Positions 1-64,000 of a stretch of 64,000 bases of DNA are shown here, one piece after another. Source of the stretch: Thiosulfatimonas sediminis (GTDB taxonomy: Bacteria; Pseudomonadota; Gammaproteobacteria; Thiomicrospirales; Thiomicrospiraceae). Each line of letters starts with the position of its first letter. The stretch's first letter is position 1. Both the position numbers and the translations under genes were made by a program. Location: the NCBI RefSeq assembly GCF_011398355.1, contig NZ_AP021889.1, forward strand, positions 2,170,001 through 2,234,000. Direction: 5' to 3'. The notes beneath the pieces were generated by a model. That model worked only from the letters and a program-made list of their open reading frames with translations. It searched no databases and was not told the DNA's origin.

Positions 1-18
1 ACGGAAACCTCCAGAAAG

Positions 19-693
19 ATGAGTCAGCTTGAAAGCCCTTTTGCTCGTATAAAAGCCCACCTTCATGCCGCTTTAAAAGACCACGGAATACTCAGAGCGC
101 TGTATCGCAATCTCTATCAAATTTCCTCTGAAGGCCATCCTAAAGCCTTGCGTAGCAACCATCCCTCGCCGGCATTTATTAAAAAAATGCAGCAAAAACA
201 CGCGATCAAAACCATTTTAAGCGTACGCCGTGCCGACACCACAGGCGCGTATTTGCTTGAAAAAGAGACCTGTGACCAACTCGGCATCCGTCTAGTCAAC
301 CATGCGATGTCCTCGCGACAACTGCCAAGCGTCGCCGATGTGTTAAAGGCCAAAGCGTTATTGGAATCCATTGAATATCCTATTTTGATTCATTGCAAAT
401 CCGGTGCCGACCGCGCAGGAATGATGAGCGTTTTTTATAAGCACTTTATCGAAAAACAACCGATCGAAGAAGCCCTCGCGCAGTTGAGCATGAAGTACGG
501 CCATTTTCGCTGGGCAGACACCGGTAAATTAGATTTCTTTTTTGACGACTATTTGGCGTTTAAAAAGCAACATCCAGACATCAGTTTTGAAACTTGGCTA
601 ACGGAGCATTATGACCAACAAGCCTTAAACGCACAGTTCAAAGCCGAAGGCTGGGCCAACATCGTCGTCAATAAAATTTTGCATCGAGAGTAA
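19..693 (+). CDS. Protein tyrosine/dual-specificity phosphatase-like protein
   Basis: A 224-residue protein carrying the cysteine-phosphatase loop [10 protein letters not shown] at about residues 125-134 (HCxxGxxR, nucleophile near Cys126, phosphate-binding Arg near 132). A SVRRAD segment near residue 70 is also typical of the DSP-like fold. No signal peptide or membrane helix is seen, so it should be cytoplasmic. It ends 2 bases before msbA and leads an LPS gene run, so it is probably co-transcribed with it. The substrate is unknown: the fold allows phosphoprotein, phosphoinositide or sugar-phosphate substrates. Family assignment is firm; the link to LPS is inferred from context. Confidence 0.8.
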
Positions 694-695
694 GC

Positions 696-2444
696 ATGTT
701 TGATCGCGCCACCTTGAGTCTTTATCGTCGCTTACTGCGTTACGTACTGCCTTACAAAAAACTCATCGCCGTGACCTTATTGGCATTAATCGTCATCGCA
801 GTGATGGAACCGGCAACCGCTTGGATATTAAAAGAGCTGGTTGATGAAAGCCTAATCGCTAAAAATCCCGACTCTTTTGTGATGATGCCACTTCTGCTGG
901 CAGGCGTTTTCATCATCAAAGGGATTGCCGACTATTTCAGCAAAGTCTTCAGCCAATGGATTGCGCAAAGTGCGATTCTCGACATTCGCTCGGCGATGTA
1001 CCGCAAGATGCAATCGCTGCCCTACAGCACCTTCCAGAGTTACTCCACCGGCAGACTGATGTCGAAAATCACCTACGATGTGCCGCAGGCGAGCAACGCC
1101 CTATCCAATGCCTGGGTTATCATTATCCGCGACTCGCTTACCGTAGTGGCTTTGGTCGCCTATTTGCTTTATATCTCTTGGCAACTGACTTTATTAATGC
1201 TGATTATTGCCCCAGTGGTCGCTTTCATTATTGATAAAGCAAGTCGGCTGATGCGTAACTCCAGCCGCAATATGCAGGCCGATATGGGGCAGATGACGCA
1301 TCAACTGGAAGAGGGCTTAAACGCTTATCAAGACATCAAAATTTACGGCGCAGAACGCTATGAACAGAACCGCTTTCAAAACACCGCCAAAAGCTTATTA
1401 ATCAACACCTTAAATGTCACTAAAGTTTCTGCGCTGAATGTTCCGCTCGTGCAGATACTGGCGGCGATTGCCTTGGCCGTAGTGGTTTATATCGCCATGC
1501 AAATGTCCGCCAAAGACATGTTCACCCCGGGCGAACTGCTCTCTTTCATCACCGCAATGGCGTTGACTTTCGAGCCGATTCGCCGCCTGACCAGCATCAA
1601 TGAAACCGTCCAAAAAGGCATGGCGGCGGCGGAAAGTATTTTTGAGCTACTGGATTTGCCGGACGAAGCCAATAACGGCTCGCATCGTTTTGACAGCATT
1701 GACGGCGAAATCGTCTTCAAACAACTGGGTTTTACCTACCCTAATGCCGACACTGCGACCTTTGAAAACTTTAATTTAACCATTCCGGCGAAAAAAACCA
1801 CCGCGCTGGTCGGCCAATCCGGCAGTGGTAAATCGACCTTAGCGCATCTGATTGCCCGTTTCTTTGAGCCGACCGCCGGTCGCATTACCTTAGACGGCTA
1901 TCCATTGAGCGAAATCGAACTGAATCACTTCCGCCAAAACATCGCCTTTGTCAGCCAGAACATCATTCTTTTCAATGACACGCTTGCCGCCAATATCGCT
2001 TACGGACAAAGCGATATCGACCAAGACAAAATCATTGCCGCCGCCAAAAAAGCGCACGCATGGGAGTTTATTCAAAATCTTCCGCAAGGACTCAACACCA
2101 ATATCGGCGACAACGGCGATCTGCTTTCCGGCGGCCAACGCCAAAGAATCTCGCTTGCCCGCGCTTTCTTGAAAGATGCACCAATTTTGATTATGGACGA
2201 AGCGACCTCCGCTTTAGACAATCAAAGCGAAAAAAAGGTGCAACAAGCGATGGATGAGCTGCGCAAAGAACGCACAGTCATTCTTATCGCGCACCGTTTA
2301 AGCACCATTGAAAACGCCGATCAAATCGTGGTGTTAGAGCACGGCAAAGTCATCGAACAAGGAAAGCATAGCGACTTACTCGTGGCCAATGGCTTGTACG
2401 CGAGCCTCTATGAAAAAGGAGAGCAGAGTGGCGAAACAATCTAA
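696..2444 (+). CDS. msbA: Lipid A export ABC transporter MsbA
   Basis: A 582-residue half-transporter with fused membrane and ATPase domains; MsbA homodimers flip lipid A-core across the inner membrane. Transmembrane helices fill about residues 20-310. The ATPase domain has Walker [10 protein letters not shown] at about 373-381, the ABC signature LSGGQRQR near 480 and Walker [13 protein letters not shown] near 505. Length matches E. coli MsbA (582). It follows the phosphatase gene by 2 bases, and its 3' end overlaps the start of the acyltransferase gene. MsbA rather than a generic ABC exporter is supported by the neighbouring LPS genes. Confidence 0.93.
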
Positions 2445-3375
2445 CCCCTCCACTCACTTAAGCGGCAAACACTTTTGGCACCCAAAATATTGGGGGATTT
2501 GGCTGGGTGTCGGGCTACTGCGCGTTTTTAGCTGGCTGCCGTTTGCGGCAAAATTCCGTGTCGGTAAACAGCTTGGCCGCGCAATGTATTGGCTTGCGCC
2601 AAAACGCCGAAAAATCGCTGCGGCAAATCTCGAAATCGCCTTTCCGGAAAAATCCGTCGGCGAGCGCCAGCAACTCTTAAAAAAGCATTTTGAAAGCATC
2701 GGCATGGGCTTTGCCGAAATGGCGCTGATTTGGCATGGCGACCACAAACACCACCACGGCAAGGCTTTTGAACGCACACTGGTCACTTACCGCGGTGAAC
2801 AAAACCTGCAAAATGCGCTCAATGCCAACCAAGGCGTGTTGATTCTGGCACCGCACTTCACCACCCTAGAAGTCACCGGATTATTCATCTCCTTTTTAAC
2901 CAACTATCACGCGGTTTACCGGCCGCATGACAACCCGTTTATGGACTACTTAATCGCCAAAGGCCGAAGCATTCGCTTCGATAACGGCGAGCAAGTTCAG
3001 CCGGTGGCCAACAACAATACCCGACTCATGCTCAAGATGCTTAAATCCGGCGGTGCCATGACTTTTTTGCCGGATCAAAAATATCGCGCCAAAGGCTCAG
3101 TCATGGTGCCGCTGTTTGGCAAAGAGGCACCGAGCAACCCGGCGACCACAAAAATCAGCAAACTCACCGGCTGTGCCGTAGTGCCGACCTTTACCCGCCG
3201 GATTGAAAGCGAACAAGGCATTCGCTACGAAGTCGAGTTTTTGCCCGCATTAGAGCATTTCCCAACCGAAGATGATCAAGACACCTTAAGATTGCACCAT
3301 CTTTACGAAACCGCCATTCGTCAAGCACCGGAACAATATCTATGGGTGCATAATCGCTGGAACCTCAAATTTTAA
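2428..3375 (+). CDS. LpxL/HtrB-family lipid A acyltransferase
   Basis: A late acyltransferase of the LpxL/LpxM/LpxP superfamily that adds a secondary acyl chain to Kdo2-lipid IVA at the inner membrane. The HX4(D/E) catalytic motif is present as HFTTLE (about residue 144), after an N-terminal hydrophobic stretch. The GTG at 2428 was chosen as start because AAGGAG lies just upstream; in-frame ATGs at 2389 and 2411 would need a longer overlap with msbA. This start gives about 315 residues, close to the family norm of 300-320. Sequence alone does not separate LpxL from LpxM/LpxP. Confidence 0.88.
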
Positions 3376-3390
3376 ACAGATGATACCCTT

Positions 3391-4821
3391 ATGAAACTCA
3401 ATTTTTCAGATGCCAAAATTCTTGTTGTCGGTGATGTCATGCTCGACCAATACTGGTCCGGGAGCGCACAGCGTATCTCGCCGGAAGCGCCGGTTCCGGT
3501 GGTCAAAATCAACAACGATGAAACCCGACTAGGCGGTGCTGCGAACGTCGCCCTCAATTTAAAAGCACTCGGCGCTCATGTCGCGCTCGCCTCGGTGATC
3601 GGCAAGGATGACGCCGGTTCACAGATTCAAACACTGTTGCAACAACACGGTATCCAGACCTATTTCAGTTTTAGCAGCCAGCCGACCATCCGCAAGCTGA
3701 GAATTCTGAGTCGACACCAACAATTAATTCGTATGGATTTTGAAGAAACGCTGGCGCTTAGCAGCGCGCAGAGTTTCGCCGAGGCCGTCATCAAAATGCT
3801 CGGCCAATTTGATTTGGTGATTTTTTCAGACTACGCCAAAGGCTGTTTGGCCGATGTGCAACGCATGATTCAAGCCTGCAACCTTGCCGGCGTCACCTCA
3901 TTCATTGATCCGAAAGGCGACTGTTACCAAAAATACGCCGGAGCGACTTTAATCAAGCCGAATCAAGCGGAGTTTTGCCAAATCGCGGGAGCATTTAGCG
4001 ACGATGAGCAACTCAGTGCAAAAGCCCGCAACTTAATGGACTCTTTGAACATTAGCCATCTTTTAATCACCCGCAGCGAAGAAGGTATGGCGCTTTTCTC
4101 GCCGCAACAAGAGCCTTACTTCCTCGCGACTCAGGCACAAGATGTTTATGATGTGACCGGTGCCGGCGACACCGTTATCGCCACCATTGGTGCCGCTTAC
4201 GCGAACGGCTACTCGTTAAAAGACGCTCTACACTTTGCCAACATTGCGGCCGGCATTGTGGTTGCTAAAGTCGGTACAGCCACCGCAAGCTTGGTCGAGT
4301 TGAGCGACAAGTTACAGCAGACCCAGCGTCATCAAGGCTATGTCGCACCATCCAAAGAAGAGTTAAGACAGCTTATCCAGCAAGCACAACAGCAAGGACA
4401 AAAAATCGTTTTCACCAACGGCTGCTTCGATATTCTGCATTCGGGCCATGTACGCTATTTAGATGAAGCGGCAAAGCAAGGCGATAAATTGGTTATTGCC
4501 GTCAACACCGATGAATCCGTACAAATTTTAAAAGGCCCAACTCGGCCAATTATTCCCTTGCAAAGTCGCATGGAACTTTTAGCCTCGCTGAGCTGCGTTG
4601 ACTGGGTGATTCCTTTCAGCGAAGAGACGCCGCGCGACTTAATTTGTTACTTGCAACCCGATGTATTGGTCAAGGGCGGGGATTACCAACCCCACGAAAT
4701 CGCCGGCTGTGACTGTGTCTGGGAGCGTGGCGGCGAGGTTAAAATCTTAAGTTTCTGGGATGGCTTCTCAACCACCAAGATTGTTGAGCGTATCCAGGCC
4801 TCGCTTCAGGAGACCCCCTAA
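3391..4821 (+). CDS. hldE: Bifunctional heptose-7-phosphate kinase / heptose-1-phosphate adenylyltransferase HldE
   Basis: A 476-residue fusion of a PfkB-type sugar kinase and a cytidylyltransferase-fold domain, making ADP-heptose for inner-core LPS. The kinase half ends in the TGAGDT anion-hole motif near residue 256. The transferase half begins with FTNGCFDILHSGHVRYLDEA near residue 345, which contains the nucleotide-binding HxGH. Length equals E. coli HldE (477). The stop codon overlaps the gmhA start (TAATG), so the two enzymes, consecutive in the heptose pathway apart from the GmhB phosphatase step, are translationally coupled. Confidence 0.96.
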   Translation: MKLNFSDAKILVVGDVMLDQYWSGSAQRISPEAPVPVVKINNDETRLGGAANVALNLKALGAHVALASVIGKDDAGSQIQTLLQQHGIQTYFSFSSQPTIRKLRILSRHQQLIRMDFEETLALSSAQSFAEAVIKMLGQFDLVIFSDYAKGCLADVQRMIQACNLAGVTSFIDPKGDCYQKYAGATLIKPNQAEFCQIAGAFSDDEQLSAKARNLMDSLNISHLLITRSEEGMALFSPQQEPYFLATQAQDVYDVTGAGDTVIATIGAAYANGYSLKDALHFANIAAGIVVAKVGTATASLVELSDKLQQTQRHQGYVAPSKEELRQLIQQAQQQGQKIVFTNGCFDILHSGHVRYLDEAAKQGDKLVIAVNTDESVQILKGPTRPIIPLQSRMELLASLSCVDWVIPFSEETPRDLICYLQPDVLVKGGDYQPHEIAGCDCVWERGGEVKILSFWDGFSTTKIVERIQASLQETP

Positions 4822-5390
4822 TGTCACTCAACCTAGATTTTTCAGACATCGCCAAGCAACACCAGCAGGCGGTTGATTCGGTATTTGCCCAAGAACCGCA
4901 AATCCGACAAGCAGCTGAGTTAATCATCCACGCGCTCCAAAATGGCAATAAAATCATGTGGTGCGGCAATGGCGGCAGCGCCGCAGAAGCGCAACACATG
5001 GCCGCAGAACTGATGGTTCGTTATGTTAAAAATCGTCGTCCGCTGGCTTCGATTGCATTGACCAACGATACCTCAATTTTAACCGCGCACCCAAACGACT
5101 ATGAATTTGCTACGTTGTTTGCTCGACAGGTGGAGGGCTTGGGTCAACAAGGCGATGTCTTAATTGGCATGAGTACCTCGGGACGTAGCTCTAACATCAT
5201 CAATGCCTTGCGATCCGCCCAGCTCAAAGGCATTCACACAGTTGCCCTCATAGGACAAGACGACAGCGCAATCCAAGACGTCGCCGATAAAATCATTAAG
5301 GTGGACAGCGCAATTACAGCGCGCATTCAAGAAGGGCATACGCTTATCAACCACTTAATCTGCGAGCTACTAGACCTCGCTTTTGACTAA
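4821..5390 (+). CDS. gmhA: Sedoheptulose-7-phosphate isomerase GmhA
   Basis: A 189-residue SIS-domain enzyme converting sedoheptulose-7-phosphate to D-glycero-D-manno-heptose-7-phosphate, the first committed step to ADP-heptose. It shows the GmhA signature CGNGGSAAEAQHMAAELM near residue 52, and the GMSTSGRSSN sugar-phosphate loop near 119. Length is close to E. coli GmhA (192). It is coupled to hldE by TAATG and is the last gene of the LPS run, followed by a strong hairpin terminator. The pathway phosphatase GmhB is not in this window. Confidence 0.95.
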   Translation: MSLNLDFSDIAKQHQQAVDSVFAQEPQIRQAAELIIHALQNGNKIMWCGNGGSAAEAQHMAAELMVRYVKNRRPLASIALTNDTSILTAHPNDYEFATLFARQVEGLGQQGDVLIGMSTSGRSSNIINALRSAQLKGIHTVALIGQDDSAIQDVADKIIKVDSAITARIQEGHTLINHLICELLDLAFD

Positions 5391-5433
5391 AATTGATGAC
5401 GCTCGCCTCCGCTCTGTTTGATACAAGGGGCAC

Positions 5434-5477
5434 AAAAAAACCGCGCAAACGAGAACGCTTGAGCGGTTTTTTGTTTT
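5434..5477. terminator. Bidirectional intrinsic terminator between gmhA and the zinc-finger gene
   Basis: AAAAAACCGC (5435-5444) pairs with GCGGTTTTTT (5463-5472), with further imperfect pairing inside. A- and T-tracts on both sides let it serve gmhA on + and the convergent gene at 5495 on -. Confidence 0.85.
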
Positions 5478-5494
5478 AAAGACGCAGGCTTTAT

Positions 5495-5704
5495 TCAGTG
5501 GCCGCCGCTGTGACTTGGATCAAAGTCGATCAAAATATAATCCGCGCCGCAATAAGGGCATTTGGCTTTACCGGTTTTCTCAATCGGCAAATACACCCGC
5601 GGATGCGAGTTCCATTTGCTCATGTCCGGTGTCGGGCAGTGCAACGGCAAATCCTTATGTGTCACTTCGTAGCATTTTTTGCTGTTGGTTGAGTTTGATG
5701 ACAT
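5495..5704 (-). CDS. CHCC-type zinc-finger domain protein
   Basis: A 69-residue protein with a C-x-H-x-C-x-x-C pattern: a Cys near residue 18 (HCPTP), a His near 33, then CPYCGADYIL near 49-58. This matches the zf-CHCC family, small zinc proteins related to the NDUFS6-type domain. It ends in a His/Gly tail (HSGGH). It lies just downstream of ilvE on the same strand (22 bases between stop and start) and probably shares its transcript. The function of the bacterial family is not well defined. Confidence 0.82.
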   Translation of the reverse strand: MSSNSTNSKKCYEVTHKDLPLHCPTPDMSKWNSHPRVYLPIEKTGKAKCPYCGADYILIDFDPSHSGGH

Positions 5705-5726
5705 CTGGCTCTCCTAAGCGTCAAAA

Positions 5727-6656
5727 TTAGTTAGCGACTTGAGTTAGCCAATTCATGTGCTGCGGCGAGCGACCGTGCACAATATCAAAATACAACGACT
5801 GCAATTTCTCGGTAATCGGCCCACGCGAACCACAACCAATTTCACGGTTGTCCAACATACGAATCGGAGTCACTTCTGCAGCGGTACCGGTAAAGAAGGC
5901 TTCGTCACAGATATAAACTTCATCACGTGTAATGCGTTTTTCACGTACTTCAATACCCAACTCTTTAGCCAATTGCATAATGGTTTTACGGGTGATGCCA
6001 TCCAAACAGGAGGTTAATTCCGGCGTGTATAGTACCCCTTCTTTTACCATGAAGAAGTTTTCGCCCGAACCTTCTGAAACATAACCGTCAACATCCAACA
6101 ACAAGGCCTCGTGACAACCGTTGCCGATTGCTTCTTGCAGTGCCAACATCGAGTTCATGTACTGTCCGTTGGATTTCGCTTTGGTCATCGTGACGTTAAC
6201 ATGGTGACGCGTGTAAGAAGAGGTGGCGATTTTAATCCCTTTGGTTAAGTTCTCTTCGCCCATGTAAGCGCCCCATTCCCATGCAGCAACCATCACGTGA
6301 ACTTTTAAATTATCAGCACGTAACCCCATACCTTCCGCACCGTAAAACGCCATCGGGCGAATATAAGCAGACTTTAAGTTATTCTCGCGCACTGCCGCAC
6401 GTTGCGCTTCATCCAAAGTCGCTTTGTCATACGGCATTTTCATGTTCATGATTTTGGCAGAATTAAGTAGGCGTTGGGTATGCGCATCCAAACGGAAAAT
6501 CGACGTACCTTGCTCAGCGTCATAAGCGCGAACCCCTTCAAACACACCCATTCCGTAATGTAACGTGTGCGTCAGTACATGTACTTTCGCTTCGCGCCAA
6601 GGAACCATTTCACCATCTAGCCAAATCAAGCCGTCTCTATCTGCCATTGTTTGCAT
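5727..6656 (-). CDS. ilvE: Branched-chain amino acid aminotransferase IlvE
   Basis: A 309-residue class IV PLP aminotransferase, the same length as E. coli IlvE, catalysing the last step of Leu/Ile/Val synthesis. It opens with IWLDGEMVPWREAKVHVLTH, typical of the family. The PLP lysine lies in the TKAKSNGQYMNS segment (about residue 160), and SEGSGENFF near 195 is the phosphate-binding region. The ATG at 6647 (residue 4) is an alternative start. It is divergent from argD across a roughly 650-bp gap. Confidence 0.95.
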   Translation of the reverse strand: MQTMADRDGLIWLDGEMVPWREAKVHVLTHTLHYGMGVFEGVRAYDAEQGTSIFRLDAHTQRLLNSAKIMNMKMPYDKATLDEAQRAAVRENNLKSAYIRPMAFYGAEGMGLRADNLKVHVMVAAWEWGAYMGEENLTKGIKIATSSYTRHHVNVTMTKAKSNGQYMNSMLALQEAIGNGCHEALLLDVDGYVSEGSGENFFMVKEGVLYTPELTSCLDGITRKTIMQLAKELGIEVREKRITRDEVYICDEAFFTGTAAEVTPIRMLDNREIGCGSRGPITEKLQSLYFDIVHGRSPQHMNWLTQVAN

Positions 6657-6918
6657 TTAACACTACTCCAAAACCGTTAAGCGCCATGGGCGATTAATTT
6701 AAAAATACAGCCCAATATTCTATCGAATATAAGGTAAACGTTGTAGAAATAATTTAGAGGAAAACAGAACACCCACAAATCGCTTCAACCACAGCTGAAT
6801 GTAACTGCGCAAGACAGCGGCTTACCATCCTCTCCAGACCTCACAAATGCAGGCAATCCACCTGCTGAATACAAACGGCTGCTTGTTTCGTGTTTCTTGA
6901 GATTTCACTTACTAAAAA

Positions 6919-6946
6919 TTGTCTCTAAAAATCAATTTCTTACAAT
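6919..6946 (+). promoter_or_regulatory. Candidate sigma-70 promoter upstream of argD
   Basis: TTGTCT (6919-6924) and TACAAT (6941-6946) with a 16-bp spacer: 4/6 and 5/6 consensus matches. It would start a transcript near 6953 that runs through the 7050-7170 inverted repeat towards argD. Prediction only. Confidence 0.35.
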
Positions 6947-7049
6947 AAAACCTACTCGCCCTTAGAAAAATTGTTTAGCAAAACTTGAATTTTTATCGGC
7001 AATCGCTAAAATCTTTCTTTTGCTGGTTTTAAATCGCTTTTAATTTTGC

Positions 7050-7170
7050 AAAAAAGCAACCGAGTGGAATGTATTTTTGAGCCGAACTTTGGCTTTCGCC
7101 TTGTGCCATGATGGGCCGACGCGTTGGGTTGAATCTGTTGAAAAATGCTTTTTCTAAGGTTGCTTTTTTT
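7050..7170 (+). ncRNA. Candidate structured RNA or attenuator bounded by an inverted repeat
   Basis: AAAAAAGCAACC (7050-7061) is perfectly complementary to GGTTGCTTTTTT (7158-7169), which is followed by a further T. The 96-nt interior holds smaller hairpins, including AGCC/GGCT and GAAAAA/TTTTTC. The right arm ends in a T-run like an intrinsic terminator, so it may be a small RNA or an argD leader attenuator. The left arm also gives a T-run on the - strand. No known RNA family was recognised. Confidence 0.35.
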
Positions 7171-7305
7171 ATTTCTGAAACTTTCTCATTAAAATTGAAT
7201 GCAACCGGCAAAATAACAAGACAAAATACTTAAATTAAAATGTCATGAACGCACGTCCCGCCGAACAGAATTCCGAGGTAGGACGCTTTAACAAGGAAAC
7301 TTTTC

Positions 7306-8484
7306 ATGTCAAATCACCTAATGAACACCTATGCACGCCAGCCGGTTAGTTTTGTTAAAGGCCAAGGTGCGCTGCTGCATGATAAAGACGGTAAACACTA
7401 CCTTGACGCTATTAGCGGCATCGCGGTTTGTAGCCTTGGGCACGCGCACCCTGCAATCAGTGAAGCGATTTGTGAACAAAGTCAAACCCTGATTCACACA
7501 TCAAATTTATATCAAATCGACAAACAACAGCAGTTAGCGGATAAACTGTGCGCACTCTCCGGAATGCAGCAAGCGTTTTTCTGCAACTCTGGCGCAGAAG
7601 CGAATGAAACGGCGATTAAAATCGCACGCAAATATGCCAACCAAAAAGGCATCAGCAACCCCAAAATTATCGTCATGGAGAACAGCTTCCATGGCCGGAC
7701 TCTAGCCACCCTAAGCGCCACTGGCAATGCGAAAGTGCACGAAGGCTTCTTTCCACTGGTACAAGGGTTTGTACGCGTGCCGTTTGATAACGTCGAGGCG
7801 ATTAAAACCCTAGAAAACGATGCTGACATCGTTGCCATTTTAGTTGAGCCTGTTCAAGGCGAAGGCGGCGTACATGTACCGAAAGCCGGATACTTAACCG
7901 CACTGCGCGAAATTTGTGACCGCAATAACTGGTTATTGATGCTCGATGAAATACAAGCTGGCGTAGGACGCACTGGCAAATGGTTCGCTTTCCAGCACGA
8001 AACCATTAAGCCCGATGTAATGAGCTTAGCCAAAGCGCTTGGTAATGGCGTACCGATTGGCGCCAGCTTAGTGTCTGGCGCTGCTGCTGGCATATTGGTT
8101 CCAGGAAATCACGGCACCACGTTTGGCGGCAACCCACTCGCCTGTGCTGCCGCCTTGGCGGTGATTAACACCCTTGAAGTACATAACTATGTCGAGCACG
8201 TGGCAATCAAAGGCCAACAACTATTAAACAAGTTTAAAGACGCCCTTGCCGGAACAGACAATGTTGTCGATATCCGTGGTAAAGGCTACATGATTGGCAT
8301 TCAACTCAAGCAACCTTGTGGCGAACTTGTCGCCAAGGCACTAGCGCGTGGCGTATTAATCAACGTCACCCGTGGCGATACCATCCGCCTACTGCCAACT
8401 TTTGTAATGACCCAAGAGCAGACCGAAACCCTAGTTACTGTGGTGGCGGAGTTGGTCAAAGAATTTGCTCAAACCAATGCATAA
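7306..8484 (+). CDS. argD: Acetylornithine aminotransferase ArgD
   Basis: A 392-residue class III PLP aminotransferase that makes N-acetylornithine in arginine synthesis; it may also act on succinyldiaminopimelate. Visible are the CNSGAEANE motif near residue 97, the LDEIQAGVGRTG segment near 213 and the PLP lysine in SLAKALGNGVPIGA near 243. An AAGGAA sequence lies 8-13 bases before the ATG. argF follows after 15 bases, so the two arginine genes form an operon ending at the 9436-9466 terminator. Confidence 0.94.
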   Translation: MSNHLMNTYARQPVSFVKGQGALLHDKDGKHYLDAISGIAVCSLGHAHPAISEAICEQSQTLIHTSNLYQIDKQQQLADKLCALSGMQQAFFCNSGAEANETAIKIARKYANQKGISNPKIIVMENSFHGRTLATLSATGNAKVHEGFFPLVQGFVRVPFDNVEAIKTLENDADIVAILVEPVQGEGGVHVPKAGYLTALREICDRNNWLLMLDEIQAGVGRTGKWFAFQHETIKPDVMSLAKALGNGVPIGASLVSGAAAGILVPGNHGTTFGGNPLACAAALAVINTLEVHNYVEHVAIKGQQLLNKFKDALAGTDNVVDIRGKGYMIGIQLKQPCGELVAKALARGVLINVTRGDTIRLLPTFVMTQEQTETLVTVVAELVKEFAQTNA

Positions 8485-8499
8485 ACCAAAGCTTTTATT

Positions 8500-9405
8500 A
8501 TGACCGTAAGACATTTTTTAACCTTAAAAGACCTGAGCAAAGAAGAACTGCAAATCGTTCTTGAGCGCGGCATTGCACTGAAAAGAATGCAGCGGGCCGG
8601 TGAAATTCACGAGCCGCTTAAAAACAAAACACTGGCGATGATTTTTGAAAAATCATCGACCCGTACCCGTATTTCGTTTGAAACCGGTATGACCCAATTA
8701 GGAGGCCATGCGCTGTTCCTCTCACCGCGCGACACCCAACTTGGGCGTGGCGAACCGATTGAAGACAGCGCACGAGTGATTTCCAGCATGGTCGATGGCA
8801 TCATGATTCGTACTTTCGAGCATGAAATTGTCCAAACCATGGCAAAACACTCCAGAGTGCCGATTATCAATGCCCTAACCGATGACTATCACCCCTGCCA
8901 GCTACTGGCCGATATGCAGACATTTTACGAACATCGTGGCAGCATTCAAGGCAAAACGGTCACATGGATTGGGGACGGTAACAATATGTGCCAATCCTAT
9001 ATTAACGCGGCAGAGATGTACGACTTTAAACTACGTATCGCTTGCCCTGAAGGCTACGATCCGCGCCCAGAACTGGTTGCCGAAAACGCAGATCGCGTGG
9101 AAATTATTCGCAACGCCAAAGAAGCCGCCACAAACTCAGACTTACTGGTAACCGATGTTTGGGCCAGCATGGGACAAGAAGAAGAACAGCGCTTACGTCA
9201 ACGCGCGTTTGCGGATTATCAAATCAATGCTGAAGTGATGGCCTGCGCCAAGGATGATGCTCTCTTTATGCACTGCCTACCAGCACACCGTGATGAAGAA
9301 GTCAGTGCCGAAGTCATTGATGGCAAACAATCGGTCGTTTGGGACGAAGCGGAAAACCGCCTGCATGCACAAAAAGCCCTTCTCGAATTCTTAATGGCGA
9401 AATAA
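8500..9405 (+). CDS. argF: Ornithine carbamoyltransferase ArgF
   Basis: A 301-residue anabolic OTCase forming citrulline from ornithine and carbamoyl phosphate. It has the carbamoyl-phosphate loop [12 protein letters not shown] near residue 48, the HPCQLLAD segment near 128 and the ornithine-site [10 protein letters not shown] near 258. Length is usual for the family (300-335). It is the second gene of argDF, followed 31 bases later by a hairpin terminator that originally also faced the Ig-like lipoprotein gene before the IS island inserted. Confidence 0.95.
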
Positions 9406-9435
9406 TCTTTAGTTGTTAAACTTTCTAATAGACAT

Positions 9436-9466
9436 AAAAAATCCCGCTTAAAGCGGGATTTTTTTG
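9436..9466. terminator. Bidirectional intrinsic terminator after argF
   Basis: AATCCCGC pairs with GCGGGATT around a short TTAAA loop, with six A on the left and seven T on the right. It can stop argF on + and any transcript leaving the IS island on -. Confidence 0.88.
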
Positions 9467-9482
9467 TTTTACCAACCCTTTT

Positions 9483-9488
9483 TAATTA
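9483..9488. repeat. Left flank TAATTA of the IS5 element
   Basis: TAATTA directly abuts the left IS5 end; an identical TAATTA follows the right end at 14873-14878. All or part is the probable target duplication. The sequence is palindromic, so the exact boundary is ambiguous by a few bases. Confidence 0.6.
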
Positions 9489-9577
9489 GTCGGCTCTGAA
9501 TAACACCTTTTTGAGGCGATTCTAATGGTGGTAGCTTAGTACTTCGATGCAGTTCTTCTCATTTGCCACCCAAAAAT

Positions 9578-10546
9578 CTAGGCGATAAAAAGCTCCCGTA
9601 GGAACTTTAGGAGTAATCTCAGGTTTTGGCCAGCGCCACAGAGCAACGCAAACACACTGTCCCCTTGCTCACCTTTCAAGCTACAACGATTTAATCGTCC
9701 CTCGGTTTTCATATGACCAATGGTCGGCTCAATCGCACTTCGGCGTTTGAGCTTTTTCTTTAGCGACGCTGTCATGCCTCTTCTTTGACCAGCGATGTAA
9801 ACCTTTGTATCCGTGACGGCGTGACCTCGATAGCCTTTATCGACAAACACTCTTTCAACAGTTGTTTCGGTCAATTGTTGTGTTTGTTCAATGGCTTCCA
9901 CTAAGCTGTGGCCGTCATACGGGTTATGAGGCAGGTTTTTCATTCCAACCACCAGACCCTCTTTTAAGGTGGTGCTCACCGAGACTTTGGTACCGAACTC
10001 GTAAGGTTGACGCGCTTTGCCTTTCGCGATGCATTTCACTTCAGGGGCATGCAGGCTGTAGCATTTGTTCTTGTCTTTAGGCTGTTGATCTTTCACTTGC
10101 TTGGCCAGTGCAATCAGAACAGTCATCTGAGGACTTAACTCGGTGGCTTTACGTTCAATGTCCCGAATAATGCGTCCTAAGCGACTACGCTGTTTTTTTA
10201 AACTGGTACGCATTCGTTTGAATTGACGAGCATGGGCATAACGTGCGGTTTTAATCGCTAGGAGGGGTCCTATTCGATTGTAATTTTGTCGAAGTGCAAT
10301 CCCTTCTGCATCCGCTTGCTTGACCAGTTTCTCTCGTGCTTTCTCAATGAGTTTTGAATCGGTCGGGTAGGTAATCGCTTTTTCCATTACAGTCGTGTCG
10401 ACAATCACCTCTGTAAAACTTTTGGTCGATACCATGTTGGCGGTCAGTGCAGCACGAATGCTCGCATGGAGTAGTTTTTCAATCTCTTTTACGCCTAATC
10501 GTTTACGCCAACGCACCAGAGAACTCGGATCAATCGGTAATTCATG
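9578..10546 (-). pseudogene. IS5-family transposase, C-terminal part
   Basis: The reading frame from HELPIDPSSLVRWRKRLG onward contains the catalytic DDE residues: Asp in IVDTTVMEK, Asp in VFVDKGYRGH and Glu in RRSAIEPTIGHMKTEG, as in IS5-group transposases. The N-terminal part lies about 3.9 kb away at 14447-14759, beyond the IS66 insertion. The frame remains open into the IS66 end as far as a TTG, but that is a junction artefact. No full-length protein can be made, so it is inactive. Confidence 0.9.
10539..10546. repeat. IS66 target site duplication, left copy
   Basis: AATTCATG lies immediately outside the left IS66 end; the identical 8 bp is at 14447-14454. Eight base pairs is the known duplication length for the IS66 family. 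Confidence 0.92.
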
Positions 10547-10561
10547 GTAAGCGTCCGGCAA

Positions 10562-12136
10562 TCACCGGTTGCTAGGCTGCCACTTGTGCGGTAGGAGTTG
10601 GTCGATTTGACTGGCTTTATGGGTGGGTAAGCGTTCAAGCACGTCTTTGAGATAGGCGTAAGGATCCAGACCATTGTTTTTAGCTGATTGAATCAAGCTC
10701 ATAATATTCGCCGCACGTTGACCACTGCGTAAACTGCCGGCAAACAGCCAGTTCTTGCGACCTAACGCCCAAGGTCGGATTTGATTTTCTACCCAGTTAT
10801 TATCGATGGGCAGGCGGCCATCTCCAAGGTATCGGCTTAAGGCATCCCAACGTTTCAGGCTATAGTGAATCGCTTTTTCCGTTGCCCCACCTTTGGGCAC
10901 TTTTTCTCGATGGACCTGCAGCCATTTGAGCAGCAGGTCCATAATCGGTTTGGATTTTTGCTGCCGGATGATCTGTCGTTCCTCTGGGGCTAAGGGTTGA
11001 ATCTCTTTTTCAATGGCGTAAAGTTGCCCCATTAGTTCAATGGCTTGAATGGCAATCGTGCTTTTGCCGCTTTCATGCAGTTCCACGAACTTACGACGGG
11101 CATGCGCCATGCAACCGACTTCGCTCACGCTTTGTTTAAAACTGGCTTTGTACCCAGGATAGTCATCACACACCAGTGCGCCTTTCCAGTCTTGTAGGAC
11201 TTCTCGTGCAAACTTGCCGTTTCGCCCTTCACTAAAGTGGTAATACACCGCCTTATGTTGTGCATTGGCTGGATTGGTGTAGGCCCACAGATAGGCTTTA
11301 TGGGTTTTCTTATTCCCCGGCTTGAGCATGGGCACTGGGGTTTCATCGGCGTGCAAGACCGGTTGCGTCAGCAAAAAGTCTTTGAGTGCTTGAGCCACCG
11401 GTTCGAGTTGAACACCACAGACGCCAACCCATTCAGCTAAAGTGGAACTGGGTAATTTAACACCGGCCCGTTCAAAGATCTGAGCTTGACGATACAGCGG
11501 TAAGTGATCAGCGTATTTGGCGATGAGCAGATGTGCGAGTAACCCAGAGGTTGGCAGACCTTTGTCAATGATTTGTGGGGGCATCGGTTTTTGAACCAGA
11601 GTTTCACAGGCATCGCACGCCCATTTGGAGCGAATATGACGTTCCACTTGAAACGTCCCGGGCAGATAATCCAGCTTCTCACTGACGTCTTCACCAATAT
11701 GGCGTAATTGACAGCCACATGAACAGGTGGTGGATTCGGGATCATGACGGATGTCAAGACGAGGTAGGTTTTCGGGTAGCGGCTGACGCTTAGGTTTTTT
11801 CTTTGGTTGCGCTGTGTCGGTTTTGTCTCTAAGCGCATCCAGTTCCGATTCAATCGCCGCAATGTCGGCATCGGTCACTTCATCCAACAGTGTCATCTGT
11901 AAGGCGCTGATCTGTTCACTTTTGTGTGAGAATTTTAAACGTCTCAGATACGCCAACTCATGCGTGAGTTGATGGATTTTAAGATCTTTTTGTTGCAGCG
12001 CTTTGGTATTGGCCGCAATGCGTTGGTCTTTTTCTTGAAGACGAGCTTCTTGAGTCTCGACCTGAATGAATAACTGCGCCGCCAGTGTTCGTAACTGGTC
12101 GGCAGAGAGTTGATGGAGGTTTGGCATTGTTTTCAT
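10562..12136 (-). CDS. tnpC: IS66 family transposase TnpC
   Basis: A 524-residue DDE transposase. It has an N-terminal coiled-coil-like region (residues 10-90), a zinc-binding pair (CSCGC near 139 and CDAC near 175), and catalytic motifs LHADETPVP, VCDDYPGY and NNWVENQIRPWALGRKNW, the last two carrying the second Asp and the Glu. It is full-length and open. The IS3 insertion separates it from tnpB and its original promoter, so expression is probably reduced or now depends on sequence within the IS3. Confidence 0.93.
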   Translation of the reverse strand: MKTMPNLHQLSADQLRTLAAQLFIQVETQEARLQEKDQRIAANTKALQQKDLKIHQLTHELAYLRRLKFSHKSEQISALQMTLLDEVTDADIAAIESELDALRDKTDTAQPKKKPKRQPLPENLPRLDIRHDPESTTCSCGCQLRHIGEDVSEKLDYLPGTFQVERHIRSKWACDACETLVQKPMPPQIIDKGLPTSGLLAHLLIAKYADHLPLYRQAQIFERAGVKLPSSTLAEWVGVCGVQLEPVAQALKDFLLTQPVLHADETPVPMLKPGNKKTHKAYLWAYTNPANAQHKAVYYHFSEGRNGKFAREVLQDWKGALVCDDYPGYKASFKQSVSEVGCMAHARRKFVELHESGKSTIAIQAIELMGQLYAIEKEIQPLAPEERQIIRQQKSKPIMDLLLKWLQVHREKVPKGGATEKAIHYSLKRWDALSRYLGDGRLPIDNNWVENQIRPWALGRKNWLFAGSLRSGQRAANIMSLIQSAKNNGLDPYAYLKDVLERLPTHKASQIDQLLPHKWQPSNR

Positions 12137-12154
12137 GCCGCGGATTATAAAGAC

Positions 12155-12446
12155 TGAACTGGTCTAATAGCAGTGGACACTTTTATAAGAGACAATAGAT
12201 GTTGTCGAACTAGGAGTGATCATGAGTCAAAAGAGAACTTATAAAACTTACACCGATGAGTTTAAAAAAGAAGCCGTCGCGTTGGTAACGGATCAAGGTT
12301 ACAGTGTGGCAGAGGCGGCTGAATCCTTAGGTGTCAGAACGAATTTGATTTACAAGTGGAAAGAGAAGTTTGAAGCCCAAGCCAATGGGTCAGCACTGAG
12401 TCAGGATGAACGCGCTGAGTTGAAACAGTTGCGCGCTGAAAACAAG
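12155..12446 (+). mobile_element. Truncated IS3-family left end (292 bp)
   Basis: Starts with the IS3 terminal sequence TGAACTGGTC and runs through the first part of orfA, then meets the start of a second, complete IS3 copy. It is nearly identical to 12447-12738, with only about three internal base differences and one at the junction. It encodes orfA residues 1-77 (12216-12449) and lacks orfB. Confidence 0.88.
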
Positions 12447-12449
12447 TGA
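12216..12449 (+). pseudogene. Truncated IS3 OrfA (helix-turn-helix)
   Basis: The first 77 residues of an IS3-type OrfA with the helix-turn-helix region SVAEAAESLGVRTNLIYKWKEKF. It stops at a TGA formed where the next IS3 copy begins (AACAAG then TGAACT). The leucine-zipper part and the frameshift region are missing, so it cannot give OrfAB. It differs from the complete copy by Ala to Gly near residue 59 plus a silent change. Confidence 0.85.
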
Positions 12450-12507
12450 ACTGGTCTAATAGCAGTGGACACTTTTATAAGAGACAATAGATGTTGTCGA
12501 ACTAGGA

Positions 12508-12804
12508 GTGATCATGAGTCAAAAGAGAACTTATAAAACTTACACCGATGAGTTTAAAAAAGAAGCCGTCGCGTTGGTAACGGATCAAGGTTACAGTGTG
12601 GCTGAGGCGGCTGAATCCTTAGGTGTCAGAACGAATTTGATTTACAAGTGGAAAGAGAAGTTTGAAGCCCAAGCCAATGGGTCAGGTCTGAGTCAGGATG
12701 AACGCGCTGAGTTGAAACAGTTGCGCGCTGAAAACAAACGCTTAAAACTCGAAAAAGAGATCTTAAAAAAAGCTTCAGCCCTTCTGGCGCAAGACATCCG
12801 ATAA
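12508..12804 (+). CDS. IS3 family OrfA
   Basis: 98 residues with an N-terminal helix-turn-helix (DNA end recognition) and a C-terminal Leu/Lys-rich coil (residues 66-90). A TTAAAAAAAGC run at 12763-12773 offers a slippery site; orfB lies in the -1 frame and is open from that point, so a fused OrfAB transposase by programmed frameshifting is expected, as is known for IS3 elements. AGGAG precedes the start (ATG at 12514; ATG at 12508 is annotated but lies close to the AGGAG). Confidence 0.9.
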   Translation: MIMSQKRTYKTYTDEFKKEAVALVTDQGYSVAEAAESLGVRTNLIYKWKEKFEAQANGSGLSQDERAELKQLRAENKRLKLEKEILKKASALLAQDIR

Positions 12805-12815
12805 CGTTTTCATTC

Positions 12816-13676
12816 ATGGATGAATTGATTCAGGAGGGCTTGCCAGTTAAGCCTGTGAGCCAAGTGTTGAAACTCAGTCGTTCAGGCTATTACGCATGGA
12901 AAAAACGACCTAAAAAGGTGATCAAGGCAGAACAACTTGAACTCTATCGTACAGCCAAAAAGCTCTTCAAAGAGAGCCGTGACAGTTTGGGCTCTCGTGA
13001 ACTCGCCAAAGCCCTTCGTAAGGCTGGGTTTCCCGTCAGCCGAGAGAAAGCACGTCGGCTCATGAAAACACTGGGATTAGTCGTCAAGCAGCGTCGAGCT
13101 TATAAAATAACGACTAAGCGTAACCTGACACATCGAGTGGCGGATAACTTGGTCAAGATGAAGTTCAATCCAAGCGCGATGAATCAAGTTTGGGCAGGCG
13201 ATATTACCTACTTGAAAACACCTGAAGGTTGGCTGTATTTGAGTGTCGTAATGGACCTGTATTCTCGCCGCATTATCGGTTGGGCCGTGAGTGAAAGAAT
13301 GACGGTCGAACTCGTCATGCAATCCTTGCAGCAAGCGTATTGGCTACGAGGGCATCCCAAAGGCGTGATTTTTCACAGTGATCGTGGTTCTCAGTACACG
13401 AGCAAACGTTTTGCCACGCTGCTAGCCAAGCAAAATATGACCGCATCGATGGGCGATGTCGGAGCCTGTTGGGATAATGCCGTTGTTGAACGATTTTTTG
13501 GCAGCTTAAAACATGACTGGCTGTTTAAAGCCTATCATCCAACACGCGAGAGCATGAAACAAGACGTAGCGGATTACATGCGTTACTACAACTTAAAAAG
13601 GCTTCATACTGCGAACGGTGATTTAACGCCGATTGAGTATGAAAATTGTAAAAAAACAGTGTCCAAAAAAGCTTGA
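12816..13676 (+). CDS. IS3 family OrfB (integrase-like transposase domain)
   Basis: 286 residues with an HTH_21-type N-terminus and an rve integrase core. The DDE motif appears as WAGDITYLKTP, FHSDRGSQYTS and NAVVERFFGSLKHD. It is in the -1 frame relative to orfA and open back to the A-run near 12765, so it is probably translated mainly as the OrfAB fusion. It appears intact, so this IS3 copy could be active. Confidence 0.93.
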   Translation: MDELIQEGLPVKPVSQVLKLSRSGYYAWKKRPKKVIKAEQLELYRTAKKLFKESRDSLGSRELAKALRKAGFPVSREKARRLMKTLGLVVKQRRAYKITTKRNLTHRVADNLVKMKFNPSAMNQVWAGDITYLKTPEGWLYLSVVMDLYSRRIIGWAVSERMTVELVMQSLQQAYWLRGHPKGVIFHSDRGSQYTSKRFATLLAKQNMTASMGDVGACWDNAVVERFFGSLKHDWLFKAYHPTRESMKQDVADYMRYYNLKRLHTANGDLTPIEYENCKKTVSKKA

Positions 13677-13686
13677 CCAGAACACA

Positions 13687-14016
13687 CTAACTCAGTGATA
13701 AGGAAGTCTCGAGCCGTTGCCAAGGCAAGCCCTGCATCAGTGCCAGACATTGTTCAGGGGAGAGTGTCACGGAATCGCCGCGCCACAGCTCAGCCCAATG
13801 GAATTTACCTTGATTCAAACGTCGAGCACAGAGCCAGATGCCTAAGCCATCGTGGACCAATAACTTCATTCGATTGCCGCGCTTATTGGCAAACAGATAC
13901 GCATGATGGGGTTTGGCCTCACCAAACACGGCAATGACACGAGCTAATGCGGTATCGGGTCCTGCACGCATATCCATGGGTTCAGTCGCCAGCCAATAAT
14001 GATCAATGCGAATCAT
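13687..14016 (-). CDS. tnpB: IS66 family accessory protein TnpB
   Basis: 109 residues matching the IS66 Orf2/TnpB family: an MDMRAGPDTALARV segment near the N-terminus and AYLFANKRGNRMKLLVHDGLGIW in the middle. Its start overlaps the tnpA stop (ATGA). The stop codon TAG at 13687-13689 lies only two bases from the IS3 end, so the IS3 entered just after the gene without breaking it. TnpB is known to be needed with TnpA and TnpC for IS66 transposition; its biochemical role is unclear. Confidence 0.92.
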   Translation of the reverse strand: MIRIDHYWLATEPMDMRAGPDTALARVIAVFGEAKPHHAYLFANKRGNRMKLLVHDGLGIWLCARRLNQGKFHWAELWRGDSVTLSPEQCLALMQGLPWQRLETSLSLS

Positions 14017-14363
14017 GACTGCACCGACTTGACAAAGGCGCTTAATTTGGCCAATTCTGTGACAGGCCAGTGCACAGCAATCTTGCCTTGAGGTGCAGGC
14101 AGTTCGACCAAGAGCGTTTGAGGCGATGACGGCGGCAGATCGTTCAAGACCAGCGGAATAAATGCCGCTTGGGAAGCATGGCGCTTTTTAAGCTGACGCT
14201 TCCAGTTTTGTATTTGATTGGCGTTGATGCCGTAGTCCCGAGCGACTTGTGCAATCGAGGTGTTAGGGTCCTCGCAAGCGGTCAAAACCTGCTGTTTGAA
14301 TTCCCGTGAGTAGCGACGGCGAATCTTTTTGACTGTGGGAAGCGTTGATAGAGAGTCTGTCAT
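14013..14363 (-). CDS. tnpA: IS66 family accessory protein TnpA
   Basis: About 116 residues of an IS66 Orf1/TnpA protein with a helix-turn-helix (SIAQVARDYGINANQIQNWKRQL, residues about 37-59). The ATG at 14363 (MTDSLST) was chosen over an in-frame GTG at 14393. Just upstream, GTGCCCA and TGGGCAC (14369-14375 and 14387-14393) form a 7-bp inverted repeat that could fold in the leader RNA. The gene overlaps tnpB by four bases. Confidence 0.88.
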   Translation of the reverse strand: MTDSLSTLPTVKKIRRRYSREFKQQVLTACEDPNTSIAQVARDYGINANQIQNWKRQLKKRHASQAAFIPLVLNDLPPSSPQTLLVELPAPQGKIAVHWPVTELAKLSAFVKSVQS

Positions 14364-14446
14364 AATAAGTGCCCATTTAAAATACGTGGGCACCTAATTA
14401 TTCACAGATAAGTATGGTTGGTAAGAGGTGTTCACCGGACGGTTAC

Positions 14447-14454
14447 AATTCATG
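14447..14454. repeat. IS66 target site duplication, right copy
   Basis: AATTCATG, identical to 10539-10546, directly outside the right IS66 end and inside the IS5 transposase reading frame. Confidence 0.92.
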
Positions 14455-14759
14455 TTCAAAATACACACGACCACAAAATACTGGTAGTAAGGTGATTGCA
14501 GATAGGCCTCTAGGACGCCTTCATCACTGTGTCCAAAAAGATGCTGCAAATAAAACAGTCCAGCAATCAAGCGAGGCGGTGTTGCCGGACGTCCCGTTTT
14601 TGAGGGGAACAAGTCTGACCAAGAATCAAATTGTGACCAGTCAATCAGGTTGGTGAGTCGGGTGAGCTCATGGTCGGGATTAATAATGTCACAGAGCAGA
14701 GGGCGAAATAGATCGCGATTATGAGTCTCTTTTGGGTGAGTTTTAGGCTTCATGGTCAT
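14447..14759 (-). pseudogene. IS5-family transposase, N-terminal part
   Basis: Encodes the IS5-type N-terminus (KPKTHPKETHNRDLFRPLL, then RPATPPRLIAGLFYLQHLF and YLQSPYYQYF), continuing at 10546 after removal of the IS66. Joining the halves at the single AATTCATG does not restore the frame: one T appears missing in the TATTTTGTGG run, because TAT TTT TGT GGT would give YFCG and lead in frame into EHELPIDPSS. So there are two lesions: a one-base deletion and the IS66 insertion. The start is ATG 14759 or 14753; no clear ribosome binding site. Confidence 0.85.
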
Positions 14760-14814
14760 CAAAAATTGCAAGAAACAAAGTTCAAATTATAATGAAACTT
14801 GCAATTTTTGACAG
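14760..14814 (-). promoter_or_regulatory. IS5 transposase promoter inside a 13-bp inverted repeat
   Basis: On -, CTGTCA (14814-14809), 17 bp, then TATAAT (14791-14786). The arms CAAAAATTGCAAG (14810-14798) and CTTGCAATTTTTG (14772-14760) are perfect inverted repeats around the -10, the second ending at the start codon. A transcript from this promoter begins after the first arm; one reading in from outside contains both arms and could hide the start. Confidence 0.6.
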
Positions 14815-14871
14815 GCAAAATCACGCCAAACGCTATAACCCGTATGGGCTTACGGGGTTATTCAGGATCGA

Positions 14872-17106
14872 CTAATTAGCTGGGTCTGTAACAGTTATAA
14901 AGGCTGTTGATTTCTTACCTGATGGTGAAGTCACCGTAAATTCAACCGTTCCTAAATCTGTCTCTGCATTATCTGGGCTTGATTTAAGCACCATAAAAAA
15001 CTCGGTATGACTTAAAGTATTGTCAATGGTATCAATCGGTAAATCCGTCAACTCACCCACATCTGCGGTAACTTCAATGCTCGATCCGGTAGCAGGTGAT
15101 TGACGAACTGCAACCGTGCAAGTAGCATCATTTGGATTAACTGCCTCAACACGAATTAACGGATCATCTTCTGTACCTGCTCCGCTTCCATCATGACACA
15201 ACGCTGCAGTATCCTCAGCCATCAACCAAATTACAGCAAAATCTGCACCGGTATTGAAATTGATATTAGAAGAACAAGTACCATCATTCTTAAACTTACC
15301 ATTCGCATCTAAACAACTGGCGCCTGTGGTCGCTTGAATGTAAGTTCTTGCATAAGAATCCGCCATAATCAAAGTTGCCTGCCCGCGAATATGAGTCAAT
15401 GTTGTCTCAACCACCTCTGAATCAGGGCAAACACCAAAACCATTTGGATCTTCACAAGGTACGCCATTGAAAGTTCCATCGGCCAAATCAAACGCTTGGT
15501 TACTGTTGTAATCAATGAAACGCTCATCTTTAGCAAAAGTCGATGCTGAAGGATTAAAGTGACCACTTTCATCATCATCGCGATAGGCCTCGGTCATATC
15601 ATCAAAAGCCGGCGTATCAGCAACGCCGTCATTGCCCTGATAATCAAAACCGTCGTCAAAGACACCGTTAGCATTAATATCGTAATAAGTTTCGTGACCG
15701 ATCGCATAGGCGATAATTTGCACACGGTGATCTGCAGGAACAGGGTTTTGACTGCGCCAAACTACCGAACATTGACTTTCAACCGTTTGACAAGAACCGT
15801 CTGAGCCGCCGTTACCGATGCTACCTCCCTCAGTCGTGAAATTTACAACCGTTCCATCAGGAACATCGTTATTATTACGGTCTGCCAAAAAGACCGTTAC
15901 AGGCACTTCAACACCAGCAATCAAACCACTACTCCCTCCCGTCTCAGGAGCAAAAGTCTCGAGTGTTAGAGTAAAACTATTTTGGTCAGGAATGCCGGTC
16001 GTCACAGTTAGTAAATCAGACTGAACAAACACCGTGTCGCCACTTTCAAGCGTCAACGTTGCAGTGACACGCACAGGTGTAGGAATTGTACCTGCTTGAA
16101 CTGTTGTAGATGCCTCACCACTGATATTGGATTCAACTGAAGTTTCAGAAAGCGTAAGCCCACCGACAGCAGTTGACAACTCAAAAGTTACATTAGCACC
16201 TTGAACAGCATCGCCGTTATCATCGACAACTTTGAAAATAACCTGTGAAGTCTCACCATAACCAACACCGCCCGTTCCTTTCAAAGAAATTAATGTTGGC
16301 TCAGCACTGATAAATTGTATAGACGCTGCTGGAATGTCTTCGCCTTCATCAATCGTATTCGTGGCAATAAATTCGTAATTGACAGAAGCAGAAACCCCTG
16401 TTTCTGAGGATGCTGTAAAAGTTCCAGGAGCAGTACCGGAAGTTAAGTTATCCGGCGCAAGAATATTTACGCGAGCCTCACCGTTTTCATTGGATAAAAG
16501 TGTCCCTTGACTCACACTGCCGGACGTGGCTGAAACATTTATCAAAGTTTGAGGAATGGGATCGCCATTAGCATCTAACAATAAAATATCAACGTTAAAA
16601 TCTTCTTTTGATGAATAGGTCGCCTCGCCAGTGGATGCAACCGTTAATGATAAGTTAATCCCCGCAGTAGCGGTATCCCCACCAGCTCCCTCGACTGTCG
16701 TTCCAGCTAAAAAATCATAATTTAAGGTCGCTGTATCACCAGAAGCGGCAATAATCGTTAAAGTCCCAGAAGTATCACTTGTTAAACTAGAAGGAGAGGA
16801 GAGAAGAACTGAAGCTTCACCATTTGAATTTGTCGTGACACTTGAAGCAGATAGCGTACCGGAGGTTGCTTGCAACACCATTGCGACATTCTTATACGCA
16901 ATACCATCACTATCCAACAAGGCTAAATAGACAGTTGCATCATCGCCAGCAGGAATCGTGGTTGTTTCTGCACCATCAACAACCATTTTGGTATTGACGC
17001 CAGCGACAACACCATCAAAGTTTTCTGGGCTTCCCCCACCACCACAGCCACTAAGTAAAATGGTTACAAAAACAATCAAAAAACTTAGTATGGCTGGGGC
17101 TTTCAT
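14872..17106 (-). CDS. Large Ig-like-domain lipoprotein
   Basis: 744 residues. A lipoprotein signal peptide ends in the lipobox LSGC (Cys21), followed by a Gly-rich linker. Three to four bacterial Ig-like (Big-1/invasin type) beta-sandwich repeats follow at about 35-135, 148-250, 262-372 and 375-490. After these comes an Asp/Asn-rich section (about 490-570) with DINANGVFDDG and DYNSNQAFD, resembling calcium-binding EF-hand/dockerin loops. Several Cys could form disulfides. It starts three bases after recR. Its final stop base is supplied by the IS5 end; without the IS the frame would stop at the same codon (TAA). Probably surface-exposed; ligand unknown. Confidence 0.8.
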   Translation of the reverse strand: MKAPAILSFLIVFVTILLSGCGGGGSPENFDGVVAGVNTKMVVDGAETTTIPAGDDATVYLALLDSDGIAYKNVAMVLQATSGTLSASSVTTNSNGEASVLLSSPSSLTSDTSGTLTIIAASGDTATLNYDFLAGTTVEGAGGDTATAGINLSLTVASTGEATYSSKEDFNVDILLLDANGDPIPQTLINVSATSGSVSQGTLLSNENGEARVNILAPDNLTSGTAPGTFTASSETGVSASVNYEFIATNTIDEGEDIPAASIQFISAEPTLISLKGTGGVGYGETSQVIFKVVDDNGDAVQGANVTFELSTAVGGLTLSETSVESNISGEASTTVQAGTIPTPVRVTATLTLESGDTVFVQSDLLTVTTGIPDQNSFTLTLETFAPETGGSSGLIAGVEVPVTVFLADRNNNDVPDGTVVNFTTEGGSIGNGGSDGSCQTVESQCSVVWRSQNPVPADHRVQIIAYAIGHETYYDINANGVFDDGFDYQGNDGVADTPAFDDMTEAYRDDDESGHFNPSASTFAKDERFIDYNSNQAFDLADGTFNGVPCEDPNGFGVCPDSEVVETTLTHIRGQATLIMADSYARTYIQATTGASCLDANGKFKNDGTCSSNINFNTGADFAVIWLMAEDTAALCHDGSGAGTEDDPLIRVEAVNPNDATCTVAVRQSPATGSSIEVTADVGELTDLPIDTIDNTLSHTEFFMVLKSSPDNAETDLGTVEFTVTSPSGKKSTAFITVTDPAN

Positions 17107-17109
17107 GGG

Positions 17110-17703
17110 TTAAACCTCTCGTCTGGAAATAAATGCTTGTGTAAGAGTACCGGAATCCAAATACTCTAACTCGCCACCCAAAGGTATCCCTTGCGCTAAA
17201 CGAGATACCTTTATCTGGTAATTTTTAGCCATCTGCTGCAAATAATGCGCGGTGGCTTCACCCTCAACCGATGGGTTAGTGGCGATGATTAATTCGGAAC
17301 AATCCTGCTGCTGAAGTCGCAGTTCCAATAGTGGCAAACCAATTTCGTCTGGGCCAATTCCATCAATCGGTGAAAGCTTCCCCATCAAAACAAAATAGGT
17401 GCCGCGAAAAATACCGGATTGTTCAATAACAGCAATATCCGACGGTGATTCCACCACGCAAATTTCGTTTTGATTACGTTTACTAGAGGCGCAAATCGGA
17501 CAAAAATCGGTTTCCGAAAAGGTGCGACATTGTTCGCAATGACCGACTTTATCCATCGCTTCCTGCAAAGCACCGGACAAACGCAAAGCGCCTTTGCGGT
17601 CACGCTCCAACAGATAGTAAGCCATCCGCTGAGCAGATTTTGCGCCAACACCGGGAAGTACTCGCAATGCTGAAATTAAATCATCTATTAAAGGAGTTTG
17701 CAT
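17110..17703 (-). CDS. recR: Recombination mediator RecR
   Basis: 197 residues (E. coli 201). RecR acts with RecF/RecO in loading RecA at gaps. It has a helix-hairpin-helix N-terminus ([17 protein letters not shown]), a four-Cys zinc finger [16 protein letters not shown] near residues 54-69, and a Toprim domain starting [15 protein letters not shown] near 80. It follows ybaB by 65 bp, which contain a hairpin, and precedes the lipoprotein gene by 3 bp: the conserved dnaX-ybaB-recR order. Confidence 0.96.
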
Positions 17704-17732
17704 TGATTTCCATTAGCAAAAATAAGTAAATC

Positions 17733-17766
17733 AGGACTTTTCCAAGAAAAAAGACTTGGAAATCCT
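17733..17766 (-). other. RNA hairpin between ybaB and recR
   Basis: AGGA and TTTCCAAG pair with CTTGGAAA and TCCT, a 12-bp stem with a two-base bulge and an 8-nt loop (17733-17766). No clear T-tract follows on -, so it is more likely a processing or attenuation element than a full terminator. Confidence 0.4.
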
Positions 17767-17768
17767 AG

Positions 17769-18098
17769 CTAGAAAGGCATTTTCATACCAGGTGGCAAGT
17801 TAATGCCATTAGTCAGAGACCCCATTTTCTCTTGCGTGGTCGCCTCAACACTGCGCACCGCACTGTTCACTGCTGCAGCCAGTAAGTCTTCCAACATTTC
17901 TCGATCATCCATCAAAGATGGGTCAATATCGACCTTAACCAGTTCGTGCTTGCCTGTCATTTGCACTTTAACCAAACCACCACCTGCTTCACCAACCACT
18001 TCCATTTTGGCAATTTCTTCTTGCGCTTTCTGCATATTTGCCTGCATTTCTTGCGCTTGCTTCATTAGGTTACCGATACCACCTTTTCCACCGAACAT
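17769..18098 (-). CDS. ybaB: YbaB/EbfC nucleoid-associated protein
   Basis: 109 residues, the same as E. coli YbaB, a dimeric DNA-binding tweezers-like protein. The [25 protein letters not shown]-terminal helix, central [25 protein letters not shown] and C-terminal LPPGMKMPF are family hallmarks. It lies 43 bp downstream of dnaX and upstream of recR, as in many proteobacteria. Role: nucleoid organisation or gene regulation, possibly linked to DNA repair. Confidence 0.94.
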
Positions 18099-18141
18099 TG
18101 TGTTTCCTTTTCTATTTTTTAAAAATACATTTCGCCAACAC

Positions 18142-20463
18142 TTAACGTGCCAGCGGTTTGGTTGAATTTGGCAGCACTTGCATATTCAATACTGCCTTAA
18201 AACTTTGTAACAATGGATCTGCCGCAATCACCGCTTCCGCTTCTTGTTGACGCTCTTCGAACAACACTTGTTCTTGCTGCTGCGGCGTGAGTTGCGCATG
18301 ATCAAATTGCGCCGCTTCAGCAAAATGCAAATCAAGCCCTAACTGCGTGCGCACTTGATCACAGAGCTGTTGTCTCGCATTTTCCTGATGGCTGAAATTT
18401 TGTTGCGGATCAATCGCAATCAAAAGGCTTTGTGACGAGGCGTCGAGCAACACCGCTTGGCGTGCAATTTCCAATACCATTCCTTTAAGTTGCAACTGTT
18501 CAATCACAACACGCCATTGCTGCATTTTTTGCACCGCTGCTGACGACAAAACGACCGAAGTTGGCATTGGCCATTCTGTCATACTTAGCCTATCGATTGC
18601 TCCTTGCACCGCAGGCTCATGCACATCAAGCTCTGAATGGCCGGATGGCGGCATCGACTCTACAGCCGCGTTGCTCGGATTTTCGGTTAACCAAGGCGGC
18701 ATATCGTCCAGTACGCGGTTTACCGCTTGAACGGGAGGTAACTCAACCGCCGACACCGAATGATCTTCAAAAATTTCCAAGGGCGGCGATGACTGAATCG
18801 GCTCCAACGACTGACCACTCATTTTAGCGACCTGTGCACTCAGGGCCGTCGATAAATTGTCCGATGCTGAATTTGCCTTTAAATCCGTTGCAGAGTCATC
18901 ACCCGTATCAGACTTTCCCAGCGAACCAAACCCCGCCAAGACTTGCTCGCTCAAAAAATTTGGAGAACTTTGTATTTCAGGATTCGAGTGATCAGCATGA
19001 GCCAAGGGCTTGCGAGGCGTAACCTGTTTGCCGATCAAATCCCGCGCAGGCGCAAACTGCGCCATAGCGGTTTGAGGATCCATTGATGCCAACATACTTT
19101 GGTCTGGAGCAACCTCGCCGGCAGACAAACCAAAATCATTTTGCATAACAGGTGTGACGGAGGGCATCACCTCAGAAACCTCGCCCACAGGCGATGCCAT
19201 GACGGATGGGATTACCGCATTAGTCAGTGCTACTGGCGCTGGGCGAGATTCTTGGGCGCTTTGCAAGCCTGCGCGCAAAGCCGCCAGTGCCTCCGATGGC
19301 GGCATCGCAGCATTGACCACTGGCGCAGCTATTTCGCTTGAGGCAAGCCCATTTTGGGGTGCTTGGACTGTGACACTGTGGATGGGGTCAAACGCCAGCA
19401 TTCGCATCAATCCCATTTCAAAACCAATGCGATTATCCGGCGCTAACTGCATATCTTGTTTAGTCAACAGACTGATTTGATACAGAATTTGAATCCGTTC
19501 AGCGCTCAAGGCTTGCGCCAGTGCCTGGACAATTTCCAACGGTAAACTATCCAGATTAATCGCCTCGCCAAACAACTGAAAATAACTGATTTCATGCAAA
19601 GTTTCACTTAAACCAGCCAAGAGCGCATCATAGTCAACGCCCATTAAAGCAAGGTCTTGTAAAACCGCTTTAATCAACGGCGGACTGTCTTCAGCCAGAG
19701 CCTGCAGAATGCGAAGCACGAACTGTTGGTCAACCAATCCCAACATAGTCTGTACGGAGACAAACTCAATCTTGCCTGCGCCATATGCAATCGCTTGATC
19801 CAATAAGCTCAGTGCATCACGCGCTGACCCATCGGCACTTTTTGCAATTAAAGCCAAAGCGCTCTCTTCAAAAGGAATTTGTTCTTGATGCAGAATATTC
19901 TGCAAATGATGTTGAATCTGAACTTGGGTTAAGCGCATCAAGTTAAACTGCAAACAGCGTGACAGCACGGTATTTAACAGCTTATGCGGCTCGGTGGTTG
20001 CCAATAAGAATTTAACGTGTTCCGGCGGCTCTTCTAAGGTTTTTAGTAATGCGTTAAAACTGCTTTTGGAAAGCATATGGACTTCGTCAATCAGATAGAC
20101 TTTATAACGCCCTTGAGTCGGCGCGAACTGAACATTCTCAAGAATCTCACGGGTATCATCGACTTTGGTTTTCGATGCCGCATCGACCTCAATTAAATCA
20201 ATAAAACGCCCTTCATCAATCGAACGACACGCTTGGCACTGCCCGCATGGGGTAGAAGTCATTCCGGTTTCGCAATTTAACGCTTTGGCAAAAATGCGCG
20301 CAATGGTCGTCTTGCCAACGCCCCGCGTTCCGGTAAAAAGATAGGCGTGATGAAGCCTTTGTCGATCCAAAGCATTGGCCAAGGCCTGCATGACGTGCTG
20401 CTGCCCTACTAATTCAGCAAAATTCTTAGGACGCCACTTACGGGCTAAAACGCTATAACTCAT
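18142..20463 (-). CDS. dnaX: DNA polymerase III subunit tau (DnaX)
   Basis: 773 residues from the ATG at 20463 ([15 protein letters not shown]), the normal DnaX N-terminus; the upstream open frame to 20634 runs into the SRP RNA and is not coding. The clamp-loader ATPase shows Walker [14 protein letters not shown] near residue 45, a zinc module CGQCQAC near 70-80, and LIDEVHML near 125. Residues about 370-640 are a long Pro/Ala/Ser-rich linker, followed by the tau C-terminal domain. Longer than E. coli (643). I found no A-AAA-AAG slippery site at the usual place for making gamma. Confidence 0.94.
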
Positions 20464-20622
20464 GCACCAACCTTTTATTAAGCTGTAAAAAGCGCCATTG
20501 AATGCGTTTTTCAAGCAAAAGAAGACTATCAAATAGATTGGTATTTTACCCGTTAAGGGAATGGAAATTGGACAAAATTTCTGCGTAGAAATGAAAGAGA
20601 TCAAACAAAATAGAATGGAGGC

Positions 20623-20726
20623 AACTCTACCCACCGATCCTCGGCGCCCACATCAGAAGGTACCGTTGCTTCCTTCCGGACCTGGCGGGGTTCCCAACCT
20701 AGTGTCGCGAGGGAGCAAGTAGAGTT
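20623..20726 (-). ncRNA. ffs: Signal recognition particle 4.5S RNA
   Basis: The - strand contains the conserved SRP core around CCAGGTCCGGAAGGAAGCA (near 20690-20672), and the ends AACTCTAC and GTAGAGTT close the molecule. About 104 nt, close to E. coli 4.5S RNA. It binds Ffh for co-translational targeting of membrane proteins. It lies between the tRNA-Ser and dnaX genes. Exact mature ends are estimated. Confidence 0.93.
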
Positions 20727-20750
20727 ACCATATTGAAAATATAAAAATAA

Positions 20751-20841
20751 TGGCGGATAGCGGGGGATTCGAACCCCCGATAGGCTATTAACCTATACAC
20801 ACTTTCCAGGCGTGCGCCTTCAACCGCTCAGCCAGCTATCC
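20751..20841 (-). tRNA. tRNA-Ser(GGA)
   Basis: A 91-nt class II tRNA including an encoded CCA. The acceptor GGATAGC pairs with GCTATCC. The anticodon loop is CTGGAAA on a CACGC/GTGTG stem, so the anticodon is GGA. A long variable arm (TAGG...CCTA) and a GGTTCGAATCC T-arm are typical of tRNA-Ser. Confidence 0.96.
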
Positions 20842-20907
20842 GAATAGGTCGGGGATTATACTGATGGCCACACAAGCTGTCTAGCCATAGAGTCTAAAAC
20901 TTGTAAA

Positions 20908-22722
20908 TTAATTTACCTCTTGCCAATATGACGCCTCGAATGGAGGTTGTACAAAACGGAAATTTTTCAGTTCACAGTTAAGTGTTTCCACGGCAGAAGA
21001 AAAATCCTTAACCGGACCGGATAGTGCGATGCTGAGACGATTAACTAATGTCGGCTTTTGACTATCAGGTAATCCTGAGAGCATATATCGACAACTTTGA
21101 AACTGGGCATCATTGGCGTTGTATAGACAGCGCGTCGAGGAGATATTTGCATTATCCGTACCGTAAGTACATGTTCCAGAACGCCCGATATAAACCGGAT
21201 CATGGACCAGAACTACCGGATCGAGAAGATCGTTCAGAACGGTTTCTAGATCGCCTATACCGATTAAATCTAATACAGGCCCAACCAGTGGATCAAGTAA
21301 ATTGAAAACCGAACCAAGTAAACAACCAAGCCCCAAAAATCCACAACTTTCTTCGTCCCCGGTGACAATGTCCAATACAGAGTTTAAAAGCCCTCCCACA
21401 CTTGAGAGTAACCCATCACAATTTTGCGCTACCCCTTCTTGTGACAAGCCCAACGAATCGGTCAAAGGGGCTAATAAAGAAACGTCAACGTTTGCCGTCA
21501 ATAACGAACAGCGATAGTAGCTTCTTTCTGACGCATTTAAATCATCATTAGAGGTCGTATTAGTAGCGTTTGTTTCTTTTGCATAAATAGACCCTGAGCT
21601 ATCTGGATTCAACAACCCCAGGAGTTCATCAACTGTTGAAAGTAAACCGGCTTGGTTGGATAAAGTGTCGGCACCGTCATAGATAAAAACCGGCAACTGC
21701 TTAGTCGCCCGAGCAAAATCTTCTTTGGAAAAATTACTTTCTGCGAGAAGATTGCCGAGCACACCGTTATCTACCGCAACGGGATCAATACCAATCCATG
21801 CCTGCCGAGTCGTAAAATCCATATACGGATATTTTGAGTTTGAAAAGCTAAGTGGATGAGAAGCCGTATAACCATACTCACAGTAATTTTTTCGCGCGCT
21901 AGAGTTAGGGACGGCAATTTCCGAAGCAATCGTATTGGCTATTAATTCGCCTAATAACATACTACTCAACGAATGTTCTGCAACACCGCCACCGATTAAT
22001 GAACCAAGTAAATTTTTAAGCAGCGCAGGAGGCTCATCGGGATAAATACCGGCCTTGATTTCTGCCGCCGTCAAATCAGCACTAAGACACTGCTCATAGC
22101 GAGTATCGCAAAAACATTGCGGGTTATCTTCGCCCGCGCCATATAACGCGCGCCCTTGGGGGACAAAGCCGTAAAAATTATCGTCGGTCCAGAGCTGAAC
22201 CGCAACGGCATCGAACCTTGGCGCTTTGGCGATGGTTTTTTCGCTTCCCTCGCCTTCATTAATCATCTCTTGAATATACAAGCGAGGATTGGTTTTGTAA
22301 GCTCCGAAAGCGACGCTTTCCGGGTAGTCGGGGTTGCTTTCGCCTAGCGGGTAAAAAGTACCGTCGGAAGCGAAATTACCGAAAAGAATCATTTTATTTA
22401 TCACCATTCCGGCGGTATCCAGCTCGCCGGCCGCCGGCGAATAGCCGACTCTTTCCAAAGCGAAATTCGTCACCTTATCGGCAGAATCCAACGCCATGGT
22501 GCCAGCCGCCAAACCGTCCCGAGTCAGTGCCAACTCGGAGCGAATCGCCACTTCGGCGACACTGCGCGCATAGTTGTCTAACTCACGGTCAACGATTTTG
22601 AGTTTGGTGTAGGTCATCACCAAATCGAAGGCAAAGAGCGCGGCAAAAATCGCACCAACCCCCAGAATGCTGATGGCACCTCTTTGGCGCTGCAATGTTT
22701 TTTGGTTTTTGAACAGAGACAT
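20908..22722 (-). CDS. tadG: TadG-like Flp pilus assembly protein
   Basis: 604 residues. It starts with a TadE/TadG-type N-terminus: a basic stretch, then RGAISILGVGAIFAALFAFDLVM as a single membrane helix (about 15-36), leaving the rest periplasmic. The central section (about 430-500) is unusually rich in Leu/Gly/Val with repeated LLGS and LLDP elements and several Cys. It is the last gene of the tad run, 33 bp after tadD, as tadG often is. The assignment rests on the N-terminal segment and position; the central region I do not recognise. Confidence 0.75.
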   Translation of the reverse strand: MSLFKNQKTLQRQRGAISILGVGAIFAALFAFDLVMTYTKLKIVDRELDNYARSVAEVAIRSELALTRDGLAAGTMALDSADKVTNFALERVGYSPAAGELDTAGMVINKMILFGNFASDGTFYPLGESNPDYPESVAFGAYKTNPRLYIQEMINEGEGSEKTIAKAPRFDAVAVQLWTDDNFYGFVPQGRALYGAGEDNPQCFCDTRYEQCLSADLTAAEIKAGIYPDEPPALLKNLLGSLIGGGVAEHSLSSMLLGELIANTIASEIAVPNSSARKNYCEYGYTASHPLSFSNSKYPYMDFTTRQAWIGIDPVAVDNGVLGNLLAESNFSKEDFARATKQLPVFIYDGADTLSNQAGLLSTVDELLGLLNPDSSGSIYAKETNATNTTSNDDLNASERSYYRCSLLTANVDVSLLAPLTDSLGLSQEGVAQNCDGLLSSVGGLLNSVLDIVTGDEESCGFLGLGCLLGSVFNLLDPLVGPVLDLIGIGDLETVLNDLLDPVVLVHDPVYIGRSGTCTYGTDNANISSTRCLYNANDAQFQSCRYMLSGLPDSQKPTLVNRLSIALSGPVKDFSSAVETLNCELKNFRFVQPPFEASYWQEVN

Positions 22723-22755
22723 AATCCCTACCTCTTGGGGAGCACCGAGAGACGA

Positions 22756-23364
22756 CTATCGGCCAGTAAGCGCATCAACCAAAATCAGATTGTTTAATGC
22801 TTTGCTATTTAAAGGGTCGATTTTCAAGGCTTGCTGAAAATAACTTCGCGCTTGCGCAAAATCTTTTTGTAATAAGCGGCTAAAACCCAAGTTATTCAAG
22901 GCACTCAAGCGATGATTCAACTGATCGCTGTTTAACCATTGCTGATAGACCAGTTCGGCGATTTGATATTCGTCTTCCACCAGAGCCAATCGTGCGTATT
23001 CCGCTTCGTCATCAATCGTGTGCTGCGCAAACTGATTAATCTGCTGCCAAGCCAGTAAGGCCAAATGCTGCTTTTGCTGACCTTCATAGGCTCTTGCCAA
23101 CATCCGATAAACGGCAATATCATCACGATTAAGCTTACGCAATTTTTGCAACAAGGGTTCCGCTTGTTTATAGCGTTGCTGCTTTAGCTCCATTACCGCC
23201 AAATCCATCAGCAATTTATACTGACCTTGCTCATCCACTTGAGTGGCAAGAGGGTCAAGAGGCGAAGCGCTGTTCGCATTCAAACTCGATTGTGTTTCAG
23301 TGACCGCACAAGCCGAAAGCAAACAAAACCCCAAAAAAACGACCAACAAGCCAGACCTTTGCAT
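22756..23364 (-). CDS. tadD: TadD-like TPR lipoprotein
   Basis: 202 residues from the ATG at 23364, whose signal peptide MQRSGLLVVFLGFCLLSAC ends in a lipobox (Cys19). TPR-type helices follow at about 45-200 (for example AVYRMLARAYEGQQKQHLALLAW and RLSALNNLGFSRLLQKDFAQARSYF). TadD is an outer-membrane-anchored TPR protein needed for Flp pilus assembly, probably with the RcpA secretin. The start is one base after the tadC stop; the longer frame to 23403 lacks a signal peptide. Confidence 0.85.
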   Translation of the reverse strand: MQRSGLLVVFLGFCLLSACAVTETQSSLNANSASPLDPLATQVDEQGQYKLLMDLAVMELKQQRYKQAEPLLQKLRKLNRDDIAVYRMLARAYEGQQKQHLALLAWQQINQFAQHTIDDEAEYARLALVEDEYQIAELVYQQWLNSDQLNHRLSALNNLGFSRLLQKDFAQARSYFQQALKIDPLNSKALNNLILVDALTGR

Positions 23365-23365
23365 T

Positions 23366-24268
23366 CTAAAACCCTCTACCCAGCATGACCAGCTTCTCAC
23401 CAAGCAGCAACATAATGTATGGAAGCAACATAAATGGCAGAATAATAATCGCCATTTTTGCGGATGTTTTCGCTGCTTTTTCTTCCATTAAATTTTCACG
23501 CTCCTGATAAATACTGCGCGAAAAATTCGCCAACGATTCGCTAATCGAACTTCCTAACTTCTCATTTTGCACCAGTACCTGCACCAAATTTTGTATATCC
23601 TTAGACGGATTGCGTTGAGCAAACTGCTGCAAAGCATCAATACGCGTCACACCAACTTGGATTTGTTCAAGCAGATATTCAAACTCATTGCAGATTTCTG
23701 GGGAGATATCTTTCAACTCCTCAGCAACGCGTTTTACTGACACCAAATAACTCAAGCCGGCATTCATACATATCGTCGTCATATCCAAAAAATCAGGCAG
23801 CTGTTGATTGATTTTTTCAAGCCGTTTTTCACCCAAATTAACAATGATTTTTTCCGGCAATAACATCACAACTAAAGGGAGCACAATCATCAACAGGGGT
23901 GAAATATCTTGAAATACCCATAAACCAAAACTAAGCAAAAAGGCGCTCGCAATCGCGCTAAATTTCAAAAAATAATAGGCGCCAATGTGATTATCATCAC
24001 TAAAACCAGCGCTGACCAACTGTTCTTTTAGTTGCGCCAACTGCTTAGGATTTTTACTTCCCAGTATTCGCCCAACACGACACCAAACACAGGTTGATTT
24101 AACCTCATATTCACGTGCTAAAGCGCGACCAACGCCAATCCGTTGGCGCAACCACTCTTTATACGCTTGTTGTCGGTACTTACCTTGATAGATGCGGGCC
24201 AAAGCAAAAGTAGCAAACAGTAATAGCAGACTAATCAGCAATAGAAATATTTCGGTCGACCATTCCAT
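23366..24268 (-). CDS. tadC: Tad inner-membrane platform protein TadC
   Basis: 300 residues with a T2SS-F (GspF) domain: an N-terminal helix (residues 7-27), a central pair of hydrophobic segments (about 104-140), the FLDMTTICMNAGLSYLVSV region near 165 typical of T2SF proteins, and a C-terminal helix (about 275-293). With TadB it forms the membrane platform driven by the TadA ATPase. Its start overlaps the tadB stop (TAATG). Confidence 0.9.
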   Translation of the reverse strand: MEWSTEIFLLLISLLLLFATFALARIYQGKYRQQAYKEWLRQRIGVGRALAREYEVKSTCVWCRVGRILGSKNPKQLAQLKEQLVSAGFSDDNHIGAYYFLKFSAIASAFLLSFGLWVFQDISPLLMIVLPLVVMLLPEKIIVNLGEKRLEKINQQLPDFLDMTTICMNAGLSYLVSVKRVAEELKDISPEICNEFEYLLEQIQVGVTRIDALQQFAQRNPSKDIQNLVQVLVQNEKLGSSISESLANFSRSIYQERENLMEEKAAKTSAKMAIIILPFMLLPYIMLLLGEKLVMLGRGF

Positions 24269-25209
24269 TAGAAACGGATCCTCAGCATATTACGCAGAAT
24301 CAGCGCGCCAAAAAAGATTAAGCCAAGCGACAAGACTAATATTTTGAAGCCAGTCGGATCGTTAAGCAAAAATTCCATCGAACTGATATCAAAGATAAAT
24401 TTATACAACAAATAAATAACCGGCAAACCACTAATAAACCACGCGGTAAAACGTGACTCCGCCGTGAGAGTTTTGAGCTTCGCTTGGAAGTTTTCACGGC
24501 GGCGCATCAACAATGACAATTGCTTTAACACGGGAGATAACTGACCACCACTTTCGCGCTGAAGAATCAGGGTGATAACAAAATATTGCGCTTCAATCAA
24601 ACTAACTCGCTCTTGAAATTCTCGCAAAATATCACGCAGGCTAATACCCAATTTAAGCTGTTTATTCATCTCGCTAATTTCTTCAGCAAGCGGCCCTTTC
24701 ATATCTTCAGCAACCACTCGCAAAGCACCATCAATACCATAACCCGCTTGCATGGAGCGCACTAAAGAGTCGAGCATTTCAGGGAAATCTTTTCGTAATT
24801 GCGCTTGACGCTGCGCGCCCTTAACAAATAAATAGATGGTTGGGAAAATCGGTAAAAGCATCACTAATAGCAGACTGCGCTTACTCATCTCACCAAAGTT
24901 AAACGTTAATAAAACCAATGTTAAAGTTAACAAAAACGCCTGAATCAAAATCAAGCGAATAATATCTTGGCGATTGACAATACCGGCTTGTTTAAACTTA
25001 GTCACAAAAAATTGGAACCAGCGCTTATTGCGCTGTGTCATCAACAAATCTTCAAAACTAAGACGCTCTTCTTCAGCCATACCGATGCGCAGCATTACCG
25101 CACGAATTTTTGCGGTATATTTACGCTGCCGACTCCGTATAACACCCAGTACAATAAACACAAACGGCAAAATCGCCAAAGAAGCAATGGCGAGTAGATC
25201 CCAATTCAT
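24268..25209 (-). CDS. tadB: Tad inner-membrane platform protein TadB
   Basis: 313 residues with a T2SS-F domain: FPEMLDSLVRSMQAGYGIDGALRVVAEDM near 150-178 and QRESGGQLSPVLKQLS near 225, plus hydrophobic segments at about 7-23, 90-130, 255-275 and 290-306. It starts with a TAATG overlap on the tadA stop and ends in one with tadC. Likely partner of TadC in the pilus export platform. Confidence 0.9.
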   Translation of the reverse strand: MNWDLLAIASLAILPFVFIVLGVIRSRQRKYTAKIRAVMLRIGMAEEERLSFEDLLMTQRNKRWFQFFVTKFKQAGIVNRQDIIRLILIQAFLLTLTLVLLTFNFGEMSKRSLLLVMLLPIFPTIYLFVKGAQRQAQLRKDFPEMLDSLVRSMQAGYGIDGALRVVAEDMKGPLAEEISEMNKQLKLGISLRDILREFQERVSLIEAQYFVITLILQRESGGQLSPVLKQLSLLMRRRENFQAKLKTLTAESRFTAWFISGLPVIYLLYKFIFDISSMEFLLNDPTGFKILVLSLGLIFFGALILRNMLRIRF

Positions 25210-26609
25210 TAGCTAATTTCCTGCACAAAGCTAAACAAATCTGGCGACAATCTCATGCCGTGCGATTCAAACTTCGCAGCACAAGAAGGACGCACGCCAG
25301 AGGCTTTAAAACGCCCTAAGACACGGCTGCTAAGCTCATCATAACTGCTTTCAAAAAGAAACAATTCTTGCAAAACCACATTATCTTCTTCAACCCCAGT
25401 CACTTCGGTAATCGATTCAACCCGTCGTTTTCCGTCTTTGCCACGATTCACATAAATAATTAAATCCAACGCACTGGCTATCTGTTTACGAATCGAGTTG
25501 GCGGGAATATCCACCCCACTAAGGTTAATCATCAACTCTAAACGTGCAATACAATCGCGGGGTGAGTTGGCATGCAAAGTGGCCAAAGAACCATCATGGC
25601 CGGTGTTCATCGCTTGCAACATATCTAGGACCTCACCGCCACGCACCTCGCCAAGCACAATGCGGTCTGGCCGCATCCGCAAAGCGTTTTTTAATAACTC
25701 GCGCTGTGTGACCTCGCCAATGCCTTCCGCATTTGGCGGCCGGGTCTCCAAACGCACCACGTGCGCTTGCTGCATCCGCAGTTCTGCACTGTCTTCGATG
25801 GTCACCGTCCGTTCATCAAAGGGAATCAAACCTGAAAGCATATTTAACGTGGTGGTTTTACCAGAACCCGTTCCACCGCAAACGATGATATTTAAGCCTG
25901 AACGCACGCTCATCTCTAAAAACTTAAACATCTGTTCGGTCATACTGCCAAGTGAAATCAAGTCCTTGGCACGCAGATGATATTCTGGAAAACGGCGAAT
26001 CGAAACACAAATTCCATCCACCGCTAAAGGCGGGATAATAATATTGATACGCGAGCCATCTGGCAGACGCGCATCCACTAAAGGGGAAGATTCATCAACT
26101 CGACGCCCAGTCGTAAACAGCATTCGGTCAACTTTATTACGCAGATGCTCTTCACTTATAAACGTGACATCGGTCAGTTCAAGCTTGCCGCCGCGCTCGA
26201 CATAAATCTGATCAAAACCATTAATTAAAATATCGGAGATACTGCCATCCGCCAATAGAGGCTCAATCGGCCCAAGACCATAAATCTCATCGAGCAAATC
26301 CAACGCCAGCTGTCGGACTTCGAGTTCGGACAAAGGGTAGCGCATTTCGTGCGCCACTTCGCGCACCAAACCCTCTAATCGTGGGCGTAGTTCTTGACGA
26401 GTTTCGCTCGAATCCGCTTGGTAAAAAGCCTCGTCATCGGCAGCTCGTTTCTGGCAACGCTTTTTGATTTCAACAAAGGTTGAGTTTTTGGCAACGTCTT
26501 TCGCCTTAACGCTTTTCTCAACGTTTTTCTGCTCTTGTACCGGCTTAGACGATTCATTGACCAAACTTCGTCTTTGCTCAACTTGTGTTAGGCGGTCCCT
26601 AATTCCCAT
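25209..26609 (-). CDS. tadA: Flp pilus assembly ATPase TadA (CpaF family)
   Basis: 466 residues of a secretion/pilus ATPase that powers Flp pilin polymerisation. A charged N-terminus is followed by the CpaF N-domain (EPLLADGSISDILING near 140), Walker A CGGTGSGKTTTL near 245, and a Walker B/His-box region: RPDRIVLGEVRGGEVLDMLQ near 310 and GHDGSLATLHANSPRDCI near 335. Cytoplasmic. It lies 45 bp after tadZ. Confidence 0.94.
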   Translation of the reverse strand: MGIRDRLTQVEQRRSLVNESSKPVQEQKNVEKSVKAKDVAKNSTFVEIKKRCQKRAADDEAFYQADSSETRQELRPRLEGLVREVAHEMRYPLSELEVRQLALDLLDEIYGLGPIEPLLADGSISDILINGFDQIYVERGGKLELTDVTFISEEHLRNKVDRMLFTTGRRVDESSPLVDARLPDGSRINIIIPPLAVDGICVSIRRFPEYHLRAKDLISLGSMTEQMFKFLEMSVRSGLNIIVCGGTGSGKTTTLNMLSGLIPFDERTVTIEDSAELRMQQAHVVRLETRPPNAEGIGEVTQRELLKNALRMRPDRIVLGEVRGGEVLDMLQAMNTGHDGSLATLHANSPRDCIARLELMINLSGVDIPANSIRKQIASALDLIIYVNRGKDGKRRVESITEVTGVEEDNVVLQELFLFESSYDELSSRVLGRFKASGVRPSCAAKFESHGMRLSPDLFSFVQEIS

Positions 26610-26654
26610 TGCCGTTCCCTATATTTTTAAACAGTAAACGCAATTTAAAAGCGC

Positions 26655-27887
26655 TTATTTTTCTGGATTACTGTTGCGTTTTGGTGTCAACAAATGGCTT
26701 AAAAATTGGTTGAATTGCTCCATAATACTCGGCTTAACTTCTTTGCGAAAACTTGGAATAATCAACTCATCGGTTTTTAAGACACCGTTATGTAACATAT
26801 GAGCCAAGGAAAACAGTTGGCGATTAACAATCGCATCTGGCTTAAAGCGCGACAACAACTGCCCTTCTTTGAGAGATTCATTAAAACCGTGATAATCATT
26901 AGAAACGCGGATTACTGTATCAATTTCCAAAGAGTCAATCACATCATCCAATACCACATCGCTATTTGGCGTACTGCGGTTCACCACCAATTTCAAAGAC
27001 TCTTTTACATACCCCAATTTTTGCGACAACTGAATCGCTGTGTTGACCGCCCGTAAAGAGGAGAGTGACGGCTCGGCAATTAGCACCACATTATCCGCCT
27101 CATCCAAACAACTCAGGGTTGCATCTGATAAATCAGACGACAAATCGATGACCACATGGTCAAAATAACGACGCAAAGATTGAATCACCGTTTTAATCAA
27201 CTCTGCATTCAGCCCATCTAACTCACCAATATCACTCGGTAAAGACAATAGATACAGCCCCGAATCATGGCGACTTAATGAGTTATAAATTAAGTCTTCG
27301 TCAAAACGGTTTATATTGTAAATAAAATCCGTAATCGTATAGAGACGCTGGTTTTCCATATTCAGATACAGAACTGTGTCACCAAGCGGCATATTCAAAT
27401 CAACAAGAACCGAACGACCATGCGTTAAATCGGCAATATGCGCGGCCACATTGGTGGCCAATGCGGTACGCCCCACTCCGCCTTTTAGACTAAAAAACGC
27501 TGAGACATTTCCGTTTTTACCGATACGTCGGCGATCTTGCATATGCAGAATCGACAAAATATTAAAAACTTCATCCGGACACTCAATAAAACCTTGCACA
27601 CCTTGATGCGATGCCTCAATTAAGAAATCGGCATCTTTCTCTTTCAGCAAAACAAAAACCGCCACCCCTTGCGCCAAAGTCAGAATCTGGTTGATGCGGT
27701 TAATTACGGTTTTACTGTCACCGTCGTACTCAATTAACACTAAGCTCGTGTCTTCTGGCCAAATTTTTGGCACTTCGACCATCAACTCCAGCGAATATTT
27801 TGAGCGAATCGAAATCGACACCGCTTCAAGCAAATCACGGTCAGAGCCAACATATAACGCCTGATGTAAGTTAACGGTATTATCCAT
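26655..27887 (-). CDS. tadZ: TadZ/CpaE pilus localisation ATPase
   Basis: 410 residues: an N-terminal receiver-like domain (about 1-125) fused to a ParA/MinD-type ATPase. The deviant Walker A is FFSLKGGVGRTALATN near 139, with Arg where the family often has Lys. SVLVDLNMPLGD and HVVIDLSSDLSD follow in the ATP site. TadZ/CpaE proteins place the Tad machine at the pole. It starts with TAATG on the rcpA stop. Confidence 0.88.
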   Translation of the reverse strand: MDNTVNLHQALYVGSDRDLLEAVSISIRSKYSLELMVEVPKIWPEDTSLVLIEYDGDSKTVINRINQILTLAQGVAVFVLLKEKDADFLIEASHQGVQGFIECPDEVFNILSILHMQDRRRIGKNGNVSAFFSLKGGVGRTALATNVAAHIADLTHGRSVLVDLNMPLGDTVLYLNMENQRLYTITDFIYNINRFDEDLIYNSLSRHDSGLYLLSLPSDIGELDGLNAELIKTVIQSLRRYFDHVVIDLSSDLSDATLSCLDEADNVVLIAEPSLSSLRAVNTAIQLSQKLGYVKESLKLVVNRSTPNSDVVLDDVIDSLEIDTVIRVSNDYHGFNESLKEGQLLSRFKPDAIVNRQLFSLAHMLHNGVLKTDELIIPSFRKEVKPSIMEQFNQFLSHLLTPKRNSNPEK

Positions 27888-29461
27888 TATGGTTTCTCCA
27901 AGCCGATTTTATTCGTTAACTCTGGCAATGCTTTCTGCCCCTCCGGTAAAGTTGCAGAAATTTTACCGAACCAAAATGCATCACTGTAAGACGGCGCAAC
28001 CAAGTTTTCACCAGGCAGCTGAATATCAACTCCTTGGGCAATTGGCTCAACAAAGGTTGGGGTAACAACAATGGCAAGCTCAGTTTGATCCTTGTTAAAA
28101 GAGGTTGAACGGAACAATGCCCCTAAAATCGGAATATCACCCAAAAATGGGACTTTAGAAATCGAGTTTTCAAAAGAGTCTTGAATCAAACCGCCAATCA
28201 CAAAACTTTGACCGGCCGCTAAGGTGACGGTGGTTTTGGCACGACGAGAGCGAAAGCCCGGTTGAATAACACCCCCACTGGCCGAACCAGCGCTTTCATC
28301 AATATTCGAAATTTCCGGCGCGACGGTTAATTTAATTTCACCACTTTCGGTAATTAACGGACTAAAGCGTAAACGCACCCCAAACTCTTTATAGCGAACC
28401 GTAACGGAATTATCATTTTGCGATACCGGAATCGGCACTTCGCCACCAACCAAAAATTCGGCGGTTTCACCAGACTGCACGGTTAATTCAGGACGCGCCA
28501 AAATCCGCGCCAAATTATTCCCCTCTAGCACCGACAAAATACCAAACATTCCGTTACCGGAGGTATTAACCCCAATCTGAAACGCTTGGCCTGACAAAGG
28601 GGCGGTTAAACTGGAAATACCGGCCAACGTGTTAAGGATATAGTTCCCTCCGTCCGAACCAGGAGGAAAAATACCGGAATGGGTATTACCACTGCCAAAA
28701 AGCGCACCGCTTTTAAATGGATTACCTTTAACCACTTCGGCCACGCGCACCTGCAACTTCACCTCTTGCGGCCCGCTAATATCAATCATATTCAACACGC
28801 TCACACCCAGCGTGGAAATCACCGACTGAATACGCTTCTTCTGCGCATCATTGGGCACAGAACCACTCAAAACCACCATTAAGTTACCGGCCTGTGGCGA
28901 AATTCTCGACTGGCCAACGGATTCCCCCGTTTGCAACACTTCTTGATCTTGACGAGCGCTATTGGTTAACGATTTGCCGTCATCAATTTGATTACCCACC
29001 TCATCAATCTGGCGTTGAATATTGCTTTTCTCATCGACCCAGATAGAGCGCACTTCAAAACTTACCGTACCAGCAGGGTTGAGTTTTTGCAGCAAATCGC
29101 GAATCGTGTTTTCAATCATCACTTGTTGCTGCGGATTTTTCTCAACTTTCAAAAGATAGCGGTACGTTTTATTCGGGTTTTCACGAAAGTTAATAAACAG
29201 TTCGGTATGACCAATTGCATTCCCGGTAACCAGTAATTCGCTACCACTAATCACTTTTAAGGTTGCGGTTTCAGGATTAGCGACCATTGCACGCTTAATG
29301 GTCTTTTTAAAATCAACCAGTTTCGATTCTGCCTTGGTCAGGGTATACACTTCTTTCGCTTCTGCTTGCGCATAAGCCTCAGACGCATGAAACGCCGTAG
29401 CAACCGGCAACGAGATTAGACTTGTAGAAAATAGCGCGGCGAGCAAGCGTTGTTTAATCAT
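27887..29461 (-). CDS. rcpA: Flp pilus secretin RcpA/CpaC
   Basis: 524 residues: a signal peptide to about residue 32 (AYAQA), an N-terminal pilus-assembly domain (about 40-110), a BON-like stretch with PNDAQKKRIQSVISTLG near 215, then the secretin core with VPFLGDIPILGALFRST near 450 and ELAIVVTPTFVEPI. It forms the outer-membrane channel for the Flp pilus. Its start overlaps rcpC by four bases (ATGA). Confidence 0.92.
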   Translation of the reverse strand: MIKQRLLAALFSTSLISLPVATAFHASEAYAQAEAKEVYTLTKAESKLVDFKKTIKRAMVANPETATLKVISGSELLVTGNAIGHTELFINFRENPNKTYRYLLKVEKNPQQQVMIENTIRDLLQKLNPAGTVSFEVRSIWVDEKSNIQRQIDEVGNQIDDGKSLTNSARQDQEVLQTGESVGQSRISPQAGNLMVVLSGSVPNDAQKKRIQSVISTLGVSVLNMIDISGPQEVKLQVRVAEVVKGNPFKSGALFGSGNTHSGIFPPGSDGGNYILNTLAGISSLTAPLSGQAFQIGVNTSGNGMFGILSVLEGNNLARILARPELTVQSGETAEFLVGGEVPIPVSQNDNSVTVRYKEFGVRLRFSPLITESGEIKLTVAPEISNIDESAGSASGGVIQPGFRSRRAKTTVTLAAGQSFVIGGLIQDSFENSISKVPFLGDIPILGALFRSTSFNKDQTELAIVVTPTFVEPIAQGVDIQLPGENLVAPSYSDAFWFGKISATLPEGQKALPELTNKIGLEKP

Positions 29462-30357
29462 GGCACTTTCACCTCTTGAACTTCACCGCCCTGTAAGAGC
29501 TGAACGGTTTGACGCTGCCCTTTATCGGAACGGACCACGCGTTTTTGCTGATCACTTTCAATCACTCGCACATTCACTCCGTCACTTTCTTTAATTTCAA
29601 TATCCGCAGCATTACGCAGTAACAGATTTAAACTACCAACACTCATCGCCAAAGCCAATTTTTCGGCTTGCTGCACCGTCAGATGCAATGCGACCATTGA
29701 GCGCTTTACGGCCGTTTCATCTTTTTTGGTGCCGGACTGTTCCATCTCACTGATTTCTGTTTTTGGTTTAAAACGACTCTCTTGGCCTATAGAAAGGACT
29801 TCAATATTTTGCAGAATCACGCGACTAATTTGACGATCGCCGTTCGCGCTGTTAAAAACACTGGCGATATCAACGTGATCACCTGGTTTTAGAATCCCCA
29901 GTAAACCCGACTCCGGCGAGACAGGAATGCGCATGGCACGCATTCCCGGTTCAATCAAAGAGGTAATCCCTTCAACTTGTTCCAAAGGAGCGTCATCTAA
30001 TTTATCCGTGAACTTTTTCGCAAATAGCCACTCACCAGCATACATATCTTGGCGGACAATTTGGCCAATCGCTTGTTGTGGCTTTTCGTAGATGCCTTTA
30101 ATCTGAATGCCTTCTTTAGCAATCATCAACACCTTGACATCATCCGGTTCGATTTTTTCACCGCGAAATAAATCGCGAGACGCAATCAGCACTGGCGCAA
30201 GCACCGGCTTTTCAACAACGGTGACGGTTTTAACAGGAATGTCTTTTTGTGCATCCGCTACGCGTTTTTCAATAAAACTATAGACAAGGGCAACAACAGC
30301 CAACGCGGAGAGCGCCGCAATCGAGTAGAGAAGCCAATCACTTCGTGAAATTTTCAT
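29458..30357 (-). CDS. rcpC: Flp pilus assembly protein RcpC/CpaB
   Basis: 299 residues: one N-terminal membrane helix (about 9-28), then an SAF domain (PVLIASRDLFRGEKIEPDDVKV near 55) and a RcpC/CpaB domain with GLLGILKPGDHVDIASVF near 150. Likely periplasmic, stabilising or gating the RcpA secretin. It is the first gene of the tightly overlapping block rcpC-rcpA-tadZ and lies 84 bp downstream of the TadE-like gene. Confidence 0.9.
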   Translation of the reverse strand: MKISRSDWLLYSIAALSALAVVALVYSFIEKRVADAQKDIPVKTVTVVEKPVLAPVLIASRDLFRGEKIEPDDVKVLMIAKEGIQIKGIYEKPQQAIGQIVRQDMYAGEWLFAKKFTDKLDDAPLEQVEGITSLIEPGMRAMRIPVSPESGLLGILKPGDHVDIASVFNSANGDRQISRVILQNIEVLSIGQESRFKPKTEISEMEQSGTKKDETAVKRSMVALHLTVQQAEKLALAMSVGSLNLLLRNAADIEIKESDGVNVRVIESDQQKRVVRSDKGQRQTVQLLQGGEVQEVKVP

Positions 30358-30441
30358 AGAACGTTCAACTTTAGCTGTAAGCAGAAAAAAATGGCTAAGC
30401 TGTTACTTTTAGACCGCTGTAAAAAATAACAGATTAAACAT

Positions 30442-30957
30442 TTAAGGCGCCGATGATTGGCAACTTGCTTTGATACTAATGACTGTATCGACATTCATCG
30501 GAAGGTATTCATTTAAAAAAGTCGGCAAGGTCAAGGTATTCGCAGTGCCGTTAAATTTGATTACGTAATGGTCAAACCCAAATTGAGAATCGGTTTCATT
30601 CGTGATGTTAACTGCGCCTGGATCGGTTTCCAAAAGCTCAACGCCTTTGATCTCCAAGGAATTTAACACCAATGCTTTTACAGCTTCACTGGCGCCGACG
30701 TTTAATTTAACCGAGCCGGCATCACAGTAAACGCCAAAGTCACTAACAAAACCAGATGCATTATCCATAGCAGAAATTTCTCGAACTTCGTCAACAATGG
30801 CCAGATGCACATCGGTCAAAACATCGTTGACGATTAGACTGTTCATGGCATACGACAGTGTTTCAATAATAAACAGCACTACCCCTAATAAAAGGGGTAG
30901 CACATAGGCAGTCTCTAACATCACTGCCCCATTCTGTTTTTTCAAACACTTGTACAT
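30442..30957 (-). CDS. TadE/TadF-like pseudopilin
   Basis: 171 residues. NGAVMLETAYVLPLLLGVVLF near residue 9 resembles a prepilin cleavage region (Gly then AVMLE, with Glu at +5) leading into a single helix; the rest is periplasmic with two Cys near the middle and end. This is the TadE pattern: TadE-type pseudopilins are known to be processed by the TadV peptidase. It lies 30 bp after flp, not at the 3' end of the locus where tadE usually sits. Confidence 0.72.
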   Translation of the reverse strand: MYKCLKKQNGAVMLETAYVLPLLLGVVLFIIETLSYAMNSLIVNDVLTDVHLAIVDEVREISAMDNASGFVSDFGVYCDAGSVKLNVGASEAVKALVLNSLEIKGVELLETDPGAVNITNETDSQFGFDHYVIKFNGTANTLTLPTFLNEYLPMNVDTVISIKASCQSSAP

Positions 30958-30987
30958 TATGAGAAATGTCCGATATCAATTACAGGA

Positions 30988-31215
30988 TTATTCTGTGGTG
31001 TTGCCTACCGCTTGATTCACTTTATTCGTGATCGCTTCACCGACAACCCCACCAGTATCGCCTTCACCGCCTGTTCCAAATAAAATGGCGGCAACAACTG
31101 CGATACCTGCAATAATCAGCGCATATTCCATCATTGAAGCGCCTTTTTGCGATGCCAATTTTTGACGACGCTTTGCCTTAAGGGTATTTACAATTTGATT
31201 TTCTAGCATATTCAT
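30988..31215 (-). CDS. flp: Flp/Fap-type pilin
   Basis: 75 residues. A long basic leader ends at Gly25, then ASMMEYALIIAGIAVVAAILF: Glu at +5 and Tyr at +6 after the cleavage point are the Flp hallmark. The mature pilin would be about 50 residues with a Gly-rich, acidic tail. Start M1 or M3. It leads the tad locus, with a hairpin in its 5' leader (31245-31263). No prepilin peptidase gene is present in the window. Confidence 0.9.
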   Translation of the reverse strand: MNMLENQIVNTLKAKRRQKLASQKGASMMEYALIIAGIAVVAAILFGTGGEGDTGGVVGEAITNKVNQAVGNTTE

Positions 31216-31244
31216 TCCTTTTCACTCTTAAGAAAAATACTAAC

Positions 31245-31263
31245 ACTCACGATACAAGTGAGT
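31245..31263 (-). promoter_or_regulatory. Hairpin in the flp leader
   Basis: ACTCAC (31245-31250) and GTGAGT (31258-31263) form a 6-bp stem about 30 bases upstream of the flp start. On - there is no T-tract directly after it, so it may stabilise the pilin mRNA rather than terminate transcription. On + it does have a T7 tract, but no + gene precedes it. Confidence 0.35.
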
Positions 31264-31375
31264 TTTTTTACCTGTAGAAGTGATTCTAACGCTTTTTTAT
31301 CGATTAGAAAGACTCAGGCGTATTAAATTTTCTATACTCTGTAAAGAGTACTTACATAGCGAGATAAAAGTGCAG

Positions 31376-31873
31376 TTACATCATCTCCAAATCTTCTAAA
31401 ATCGTAGCAATTCCTTTCAATGCACAAGCCTCATCATCCATACCATCTGGAGCGCCACTAACCCCAACTGCACCATAAAGCTTACCTCCAGCCTGAATCG
31501 GGGTAGAACCCGCCATAAACGCCAAGCCTTCACCCATTGTTTGTAAAGGGCTCTTCGCACGATCGCTTAATTGCGACCCTTTAACATTGAACATCACCGC
31601 GGTATAGGCCTTTTTTTGGCTAATACCCAGCGATACTGGCGGAGCAATGGTGTCACGCAACTGAGCCTGCACAATACCATTACGATCCACCACCGTAACA
31701 CTCACTGGAATGCCTTTTTCACGACACGCTTCAATCGTTGCCATCGCCGCTTTATTCGCCATATCCAAAGAGAGACGCGCCACATTCACTACTAAAGGTT
31801 CAGCAGCAAAAACCGAAAAAGAACTCGCTAGCACGCTAATCGACAATAGCGCCGTCGTCATGATTTTTCTCAT
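31376..31873 (-). CDS. GlcG/HbpS-family periplasmic protein
   Basis: 165 residues with a signal peptide ending near residue 24 (SVFAA). The mature part is a GlcG/HbpS (DUF336) domain: PVSVTVVDRNGIVQAQLRDTIA near 55, ISQKKAYTAVMF near 85, and GKLYGAVGVSGAPDGMDDEACALKGI near 130. Members bind haem or cobalamin-like cofactors, or are of unknown role. Upstream of it lies the RND operon terminator, so it is probably a single-gene unit. Confidence 0.82.
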   Translation of the reverse strand: MRKIMTTALLSISVLASSFSVFAAEPLVVNVARLSLDMANKAAMATIEACREKGIPVSVTVVDRNGIVQAQLRDTIAPPVSLGISQKKAYTAVMFNVKGSQLSDRAKSPLQTMGEGLAFMAGSTPIQAGGKLYGAVGVSGAPDGMDDEACALKGIATILEDLEMM

Positions 31874-32047
31874 CGTTTTCTCCTAAGCAATAAAGTCAAA
31901 TTTTGTATATAAATTTACTTTGCCAGTATACGCAAGGATGCGCACAACACTAATAACAAAAACTTAACTACCGATAAATTTCATTAAAAATTTACCCTGT
32001 AATGACAAACTCAGTAAACGTATAAGATCGCTGCCCATCCAATAAAC

Positions 32048-32086
32048 AAAAACGCCCCGATGCCAAAATGGCTTCGAGGCGTTTTT
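32048..32086 (-). terminator. Intrinsic terminator of the RND efflux operon
   Basis: AAAAACGCC (32048-32056) pairs with GGCGTTTTT (32078-32086), with further CGA/TCG and GCC/GGC pairing inside. T-runs on both strands. It lies 29 bp downstream of the pump stop codon on -. Confidence 0.85.
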
Positions 32087-32114
32087 GATTTACTGTTTAG
32101 AACAGTTGTTAAGC

Positions 32115-35100
32115 TTAACTATTGGCTTGTGCCTTCTGCAAAGCCTCTTGCTGTTTAACGCCACCGTGCCACTGCCAGATGTAATACATCAACGGAATGA
32201 CCAACAGAGTTAATACGGTCGACGAAATGGTACCGAAAATCAGGGCAACAGCCAAACCACCAAACACCGGATCGGTAATCATAATCATCGAACCGAAAAT
32301 AATGGCCAACGCGGTCAACAAGATCGGACGGAAACGCACTTTACCAGCTTGAATGACCGCTTCTTTCAAAGGCTGCCCTTCGGCACGATATTCAAGAATA
32401 AAATCAATCAGCAGCAACGAATTACGCACCACAATACCCGCGAGCGCAATGACCCCAATCATCGAGGTTGCCGTAAAGGCTTGCTCGGTTAACCAATGCC
32501 CAGGGAAAACCCCAATCATGGTCAACGGAATCGCTCCCATGACTATCACCGGCATCATAAACGACTTGTAATAACCGACCAGAATCAGATAGATAAAAAT
32601 CAGTGCCACAATAAACGCCGAGCCCATGTCACGGAAAACATCCAATGTTAGGCGCATTTCGCCGCCCCATAGCAAAGTATAATCCATCACATCTTTCGGA
32701 TCCGCCGCAACAAATCCTAGGTTCGCGGTTTGGAAAGTTACTCCAGATTCTGGCAAGGCCACTTTATCCAACATCTTATCCAGCGATAGAATTGCATAGA
32801 CTGGGCTAGACTGCAGAAGCTCACCGCCAATCATCACCATACTGTGTTGATCGCGTGACAATATTGGTTTGGCACGAGGCACTTCAACAATATCCGCCAA
32901 GGCAGACAGTGGCACCGCTGCACCAGCACGCGACTGCACACGCAATGACAATAACTGCTCAGGCACGGTACGCTCAGAACGCGGCAAACGCACTAATATA
33001 TCTACCGGCTCACGCACGTTATCCAAGTGCATATACCCCAGTTCAAAGCCGTTGATGTAGTCACGCAGCATTTTGCTGACTTGCGCTGGCGCCACGCCCA
33101 ACAAATTGGCTTGTTCACGATCGATATTGATTTCATAGGTTAGCGAATCACCAGTCACCGAATCGTCAATATTAATAAGACCGTAAATTTGCTCAAATTT
33201 CGCGCTGACTTCTTTCGAGGCCGCACGCAACTTATCGTAGTCAGGACCATACAGTTCCGCCATGATTTGTGTCGTCACTGGTGGCCCAGGTGGAGTTTCG
33301 TAAAGTTTGATATTTGCGTCAGGAAACACTTTACGCAGTGAGTTCAAATCCAGATTAAAGTTCTGCACAATCTCGTGAGACGAAACTGAACGCATTCCCT
33401 TTTTAACCAAATTGACTCGAATTTGCGCAAAATTAGAACCCTCTTTAATCAAATCACCGCGAACCAGTGCCGCGAAATCAATCGGAGCTGGCTTACCGAG
33501 AAACACACTATAGTCAGTGACGTAAGAGGTTTTTGACAGCATATTTTCCACATAGCGCACCACGCGATCGGTTGCCTCAACCGCTGTGCCTTCTGGCATA
33601 TCCACCTGAACCAAGAAAGTACTGGTGTTATCGTACGGGAGCATTTTGACCTCAACACCCGCCGGATGCAGCGGATTATTCATGCCATCCTCTCGAATAA
33701 ACTGCAGCGCAGGCTGCAACATAGCCGCAATCAATGAAAGCAATACCGCAAACAGGAACACGTTACGCTTAGTACGGCTCTCAATCAAAGGTACAATCGT
33801 CTTGACGTACAGCTTTTGCATCCAATCTTCTTGGTGCGGATGATGCGCTTCAGTGCTTTCGCGCGCTTGCATCTCTTTAATGGCTTTTTTACCCAAGAAA
33901 CGGTAAGCCGCATAAGGCACCAGCAAATACGCAATCAATAAAGACGCAATCATGGCGACCGGAACATTAAACGGAATCGGCGCCATAAACGGCCCCATCA
34001 TCCCCGTTACAAACAGCATCGGTATAAATGCCAAAATAACCGCAATGGTGGCGACATTGGTCGGATTACCGATTTCGTTCGTCGCTTTAATCAACACTTC
34101 ATCGAACTTTTCAGGGTCAAAGCCATTGTGAATATGCCGGTGAATATTCTCGATAACCACAATGGCTGCATCCACCAACAGACCCAACGAAAGAATCAAA
34201 GCAAACAGGGTGATACGGTTAATCGTCTGGTCGGCAAGCATTCCGATAAACAACACCACAAACAGAATTAACGGCACGGTTAAAGTCACAATCCCCGCTT
34301 CACGCCAACCCAAGAACAGCACCAAAATAATGATGACCGAACCAACGGCAATCCCTAAATGCTCCATCAGAAGATTCACCGCAGCGTTGGCTTTTTCACC
34401 ATCGTTACGGGTCACAACAATATCAACATTATGTGGAATAACCGCTTTTTTCAGTTCAGCCAACTGCTCCAGTACACCATTGGCAACTTGAACCGCGTTT
34501 GTACCCGGCTTCTTGGCAATGGTAATGGTTACCGCAGCCTGCGCGCCATCAGCCGCATAGGTTGAGTTTGGACCGAAACCGATACGCGAATAGGCATCCG
34601 ACTCTTTTGGACCATCTTCAATACGCGCAATATCACGTAAATAAATCGGGCGCCCCATGTCGGCCCCAATAATGATATTGCCGACATCTTGCGCGTTACC
34701 TAAATAACCGTTCACTCGAACCAAACGGTCTTGGTTGTTATTGACCAAAGAGCCAACCGGAACCGAAACGTTAGAGCCCAACAACATCTCGCTGATCGTG
34801 TCCAAAGACAAGCCCGTTAACGCGATTTTCTGCGCATCCAACCAGACATTAATGGCACGTTCTTTACCGCCAACAACCTCAGTAAAAGAAACACCTGGCA
34901 AGTTACGAATATTTTCAACCAGCTTCAACGAGATATCGCGAAGATCGTAACCGGACAACTCAGAAGAGGTGACGGCCAAAGTCATAATCGGCACATCATC
35001 GACATTAATTGGCTTGATTAACGGCTGCTGAGTATCCGGCGGCATCTTATCCATGTTCTGCATAATTTGGTTGTACACCTTAACCAAACTATCCACTTGG

Positions 35101-35450
35101 TTCTGTCCAACCTCAAACTGCACGGTAACTACGCCAAAATCATTCGCAGCATAACCAAAGGTGTGATCCACCCCCGGCAAAGCACTCATAATGGTCTCTA
35201 ACGGTTTGACCACCATGTTTTCCACTTCTTGCGGCGTTGCCCCACCTTTCGGAACAATAATGTTCGCTGCTGGAACAACGATTTGCGGGTTATATTCACG
35301 CGGAGTAATCGTGTAAGCCAAAATACCTGCCAAGGTAATGGCAATAACGATCATCATCGTAATTTTGGAATGAATAAACGCCTTGGCAATTTTACCGGCG
35401 ATGTTCAGCTCGGTTTTATCCACTGCATTTTGGTTTGCATTTTCAGCCAT
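32115..35450 (-). CDS. RND-family efflux pump permease
   Basis: 1111 residues of an AcrB-like inner-membrane proton antiporter. The first helix is at about 30-50. A porter domain with MTLAVTSSELSGYDLRDI follows near 155, then helices 2-6 at about 360-545 with GLLVDAAIVVIENIHRH carrying the usual Asp of the proton relay. A second porter domain and helices 8-12 to about 1090 complete it. It is the third gene of an outer-membrane factor - adaptor - pump operon. The substrate cannot be told from sequence; HAE-type is more likely than the metal (CusA) type, as no Met-rich metal sites are obvious. Confidence 0.92.
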   Translation of the reverse strand: MAENANQNAVDKTELNIAGKIAKAFIHSKITMMIVIAITLAGILAYTITPREYNPQIVVPAANIIVPKGGATPQEVENMVVKPLETIMSALPGVDHTFGYAANDFGVVTVQFEVGQNQVDSLVKVYNQIMQNMDKMPPDTQQPLIKPINVDDVPIMTLAVTSSELSGYDLRDISLKLVENIRNLPGVSFTEVVGGKERAINVWLDAQKIALTGLSLDTISEMLLGSNVSVPVGSLVNNNQDRLVRVNGYLGNAQDVGNIIIGADMGRPIYLRDIARIEDGPKESDAYSRIGFGPNSTYAADGAQAAVTITIAKKPGTNAVQVANGVLEQLAELKKAVIPHNVDIVVTRNDGEKANAAVNLLMEHLGIAVGSVIIILVLFLGWREAGIVTLTVPLILFVVLFIGMLADQTINRITLFALILSLGLLVDAAIVVIENIHRHIHNGFDPEKFDEVLIKATNEIGNPTNVATIAVILAFIPMLFVTGMMGPFMAPIPFNVPVAMIASLLIAYLLVPYAAYRFLGKKAIKEMQARESTEAHHPHQEDWMQKLYVKTIVPLIESRTKRNVFLFAVLLSLIAAMLQPALQFIREDGMNNPLHPAGVEVKMLPYDNTSTFLVQVDMPEGTAVEATDRVVRYVENMLSKTSYVTDYSVFLGKPAPIDFAALVRGDLIKEGSNFAQIRVNLVKKGMRSVSSHEIVQNFNLDLNSLRKVFPDANIKLYETPPGPPVTTQIMAELYGPDYDKLRAASKEVSAKFEQIYGLINIDDSVTGDSLTYEINIDREQANLLGVAPAQVSKMLRDYINGFELGYMHLDNVREPVDILVRLPRSERTVPEQLLSLRVQSRAGAAVPLSALADIVEVPRAKPILSRDQHSMVMIGGELLQSSPVYAILSLDKMLDKVALPESGVTFQTANLGFVAADPKDVMDYTLLWGGEMRLTLDVFRDMGSAFIVALIFIYLILVGYYKSFMMPVIVMGAIPLTMIGVFPGHWLTEQAFTATSMIGVIALAGIVVRNSLLLIDFILEYRAEGQPLKEAVIQAGKVRFRPILLTALAIIFGSMIMITDPVFGGLAVALIFGTISSTVLTLLVIPLMYYIWQWHGGVKQQEALQKAQANS

Positions 35451-35462
35451 ACAAACTCCCTA

Positions 35463-36554
35463 TTACTCTGCTGCTTGCGCGGCTGAAGAAACAATTTCAA
35501 CAAAATCGCCATTAAGCATGCTCTGGTTATTGGTCACCACAACTTGCTCACCCAAATTCAAACCGGATTGAATTTCAATACTATCCCCAATGCTAATTCC
35601 AGTGCGCACCATGTTAAACATCGCTCTACCGTCTTGCACCACAAACACGCCCTCAATACCGGCACGCTCAACAATCGCGGATTTCGGCACCATCATCGCT
35701 TGACGCTCGCCGCGCTTAAAGCTAACGCGTGCAAACGTTCCCGAATTAATATTCGTGACCGCAGGCAAACTCAACTTAACCGTATGAGTACGCGACTTTG
35801 GATCTGCGGCACTCACCATCGTGTAGATGGTTCCAACCATGGGCTCGTCTTGTCCGTCAATCAACACCATAGCCTCATCACCATTACGTAATACAGCGTA
35901 AAGCTCGCCGGCAACCTGTGTTTGAACGCTCAAAGAGGTCAAGTTCTCAATGACCACAACCGGATTACCTGGCGCCGCTAAATCACCGGCGGTTGAAAGT
36001 TTTTCAACAATAACCCCACTAAAAGGAGCGCGTACATTGGCATAATCCAACTGCGATTTAGCCTGATTTAAACCGGACTTAGCCGCGGCAAGGTTCTCTT
36101 GCGCAACCGAATACTGTAAACGAATTTTGTCAAACTGCTGCTTAGAGACCGAATCTTCTTTATACAACTGGCTAAAACGATCGTAATCCAACTTCGCATC
36201 TTTTAATCCCGCTTCCGCTTGCGCATAAGCTGACTGGGCTTGTGCAATCTGACTTTTGATATCGGTTGAATCAATGCTAAACAATAAGCTGCCGCGACTT
36301 ACTTTATCGCCAACCTTAACATCCAAGCCTTTGATGTAGCCCATTAAACGCGAAGCAATCCGCGCTTTTTGATCGGGTACCACCGCACCAGGCACGACCG
36401 CAGTAAGAGGAACCGTGCCCAATTCAACGCTTAATATTTGCGCCTGGAGAGTCTGCTGCTGAGATTGCGGTGCAACCGGTGCTTCTTGCTGACAGCCGCT
36501 CAAGCCCATTGCCGATAAAAGCGCAATTGCCAGGACTTTATTTACTTGTTTCAT
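35463..36554 (-). CDS. RND efflux periplasmic adaptor (MFP) lipoprotein
   Basis: 363 residues. The signal peptide has a lipobox LSGC (Cys21). A lipoyl/biotinyl-like half-motif (VKVGDKVSRGSLLFSID near 77), a coiled-coil hairpin (about 95-170), the second lipoyl half (RAPFSGVIVEKLSTAGDLAAPGNP near 175) and a beta-barrel follow. It links the pump to the outer-membrane factor. It is 12 bp upstream of the pump gene and 36 bp downstream of the outer-membrane factor gene. Confidence 0.93.
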   Translation of the reverse strand: MKQVNKVLAIALLSAMGLSGCQQEAPVAPQSQQQTLQAQILSVELGTVPLTAVVPGAVVPDQKARIASRLMGYIKGLDVKVGDKVSRGSLLFSIDSTDIKSQIAQAQSAYAQAEAGLKDAKLDYDRFSQLYKEDSVSKQQFDKIRLQYSVAQENLAAAKSGLNQAKSQLDYANVRAPFSGVIVEKLSTAGDLAAPGNPVVVIENLTSLSVQTQVAGELYAVLRNGDEAMVLIDGQDEPMVGTIYTMVSAADPKSRTHTVKLSLPAVTNINSGTFARVSFKRGERQAMMVPKSAIVERAGIEGVFVVQDGRAMFNMVRTGISIGDSIEIQSGLNLGEQVVVTNNQSMLNGDFVEIVSSAAQAAE

Positions 36555-36590
36555 TACGTTGTATTCCTTTTCTAAACGAGAAATTTCTTA

Positions 36591-37991
36591 TTAAAGCTGT
36601 TTAACATCCATACTGCCCGCAGCCAAACGAAGTTTTGCTTTCTGGACATTCACTTCAAACTCCGCCGCGACCAAATCAGCACGCGCCTTATCCAACTGCG
36701 TTTGCGAAGCCATTAACTCGGTAAAGGTCGCCACCCCATTTTCATAACGCTTGGTAACCAAAAACTGCGCTTCAACCGCCTGTTCAACCGTTAATTTACT
36801 GGACGTGACCTGCTCGCGCGCCACCTGTAAACGATGCCAAGCTTGCATAATCTCAAACTTCACCTTGTTTTCCATCGAAGCGGTTTCAGCTTGCTTTTGC
36901 TGCGCTTCGGCTTGTGCCATTTTGATGGTATTTTCAGTCAAACCGAAATCACTGACTTTCCAAGAAAACACCCCTGCCAAGGTATAACTAGAACTCTCTA
37001 AACCGATGCTCTCATCATTCCAATCTTGACGAGCCATAACATTAAAGCTTGGCTTTTCATCAGCACGTGCCGCGTCTACCGCATACAGTGAAGACGTCGC
37101 TTGCTTACGTTGTGCGGCAAGCTGTGGATTTTTATCAATAGCGTGCGCCAAAATAGACGCCAAGTCACCATCCGGTAAACGAATATCCAAACGTTCAGCA
37201 ACATCAACTGCGTCAGTCGATTGCAAACCCATCAAAATACGTAAACCATCAAGCGCAATCTGCTCTTGACCTTTTGCTTGCGCTAAAGCGACATCCGCAG
37301 CAGAAGCATTAACCTTAGCACTCAGCAACTCAGAGCGCACCACCACCCCTTGGCGCACCAAGTTTTCTGTGGTGCGTACAAATTCTTGCGCGGTTTTCTT
37401 GGCTTGTTCAGCAACCGTGATAAAAGAGCGCGCAGCGTGCACCGCTTCAAATGCTTGGTACACACCGAAAGTCAGATATTGCTCAACAGCCACTTCCCCG
37501 TTGCCGGCGGCATCAATCATTTCACGCGCTTGTTTTTGATAGCTAGCTACCTTACCGCCGTTGTACACCGGATACAGCACTTCAATACGCGTATTAACAT
37601 CCGAATGTGGGCCGGGGTTATTTAAAGCACCTGGCTCGTAGCCGGTATTTAAGCCTGTTGCTGACTGAGCACCTGGTTCAGCGATACCAAAATCACCCAC
37701 CGTTGCCTGACGCTGTTGCAGTTTCATGCCGAACACATTTAAGGCGTTATTCGAGTAAGAACCGGTCACCGAAAAGTTAATTTGTGGCATTTCACTGGCA
37801 TTTGCTTTACCCAATGCAGATTGAGCCTGCATTAAACGCGCTTTAGCGACATCCATTTCCGGGTTGGCACTGATTGCGATGCGGACCGCTTCAGCAAACG
37901 TATACGTTTGCGCCTGTGCGGCCAAAGGAATTGCCAGGGCCAGGGCAAAAGCCAGACCACCGACATGAAAGAGCGGTTTTGCGTTAAACAT
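36591..37991 (-). CDS. TolC-family outer-membrane efflux protein
   Basis: 466 residues from the ATG at 37991, preceded by GGAG; the TTG at 38003 is not needed. The signal peptide ends near residue 28 (AAQAQ). Two OEP repeats follow, with long coiled-coil helices (for example ISANPEMDVAKARLMQAQSALGKA near 40, and GVATFTELMASQTQLDKARADLVAAE near 425). It forms the outer-membrane/periplasmic tunnel of the tripartite pump and is the first gene of the operon. Confidence 0.92.
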   Translation of the reverse strand: MFNAKPLFHVGGLAFALALAIPLAAQAQTYTFAEAVRIAISANPEMDVAKARLMQAQSALGKANASEMPQINFSVTGSYSNNALNVFGMKLQQRQATVGDFGIAEPGAQSATGLNTGYEPGALNNPGPHSDVNTRIEVLYPVYNGGKVASYQKQAREMIDAAGNGEVAVEQYLTFGVYQAFEAVHAARSFITVAEQAKKTAQEFVRTTENLVRQGVVVRSELLSAKVNASAADVALAQAKGQEQIALDGLRILMGLQSTDAVDVAERLDIRLPDGDLASILAHAIDKNPQLAAQRKQATSSLYAVDAARADEKPSFNVMARQDWNDESIGLESSSYTLAGVFSWKVSDFGLTENTIKMAQAEAQQKQAETASMENKVKFEIMQAWHRLQVAREQVTSSKLTVEQAVEAQFLVTKRYENGVATFTELMASQTQLDKARADLVAAEFEVNVQKAKLRLAAGSMDVKQL

Positions 37992-38076
37992 TACAATCTC
38001 CAAGATTTTTGTGAAGTAAACTGGTTTTCATCGTTCTTTATAGGCCCGTATAAATGTTTTATGCCACATTAAAACG

Positions 38077-38100
38077 GAAAAAGGATGGTCACCCATCCTT
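38077..38100 (-). terminator. Intrinsic terminator downstream of the hydrolase gene
   Basis: AAGGATGG (38081-38088) and CCATCCTT (38093-38100) form an 8-bp stem with a 4-nt loop; on - it is followed by TTTT. It lies about 175 bp after the alpha/beta hydrolase stop and just before the efflux operon. Confidence 0.75.
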
Positions 38101-38276
38101 CTTAACTAATACATTTGTCTATCTTTGCACACTGGTCGGCATACATTAGCGACAACAACAGAGCAAGACAAGCTTATTAAGACATAAGAAAATTCTAATA
38201 TTATAGCGATAAGTTCACGCCAAGCAACTACAATATTAGAAAATACTTATTTATAATTTCCCATCTCCACCCAAAG

Positions 38277-38921
38277 CTATCGATAAGCCAAGCCCACAGC
38301 GCGCTTTAGCCAAACCAACTCACCATGAAAAAAATGGGATGCCTGTTCACGCCAATACAAATCTGGTTTCTTCGGTAAACTTCTTGCCCACTCTAAAACC
38401 TTACTGCTATCAATAATTTCATCCTGCCCGCCTTGTATAAGCGTCCAAAGAGTGTCTTTATCCAACGCACCCAACGCTTTTGGCGAAAAATCATATAGAC
38501 CAATCGGCGGAGCCACCGTCAACAAACTAATTGGCTTAAGTTGCGGCGACGCTTTCAAGGCGATATAACTACCAAACGAAAAACCGGCTAAATGCAAACG
38601 CGCATGCGTCAGTTGATTAAGTGCCCATACTGAAACCGTCAATAAATCTTCCAGCTCGCCTAATGCATAATCATGCAATCCTTGGCTCTGACCAACCCCA
38701 CGAAAATTATAGCGAACCACCGAAAAACCCAGCTCTTGATACACCTTAAATAAGGTACTCACAACCTTGTTATCCATCGTGCCGCCATACAACGGGTGCG
38801 GATGACTGATAATCACCAGATCATGCACTGAGTCAGCCGTGTAGTATGGATGCTGAATAAATTCAACTTCCAAATCCCCACTTGGGCCAACGATAAGTTC
38901 AGACTTTCTGTTATTAAGCAC
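38277..38921 (-). CDS. Alpha/beta hydrolase (COG2945-like)
   Basis: 214 residues from the GTG at 38921, which follows AAAGGAG; a longer frame to 38999 lacks such a site. VIISHPHPLYGGTMDNKVV near 45 forms the oxyanion region. The nucleophile elbow is AGFSFGSYIALKA (GFSFG, Ser near 115), and the catalytic Asp/His probably lie in QDEIIDS and EQASHFFHGEL. No signal peptide. Related proteins are annotated as dienelactone hydrolase-like or KANL3/Tex30-like, with unknown substrates. Divergent from pdxB. Confidence 0.8.
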   Translation of the reverse strand: MLNNRKSELIVGPSGDLEVEFIQHPYYTADSVHDLVIISHPHPLYGGTMDNKVVSTLFKVYQELGFSVVRYNFRGVGQSQGLHDYALGELEDLLTVSVWALNQLTHARLHLAGFSFGSYIALKASPQLKPISLLTVAPPIGLYDFSPKALGALDKDTLWTLIQGGQDEIIDSSKVLEWARSLPKKPDLYWREQASHFFHGELVWLKRAVGLAYR

Positions 38922-39100
38922 CTTAGCTCCTTTATTAAAATCTGGAACAACATCACCAAGGTGATGATGAAACAACCTAGCATCAAAATGCTTTTGCAAC
39001 CCCGTGCTGACGTCAATCGGGACTTGTTCTGCGTCTGCCTAGTGCGTCCCCAGCATTCAACCAGTACAATAACGAAAACCATTATGCCGAGACAAAGCCG

Positions 39101-40231
39101 ATGTCACAAACAGTTCAACGTAAATTAATTATTGATGACGCCGTTCCCTACGCCAAAGCCATTTTTGGGCATTTGGGCAACGTCATCAGCCTGCCGGGAC
39201 GCGACATTGACGCCCAAGCCGTAGAAACCTGCGATGCACTGATCGTGCGCTCCCGCACACAAGTCAACCAAGCGCTTCTGGCAAACTCAAACGCTCAATA
39301 CATTGGCAGCACGGTGGTCGGTTTAGACCACATTGACCAAGCCTACCTTAGCGAAACCAAGCGCCAATTTTATTCCGCGCAAGGCTGTAATGCCAATTCA
39401 GTGGCGGAATTTGTGCTGCATGCTCTATTACTCTTGGCCGAAAAACAAGGCTTTGATTTAAGCAGCAAAAGCTTAGGAATTATTGGCGTTGGACACGTCG
39501 GTAAATGCTTACAACAAAAAGCACAAGCCTTGGGAATGCGCTGCCTACTTAATGACCCTCCGCGCGCGCGCGCCGAAGGCACACAAGCGTTTAGCCATCT
39601 TAATGAAACACTACAGGCAGACATTATATCAGTGCATACACCACTGACATTTGATGGCGCAGATAAAACCTACCATCTGCTTGACCGCGCCAAACTTGCC
39701 ACACTTAAACCTGAACAGATTATTGTAAATGCTGCACGTGGTGGGATTATCGACGAAGCGGCTTTAATCGACACCGTTTTGGCTGCCAAAATTATTGACT
39801 GCTGGGAAAACGAACCCCATATTAACCCAGACTTGGCCGCCCAATCTTTCTTAATCAGTCCGCACATCGCCGGACATTCGTTTGAAGCAAAACTGGCTGG
39901 CAGCACAATGGTATATGCTGATTTATGTCACTTTTGGCAACAACCACAACAACAAGACTGGCAACAGAACCTACCTGAAAAACCAGCCATAATTGAATTG
40001 AGCGAAGCACAAGAATGGCAATCCAGCCTTCTCGCCATACTCCAAAACACGCATTTGATTCAAAATGACGACCAAGCGATTCGCTCTGATCCAACGCATT
40101 TTGAGACTTATCGACGTCACTATCCCGTCCATCATGAATGGCACATGCACCGAGTAAAAGAAACGAGAAATCAAAAACTTAACGAAATATTACGCGCCTT
40201 AAACTTCACACTTTGCAGCGAGAGTAAATAA
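39101..40231 (+). CDS. pdxB: Erythronate-4-phosphate dehydrogenase PdxB
   Basis: 376 residues (E. coli 378), a D-2-hydroxyacid dehydrogenase acting in the DXP-dependent pathway to pyridoxal phosphate. LIIDDAVPYAKAIFGHLGNV opens the protein. The NAD-binding motif is GIIGVGHVGKCLQ near 126, VNAARGGIIDEAALI near 210 holds the catalytic Arg region, and SPHIAGHSFEAKLAGS near 250 holds the catalytic His. The C-terminal PdxB-specific domain is present. No strong ribosome binding site is visible before the ATG. Confidence 0.92.
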   Translation: MSQTVQRKLIIDDAVPYAKAIFGHLGNVISLPGRDIDAQAVETCDALIVRSRTQVNQALLANSNAQYIGSTVVGLDHIDQAYLSETKRQFYSAQGCNANSVAEFVLHALLLLAEKQGFDLSSKSLGIIGVGHVGKCLQQKAQALGMRCLLNDPPRARAEGTQAFSHLNETLQADIISVHTPLTFDGADKTYHLLDRAKLATLKPEQIIVNAARGGIIDEAALIDTVLAAKIIDCWENEPHINPDLAAQSFLISPHIAGHSFEAKLAGSTMVYADLCHFWQQPQQQDWQQNLPEKPAIIELSEAQEWQSSLLAILQNTHLIQNDDQAIRSDPTHFETYRRHYPVHHEWHMHRVKETRNQKLNEILRALNFTLCSESK

Positions 40232-40387
40232 ACTATTAATCAGTTTATTATGAAGTTTTAATAAAAGAATATTATCAACTCCCCAAAAAAATTGGTTTGC
40301 AATTAAGTTACGAACCATTAATCTAGCTGTGTGAAAAGTTTGAGAGACATCAAACAGACCTTTAAAAACCGATGGAGATATCGAGAT

Positions 40388-40957
40388 ATGAAATTAGCGA
40401 ACCTATTTAAAGCAGCCATTCTAACAGCTGGTCTAGCCACACTTTCTGGTTGTGGGACAATGAATGCGGCAACCAACCTAGAAGAAGGCGCTTGGGGTAC
40501 ATTTAACGAAATTTGGGACCGTTGGGTAGAATCTGAAGGCGACATTGGCCAAGCGGTTGTCTGGGAAAAGAAAGTCGCTGAAGGCGTTTCGCTGGACGAC
40601 GTTATCGATGCAATTAATGCAGTAGGGATTGCCCGTAACATTAAAAACGTTGGCGAACTACCGCTTTCTGAAGAACTAAAAGCACGTGGACGCGAGTCTG
40701 GTGTAATTCACGTTATGTCTTTCTGTAACCCAGATACTGCACGCGACATGCTTGACTTCTCTCCAGCGATGGGCGCAATGCTTCCATGTCGTGTAACCAT
40801 TGTTGAACAAGCTGATGGCTTATACCTATACACCATGAACATGGACATGATGGTTAAGATGGGCAAAAAAATGCCTTCTGAACTAAAAGAAAAAACCATG
40901 GCAGTTCGTGACACCATTTGGATGATGATGGACAAAGGTTCTCGCGGCGAATTCTAA
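40388..40957 (+). CDS. DUF302-domain lipoprotein
   Basis: 189 residues from the ATG at 40388, with a lipoprotein signal peptide ending LSGC (Cys22). The upstream GTG at 40331 would bury this signal, so it was rejected. The second half (about 75-175) resembles DUF302: HVMSFCNPDTARDMLDFSPAMG, then MLPCRVTIVEQADGLYLYTMNMDMM. Two Cys in this domain are notable. The function of the domain is unknown. Flanked by pdxB upstream (156 bp) and a strong terminator 21 bp downstream. Confidence 0.75.
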   Translation: MKLANLFKAAILTAGLATLSGCGTMNAATNLEEGAWGTFNEIWDRWVESEGDIGQAVVWEKKVAEGVSLDDVIDAINAVGIARNIKNVGELPLSEELKARGRESGVIHVMSFCNPDTARDMLDFSPAMGAMLPCRVTIVEQADGLYLYTMNMDMMVKMGKKMPSELKEKTMAVRDTIWMMMDKGSRGEF

Positions 40958-40978
40958 TCGCGGCACCTAGCTCATATC

Positions 40979-41007
40979 AAAAAACCCCGCTACAGCGGGG
41001 TTTTTTT
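40979..41007 (+). terminator. Intrinsic terminator after the DUF302 gene
   Basis: ACCCCGC (40984-40990) pairs with GCGGGGT (40995-41001) around TACA, with an A-run before and seven T after. Confidence 0.92.
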
Positions 41008-41661
41008 AGATATGTTATTTTGGATATGACTAACCGCCCCCTTTTCAGTACACCGCCCATCCCACTCATCATACGTGAGCATTCAGCAATACTGAATTGT
41101 CTTGATTGTTACCCCTCTTCTTCAGCTCAACCGGCTTACTAATCGCACAAAAAAACGACAAACTGCTTATCAGACGAATCTGTAAAAGCAAAACCATAAA
41201 AAACCCGCCCGTCTTAACCAAGCTATCGATATAACAACTTTTACGTAGCACTAGTATTTTCAATGAACTAAAGACAATAAATTCGCATTAAAAATTATTT
41301 ACTCTCATTTATTTTTACTACTTTTGTCCTAATAGCGCTTCAATTGACAGGTTTTTACATTTAACAATCAAACACTTAGATTAAAGCATCAGAATATATT
41401 AATCTGCTTGTAAATAAATTTAATTACTCATCGGTCAAAAATTACGGCATATTAACCAACGAACACAAAAAGCCCAGCCTGGAACTTGCGAAAATACAGA
41501 CAGAAACCTGTATTGGTTAATCTGAAATATTTTGAACTTGTTCTGTACAGCCTTAACTGGATAGTGCCAATACTCCGAATTCAGTCAGTGCAAACAGATG
41601 GGCTTTTTCTAAAGAGTAGAAAAAAATAAATAACCTCTGTAAAAATAAAAAAGAGAGCAAT
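41008..41661. other. Long AT-rich leader region upstream of the first fadL-type gene
   Basis: 654 bp with no supported protein gene. The last 210 bp carry three sets of inverted repeats that could form alternative RNA structures (see 41451-41608). Elsewhere only AT-rich sequence and a small ATTCAG/CTGAAT hairpin near 41082-41099 are seen. Confidence 0.6.
41451..41608 (+). promoter_or_regulatory. Candidate structured leader with competing stems
   Basis: Three stems: ATTAACCAA (41451-41459) with TTGGTTAAT (41513-41521); AAAAAGCCCA (41467-41476) with TGGGCTTTTT (41599-41608); AATACAG (41493-41499) with CTGTATT (41508-41514). The first two cross, so they exclude each other unless a pseudoknot forms. 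The last arm ends in T5 about 50 bp before the porin gene. This is the layout of an attenuator or riboswitch-like leader, but no known family was recognised. Confidence 0.35.
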
Positions 41662-42942
41662 ATGAGAAAGACAAAACTAGCATTAGCAATCGCCGCAACG
41701 GCAATGGTTTCAACTCCAGTTTTAGCAACCAATGGTGACGTCCTGATTGGTCTAGGCGCTCAATCACGCGCATTAGGCGGTACTGGTACTGCTGCTTTCT
41801 TCGGTGCTGAAAACGCTCTAACCAACCCGGCACTGCTTGCTAAATCTAAAGGTACAGAGTTTACAATTGGCGGCACCGTATTTATGCCAGATGTTACAGC
41901 CAACACTACCGTTACCGGTCAACCAGCGTCTGCAAAAAGCGATAATGACCTTAATATTATTCCTGAAGTCGCCATGTCCACTCGTATCAACGAAAGCCTA
42001 ACGTTTGGTTTGGGCATGTTTGGTTCAGCAGGTATGGGGGTTGACTACCGTGGCAACCCAGGTTTGTTCGACGGTTACAGCAACTTACAACTAATGAAAT
42101 TTGCTCCGACACTTGCTTATAACGAAGACAATTTTGGTTTCGGCTTTTCACCGGTTATTCAATATGGCGCGCTAGACATCAACTATGATACTGATGGCAA
42201 TGCTGCAAATGGTTCTCAAGGCAATGGAATGTCAACCGACCTAGGCTTTGGTTTTAACATTGGTACCTATGTCGATGTCACACCAGAGTTTACAATCGCG
42301 TTAGCTTATCAATCACCGATTAGCATGGAATACGACGGACAAATTTCCGTAGCGGGTGCAGGTTTAGGTTTTGATGGAGCCAATCTTCCAATGCTTTCGG
42401 ATAAATTAGAACAGCCTGCTGAAATCAAGATCGGTGCTGCTTACACAATGAATAACTGGATGTTCACAGCAGATGCCAAACAAATCAAATGGTCTGATGC
42501 GGACGGCTATAAAGACTTCCAATGGGAAGATCAAAACGTATACGGACTAGGCGCTAAATATTCTGGTAAAGATTACTGGTTAGGCGCTGGTTTTAACTAC
42601 GCATCAGATCCAATCAATGTAGTTGGCATGAATGCGACAACTGGCTTACCAGGCTATGCCGCTCAAGCAACTGACTTATTCAACAATCATTTCTTTCCAG
42701 GGATTGTTGAAAAACACTTTACACTTGGCGGCGGCTATAACTTAAGCAAATCCATGGCTCTTGATTTTGCAGTTGTTTATGCTGGTGAAGTAACGAAAAC
42801 CGTCAACACGGGTGTTGTTTCTGATTTCTTGCAAGCACAAGCAACCCAAACAAACCCAAGTGGATTTCCTGCTGACGCTACCACGCATACAACAATCCAC
42901 TCTCAACTGGGTTACACCATCTCTCTACGCATGAACTTCTAA
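41662..42942 (+). CDS. FadL/OmpP1/TodX-family outer-membrane porin (copy 1)
   Basis: 426 residues with a signal peptide MRKTKLALAIAATAMVSTPVLA. It is followed by the FadL hallmark NG-x(n)-G-x-G-x(2)-SRALGGTGTA and an NPA motif (ALTNPALLAKSK) in the N-terminal hatch. The remainder is a 14-strand beta-barrel with alternating residues, ending in Phe (SLRMNF). FadL proteins pass hydrophobic molecules such as fatty acids or aromatics through the outer membrane. AAAGAGAGC precedes the ATG. Paralogous to the gene at 43473. Confidence 0.9.
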   Translation: MRKTKLALAIAATAMVSTPVLATNGDVLIGLGAQSRALGGTGTAAFFGAENALTNPALLAKSKGTEFTIGGTVFMPDVTANTTVTGQPASAKSDNDLNIIPEVAMSTRINESLTFGLGMFGSAGMGVDYRGNPGLFDGYSNLQLMKFAPTLAYNEDNFGFGFSPVIQYGALDINYDTDGNAANGSQGNGMSTDLGFGFNIGTYVDVTPEFTIALAYQSPISMEYDGQISVAGAGLGFDGANLPMLSDKLEQPAEIKIGAAYTMNNWMFTADAKQIKWSDADGYKDFQWEDQNVYGLGAKYSGKDYWLGAGFNYASDPINVVGMNATTGLPGYAAQATDLFNNHFFPGIVEKHFTLGGGYNLSKSMALDFAVVYAGEVTKTVNTGVVSDFLQAQATQTNPSGFPADATTHTTIHSQLGYTISLRMNF

Positions 42943-42970
42943 GATTGATTTCTTAACCGTTTAAGCGATA

Positions 42971-43000
42971 AGCCGCTGTAGCAATGCAGCGGCTTTTTTT
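42971..43000 (+). terminator. Intrinsic terminator after FadL-type copy 1
   Basis: AGCCGCTG (42971-42978) pairs with CAGCGGCT (42987-42994), followed by T7. Confidence 0.92.
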
Positions 43001-43472
43001 ATGGCTAAAGAAGATACGCATACATAAGCGAGCGATTACGGAACCACACACTCACCTGAAGTTACTCAGGCTTACTCTGCCACCCTACCCCCTACAGGCG
43101 CAGAATCACCACAAAAATACGCAATAAAACGCAGTAAAAGCCAATAATTTATTAAATAATAAAATATTTAAATTAGATAAGACTAATTACTAAGCCAATA
43201 CACACATTCTCTTAGATTTAACAGCGCGACAACTAACCACAGAAAAAACAACGGTTAAAACAGCATATTCAATACAAAAAAATATACTTTTAGCACCTAT
43301 CAAATAATTAGCAAAACCTTATATAAATATCACAAGTAACAATCAATCAAACTGATAGCCATTTAATTTTTTTTAATTATTAAAACACTCTTAAAGCTTG
43401 CATAGTAAGCCTTGATTTGAGGGAAGTGGTTTTTACTCCCCCCCTAACATAACAACAAAAGAGTGAAGCATA
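43001..43472. other. AT-rich intergenic region between the two FadL-type genes
   Basis: 472 bp after the terminator with no supported gene. Strongly A/T-rich, especially 43130-43390. A short hairpin GGGAAGT/ACTCCCC (one mismatch) lies near 43421-43443, in the leader of copy 2. No repeat shared with the copy 1 leader was seen by eye. Confidence 0.6.
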
Positions 43473-44735
43473 ATGAGAAAAACAAAACTAGCATTGGCTC
43501 TATCAACCGCTGCATTTGCTACAACCGCAATGGCCACTAACGGCACCAACATGATTGGTATTGGCGCAAAATCTAACGCCATGGGCGGAACAGGCGTCGC
43601 GGCCTATTTTGGCGCTGAAAATATGCTAGCCAATCCAGCAATGATTGGTAAATCAAAAGGCACTGAATTGATTTTTGGTGGAACGATTTTCTCGCCGGAC
43701 GTGAGCACCAACCACTTTACCGATATCGACCAAGTTAATGAAACCCGTTCGTCATCGGATGCAAATTTATTTGTCATTCCATCTGCCGCATTCAGTAGCC
43801 GTATCAATGAGAACATGGTCTACGGAATCGGTATGTTTGGTACCTCAGGTCTCGGCGCGGATTACAAAAGCGTAGACGGTTTATTCAATGGACAAACCGC
43901 ACTTCAAGTTCTGCGCTTTGCACCAACCTTAGCGTTCCATAACGAAAAAGGCGGGATTGGCTTCTCACCTTTAATCCAATATGGCGCACTCGACATTAAC
44001 TACCAATATCCATTTGCAGCATCCAGCGCGGACCCAAGCCGTGATGAAGCAATCGGTTACGGCCTCGCTCAAGGCCTTGGATTTGGTTACGCGATTGGTA
44101 CCTATTACGATTTGGCCGAAAACTTTACTGTTGCTGCATCCTATACATCCAGTGTTGATATGGAATACAAAGGCCAAATCACCACCGCAGCACAACCATT
44201 TGGCGTATTCGGTTTCAATATTGATCACGACCACTTAGAACAACCGGCAGAAATGAAAATAGGCGCAGCTTACAGCTCAGGTAAAATGACTTATACCGCA
44301 GATGCAAAACGCATAATGTTTGGCGAAGCCAAAGGCTATCAAGACTTTGGGTGGCAAAATAGCGACGTACTTGCGCTTGGCGCAAAATACCAAGCCAAAG
44401 ACTACTGGGTAGCCGCTGGCTACAATCATAGCGATAGCCCAGTGGCCGAACAAGACGGTACAACTGGCCCAGGCGCAGTTGCCAACTTCTTTAACAACAC
44501 CCTCTTCCCAGCGACAACTGAAAGCCACTACACCTTGGGTGGCGGCATGGCAATCAGCAAGCGCGCGATTATTGAAGGGGCATTGGTCTATGCACCGGAA
44601 GTCACCAGTCGCTTTGATACATCCGCACTGGCCGCTGGCGCTTCACAAAATGGCACCATTATTCCATCCGAAAGTGTGACCAAACACTCGCAAATGGGTG
44701 CAACGATGATGATTCGTTACAACTTTGAAGAATAA
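43473..44735 (+). CDS. FadL/OmpP1/TodX-family outer-membrane porin (copy 2)
   Basis: 420 residues. The signal peptide MRKTKLALALSTAAFATTAMA and hatch (GIGAKSNAMGGTGVAAYFGAE, MLANPAMIGKSKGTEL) are close to copy 1, and the similarity continues through the barrel (IQYGALDINY, LEQPAEMKIGAAY, AKDYWVAAGYNH). It ends YNFEE, two residues beyond the usual terminal Phe. Own leader and own terminator, so transcribed separately from copy 1. The loops differ most, suggesting different substrates or surface exposure. Confidence 0.9.
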   Translation: MRKTKLALALSTAAFATTAMATNGTNMIGIGAKSNAMGGTGVAAYFGAENMLANPAMIGKSKGTELIFGGTIFSPDVSTNHFTDIDQVNETRSSSDANLFVIPSAAFSSRINENMVYGIGMFGTSGLGADYKSVDGLFNGQTALQVLRFAPTLAFHNEKGGIGFSPLIQYGALDINYQYPFAASSADPSRDEAIGYGLAQGLGFGYAIGTYYDLAENFTVAASYTSSVDMEYKGQITTAAQPFGVFGFNIDHDHLEQPAEMKIGAAYSSGKMTYTADAKRIMFGEAKGYQDFGWQNSDVLALGAKYQAKDYWVAAGYNHSDSPVAEQDGTTGPGAVANFFNNTLFPATTESHYTLGGGMAISKRAIIEGALVYAPEVTSRFDTSALAAGASQNGTIIPSESVTKHSQMGATMMIRYNFEE

Positions 44736-44760
44736 TTTCAAGTTAGCAGCATCAGTATAA

Positions 44761-44788
44761 AAGCGGTCTTCAGGCCGCTTTTTTTTAT
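44761..44788 (+). terminator. Intrinsic terminator after FadL-type copy 2
   Basis: AAGCGGTC pairs with GGCCGCTT (one G-T pair) around TTCA, followed by a T-tract. Confidence 0.9.
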
Positions 44789-44901
44789 TTACCGAAACAA
44801 AATAGATTGCATTAAAAAAAGTTTTTGACCTAACAAAAATAGCCCTTTTTACTCGGTTAATTTTTGTGCATACTAAGCAGCAAAGCTTGATGGAGAGCAC
44901 T

Positions 44902-45747
44902 ATGGCACGAGTATTAATTGCAGGCTGTGGCGACTTAGGTTGCCAGCTGGGCATTCAACTAAAACAACAAGGGCACGAAGTATTCGGCATTCGCCGCAAT
45001 ATTGACGCTCTGCCCGACGAAATCACCGGAATCGAGTGCAATCTATTTTCACCGATCTGTGAATTACCCAATGCCCTTGACTATGTGTTTTACATCGTCT
45101 CGGCAGCGAAGTACAAAGACAACGACTATTACCAAGCCTATGTGCTCGGTGTACGGAATATGCTTAAAGCTCTGCAAAACCAAAAAATTAAACGTTTTTT
45201 CTTTACCTCAAGCACTTCGGTCTTTGCGCAGAGCGATGGCGAATGGGTAAACGAAACCTCGGCGACCGAAGGTCACGGTTTTTCAACCAATCGCTTATTA
45301 GAAGGCGAAGAACTTTGTAATAACAGCAGCATACCCACCACCATAATCCGTTTTGGCGGAATTTATGGCCCGGGACGTACCCACCTGATTGACTTAGTGC
45401 GAGAAGGTAAAGCGCATTGCATGGAAAACGTCTGGAGCAACCGCATCCACTCTGCAGACTGTACCGGCATCTTTACACACTTAATGACACTCGATATGCA
45501 GGATTCCAATAAACTTGACAACCTATATATCGGCGTGGACAACAAACCCACCCCCTCTTGCGAAGTATATGAGTGGTTGGCTGAAGAATTGAGCGTTCCT
45601 GAGGTAGAGCATAAAGAGCCGAGTGAAAATTCGCGCCAATTACGCAGCAATAAGCGTTTAAGCAACGAACGCATTCGCCAAAGCGGTTATGAATTTAAAT
45701 ACCCAACATATCAAGATGGCTACGGCGAACTGATTCTGGAAATCTAA
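44902..45747 (+). CDS. NAD-dependent epimerase/dehydratase (YeeZ-like SDR)
   Basis: 281 residues from the ATG at 44902, preceded by GGAGAG; the GTG at 44866 is a less likely start. An extended SDR fold with dinucleotide motif VLIAGCGDLGCQLG near residue 4 and FFTSSTSVFAQSDGEWVNE near 108. The usual YxxxK is replaced by a FSTNRLLEGE segment, so activity on sugar nucleotides is uncertain. Similar to YeeZ-type proteins of unknown substrate. Convergent with the FxsA gene. Confidence 0.82.
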   Translation: MARVLIAGCGDLGCQLGIQLKQQGHEVFGIRRNIDALPDEITGIECNLFSPICELPNALDYVFYIVSAAKYKDNDYYQAYVLGVRNMLKALQNQKIKRFFFTSSTSVFAQSDGEWVNETSATEGHGFSTNRLLEGEELCNNSSIPTTIIRFGGIYGPGRTHLIDLVREGKAHCMENVWSNRIHSADCTGIFTHLMTLDMQDSNKLDNLYIGVDNKPTPSCEVYEWLAEELSVPEVEHKEPSENSRQLRSNKRLSNERIRQSGYEFKYPTYQDGYGELILEI

Positions 45748-45822
45748 AGAGACACCGCTAGAGAAGCAAAGAGGAAGTCTCTCTAAACAACATCATCTTC
45801 TTGGACGCTTGGTCCTTATACC

Positions 45823-45849
45823 GATTACCGACACGCTTTGTCGGTAATC
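45823..45849. terminator. Perfect hairpin between convergent genes
   Basis: GATTACCGACA (45823-45833) and TGTCGGTAATC (45839-45849) form an 11-bp perfect stem with loop CGCTT. It lies between the SDR gene (+) and the FxsA gene (-). No long T-tract on either side, so the terminator role is tentative. Confidence 0.5.
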
Positions 45850-45862
45850 AATAGATTCAGAT

Positions 45863-46330
45863 TCAATCGCGGCGCTTGGCATCCACTTGCTGCAAACGCT
45901 CCGGTGGAGCTTCCGGTTTTTCCGTCCACTCCCCTTCAATAACACTCTCTTCTGAACGGCGATATGCAGAACGACCGCGCATTTGCATTCCCTTTAAACC
46001 TTGCGCAACCAAAGAATGACGTAAAGGCGCCAGCAATAACAAACCACCCAATGTATCGGTAATTAAACCGGGAATGAACAGTAAAACACCGCCAATAAAA
46101 ATTAAAACGCCATTGATAACCGCCTGTTGCGGCGGCTTACCCTCTTGCAACTCCTGCTGCGCTTGCAACATGGTTGCCATACCCTGCCGACGAATCAGAT
46201 AAACGCCAACAACGGCGGTGCCGATAACCCAAAGCACGGTTGGCAAAGCGCCGATTACCGAACCCAATTCAATTAAGAGATATAACTCCAATAACGGAAT
46301 TAATAAAAAAAACAGTAAGAATATCTTCAT
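45863..46330 (-). CDS. fxsA: FxsA-family membrane protein
   Basis: 155 residues from the ATG at 46330 (MKIFLLFFLLIPLLELYLLIELG), the normal FxsA start. Hydrophobic segments occur at about 2-23, 27-43 and 70-103, with a Gly-rich GGVLLFIPGLITDTLGGLLLL motif typical of the family. The C-terminal tail is charged and Pro-rich. FxsA was named for overexpression suppressing phage T7 F-exclusion; its normal role is unknown. Confidence 0.88.
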   Translation of the reverse strand: MKIFLLFFLLIPLLELYLLIELGSVIGALPTVLWVIGTAVVGVYLIRRQGMATMLQAQQELQEGKPPQQAVINGVLIFIGGVLLFIPGLITDTLGGLLLLAPLRHSLVAQGLKGMQMRGRSAYRRSEESVIEGEWTEKPEAPPERLQQVDAKRRD

Positions 46331-46540
46331 AAAGCCGACTCTGTCATAAAACCCTAAATTACCATTCAAAAACAATAACTTGGCATAAAAATTAAATCAG
46401 CTTATCAGCAAATAAATCTCACTTGCGTAGAGTCCGATTCATTTTCAATTGAATTGTTATAAAATGCGCTCATTCAATTATCAATATATGGCTTAAGAAT
46501 CATTTTTAAAGCCATTTTTGCCATAAAAAGAGAAATTGCT

Positions 46541-48802
46541 ATGTCACTAGGTGTTGCATTTAACCATAAAATTAAAAACTCGTTTGTGCTGTTCTTTACC
46601 TTATGGGCCCTGATTGCAAACGCAATTACGCCGGTTTATGCCGACGAATTACTTGAAATAGACCAAGCGTTTGCACTGCAAACCCCAACGGTCATTGATG
46701 GCAAAATCAACATCAACTGGAAAATCGCTGACGACTACAAACTCTATAAAGACAAAATCTCTGTCAGCGCCAGCCAAGTCACCCTAGATGCCATTCAATA
46801 CTCTCCCGCCAAAAGCATTGATGACCCTTTATTTGGTAAAACCGAAGTTTACGCACATTCCGCAATGCTTAAAATTGGCTACCAAGGTGCCGCGACCAAC
46901 AGTGAAATCACGATTAAATATCAAGGTTGTGCGACCTCAATAGGGGTTTGCTACCCGCCGCAAGAACGTAAATTCACTATCGCCTTGCCTACAAACCAAA
47001 ACACAGCAACAACAAGCAATCCAGCGGCTTTTAGTTCACTGCAAGCGCTCAACAATTTTCTTGCCGAAGGCAGTGGCCAAGCAGAGCTTTTACAAGCAGA
47101 TGAAGCCTTTAAATTTAGTGGCGTTCAAAACGGCAAACAGCTCAATCTTGAGTGGCAAATTGCCGAGGACTACCATCTTTATCGCGACAAAATTAAAGTC
47201 AAAGTCACGCAAGGCGATGCCGACATAGACGCCTTACAACTACCAAAAGCAACAGAAATAGACGACCCGTTATTTGGCAAAACCGCGGTTTATCACGGCT
47301 TATTACAGGCGTCGCTAGCCATCCGCAACACCAGCCAAGACAGCGTGGTTGAAATTGAATACCAAGGATGCTCCGCAGCCTCTGGCGTTTGTTATCCTCC
47401 AACCCGTAAAACCGTTACCATTAGCGCAGCGGCCTTCAACAATGGCGCAGCCTTACCCAAACTCGCGACGGCAACTGTTGGTGCAGAACAAAACAGCACA
47501 CAACAACTTTCCGAAACCGATTTAATTGCCGACACCCTAAAAAACAGCAGCGTCTGGATTGTGATACTCACTTTCTTTGTTTTTGGACTTTTGCTGTCGT
47601 TAACCCCTTGCATCTTCCCGATGATACCGATTCTTTCCAGTATTATCGTCGGCCAAGGCGACCAACTGACTACACGTCGTGCGTTTATCATGTCACTGGT
47701 TTATGTCCTGGCAATGTCAATTACTTATACTGTCGCCGGGGTTCTAGCAGGCGTATTTGGTGAAAACCTTCAAGCTGCTTTCCAAAACCCGTGGATTATC
47801 GGATCATTCAGCGTCGTGTTTTTACTGCTGGCACTGTCCATGTTTGGTTTTTATGAACTGCAATTACCTAGCTCGGTGCAATCCAAACTAGCCACCCTGT
47901 CCAATAAACAACAAGGCGGCACCCTAACCGGCGTCGCGATTATGGGCTTCTTATCCGCCCTGATTGTTGGGCCATGCGTTGCTCCGCCATTGGCCGGCGC
48001 GCTGATTTACATCGGCCAAACAGGTGATGCCCTTCTCGGCGGCGTCGCACTCTTTGCCATGTCAATTGGGATGGGGATGCCGCTGTTACTGCTTGGCACC
48101 TCAGCAGGCAAACTCATGCCACGCGCTGGCGCATGGATGGATGCAGTGAAAGCGGTGTTTGGTGTAATGCTAATCGGTGTTGCCATCTGGATGGCCAGCC
48201 GCATTCTTCCGGCTGAAGTGACGATGTTCGCTTGGTCACTATTACTGATTAGCTCAGCGGTTTATCTTGGCGCTTTCAACAGCACGGCCGACAAATCCGG
48301 CTGGTTCAAACTGTACAAAGGGCTCGGGCTGATGATGTTCCTTTACGGTGCCATTCTGTTAATTGGAATGCTGGCTGGCTCTAAAGACACCTTACAGCCT
48401 TTGAAAGTATTCCAAAACAGCAATGCGGGAGGACAACTTCAGTCAGATAAGTTGCCATTTGAAAAAATCAAAAGCAGCGCGGATTTAGACGCCATTCTGG
48501 CGCAAGGCAAACCGGTGATGCTAGACTTCTATGCAGACTGGTGCGTCAGCTGTAAAGAGATGGAGCAATTCACGTTTAGTGACCAAAAAGTACAACGCGC
48601 GCTCGAAGGGGTTACCTTACTTAAGGCCGACGTGACGGCTAACGACGACTTAGATAAAGCGCTAATGAAACGCTTTGGTATCATTGGCCCACCCGCTATT
48701 CTGTTTTTTGAGAATGGACAAGAACACAAAGCGCAGCGCGTAGTTGGTTTTAAAAATGCCGACGACTTTAGTCAAACCATTCAACGCGCATTCACGCGAT
48801 AA
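46541..48802 (+). CDS. dsbD: Thiol:disulfide interchange protein DsbD with duplicated N-terminal domain
   Basis: 753 residues. After a signal peptide (to about 34) come two tandem nDsbD-type periplasmic domains: residues about 37-150 with Cys130 and Cys137 (CATSIGVCYPP), and about 183-295 with Cys277 and Cys284 (CSAASGVCYPP). The eight-helix membrane domain (about 335-625) carries Cys in SLTPCIFPM and IVGPCVAPPLAG. The C-terminal thioredoxin domain has DWCVSCKEME. DsbD carries electrons from cytoplasmic thioredoxin to periplasmic DsbC and CcmG. E. coli DsbD (about 565 residues) has one nDsbD; the second copy explains the extra length. Confidence 0.93.
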   Translation: MSLGVAFNHKIKNSFVLFFTLWALIANAITPVYADELLEIDQAFALQTPTVIDGKININWKIADDYKLYKDKISVSASQVTLDAIQYSPAKSIDDPLFGKTEVYAHSAMLKIGYQGAATNSEITIKYQGCATSIGVCYPPQERKFTIALPTNQNTATTSNPAAFSSLQALNNFLAEGSGQAELLQADEAFKFSGVQNGKQLNLEWQIAEDYHLYRDKIKVKVTQGDADIDALQLPKATEIDDPLFGKTAVYHGLLQASLAIRNTSQDSVVEIEYQGCSAASGVCYPPTRKTVTISAAAFNNGAALPKLATATVGAEQNSTQQLSETDLIADTLKNSSVWIVILTFFVFGLLLSLTPCIFPMIPILSSIIVGQGDQLTTRRAFIMSLVYVLAMSITYTVAGVLAGVFGENLQAAFQNPWIIGSFSVVFLLLALSMFGFYELQLPSSVQSKLATLSNKQQGGTLTGVAIMGFLSALIVGPCVAPPLAGALIYIGQTGDALLGGVALFAMSIGMGMPLLLLGTSAGKLMPRAGAWMDAVKAVFGVMLIGVAIWMASRILPAEVTMFAWSLLLISSAVYLGAFNSTADKSGWFKLYKGLGLMMFLYGAILLIGMLAGSKDTLQPLKVFQNSNAGGQLQSDKLPFEKIKSSADLDAILAQGKPVMLDFYADWCVSCKEMEQFTFSDQKVQRALEGVTLLKADVTANDDLDKALMKRFGIIGPPAILFFENGQEHKAQRVVGFKNADDFSQTIQRAFTR

Positions 48803-48811
48803 CAGTCTTAA

Positions 48812-48840
48812 GGCACCACATTGGCGATAGATGTGGTGCC
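48812..48840 (+). other. Hairpin downstream of dsbD
   Basis: GGCACCACAT (48812-48821) and ATGTGGTGCC (48831-48840): a perfect 10-bp stem with a 9-nt loop. No T-tract follows, so it is either a weak terminator or an mRNA 3'-end structure. Confidence 0.5.
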
Positions 48841-48950
48841 GTCCTCTATAAACCCTCAAACATACGACACTTCATAACAGTACGCGGCTTTTTAATGCAG
48901 TTCAAACAAATAGCGGCTTGTTATTTCAAACTATTTATTCACTTTCCCCG

Positions 48951-48988
48951 CACTATAGATAGTGAAAATACGGCCTATCAGTTATAAT
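48951..48988 (+). promoter_or_regulatory. Candidate aroQ-accB promoter with overlapping palindrome
   Basis: TAGTGA (48960-48965), 17 bp, TATAAT (48983-48988). The palindrome CACTATAGATAGTG (48951-48964) overlaps the -35 and could be an operator or another regulator site. Prediction from sequence only. Confidence 0.45.
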
Positions 48989-49031
48989 CTCGACACAATA
49001 TTTTCACCATAGGCAAGAAAGGTTTAACGTA

Positions 49032-49469
49032 ATGGCAACAATTTTGGTACTTAACGGTCCCAACCTCAATATGCTTGGTCGTCGCGAACCCCAAATTTAC
49101 GGGCGACAAACCTTGGCAGATGTCATCGAGAACCTTGAAGCCCTAGCCGATGAATACAACATTCGCTTAAGGGATTTCCAAAGCAATGCAGAACATGAAA
49201 TTGTTGAGCGTATTCATCAAGCAATGGACGACGGCACCGATTATATTATTATCAATCCAGCTGCCTTCACGCACACCAGTGTCGCCATTCGCGATGCACT
49301 TGCCACTGTAGATATTCCATTTATTGAAGTACATCTTTCCAATATTCACCGCCGAGAACCGTTTCGAAGCCACTCCTATTTCTCGGATCTGGCTGACGGG
49401 ATTATCGCCGGTTTAGGCGCTAAAGGTTACGAACTGGCATTGCATGCCGCCGCAGACAAACTTTTATAA
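49032..49469 (+). CDS. aroQ: Type II 3-dehydroquinate dehydratase AroQ
   Basis: 145 residues, the dodecameric class of the third shikimate-pathway enzyme. It opens with [19 protein letters not shown], whose Tyr is catalytic. [15 protein letters not shown] near 56, [17 protein letters not shown] near 77, and [18 protein letters not shown] near 101 (catalytic His) complete the site. It precedes accBC by 77 bp, a common gammaproteobacterial order. Confidence 0.97.
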
Positions 49470-49546
49470 GCGTATTACCTCCCATTTAACAAACAACGAG
49501 ACCTGTTCCATTAACAAAGCAGGCCACACAGAGCAAAGGATAAAAC

Positions 49547-50008
49547 ATGGATATTCGTTCGATTCGTAAACTGATTGAAATCGTAGAACAATCAGGTATC
49601 GCCGAAATTGAAATTAAAGAAGGTGAGCACAACATTCGCATAACGCGTAACCAAGAGCCGATTTATGTTACTGCCCCAACCCAAATGCAGGCGGCCGCTC
49701 CAATGCAAGCAGCCCCGATGGCCGCTGCCCCAGCCGTCAGCGAAGCACAACCTGTGGTGGTTGCAGCGCCAAGTGGTCACACCGTAAAATCGCCAATGGT
49801 CGGCACTTTCTATACCGCACCAGCACCGGATGCTGCGCCATTTGTTAAGGTTGGCGATAAAGTTAAGGAAGGCGATACGCTTTGCATTATTGAAGCGATG
49901 AAAATCATGAACCCGATTGAGTCAGATAAAACAGGCACGATTAAACACATTATGGGTGTCAACGGTGAGCCGGTAGAGTATGACCAGCCACTTTATATTA
50001 TTGAATAA
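49547..50008 (+). CDS. accB: Biotin carboxyl carrier protein of acetyl-CoA carboxylase
   Basis: 153 residues (E. coli 156). An N-terminal helical domain ([17 protein letters not shown]), an Ala/Pro/Met-rich flexible linker (about 40-77), then the biotinyl domain with EAMKIMNPI, whose Lys near 119 carries biotin. It carries CO2 between biotin carboxylase and carboxyltransferase in fatty acid synthesis. 24 bp upstream of accC; AAAGGA precedes the ATG. Confidence 0.97.
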
Positions 50009-50032
50009 TCACCGCAATCGACAGGCTTCTAC

Positions 50033-51382
50033 ATGATTGAAAAAATTCTTATTGCTAACCGCGGTGAAATTGCCCTGCGTATTTTGCGCGCTTGTAAAGA
50101 GCTTGGCATTAAAACCGTTGCGGTTCACTCCACCGCTGACGCGAATCTTAAACACGTTTTACTTGCTGATGAGACCGTCTGCATCGGACCACCGGCGTCC
50201 ACCAACAGTTACTTAAATGTGCCGGCGATTATCGCCGCGGCCGAAGTCACCGATGCCGAAGCGATCCACCCAGGCTACGGCTTTCTGGCAGAAAATGCGG
50301 ACTTTGCCGAACGCGTTGAAGAAAGCGGTTTTATCTTTATCGGCCCAACGGCTGATACCATTCGCAAAATGGGCGATAAGGTTGAAGCGATTCGCGCCAT
50401 GAAAGCCTCAGGCGTGCCGACGGTTCCTGGCTCGGGCGGCCCACTAGGGAAAAACGATGCGGAAAATCTTCGCATTGCCAAAGAAATTGGCTATCCGGTC
50501 ATTATTAAAGCGGCCGGTGGTGGCGGTGGTCGTGGTATGCGCGTGGTTCATACCGAAGCTAACTTGCTTAAATCCATTCAACTGACCAGTACCGAAGCGA
50601 AAACGTTCTTCGGTAATCCGGAAGTTTATATGGAAAAATTCCTTGAAAATCCTCGGCACGTTGAAATTCAAGTTTTGGCCGATGGTCAAGGTCAAGCAAT
50701 CCACTTAGGTGAACGCGATTGCTCGATGCAACGTCGTCACCAAAAAGTCGTTGAGGAAGCACCAGCCCCAGGAATTACCGAAGAACAGCGTCAGCGTATC
50801 GGCCAAGCCTGTGTGAATGCCTGTTTGAAAATCAACTATCGTGGCGCAGGTACCTTTGAATTTTTATATGAAAACGGCGAGTTTTATTTCATCGAAATGA
50901 ACACCCGTCTTCAGGTGGAACACTGCGTGACCGAAATGGTCACCGGCATCGATTTGGTTAAAGCACAAATCGAAGTGGCGATGGGCATTCCATTATCCAT
51001 TAAACAAGAAGATGTGACCCTAACCGGCCACGCCATCGAGTGCCGCATCAATGCAGAAAACCCGGCGAAAAACTTTATGCCATCGCCTGGGAAGCTTGAA
51101 CGCCTGCATTTACCTGGCGGTCTTGGGGTTCGCTGGGATTCGCACATTTACACGGGTTACAGCATTCCGCCGCACTATGATTCGATGATAGGCAAATTAA
51201 TTTGCCACGGTTCAGACCGTAACGCGGCCATCGCACGTATGAGTAACGCCTTAAGTGAATTAATTATTCAAGGCATAGACACCAATATACATATGCAGCG
51301 CGAAATCATGAACGACCACGGCTTTGTCGAGGGCGGACAAAACATTCACTACCTTGAGCATCGCCTTGAACATCTAGTTTAA
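50033..51382 (+). CDS. accC: Biotin carboxylase AccC
   Basis: 449 residues, the same as E. coli. An ATP-grasp enzyme: [22 protein letters not shown] at the start, the Gly-rich ATP loop [12 protein letters not shown] near 159, [12 protein letters not shown] near 209, and [22 protein letters not shown] near 285. It carboxylates biotin on AccB. It is the last gene before a strong terminator at 51404, so aroQ-accB-accC is probably one unit. Confidence 0.97.
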
Positions 51383-51403
51383 ATCAGGATAATCATGGAC
51401 GCT

Positions 51404-51447
51404 AAACCACTGTCGTTTTGCAGAATAACGACAGTGGTTTTTGTTTT
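51404..51447 (+). terminator. Intrinsic terminator after accC
   Basis: AAACCACTGTCGTT (51404-51417) and AACGACAGTGGTTT (51427-51440) form a perfect 14-bp stem with a 9-nt loop, then a T-rich tract. Confidence 0.93.
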
Positions 51448-51472
51448 TACAGAATTTAGTTAGGACCTTCTT

Positions 51473-52351
51473 ATGGCTTGGATTCAAATCAACACCACTG
51501 TCACCGAAACACTTGCTGAACCGCTATCCGATGCCTTTATGGAATGCGAGGCCGTTTCGGTCACCTTTGAAGACGCCAAAGACGACCCGATTTTTGAACC
51601 GGATATCGGCACCACGCCGATTTGGCAGAACACCAAAGTCACCGCATTATTTGACGCCGAAGTGGATGCGAAAGCCGTTATCCTGCAAATCAAAAACCAC
51701 TTGAATGCCCTAGCAGAACACTCATTTAAAATTGAAGTTTTAGAAGACAAAGACTGGATTCGGGAATGGATGGATCAATTCCAGCCCATGCAATTTGGCA
51801 CAAAATTATGGATTGTCCCCAGCTGGTGCCAGCCGCAAGAAGCCGATGCCATTAATTTGATGCTTGACCCTGGTCTGGCTTTCGGCACCGGAACCCACCC
51901 AACCACCGCCATGTGTTTACGCTGGCTGGACAGCAATCCACCACAAAATAAAACCGTCATCGACTATGGTTGTGGGTCTGGCATTTTGGCTTTGGCGGCA
52001 AAAAAACTGGGGGCACTTTCAGTCAGTGGAACGGACATTGACCCGCAGGCGATTCAAGCCTCTCACCAAAACGCCGAGCGCAATGGCGAAAATCTACACT
52101 TTGCTTTAGTTAAGGAGTTTGACTCCAAGCCAGTGGACGTTTTGTTGGCCAACATTCTATCCGGCCCGCTCAAAGAATTAGCGCCAGAATTTCAGCGCTT
52201 AGTCAAAAACGGCGGCGAACTGGTCTTATCCGGCTTACTGGCAAGCCAAGCAGCCGAGTTGCAAACCCACTATTTGCAATTTGGATTTCAGCTTGACCAA
52301 TTGGAAACCGACGAAGAGTGGGCGCGTTTAAGCGGCCGTAAAATCCTATAA
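51473..52351 (+). CDS. prmA: Ribosomal protein L11 methyltransferase PrmA
   Basis: 292 residues (E. coli 293). An N-terminal substrate-recognition domain, a linker with DKDWIREWMDQFQPMQFG near 87, then a SAM-dependent domain: AFGTGTHPTT near 137, DYGCGSGILALAAKKLGA near 165, and LLANILSGPLKELAPE near 223. It trimethylates ribosomal protein L11. dusB and fis follow, the arrangement prmA-dusB-fis being known in E. coli and relatives. Confidence 0.96.
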   Translation: MAWIQINTTVTETLAEPLSDAFMECEAVSVTFEDAKDDPIFEPDIGTTPIWQNTKVTALFDAEVDAKAVILQIKNHLNALAEHSFKIEVLEDKDWIREWMDQFQPMQFGTKLWIVPSWCQPQEADAINLMLDPGLAFGTGTHPTTAMCLRWLDSNPPQNKTVIDYGCGSGILALAAKKLGALSVSGTDIDPQAIQASHQNAERNGENLHFALVKEFDSKPVDVLLANILSGPLKELAPEFQRLVKNGGELVLSGLLASQAAELQTHYLQFGFQLDQLETDEEWARLSGRKIL

Positions 52352-52389
52352 TCGCGCACTAAAACACGCAATCATGCCAAGGTAAGTGG

Positions 52390-53412
52390 ATGTTACAAAT
52401 CGGCCCTTATGTATTCGACAACCCATTAGTACTCGCCCCCATGGCCGGTGTCACCGATGCGGTCTATCGTAAATTGTGCCGCCAGCAAGGCGCCGCCTAT
52501 ACACTGGCCGAAATGGTGGCTTCAAAAAAAGCGCTTTGGGTCTCAAAAAAATCTGCCACGCGCCATGTTGACATCAATGACCCAGAACCACGTGCGGTGC
52601 AATTAATCGGTACCGATGCACAAGAACTCGCCGAGGCCGCCACTTGGCAGGAAAGCCAAGGCGCACAGATTATCGACTTAAATATGGGCTGTCCGGCGAA
52701 AAAAGTCTGTACCGTTGCCGCCGGCTCGGCGTTGATGGGCGAGCCGGACAAGGTAAAACAGATTTTTACAGCCTTGGTCGAAGCGGTCAGCACACCCGTC
52801 ACGGTTAAAATCCGAACCGGCACCGATGCCGATAATAAAAACGCACTGCAAATTGCGCTTTTAGCGCAAGAGTGTGGCTTAGCGGCCGTGACCATTCACG
52901 GCCGCACTCGTGCAGAGAAATTCCAAGGCCAAGCGGAATACGGCACAATTAAAACGGTTAAACAGGCGCTCTCGATTCCAGTGATTGCCAATGGCGATAT
53001 TTGCAGCCCCGAACAAGCTCAATTTGTATTAGAATACACCGGTGCTGACGGCATCATGATTGGGCGCGCCTCACAGGGCTATCCCTGGATATTTCGTGAA
53101 ATAAATCATTACCTTAAGCATAATGAAAAACTGCCTGGTGCGGCCTTAACCGAGTTTTATCAGACGATCCAAGCACATTTGATTGGACTCTATGCGCTAT
53201 ACGGCTCGGAACACGGCGCTCGTATCGCTCGTAAACATCTCGGCTGGTACACCCAAAACCTAAGCCAGCTGCTGGCTCCGACAGAATGCACCCAGTTGCG
53301 TCGTGACTTCAACCAGCTACAGACGGCAACGGAACAACAACAACAAATAATCGATTTTTTCGAACAGGCATTACACACGTCTAACCTGTGTATTCCCCTA
53401 GCTAACCGATAA
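52390..53412 (+). CDS. dusB: tRNA-dihydrouridine synthase DusB
   Basis: 340 residues, an FMN TIM-barrel reductase that makes dihydrouridine in tRNA. LAPMAGVTDAVYRKLCR near 16, the catalytic Cys in DLNMGCPAKKV near 103, TVKIRTGTD near 140 and TIHGRTRAEKFQG near 168 are the family motifs. It is 11 bp from fis; in enterobacteria dusB and fis form an operon, and the same is likely here. Confidence 0.95.
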   Translation: MLQIGPYVFDNPLVLAPMAGVTDAVYRKLCRQQGAAYTLAEMVASKKALWVSKKSATRHVDINDPEPRAVQLIGTDAQELAEAATWQESQGAQIIDLNMGCPAKKVCTVAAGSALMGEPDKVKQIFTALVEAVSTPVTVKIRTGTDADNKNALQIALLAQECGLAAVTIHGRTRAEKFQGQAEYGTIKTVKQALSIPVIANGDICSPEQAQFVLEYTGADGIMIGRASQGYPWIFREINHYLKHNEKLPGAALTEFYQTIQAHLIGLYALYGSEHGARIARKHLGWYTQNLSQLLAPTECTQLRRDFNQLQTATEQQQQIIDFFEQALHTSNLCIPLANR

Positions 53413-53423
53413 TTTTAAGACGT

Positions 53424-53675
53424 ATGACAGACTCTAATTCGACTAGCCAAATTTCATTGAGCGACAAAGTCACCAACACGCTAGAAATCTACTTCAATAA
53501 CCTTCAAGAAGAATCAACCTGTGACCTCTACGAAATGGTCATTCAGCAGGTGGAAAAGCCGCTGATCGAATTTGTCCTGCAAAAAACCGAACATAACCAA
53601 ACACAATCTGCGCAGATTCTCGGCATCAACCGAAACACCCTGCGTAAGAAAATGCTCAAATACAAACTGATTTAA
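53424..53675 (+). CDS. fis: DNA-binding protein Fis
   Basis: 83 residues (E. coli 98). A C-terminal helix-turn-helix [23 protein letters not shown] near 58-80, preceded by [17 protein letters not shown]. Fis is a nucleoid protein and activator of rRNA and other promoters. The start codon is the ATG at 53424; the short N-terminus is acidic/polar. Downstream of dusB, and only 22 bp before purH. Confidence 0.95.
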
Positions 53676-53697
53676 TTTTTATTTTTGGAGATTCACC

Positions 53698-55257
53698 ATG
53701 AAACCAGTGCGTCGTGCTTTGATTAGCGTGTCCGACAAAAACGGCATTCTTGATTTTGCCAAAGCCCTAAGTGATATGGGCGTTGCCATTTTATCAACCG
53801 GTGGTACCTATAAAGTACTATCCGAAGCTGGACTGGCTGTAACCGAAGTTTCCGAATACACCGGTTTTCCGGAAATGATGGATGGTCGCGTTAAAACACT
53901 GCACCCTAAAATTCACGGTGGTCTGCTAGGGCGTCGAGGTAAAGACGATGCCATTATGAGAGAGCACGGCATAGACCCAATCGATATGGTCGTGGTTAAT
54001 CTATACCCATTCGAAGCGACCGTTGCCAAAGCAGATTGCTCACTCGAAGACGCGATTGAAAACATCGACATCGGCGGGCCTACTATGTTACGTTCTGCCG
54101 CCAAAAACCATAATGATGTCGCCGTCGTCACCGATCCTGCTGACTATGCTCGCATTCTTGAAGAGATGCGCGCAAACGACGCTCACCTTTCGCACGCGAC
54201 ACGTTTTGACCTTGCGATCAAAACCTTTGAACAAACCTCTCGCTATGACGGCGCAATTTCGAACTACTTCGGCAAAATGTTCTCTGCAGAAGGTGACCAC
54301 TTCTCGCGTACTTACAACACTCAATACGTTAAAAAACAAACCATGCGTTACGGTGAAAACCCACATCAAAAAGCGGCTTTTTACACCGAGCGCAATCCTG
54401 CTGAAGCATCCATCTCTACCGCCACGCAAATCCAAGGTAAAGAGTTGTCTTTCAACAACATCGCCGACACTGATGCAGCGCTTGAATTGGTTAAGACCTT
54501 CGAGCAAACCGCCTGCGTTATCGTTAAACACGCTAACCCATGCGGTGTTTCGGTTGGAGCAAGCCAGTTAGAAGCTTATGATCGCGCCTATAAAACCGAT
54601 CCAACCTCTGCCTTTGGCGGCATTATCGCGTTCAACACGGAATTGGACGAAGCCACGGCTAAGGCGATTGTCGAGCGCCAATTTGTGGAAGTAATTATCG
54701 CGCCTAGCGTGTCTAAAGCCGCCAAAGCAGCGGTTGCCGCGAAACAAAATGTGCGTCTATTAGAGTGCGGCGAGTTTAACGGACAACACGCCGCTTATGA
54801 CTACAAAAAAGTCACCGGTGGCCTATTGGTACAAGATCGCGATTTAGGAACAGTTCCCGCTGATGACCTAAAAGTAGTGACAAAACGCGCGCCGACCGAA
54901 GCAGAAATGACCGACCTAATGTTTGCATGGAAAGTCGCGAAATTCGTTAAATCAAACGCAATTGTCTACGTAAAAGACGGTATGACTATCGGCGTGGGTG
55001 CAGGTCAAATGAGCCGTGTTTACTCAGCCAAAATCGCCGGTATCAAAGCCGCCGATGAAGGCCTGGAAGTTCCAGGTTCGGTCATGGCTTCTGACGCTTT
55101 CTTCCCTTTCCGCGATGGCATTGATGCAGCAGCGGCGGCAGGAATTACCGCAGTCATTCATCCAGGCGGCTCCATGCGTGACCAAGAAGTCATCGACGCT
55201 GCGGACGAACACGGCATTGCGATGGTGTTTACCGGAATGCGCCATTTCAAACATTAA
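53698..55257 (+). CDS. purH: Bifunctional AICAR transformylase/IMP cyclohydrolase PurH
   Basis: 519 residues (E. coli 529). The N-terminal MGS-like cyclohydrolase domain starts [20 protein letters not shown], with [21 protein letters not shown] near 61. The C-terminal AICAR transformylase domain has [13 protein letters not shown] near 219, [14 protein letters not shown] near 275, and [17 protein letters not shown] near 483. It catalyses the last two steps of IMP synthesis. GGAG lies 7 bases before the ATG. purD follows after 166 bp. Confidence 0.97.
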
Positions 55258-55266
55258 AAATAGTCT

Positions 55267-55363
55267 GTTTTGCTTGATTTCGGTATTGGAGAGCGCCCTT
55301 TCATTAGACAGGTGCAATCAGCGCAGCAGGAAAGTTGCCGTCAGCCTAAAAATCAAGCAAAAC
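55267..55363. repeat. 14-bp inverted repeat between purH and purD
   Basis: GTTTTGCTTGATTT (55267-55280) and AAATCAAGCAAAAC (55350-55363) are perfectly complementary, separated by 69 nt. It starts 10 bp after the purH stop and ends 60 bp before purD. It could close a structured RNA in the purH-purD transcript; no known riboswitch was recognised. Confidence 0.7.
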
Positions 55364-55423
55364 GTGAATTTTTAATCACAGCACAGAATTTAAGAATATT
55401 TCATCCCTAAGGATAAATAAATT

Positions 55424-56713
55424 ATGAACATTTTAGTAATTGGTAGTGGTGGGCGTGAACACGCGCTTTCTTGGAAGGTGGCGCAGTCGCCGCTAGCAGA
55501 CAAGGTTTTTGTCGCACCCGGCAATGCCGGTACAGCTTTAGAAGCAAACCTAGAAAATGTCGATATCAACGTTGAAGACATTACCGGCTTAGTGAAATTT
55601 GCCCAAGAAAATGCGATTGGCTTAACCATTGTCGGCCCTGAAGTTCCGTTAGTCTTGGGTGTGGTCGATGCGTTTCAAGCGGCAGGTTTAAAATGCTTTG
55701 GCCCATCAAAAGGCGCAGCACAACTTGAAGGGTCGAAAGCATTTTCTAAAGACTTCTTAGCAAAACACAAAATCCCAACTGCGGCTTACTCAGTATTCAC
55801 CGAAATCGCACCTGCGGTTGACTACATCAACAAAATGGGCGCGCCAATTGTGATCAAGGCTGACGGTCTTGCGGCCGGTAAAGGGGTAATCCTTGCCGAA
55901 AGCACTGGCGAAGCGATTGCTGCAGTAGAAGATATGCTTGCAGGCAATAAGTTTGGTTCTGCCGGCGCTCGCGTTGTTATTGAAGAGTTTTTGGTTGGTG
56001 AAGAAGCCAGCTTTATTGTCATGGCGGATGGCGTTAATGTTTTACCAATGGCGACATCACAAGACCACAAAGCGCGTGATAACGGCGATACCGGACCTAA
56101 CACCGGCGGAATGGGAGCCTATAGCCCGGCTCCGGTCGTTACTCGTGAAATCCACGACCGCGCGATGCGCGAAGTCATTATGCCGACCATTGAAGGTATG
56201 GCAAAAGATGGCTTACCGTACACCGGCTTTCTATATGCCGGTTTAATGATTGACAGCGACGGCGCACCAAAAGTATTGGAATTTAACTGCCGCTTTGGCG
56301 ACCCTGAAACACAACCGATTATGATGCGCCTGCAATCCGATCTAGTTCAACATTGCCTAGATGCTCTGGATGGCAAACTCGACAGCGCCGTCGCACAATG
56401 GGATTCACGCGCCGCACTGGGTGTGGTCATGGCGGCTGGCGGCTACCCAGATGACTACCCTAAAGGGGATGTGATTACTGGCATCAATGACGCCAACGCT
56501 GCGGACATAAAAGTCTTCCATGCGGGCACCGCAGTCAATAAGGATGGCAATAGCGTCACCGCTGGCGGTCGCGTTTTATGCGTCACCGCGCTGGGCGAAA
56601 ACGTCACCGCAGCGCAAAAGCGTGCCTACGAAGGTGTTGCGAAAGTGAATTGGGATAAGGTTTACTACCGTACCGACATCGGACATCGCGCTGTGCGCCG
56701 CGAAGTCGAATAA
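55424..56713 (+). CDS. purD: Phosphoribosylamine-glycine ligase PurD
   Basis: 429 residues, the same as E. coli. An ATP-grasp enzyme that makes GAR, the second step of purine synthesis. NILVIGSGGREHAL is the N-terminal signature. APIVIKADGLAAGKGVILA near 145, SQDHKARDNGDTGPNTGGMGAY near 211 and VLEFNCRFGDPETQPI near 284 are the substrate and metal sites. It follows purH, then a strong terminator. Confidence 0.97.
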   Translation: MNILVIGSGGREHALSWKVAQSPLADKVFVAPGNAGTALEANLENVDINVEDITGLVKFAQENAIGLTIVGPEVPLVLGVVDAFQAAGLKCFGPSKGAAQLEGSKAFSKDFLAKHKIPTAAYSVFTEIAPAVDYINKMGAPIVIKADGLAAGKGVILAESTGEAIAAVEDMLAGNKFGSAGARVVIEEFLVGEEASFIVMADGVNVLPMATSQDHKARDNGDTGPNTGGMGAYSPAPVVTREIHDRAMREVIMPTIEGMAKDGLPYTGFLYAGLMIDSDGAPKVLEFNCRFGDPETQPIMMRLQSDLVQHCLDALDGKLDSAVAQWDSRAALGVVMAAGGYPDDYPKGDVITGINDANAADIKVFHAGTAVNKDGNSVTAGGRVLCVTALGENVTAAQKRAYEGVAKVNWDKVYYRTDIGHRAVRREVE

Positions 56714-56741
56714 TCGTCCCGATCGTTTCTTGATATGCCTT

Positions 56742-56779
56742 AAGCACGGAATACATTAAATGGTTCCGTGCTTTTTTTA
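56742..56779 (+). terminator. Intrinsic terminator after purD
   Basis: AAGCACGGAA (56742-56751) and TTCCGTGCTT (56764-56773) form a 10-bp stem, then a T-tract. Confidence 0.92.
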
Positions 56780-56838
56780 TGCCACAAAAATCAGTAAAGT
56801 GACTAGACGGTTTTTTGTCTCACCAAAAAGGAATCAAT

Positions 56839-57132
56839 ATGGAAATGGATAGCGTCCACAATTATTACGAACGCCTCGTTTTTGATGAAATAAAAGCGAA
56901 TTATCGGGGTCTGCTGAATGACGAGTTACTGGCCGATATGGCTTGTATTGCACTAAACCGCATCCCGCCGCGCTATATCCGTTTTGATATTGATATGTCT
57001 TTTTTCTTGACCACCGAAGAACGTATCGACATTGAAAACTTAGTCCGTAAAGCATGTAGAAGAGCCTATAAAAAAATCACCAGTTTTCAGGAAAATCACT
57101 CAGATGACGCCATTAATCGCGTCAAAGCGTAA
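56839..57132 (+). CDS. ComFB-family protein
   Basis: 97 residues from the ATG at 56839, which has AAGGAA upstream; the more upstream frame start at 56815 has none. It matches the late competence ComFB family: VHNYYERLVFDEIKANY, then DELLADMACIALNRIPPRYIRFDID, with the PPRYIR motif typical. The zinc-binding Cys seen in Bacillus-type ComFB are mostly lacking. Role unknown here; related proteins in cyanobacteria bind cyclic dinucleotides. Single gene between purD and ccmA, followed by a small TATCCG/CGGATA hairpin (57141-57161). Confidence 0.75.
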   Translation: MEMDSVHNYYERLVFDEIKANYRGLLNDELLADMACIALNRIPPRYIRFDIDMSFFLTTEERIDIENLVRKACRRAYKKITSFQENHSDDAINRVKA

Positions 57133-57301
57133 TACCAAGGTATCCGTTTAGCATGCGGATAAAACCGCAAAATACCGATAACTCTCTCTCAAGGATAATT
57201 TCAGTTAATCCTTAAATAAGAAAATTCTTTGCATTAATAAAAAATACTTCTCTCTCTAGGCTGCCTATTTTGGTTGTCATTTGCCTTTTTTTGTTAGAAT
57301 T

Positions 57302-57350
57302 TTGCTCCATCTACTCTGTTTGCCTATAATCCGAAACACAATTTGTTTCG
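57302..57350 (+). promoter_or_regulatory. Candidate ccm operon promoter with hairpin at the start point
   Basis: TTGCTC (57302-57307), 17 bp, TATAAT (57325-57330). Just after the -10, CGAAACA (57332-57338) and TGTTTCG (57344-57350) form a 7-bp inverted repeat covering the expected start point, which could be an operator or 5'-leader hairpin. Prediction. Confidence 0.4.
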
Positions 57351-57410
57351 TATAGCCAAACGGAAGTGGCTCGTAGCCGCGTAATTTTTCGCCAACTAAC
57401 GACATCATAA

Positions 57411-58025
57411 ATGCATTTAGAAGCTCAAAACCTATGCTGCCAACGGGGGGCACAAATCCTCTTTAGCGATATTAACTTTCGTCTTGAAGGTGGCAAAGTA
57501 TTGCTGGTCGAAGGTAAAAATGGCGCGGGGAAAACCACCTTGCTTAAATTGCTGTCTGGATTACGCCGCCCCGACAAAGGCGAAATTAAATGGGATGGCG
57601 TTGCCATTAATGCTGCGGACTCTCAGTTTAATCAACAACTCGCTTGGCTGGGCCATCAAAATCCACTCAAAGAAGAACAGACCGCGCTTGAAAATCTTGC
57701 CATGCTCGGAGCCATCCGGACACGCAATCAACGCGATGAGTTTGATGCCTTATCGGCAGTCGGCCTTGGCAGAGTCAAACATAAACCGGTCAAAACCTTT
57801 TCTGCCGGCATGAAACGGCGCTTAGCCTTGGCCAGTTTACTGATTGCCGACACCCGATTATGGATATTAGATGAACCGCAAGCGGCTCTTGATAAAGCCG
57901 GTATCGCACTCTATGAACAACTGGCCACCGAACATCTTAAAAATGGCGGCATGATTGTGATGACATCGCATCATGAGGTGGCAATTGATGACATTTATAT
58001 CCAACGGCTGAACTTGGGGCATTAA
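57411..58025 (+). CDS. ccmA: Haem exporter ATP-binding protein CcmA
   Basis: 204 residues of an ABC ATPase: Walker A EGKNGAGKTTLLKLLSG near 34, signature FSAGMKRRLALASLL near 126, Walker B LWILDEPQAALD near 146. With CcmB, CcmC and CcmD it releases holo-CcmE in System I cytochrome c maturation. Its stop overlaps the ccmB start (TAATG). First gene of ccmABCDEFGHI. Confidence 0.95.
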   Translation: MHLEAQNLCCQRGAQILFSDINFRLEGGKVLLVEGKNGAGKTTLLKLLSGLRRPDKGEIKWDGVAINAADSQFNQQLAWLGHQNPLKEEQTALENLAMLGAIRTRNQRDEFDALSAVGLGRVKHKPVKTFSAGMKRRLALASLLIADTRLWILDEPQAALDKAGIALYEQLATEHLKNGGMIVMTSHHEVAIDDIYIQRLNLGH

Positions 58026-58693
58026 TGCGCGGTTTTTTATACTTAATTAAGCGCGATTTAATTCTCGCCTACCGCCGCCGTGGCGAATTTTCTAACTCAC
58101 TGGTGTTTTTTGGGTTGGTGGTGCTTTTATTCCCGATTGGCATAGGCGCATCAGAAAAGCTACTCAGTGAAGTCGCCCCCGGACTTATTTGGATAGCGGC
58201 TCTCTTGGCGACGATGCTCTCTTTGGACAATCTGTTTAAAGAAGATTTTCAAGATGGCACACTCGAACAGTGGGCATTAAGCAAGCACTCACTGGTCAGT
58301 TTTGCTTGGGCAAGACTGTTTTCGCATTGGGTGATTACAGCCCTGCCGTTAATTGTGGTCGCTCCGCTGTTTGCGGTTAGCTTGAGCTTGCCTGCAGACG
58401 CCATTTGGGTTTTAGTTTTGAGTTTATTACTCGGCACACCGTTGCTGATTTTTATCGGCGGTATTGGGGTGGCATTGACCACTGGCTTGAAAAAAAGCAG
58501 TCTATTACTGCCCTTATTGGTGTTGCCGTTTTATATTCCTGTTTTGATTTTCGGAGCCAGTGCCGTGGAGGTCACCGCTGCAGGTTGGTCGGCATCTGGC
58601 CAGTTGTATGTGCTCGGCGCCCTATTTGTTTTGGGGATTTCCTTAGCCCCTTTCGCCGTCGCTGCGGCTTTAAAAGTGAGTGTTTCACAATGA
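58025..58693 (+). CDS. ccmB: Haem exporter membrane protein CcmB
   Basis: 222 residues, six predicted membrane helices (about 20-40, 48-66, 96-120, 126-150, 155-178, 190-215). FGLVVLLFPIGIG near 29 and DGTLEQWALSKHSL near 76 are typical of CcmB. Partner of CcmA in the haem-handling ABC complex. It overlaps ccmC by four bases (ATGA). Confidence 0.95.
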   Translation: MRGFLYLIKRDLILAYRRRGEFSNSLVFFGLVVLLFPIGIGASEKLLSEVAPGLIWIAALLATMLSLDNLFKEDFQDGTLEQWALSKHSLVSFAWARLFSHWVITALPLIVVAPLFAVSLSLPADAIWVLVLSLLLGTPLLIFIGGIGVALTTGLKKSSLLLPLLVLPFYIPVLIFGASAVEVTAAGWSASGQLYVLGALFVLGISLAPFAVAAALKVSVSQ

Positions 58694-59457
58694 ATATTAT
58701 CGCTAAATGGTATTATCGCCTTGGTGCACCAAACTGGTTTTACCCTCTTGCTGGTAAATTAATTCCTTGGGTCGCGTTGATTTTCTTAGCTCTTTTGTTG
58801 CCAGGACTGTACCTGGGGCTGGTTAGCGCTCCGGCAGATTATCAACAAGGCGAATCTTTCCGCATTATGTATGTCCATGTTCCAGCGGCATGGTTATCGA
58901 TGTTTGTCTATGCGGCGATGGCCGTCGCTGCGGTCGTCGCTTTGGTGTGGCGCGTGCGTATGGCGGAAATCATGATTATTTCTTCCGCGCCAATTGGTGC
59001 CAGTTTTGCCTTTATCGCACTGGTGACCGGCTCTTTATGGGGCAAACCAATGTGGGGCGCTTGGTGGGTTTGGGATGCCCGCCTCACCTCTGAGCTGATT
59101 CTGTTCTTTATCTACCTTGGTATTTTCGCACTCTATAATGCCATCGAAGACAAACAAACCGCTGGAAAAGCCATGAGTATTTTGACCCTAGTTGGCGTCA
59201 TTAATTTACCAATTATTCACTATTCCGTCGTTTGGTGGAACACGCTTCACCAAGCCGCAACCGTCAGCAAATTTGATACACCGTCGATTCATATCGATAT
59301 GTTAATCCCTCTCTTATTAATGGCGGCGGCATTTCAGTTTTTATATCTGCTGTTACTATTAATGAAAATGCGCGCCAATTTATTGGAGCAAGACCTGGCT
59401 TCCGGCTGGGTCAAAAAAGTGGTTTTTGAACGCAATAAAAAATTAGGCCGTCGTTAA
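58690..59457 (+). CDS. ccmC: Haem-handling protein CcmC
   Basis: 255 residues from the ATG at 58690 within an ATGA overlap on ccmB; a longer open frame upstream is not coding. Six membrane helices; the tryptophan-rich WWD motif WGKPMWGAWWVWDARLT near 115 and conserved His in YVHVPAAW near 60 and VVWWNTLHQ near 185 are haem ligand sites. CcmC passes haem to CcmE. ccmD follows. Confidence 0.96.
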   Translation: MNIIAKWYYRLGAPNWFYPLAGKLIPWVALIFLALLLPGLYLGLVSAPADYQQGESFRIMYVHVPAAWLSMFVYAAMAVAAVVALVWRVRMAEIMIISSAPIGASFAFIALVTGSLWGKPMWGAWWVWDARLTSELILFFIYLGIFALYNAIEDKQTAGKAMSILTLVGVINLPIIHYSVVWWNTLHQAATVSKFDTPSIHIDMLIPLLLMAAAFQFLYLLLLLMKMRANLLEQDLASGWVKKVVFERNKKLGRR

Positions 59458-59486
59458 GAACGGGAGCAAGCTAACAAGGAGAACAC

Positions 59487-59642
59487 ATGGCGGAATTTTT
59501 TCATATGGGCGGTTACGCCTTTTATGTCTGGATGTCTTTTGGCATCAGTGCCTTAGTGTTATTGGCGAATTTTATTCAGCCACTGCTACAACATCGTCAA
59601 GCGTTACGCGACGCAGAAGATTTTTACAGCGACGCGCCATAA
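59487..59642 (+). CDS. ccmD: Haem exporter small subunit CcmD
   Basis: 51 residues. AAGGAG precedes the ATG. FFHMGGYAFYVWMSFGISAL gives the CcmD start with one membrane helix (about 11-31), followed by QPLLQHRQALRDAEDF in the cytoplasm. CcmD helps release holo-CcmE from CcmC. Lies between ccmC (29 bp) and ccmE (13 bp). Confidence 0.9.
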   Translation: MAEFFHMGGYAFYVWMSFGISALVLLANFIQPLLQHRQALRDAEDFYSDAP

Positions 59643-59655
59643 CAAGGAAAGCAAC

Positions 59656-60123
59656 ATGAGCCCACTTAGAAAAAAAAGAATGTACCTCGTCATGCTATTA
59701 CTCACCGCAGTGAGTGTCGCGACCTTCTTGATTATTCAAGCCTTCAACCAGAATATGATGTTCTTCTACTCCACAAGCGAAGTAAAATCCGGTGCGGCAC
59801 CAAACGATCGAGATTTTCGTATTGGCGGTTTGGTGGTTAATGGCACCGTCAAACGCGCTGATGACAGCTTATTGGTTTCGTTCGACTTAACCGACAGTCA
59901 AACCCCTGTCACCGTCCAATATGTTGGCATCTTGCCGGATCTATTTCGAGAAGGCCAAGGGATTATCGCCAAGGGGCAACTGAACCGTGATGGGATTTTT
60001 GTGGCTGACGAAGTCTTAGCAAAACACGATGAAAACTATATGCCGCCAGAAGTCGCTGATTCCATTAAAAAAGCGCAAATGGCACAAAATGCAACGCCTG
60101 CCGATGCAGCAAAAACTAACTAG
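59656..60123 (+). CDS. ccmE: Cytochrome c-type biogenesis haem chaperone CcmE
   Basis: 155 residues: a basic N-terminus, one membrane helix (about 9-28), then an OB-fold periplasmic domain. AKHDENYMPPEV near 122 carries the His that binds haem covalently and the nearby Tyr ligand. Carries haem from CcmC to CcmF. 13 bp after ccmD. Confidence 0.96.
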   Translation: MSPLRKKRMYLVMLLLTAVSVATFLIIQAFNQNMMFFYSTSEVKSGAAPNDRDFRIGGLVVNGTVKRADDSLLVSFDLTDSQTPVTVQYVGILPDLFREGQGIIAKGQLNRDGIFVADEVLAKHDENYMPPEVADSIKKAQMAQNATPADAAKTN

Positions 60124-60132
60124 GGCTACTCT

Positions 60133-62064
60133 ATGATTCCTGAAATCGGGCACTTTCTTGTCATTGTCGGCCTCGCCTTTGCCTTTGTTTTAGCAGTGGC
60201 GCCAATGCTTGGCATTTATAAAAACAACAACGCCTTAATTGCGCTGGCTAAACCGGCGGCCATTGGGCAATTTGCATTCTTTCTGGTCGCCTTTGCTATT
60301 TTGGTGTACAGCTTTATCGTCAACGATTTTTCAGTCAAATACGTCGCGGCTAACTCGAACACCCAACTGCCGATGATTTTCAAAATCTCGGCGACCTGGG
60401 GGGCACATGAAGGCTCTCTACTTTTATGGGCGCTGATTCTGGCTGGCTGGACTTTTGCCGTTGCCTTGTTTAATGGCAAGCTTCCGCCAGATATGATTGC
60501 CCGTATTTTGGCCGTACTTGGTGTGGTGAGCATCGGCTTTACCCTCTTTATTCTGATTACCTCCAATCCGTTTGAGCGCCTTACCAATGTGCCGCTTGAA
60601 GGCCGTAGCCTGAACCCACTATTGCAAGACATCGGCTTAGCGATTCATCCACCAATGCTGTACATGGGGTATGTCGGATTGGCCGTCGCCTTTGCGTTTG
60701 CGATTGCGGTCTTACTAAAAGGCGAGTTTCAAATGGCGTGGGCACGTTGGGCTAAAATCTGGACCGTTATCGCTTGGGCATTCCTGACTCTTGGTATCGC
60801 GCTCGGCAGTTGGTGGGCGTATTACGAACTTGGTTGGGGCGGCTGGTGGTTCTGGGATCCAGTAGAAAACGCGTCATTACTACCATGGATAATCGCGACG
60901 GCTCTCATCCATACGCTAAGCATTAGCGCCAGTCGCGGCACTTTCCAATCATGGACTCTGCTGCTTGCAATTCTGGCATTTTCTTTGAGCCTGCTTGGCA
61001 CTTTCTTGGTGCGCTCAGGGGTGTTAACCTCGGTACACGCATTCACCAGTGACCCTGCGCGCGGCGTATTTATTTTGATTTTCTTAGTCGTGATTGTCGG
61101 CGTGTCCTTAGCACTTTATTCGGCACGGTCGCATTTAGTTACTCAAAGTAAACCGTTTAAGTTGGCCTCTAAGGAGACACTACTTTTATCGAATAACGTC
61201 ATTCTGGTCGCAATGATGGCCACTGTTTTACTCGGCACGCTTTATCCACTCATTTTGGATGCTCTAGGTTTAGCGAAATTATCGGTCGGCGCGCCTTACT
61301 TTAACACCGTAATGTTACCGCTGACTGTGCCGCTGGCGCTGTTAATGGGCTTCGGCTTTGCCACCAAATGGATGGAAGACAAGCCAAAGCGTCTGCTCCA
61401 AAAAATGTGGCTACCGATGGTTGCCGCCTTATTGGTTGCATTTATCGCGCCGCTATTACTTTTGCCGGAATTTTCTGGCTTGGCCGTATTGGGACTATTA
61501 ATGAGCGCTTGGATTGCGTTTGCCGCACTGCATTGGCTATTACAAAAAAATCCAAACGGACAAATCAGACCCTCAATGCAAACCGTGGGTTCAGTACTGG
61601 CGCATATCGGTTTTGCGGTCACGCTCACTGGGATTACCATTACCTCGCTCTATAGCATCGAAAAAGATGTGCGCTTAGAGCCTGGAGAAAAGTACGCCAT
61701 CAACCAATATGAATTTGAGTTTAAAGGCGTTGTACAAAAAGAAGTCGCCAACTATCTGGCCTCTCAAGGCACGGTGATTGTCTATGAAAATGGTCAAGAA
61801 CTGACTCGTCTTTATCCAGAAAAACGTACTTATCTCAGTCAAACCATGCCGATGACCGAAGCAGGCATCGATGCCAAACTATCACGCGACCTATTTATTG
61901 CGTTGGGTGAAAAACTCAATGGCAATGCTTGGGCGGTGCGTATTCAGTACAAACCGTTTGTCCGTTGGATTTGGCTAGGCGCGATTCTGATGTCGATGGG
62001 TGGTGTACTTGCCTTAATTCGCCGTAAAACCCATGCGCCACGAGTGGAGGAGGCCAAGGCATGA
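60133..62064 (+). CDS. ccmF: Cytochrome c haem lyase subunit CcmF
   Basis: 643 residues with many membrane helices. The WWD motif WGGWWFWDPVENASLLPW near 236 is the haem site; other conserved features include WGAHEGSLLLWALIL near 89 and HPPMLYMGYVGLAVAF near 173. It transfers haem from CcmE to apocytochrome with CcmH/CcmI. Overlaps ccmG by four bases (ATGA). Confidence 0.97.
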   Translation: MIPEIGHFLVIVGLAFAFVLAVAPMLGIYKNNNALIALAKPAAIGQFAFFLVAFAILVYSFIVNDFSVKYVAANSNTQLPMIFKISATWGAHEGSLLLWALILAGWTFAVALFNGKLPPDMIARILAVLGVVSIGFTLFILITSNPFERLTNVPLEGRSLNPLLQDIGLAIHPPMLYMGYVGLAVAFAFAIAVLLKGEFQMAWARWAKIWTVIAWAFLTLGIALGSWWAYYELGWGGWWFWDPVENASLLPWIIATALIHTLSISASRGTFQSWTLLLAILAFSLSLLGTFLVRSGVLTSVHAFTSDPARGVFILIFLVVIVGVSLALYSARSHLVTQSKPFKLASKETLLLSNNVILVAMMATVLLGTLYPLILDALGLAKLSVGAPYFNTVMLPLTVPLALLMGFGFATKWMEDKPKRLLQKMWLPMVAALLVAFIAPLLLLPEFSGLAVLGLLMSAWIAFAALHWLLQKNPNGQIRPSMQTVGSVLAHIGFAVTLTGITITSLYSIEKDVRLEPGEKYAINQYEFEFKGVVQKEVANYLASQGTVIVYENGQELTRLYPEKRTYLSQTMPMTEAGIDAKLSRDLFIALGEKLNGNAWAVRIQYKPFVRWIWLGAILMSMGGVLALIRRKTHAPRVEEAKA

Positions 62065-62594
62065 AAAAGCAGAGCCTACCGCTGATTATTTTTGGCGCTT
62101 TGGTGGTGATTCTGGCGATTGGCTTAACCCTTGACCCCAAAGCAGTGCCCTCACCTTTAATCGGTAAACCGGCTGCGCAATTCAGCCTGCCGGAACTGTA
62201 TACACAAGAACCTTTTTCGCCAACGCAGCTTAAAGGCGAAACGTGGATTCTAAATATCTGGGCATCTTGGTGCGTTTCATGCCGTCAAGAACATGAAGTA
62301 CTGGTGGCGTTTTCCCAGAAAAACACCACCAAAATCATCGGCTTGAATTATAAAGACACACCGGATGAGGCCAAAGCGTGGCTAAAAGAGTTTGGTAATC
62401 CTTACCAAATTACCATTGAGGATGCGCAGGGCCGTGCCGGCATTGACTGGGGAGTTTATGGCGTACCAGAAACCTTTGTGATTGATGCGCAAGGGATTAT
62501 CCGCCACAAATTCACCGGCCCAATGACCCAGCAACGCGTCGATAAAGAGTTGCTGCCATTACTCGCTCAAATCGCTCAGGAGTCTACCCTATGA
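62061..62594 (+). CDS. ccmG: Cytochrome c biogenesis thioredoxin CcmG/DsbE
   Basis: 177 residues: an N-terminal membrane anchor (about 5-24), then a thioredoxin-fold periplasmic domain with NIWASWCVSCRQEHEVL near 67, the redox CVSC pair (CPTC in E. coli). GVYGVPETFVIDAQG near 130 has the cis-Pro. It keeps apocytochrome Cys reduced, taking electrons from DsbD, whose gene lies about 13 kb upstream. Overlaps ccmF and ccmH by four bases. Confidence 0.95.
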   Translation: MKKQSLPLIIFGALVVILAIGLTLDPKAVPSPLIGKPAAQFSLPELYTQEPFSPTQLKGETWILNIWASWCVSCRQEHEVLVAFSQKNTTKIIGLNYKDTPDEAKAWLKEFGNPYQITIEDAQGRAGIDWGVYGVPETFVIDAQGIIRHKFTGPMTQQRVDKELLPLLAQIAQESTL

Positions 62595-63010
62595 ACTTCT
62601 TACGTTTAGCACTGTTCACACTCTTTATCAGTGTTAGTTCAGCAAATTATGCGGCCATCGAAACCTATCAATTTACTGACAAACAACAAGAAGAAGATTA
62701 TAAGGCGCTCATTTTTGAGCTACGCTGCTTAGTCTGCCAGAATCAAAACTTGGCGGACTCAAATGCTGAACTCGCGCAAGATTTACGCAAGCAGGTATTT
62801 ACTATGTTGACGGAACAGCAAGCCAGTAAAGCGCAAATCGTCGATTATATGGTGGCGCGCTACGGTGAATTTGTAATGTACAAGCCTCCAATGGAGCCAA
62901 ACACCTACTTACTTTGGCTTGGGCCTTTCCTATTTCTACTGATTGGCCTTGGTATCCTGATTCGCATCATCCGCAGCAATCAACACAATTCCTCGGCTGA
63001 AAAGCCTTAA
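62591..63010 (+). CDS. ccmH: Cytochrome c maturation protein CcmH
   Basis: 139 residues: a signal peptide to about residue 21, the LRCLVCQNQNLADSNA motif near 45 (LRCxxCQ redox pair), and a membrane helix at about 110-130. It accepts electrons from CcmG and presents reduced apocytochrome to CcmF. It corresponds to the N-terminal part of E. coli CcmH; the TPR part is the separate ccmI gene downstream. Confidence 0.95.
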   Translation: MNFLRLALFTLFISVSSANYAAIETYQFTDKQQEEDYKALIFELRCLVCQNQNLADSNAELAQDLRKQVFTMLTEQQASKAQIVDYMVARYGEFVMYKPPMEPNTYLLWLGPFLFLLIGLGILIRIIRSNQHNSSAEKP

Positions 63011-63027
63011 GACTGGATAGAGATTTA

Positions 63028-64000
63028 TGACAAGTTTAGCCATGTGGTTTTCACTGATTTTGATCATTGCCCTCGCAATCATCCTAATTCCTTTTTTGCG
63101 CCAACGTGCTGAACCAGACAGCACCACCACACAAAAGCAAAATAAATTCGCACTGATCGGCATCGCCCTATTTGTTCCGGTCTTTTCGATGGCGGCTTAC
63201 TTCACTCTCGGCACGCCGGAATTTGCTGAAATGCAAGACGCCAAACCACCGCAACAAATCACCTTGGTCGATAAACTCGAAGAAAAATTGGCACATAATC
63301 CAAAGGATTTAGCGGGCTGGTTATTACTAGGACGTTCTTCGATGATTACCGAAGACTATGATAAAGCGATTATGGCATTTGAACGAGCCTTGAAACTGGA
63401 CCCCAACAACATTAATGCCCTTATTCCTCTCGCCGATGCTTTAGCCGTTAAAGCCAACGGACGCTTAGACGGACGTTCACACGATTTGCTAAAACAAGCT
63501 TTCGCTATCGACCCAGAAAACCGTATGACATTATGGTTACTCGGCATGGCTGAAAAGCAACAAGGCAACGATTCTCGGGCGGCAATATTATGGGAAACAC
63601 TGTATCAAAAACTGCCGGACACCGATGCCGATAAACCGATTATTGCCCGACTATTGCAAACGGTTGGCGTGCAAGTTGCCACAAATACCGTGAACGAAAC
63701 CCCAAAAACCATGAAGACCACTAGCGACATCCACCCAGAACAGATCGAAATCGCCATCGAAATTCCGGACGAGCTAAAAAATTCTTGGTCAGGAGCAACC
63801 GTATTTATTTATGCCAAAGAGCCAACAGGCATGCCAATGCCAATTGCCGCACAAAAAATTTCCTTGGTAGAATTGCCTAAGCGCGTTACCCTAGGCGCCA
63901 AAGATGAAATCATGCCAAACCGGAAATTAAGCGATTTCAAACAGTTAACCATTGGCATCCGCATTACCGACAGCAATAAAATGAATCAAGGCGATGTTTT
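63028..64000 (+). CDS. ccmI: Cytochrome c maturation TPR protein CcmI (partial, runs off the window)
   Basis: The first 324 residues are visible; the 3' end is beyond the window. Two N-terminal membrane helices (about 6-24 and 42-61), then TPR repeats (about 75-205, for example DLAGWLLLGRSSMITEDYDKAI and NRMTLWLLGMAEKQQGND), followed by a beta-rich C-terminal region (about 240 onwards) typical of CcmI/CycH. CcmI binds apocytochrome and delivers it to CcmF-CcmH. Start ATG is 17 bp after ccmH. Confidence 0.92.

Follow-up and report, generated by a model that had tools for sequence, protein, structure and literature searches.

A symmetric dyad set at a fixed distance from the left tip of ISPna3-like IS5-family elements is a candidate protein site overlapping the transposase promoter

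IS10 and IS50 are protected from transcription entering from outside by inverted arms that bracket the start of the transposase gene (tnp), such that only read-through RNA contains both arms. At the left end of the P element, internal transposase sites overlap the promoter. Within the IS5 family, passages of one report describe the Escherichia coli IS5 copy at nmpC as transcribed from an outside promoter, PnmpC, and as the only E. coli IS5 copy with detectable ins5A mRNA (PMC11677980). The likeness between E. coli IS5 and the element described here consists of the family name and a DDE transposase. We analysed an inverted repeat (dyad) around the presumed tnp promoter of an ISPna3-like IS5-family element in Thiosulfatimonas sediminis. 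It resembles the IS10/IS50 arrangement in that its arms bracket the tnp start region and masking of the start is predicted in this copy; it differs in that the IS tip is the point from which its arms are spaced, and in that they persist even where they are unable to mask the start. As at the P element left end, the tnp promoter is overlapped by an internal site through which recognition of the end and repression would be linked, although here the element is a bacterial IS5-family one and the predicted site is a symmetric dyad found at one end only. In the literature that we searched, no paper dealt with a site of this kind in the IS5 family, and none was returned for ISPna3.

The window (the whole 64-kb stretch of DNA that was analysed) carries this element on its minus strand at 9489–14872 (Table 1). 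Its assignment to the IS5 family, part of the original prediction, is confirmed by the presence of both DUF772 and DDE_Tnp_1 transposase domains and by the terminal inverted repeats and short target duplication (TAATTA repeats) expected of ISPna3-like members. The element is the outermost of a three-element nest, in which an IS3-type element lies within an IS66-type element that lies within the IS5-family element. As the IS66-type element cuts the transposase gene in two, the copy has apparently lost any autonomous activity; relatives with an intact gene exist. No second copy of this tnp promoter region was found in the same genome, which does hold an approximately 50-bp palindromic relic built of the tip sequences of this IS (L016, about 1504–1553), the left part of which is identical to the IS tip except for one base and which has neither dyad nor gene. 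Judged by matches to its left end, the IS66-type element is multi-copy in this genome: the last 66–77 bases of that end (14380–14446) recur at 14 further sites (L002–L015) with 91–97% identity, and there are two weaker matches (L017 and L018). Directly before the full first reading frame of the IS3-type element (12508–12804) stands a second, truncated copy of it (12216–12449).

The first base of the IS left tip is the G of the TAG stop codon of a lipoprotein gene, which is oriented towards tnp and in the same direction, as had been stated at the outset. On the right side of the IS these bases would read as a TAA stop in an identical position, and after it comes a bidirectional terminator-like hairpin (9436–9464), now separated from the gene by the IS. 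The end of the lipoprotein is unchanged, but its likely terminator now lies beyond the element. With the tip inside the lipoprotein stop codon and the terminator-like hairpin beyond the IS, read-through from the lipoprotein gene into tnp is plausible.

Minus-strand positions 14759–14811 form a perfect 14-bp inverted repeat (arms of 14 nt each, 100% complementary) with TATAAT inside its 25-nt loop. The original prediction had placed the −10 TATAAT between the arms of a 13-bp inverted repeat ending at the tnp start codon. The repeat is real but one base longer, and the −10 does lie between its arms. Its end does touch an ATG, the final base of arm 2 being the A of ATG 14759–14757, but the likelier tnp start appears to be the in-frame ATG at 14753–14751, which aligns with the start (MKPK...) of the closest relative, L020 (74–75% identity to the N-terminal part of the transposase); ATG 14759–14757 is the alternative. 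Folding of 14740–14860 (plus strand) gave −32 kcal/mol (z −3.85), with 1 of 200 shuffles at least as stable. Perfect inverted repeats of 13 bp or more, with a loop of at most 60, number three in the window, this dyad included, against 0, 1, 0, 0 and 0 in five Markov-1 random sequences. No known RNA family matched near the dyad in 14000–15300 (a single chance match lay elsewhere, E 1), and no terminator was found near it in 14700–14960. Close to the left tip, on its inner side, 14836–14856 form a small hairpin, ACCCCGTA/TACGGGTT, and hairpins of different sequence occupy this place in several relatives.

Table 1. Features of the IS5-family element and its dyad (window coordinates)
Feature	Position	Strand	Remark
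TAATTA direct repeat, left side	14873..14878		Target duplication or outer part
IS5-family left tip, GTCGATCCTGAATAA	14858..14872	-	Inverted match to right tip; conserved in 66-row left-end alignment
-35-like CTGTCA	14809..14814	-	Spacer 17
Arm 1 (upstream in tnp direction), TCAAAAATTGCAAG	14798..14811	-	14 nt, complementary to arm 2
Arm 1 conserved core TTGCAAG	14804-14798	-	68 bp from IS left tip
Dyad loop	14773..14797	-	25 nt; 24 or 25 nt among relatives
-10-like TATAAT, presumed tnp promoter	14786..14791	-	Loop positions 7-12
Arm 2, CTTGCAATTTTTGA	14759..14772	-	Conserved core CTTGCAA 14772-14766
Transposase N-terminal part, DUF772, from likelier ATG	14447..14753	-	Pfam PF05598
Nested IS66-type element splitting transposase gene	10547..14446	-	8-bp repeat CATGAATT at 10539-10546 and 14447-14454
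Transposase C-terminal part, DDE_Tnp_1	9578..10546	-	Boundary set by 8-bp repeat
IS5-family right tip	9489..9504	-	Inverted match to left tip
TAATTA direct repeat, right side	9483..9488		Target duplication or outer part

Relatives were sought in 142 genomes, in a genome-contig scan (12 loci), in 398 genomes of the phylum, in further sets of 289, 349 and 295 genomes and in 25 plasmid regions. This gave 121 loci with a usable N-terminus, 113 of them with enough upstream DNA, and 79 relatives below 80% identity; copies of the window itself (L001 and L019), regions more than 80% identical and loci with too little upstream DNA were excluded before counting. Start codons were assigned by rule. The results of a free best-stem search lacking a fixed core spread across registers, and we turned instead to a core-plus-spacing search for two 7-mers, 24 or 25 nt apart, scored on pairing and on a motif matrix. 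With this matrix, which was trained on the same elements as it scored, 65 of the 79 distinct relatives had dyad scores above 7, as did none of 395 shuffles and 1.9% of coding segments; the arms, whose absence from related elements had been named beforehand as grounds for rejecting the original prediction, are thus kept in most of them. The remaining 14 relatives fell below the threshold, and among the looser failures L021 and L056 (at threshold) GACCAG ... CTGGTC can be seen by eye at 25 nt. The dyads of L108 and L051 are probably misplaced.

The core most often reads TTGCA[A/G]G ... C[T/C]TGCAA, and some clades have other cores with the spacing unchanged, for example CTCCCGG ... CTGGGAG (L105) and TTGCCAG ... 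CTGGCAG (ISXca5, L132). Named elements with homologous transposases, ISPna3, ISXca5, IS1478, ISRm12 and ISRsp18 (L072, L132, L134, L133 and L135), share the 24/25-nt dyad with the window element but differ in their arms (ISPna3 TTGCAGG, ISXca5 TTGCCAG, IS1478 CTACCAG, ISRm12 CTGCCGG and ISRsp18 TTGCAGG), and their arm 2 lies 7–73 nt from the ATG.

The distance of the dyad is fixed to the IS tip and not to the ATG. Tips were located with a matrix built from ten tips read off these same elements, by which arm 1 lay 67, 68 or 69 bp from the tip in 55 of the 57 elements with a strong tip and dyad; the two exceptions were at 78 and 114. Taking all 65 dyads, 60 were at 67–69 bp from the left tip and one, L131, a natural case of +11, at 78, and for four the best tip match was elsewhere (30, 97, 114 and 184), although for the last of these, L141, inverted-repeat comparison gives 67. 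Between tip and dyad the sequence itself is unconserved, with a median pairwise identity of 32% among the 61 elements at 60–84 bp, and in the same elements arm 2 lies anywhere between 3 and 88 nt from the ATG. Because the dyad matrix had been trained on the elements that it scored, we also applied a tip-anchored test that uses no dyad matrix, demanding at least 6 of 7 pairs at offset 67–69 with a spacing of 24 or 25, and a hold-out run. The tip-anchored test found the dyad in 65% of 69 left ends, compared with a mean of 1.0% (maximum 16%) for 534 other blocks. Right ends in general lack the dyad (3% of 70 by the same test), and 14 of the 70 hold a half-site-like word.

As the offsets had been picked after viewing the data, the hold-out search covered 239 and 219 further genomes. 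It gave 19 new loci, 17 with an N-terminus and 16 with upstream DNA, of which 13 were used; the removals were two repeat copies (L161 and L174), L156 (the same as L021), L167 (contig edge) and two loci lacking an N-terminus, and nine more loci, already seen or the window's own, had been set aside beforehand. At least 6 of 7 pairs were present at the predicted place in 10 of the 13; the misses were L152, L153 and L159. The geometry could in principle be kept by descent only, through a lack of indels and with no function, and the relatives do share an ancestry that shuffles do not model. Arms, tips and spacings persist, however, while the sequence between tip and dyad has diverged to the extent given above, and indels have been free on the other side of the dyad; we consider descent alone to be highly improbable. 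The remote relative L026 (28% identity) has a 10-bp inverted repeat with a 26-nt loop that covers the ATG and a TATAAT that touches arm 1, a layout that matches the one originally described for the window yet lies outside the geometric rule.

Of the 50 near-start elements, 26 have their best −10-like hexamer beginning within the loop, at positions 8–16 from arm 1, where shuffles predict 3.6, and 15 hexamers score high at exactly one register. The −10 in the loop suggests that native tnp transcripts would start after arm 1. Some members have the −10-like hexamer just upstream of arm 1, and this is where the best one lies in 5 of the 14 elements of the distant-ATG set (1.5 expected), none of which has a high-scoring −10 at the loop register. 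The overlap of dyad and tnp promoter is thus a property of about half of the near-start elements and is absent from the distant-ATG clade; with no −10 in the loop there, promoter control cannot be the function of the dyad in that clade. Two other promoter arrangements were considered and rejected. An outward promoter with arm 2 as its −35 can be written for the window (TTGCAA-N16-TATAAT), but scored above 4 in 8% of 50 relatives versus 7% of shuffled loops, and arm 1 as the −35 of an inward promoter was found in 2% of relatives.

Under the logic of IS10 and IS50, as originally proposed for this locus, RNA begun at the native promoter would be devoid of arm 1 and open at the start, and RNA entering from outside would carry both arms and hide it. 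For the window copy such a fold is predicted, the cost of opening the region around the start being 13.2 kcal/mol in the read-through RNA versus 4.3 kcal/mol in the assumed native RNA. Over the 50 near-start elements, read-through RNA was on average 3.0 kcal/mol harder to open at −18..+9 than RNA with a scrambled arm 1, in a region that by construction includes much of arm 2; at the same region there was no effect in the 14 elements with the ATG at least 45 nt from arm 2. At −12..+6 the mean effect was 3.1 kcal/mol (p 0.02) in the 13 elements with arm 2 3–12 nt from the ATG, a group to which the window belongs (9 of 13 above 0.5 kcal/mol and 3 of 13 below −0.5), and there was none in the 37 elements at 13–23 nt (mean −0.33, p 0.67). 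Hiding of the ribosome-binding site or start by the fold is therefore not family-wide. The group at 45 nt or more includes L108 and L118, the assigned starts of which are probably wrong, leaving 12 elements at 60–88 nt that still keep the dyad; 11 of the 12, in the tree, form one clade (support 97) and their named hosts are alphaproteobacterial. Four members of the distant-ATG clade (L053, L079, L135 and L147) have a second hairpin near or over the Shine–Dalgarno region, for example TCCATCGCCG/CGGCGATGGA in L147.

The pattern of substitutions in the arms also bears on whether RNA or double-stranded DNA is recognized. Symmetric positions covary, with 380 of 462 core cells Watson–Crick paired versus 323 expected from the columns. 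G-U pairs (38 seen, 50 expected) and A-C pairs (24 seen, 34 expected) are depleted alike, as a double-stranded site predicts; selection on RNA should spare G-U, and relative to expectation the dyad mismatches showed no preference for it. Read-through protection as the general explanation would fit the −10 in the loop, the rises in opening cost at both regions and, in the window, the terminator-like hairpin beyond the IS. It is opposed by the lack of effect in the 37 and 14 elements, by the amount of arm 2 contained in −18..+9, by anchoring of the dyad to the tip rather than the ATG, by the absence of a G-U preference and by a loop of 24–25 nt that a hairpin does not need, and we regard it as unlikely. 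What the −10 in the loop, the conserved arms and the predicted fold of this copy leave of the original proposal is that the IS10/IS50 logic may hold for the window copy and a minority of relatives.

A combination of the two, with a tip-measured protein site in all members and additional selection for RNA masking where arm 2 touches the start, would account for the strong masking in the 3–12 nt group, window included, and for the 13–14 perfect pairs on the dyad axis of the window, L138, L048 and L141, where the median is 7. Long stems are also found far from the start, however (87 nt in L141, and 50 nt by the assigned start in L118), and this combination seems to us rather doubtful.

The type of half-site follows the transposase tree, with at least 10 changes on 67 rows, and one 14-member clade (support 100) contains IS1478, ISXca5 and the CTCCC type. 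A single host family (f84) carries both half-site types (9 TGCA and 4 TGG), and one core is common to elements of alpha-, beta- and gammaproteobacteria and of a Saprospiraceae bin (L038). Symmetric sites overlapping promoters are typical of host repressors, and the dyad might by that token be bound by a host protein, either a regulator or an architectural one, instead of the transposase. Given half-site types that track the tree, two types within one host family and one core across such different hosts, a protein specified by the element appears to fit the dyad better than a host protein; with the tip distance fixed as well, we think a host protein very unlikely. Such a protein would most likely be the transposase. 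An AlphaFold model of the L037 transposase was too poor to reveal a DNA-binding domain (mean pLDDT 45.6), and no solved structure gave a convincing match (best E 0.36). The half-site is not obviously repeated in the tip or the right end, which weakens the case for recognition of tips and dyad by the same protein.

From the symmetry, spacing, fixed tip distance, left-end-only occurrence and −10 in the loop, all of which are computed, we infer binding of a protein, its identity as the transposase and repression. The dyad would be a subterminal protein site measured from the tip, probably the transposase's own, that overlaps the tnp promoter, RNA protection being a by-product in some members; we give this reading a probability of about 0.5. 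Weighing against it are the 14 relatives that fall below the dyad score, the three misses among the hold-out elements, the lack of a −10 in the loop of the distant-ATG clade and the relic with tip sequences but no dyad. Two half-sites (the core TTGCA[A/G]G or its clade version), with centres 31–32 bp apart, would lie on the same face of the DNA about three turns from each other, positioned 67–69 bp inside the left tip, and a dimer or pair of subunits of the element-specified protein could occupy both. Since most members have the −10 and the predicted transcription start between their arms, a protein bound there would switch off the tnp promoter (autorepression) and would also identify the left end to the transposition complex. 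Where arm 2 abuts the ATG, as in the window, read-through RNA would fold over the start as a secondary effect.

More tentatively, and as a possibility that goes beyond the site itself, the left-end-only dyad may act as a ruler-like switch across a large group of the IS5 family, in which bound transposase silences its own promoter and distinguishes the left from the right end. If this is true, expression and asymmetric end assembly would form one switch. Inverted arms that flank a tnp promoter are not necessarily an RNA device, the telling measure being their distance from the tip and not from the start codon, and the geometric rule is simple and applicable to new elements. On present sequence comparisons, the dyad points to a conserved control site, so far undescribed in the literature searched, in a widespread group of IS5-family elements.
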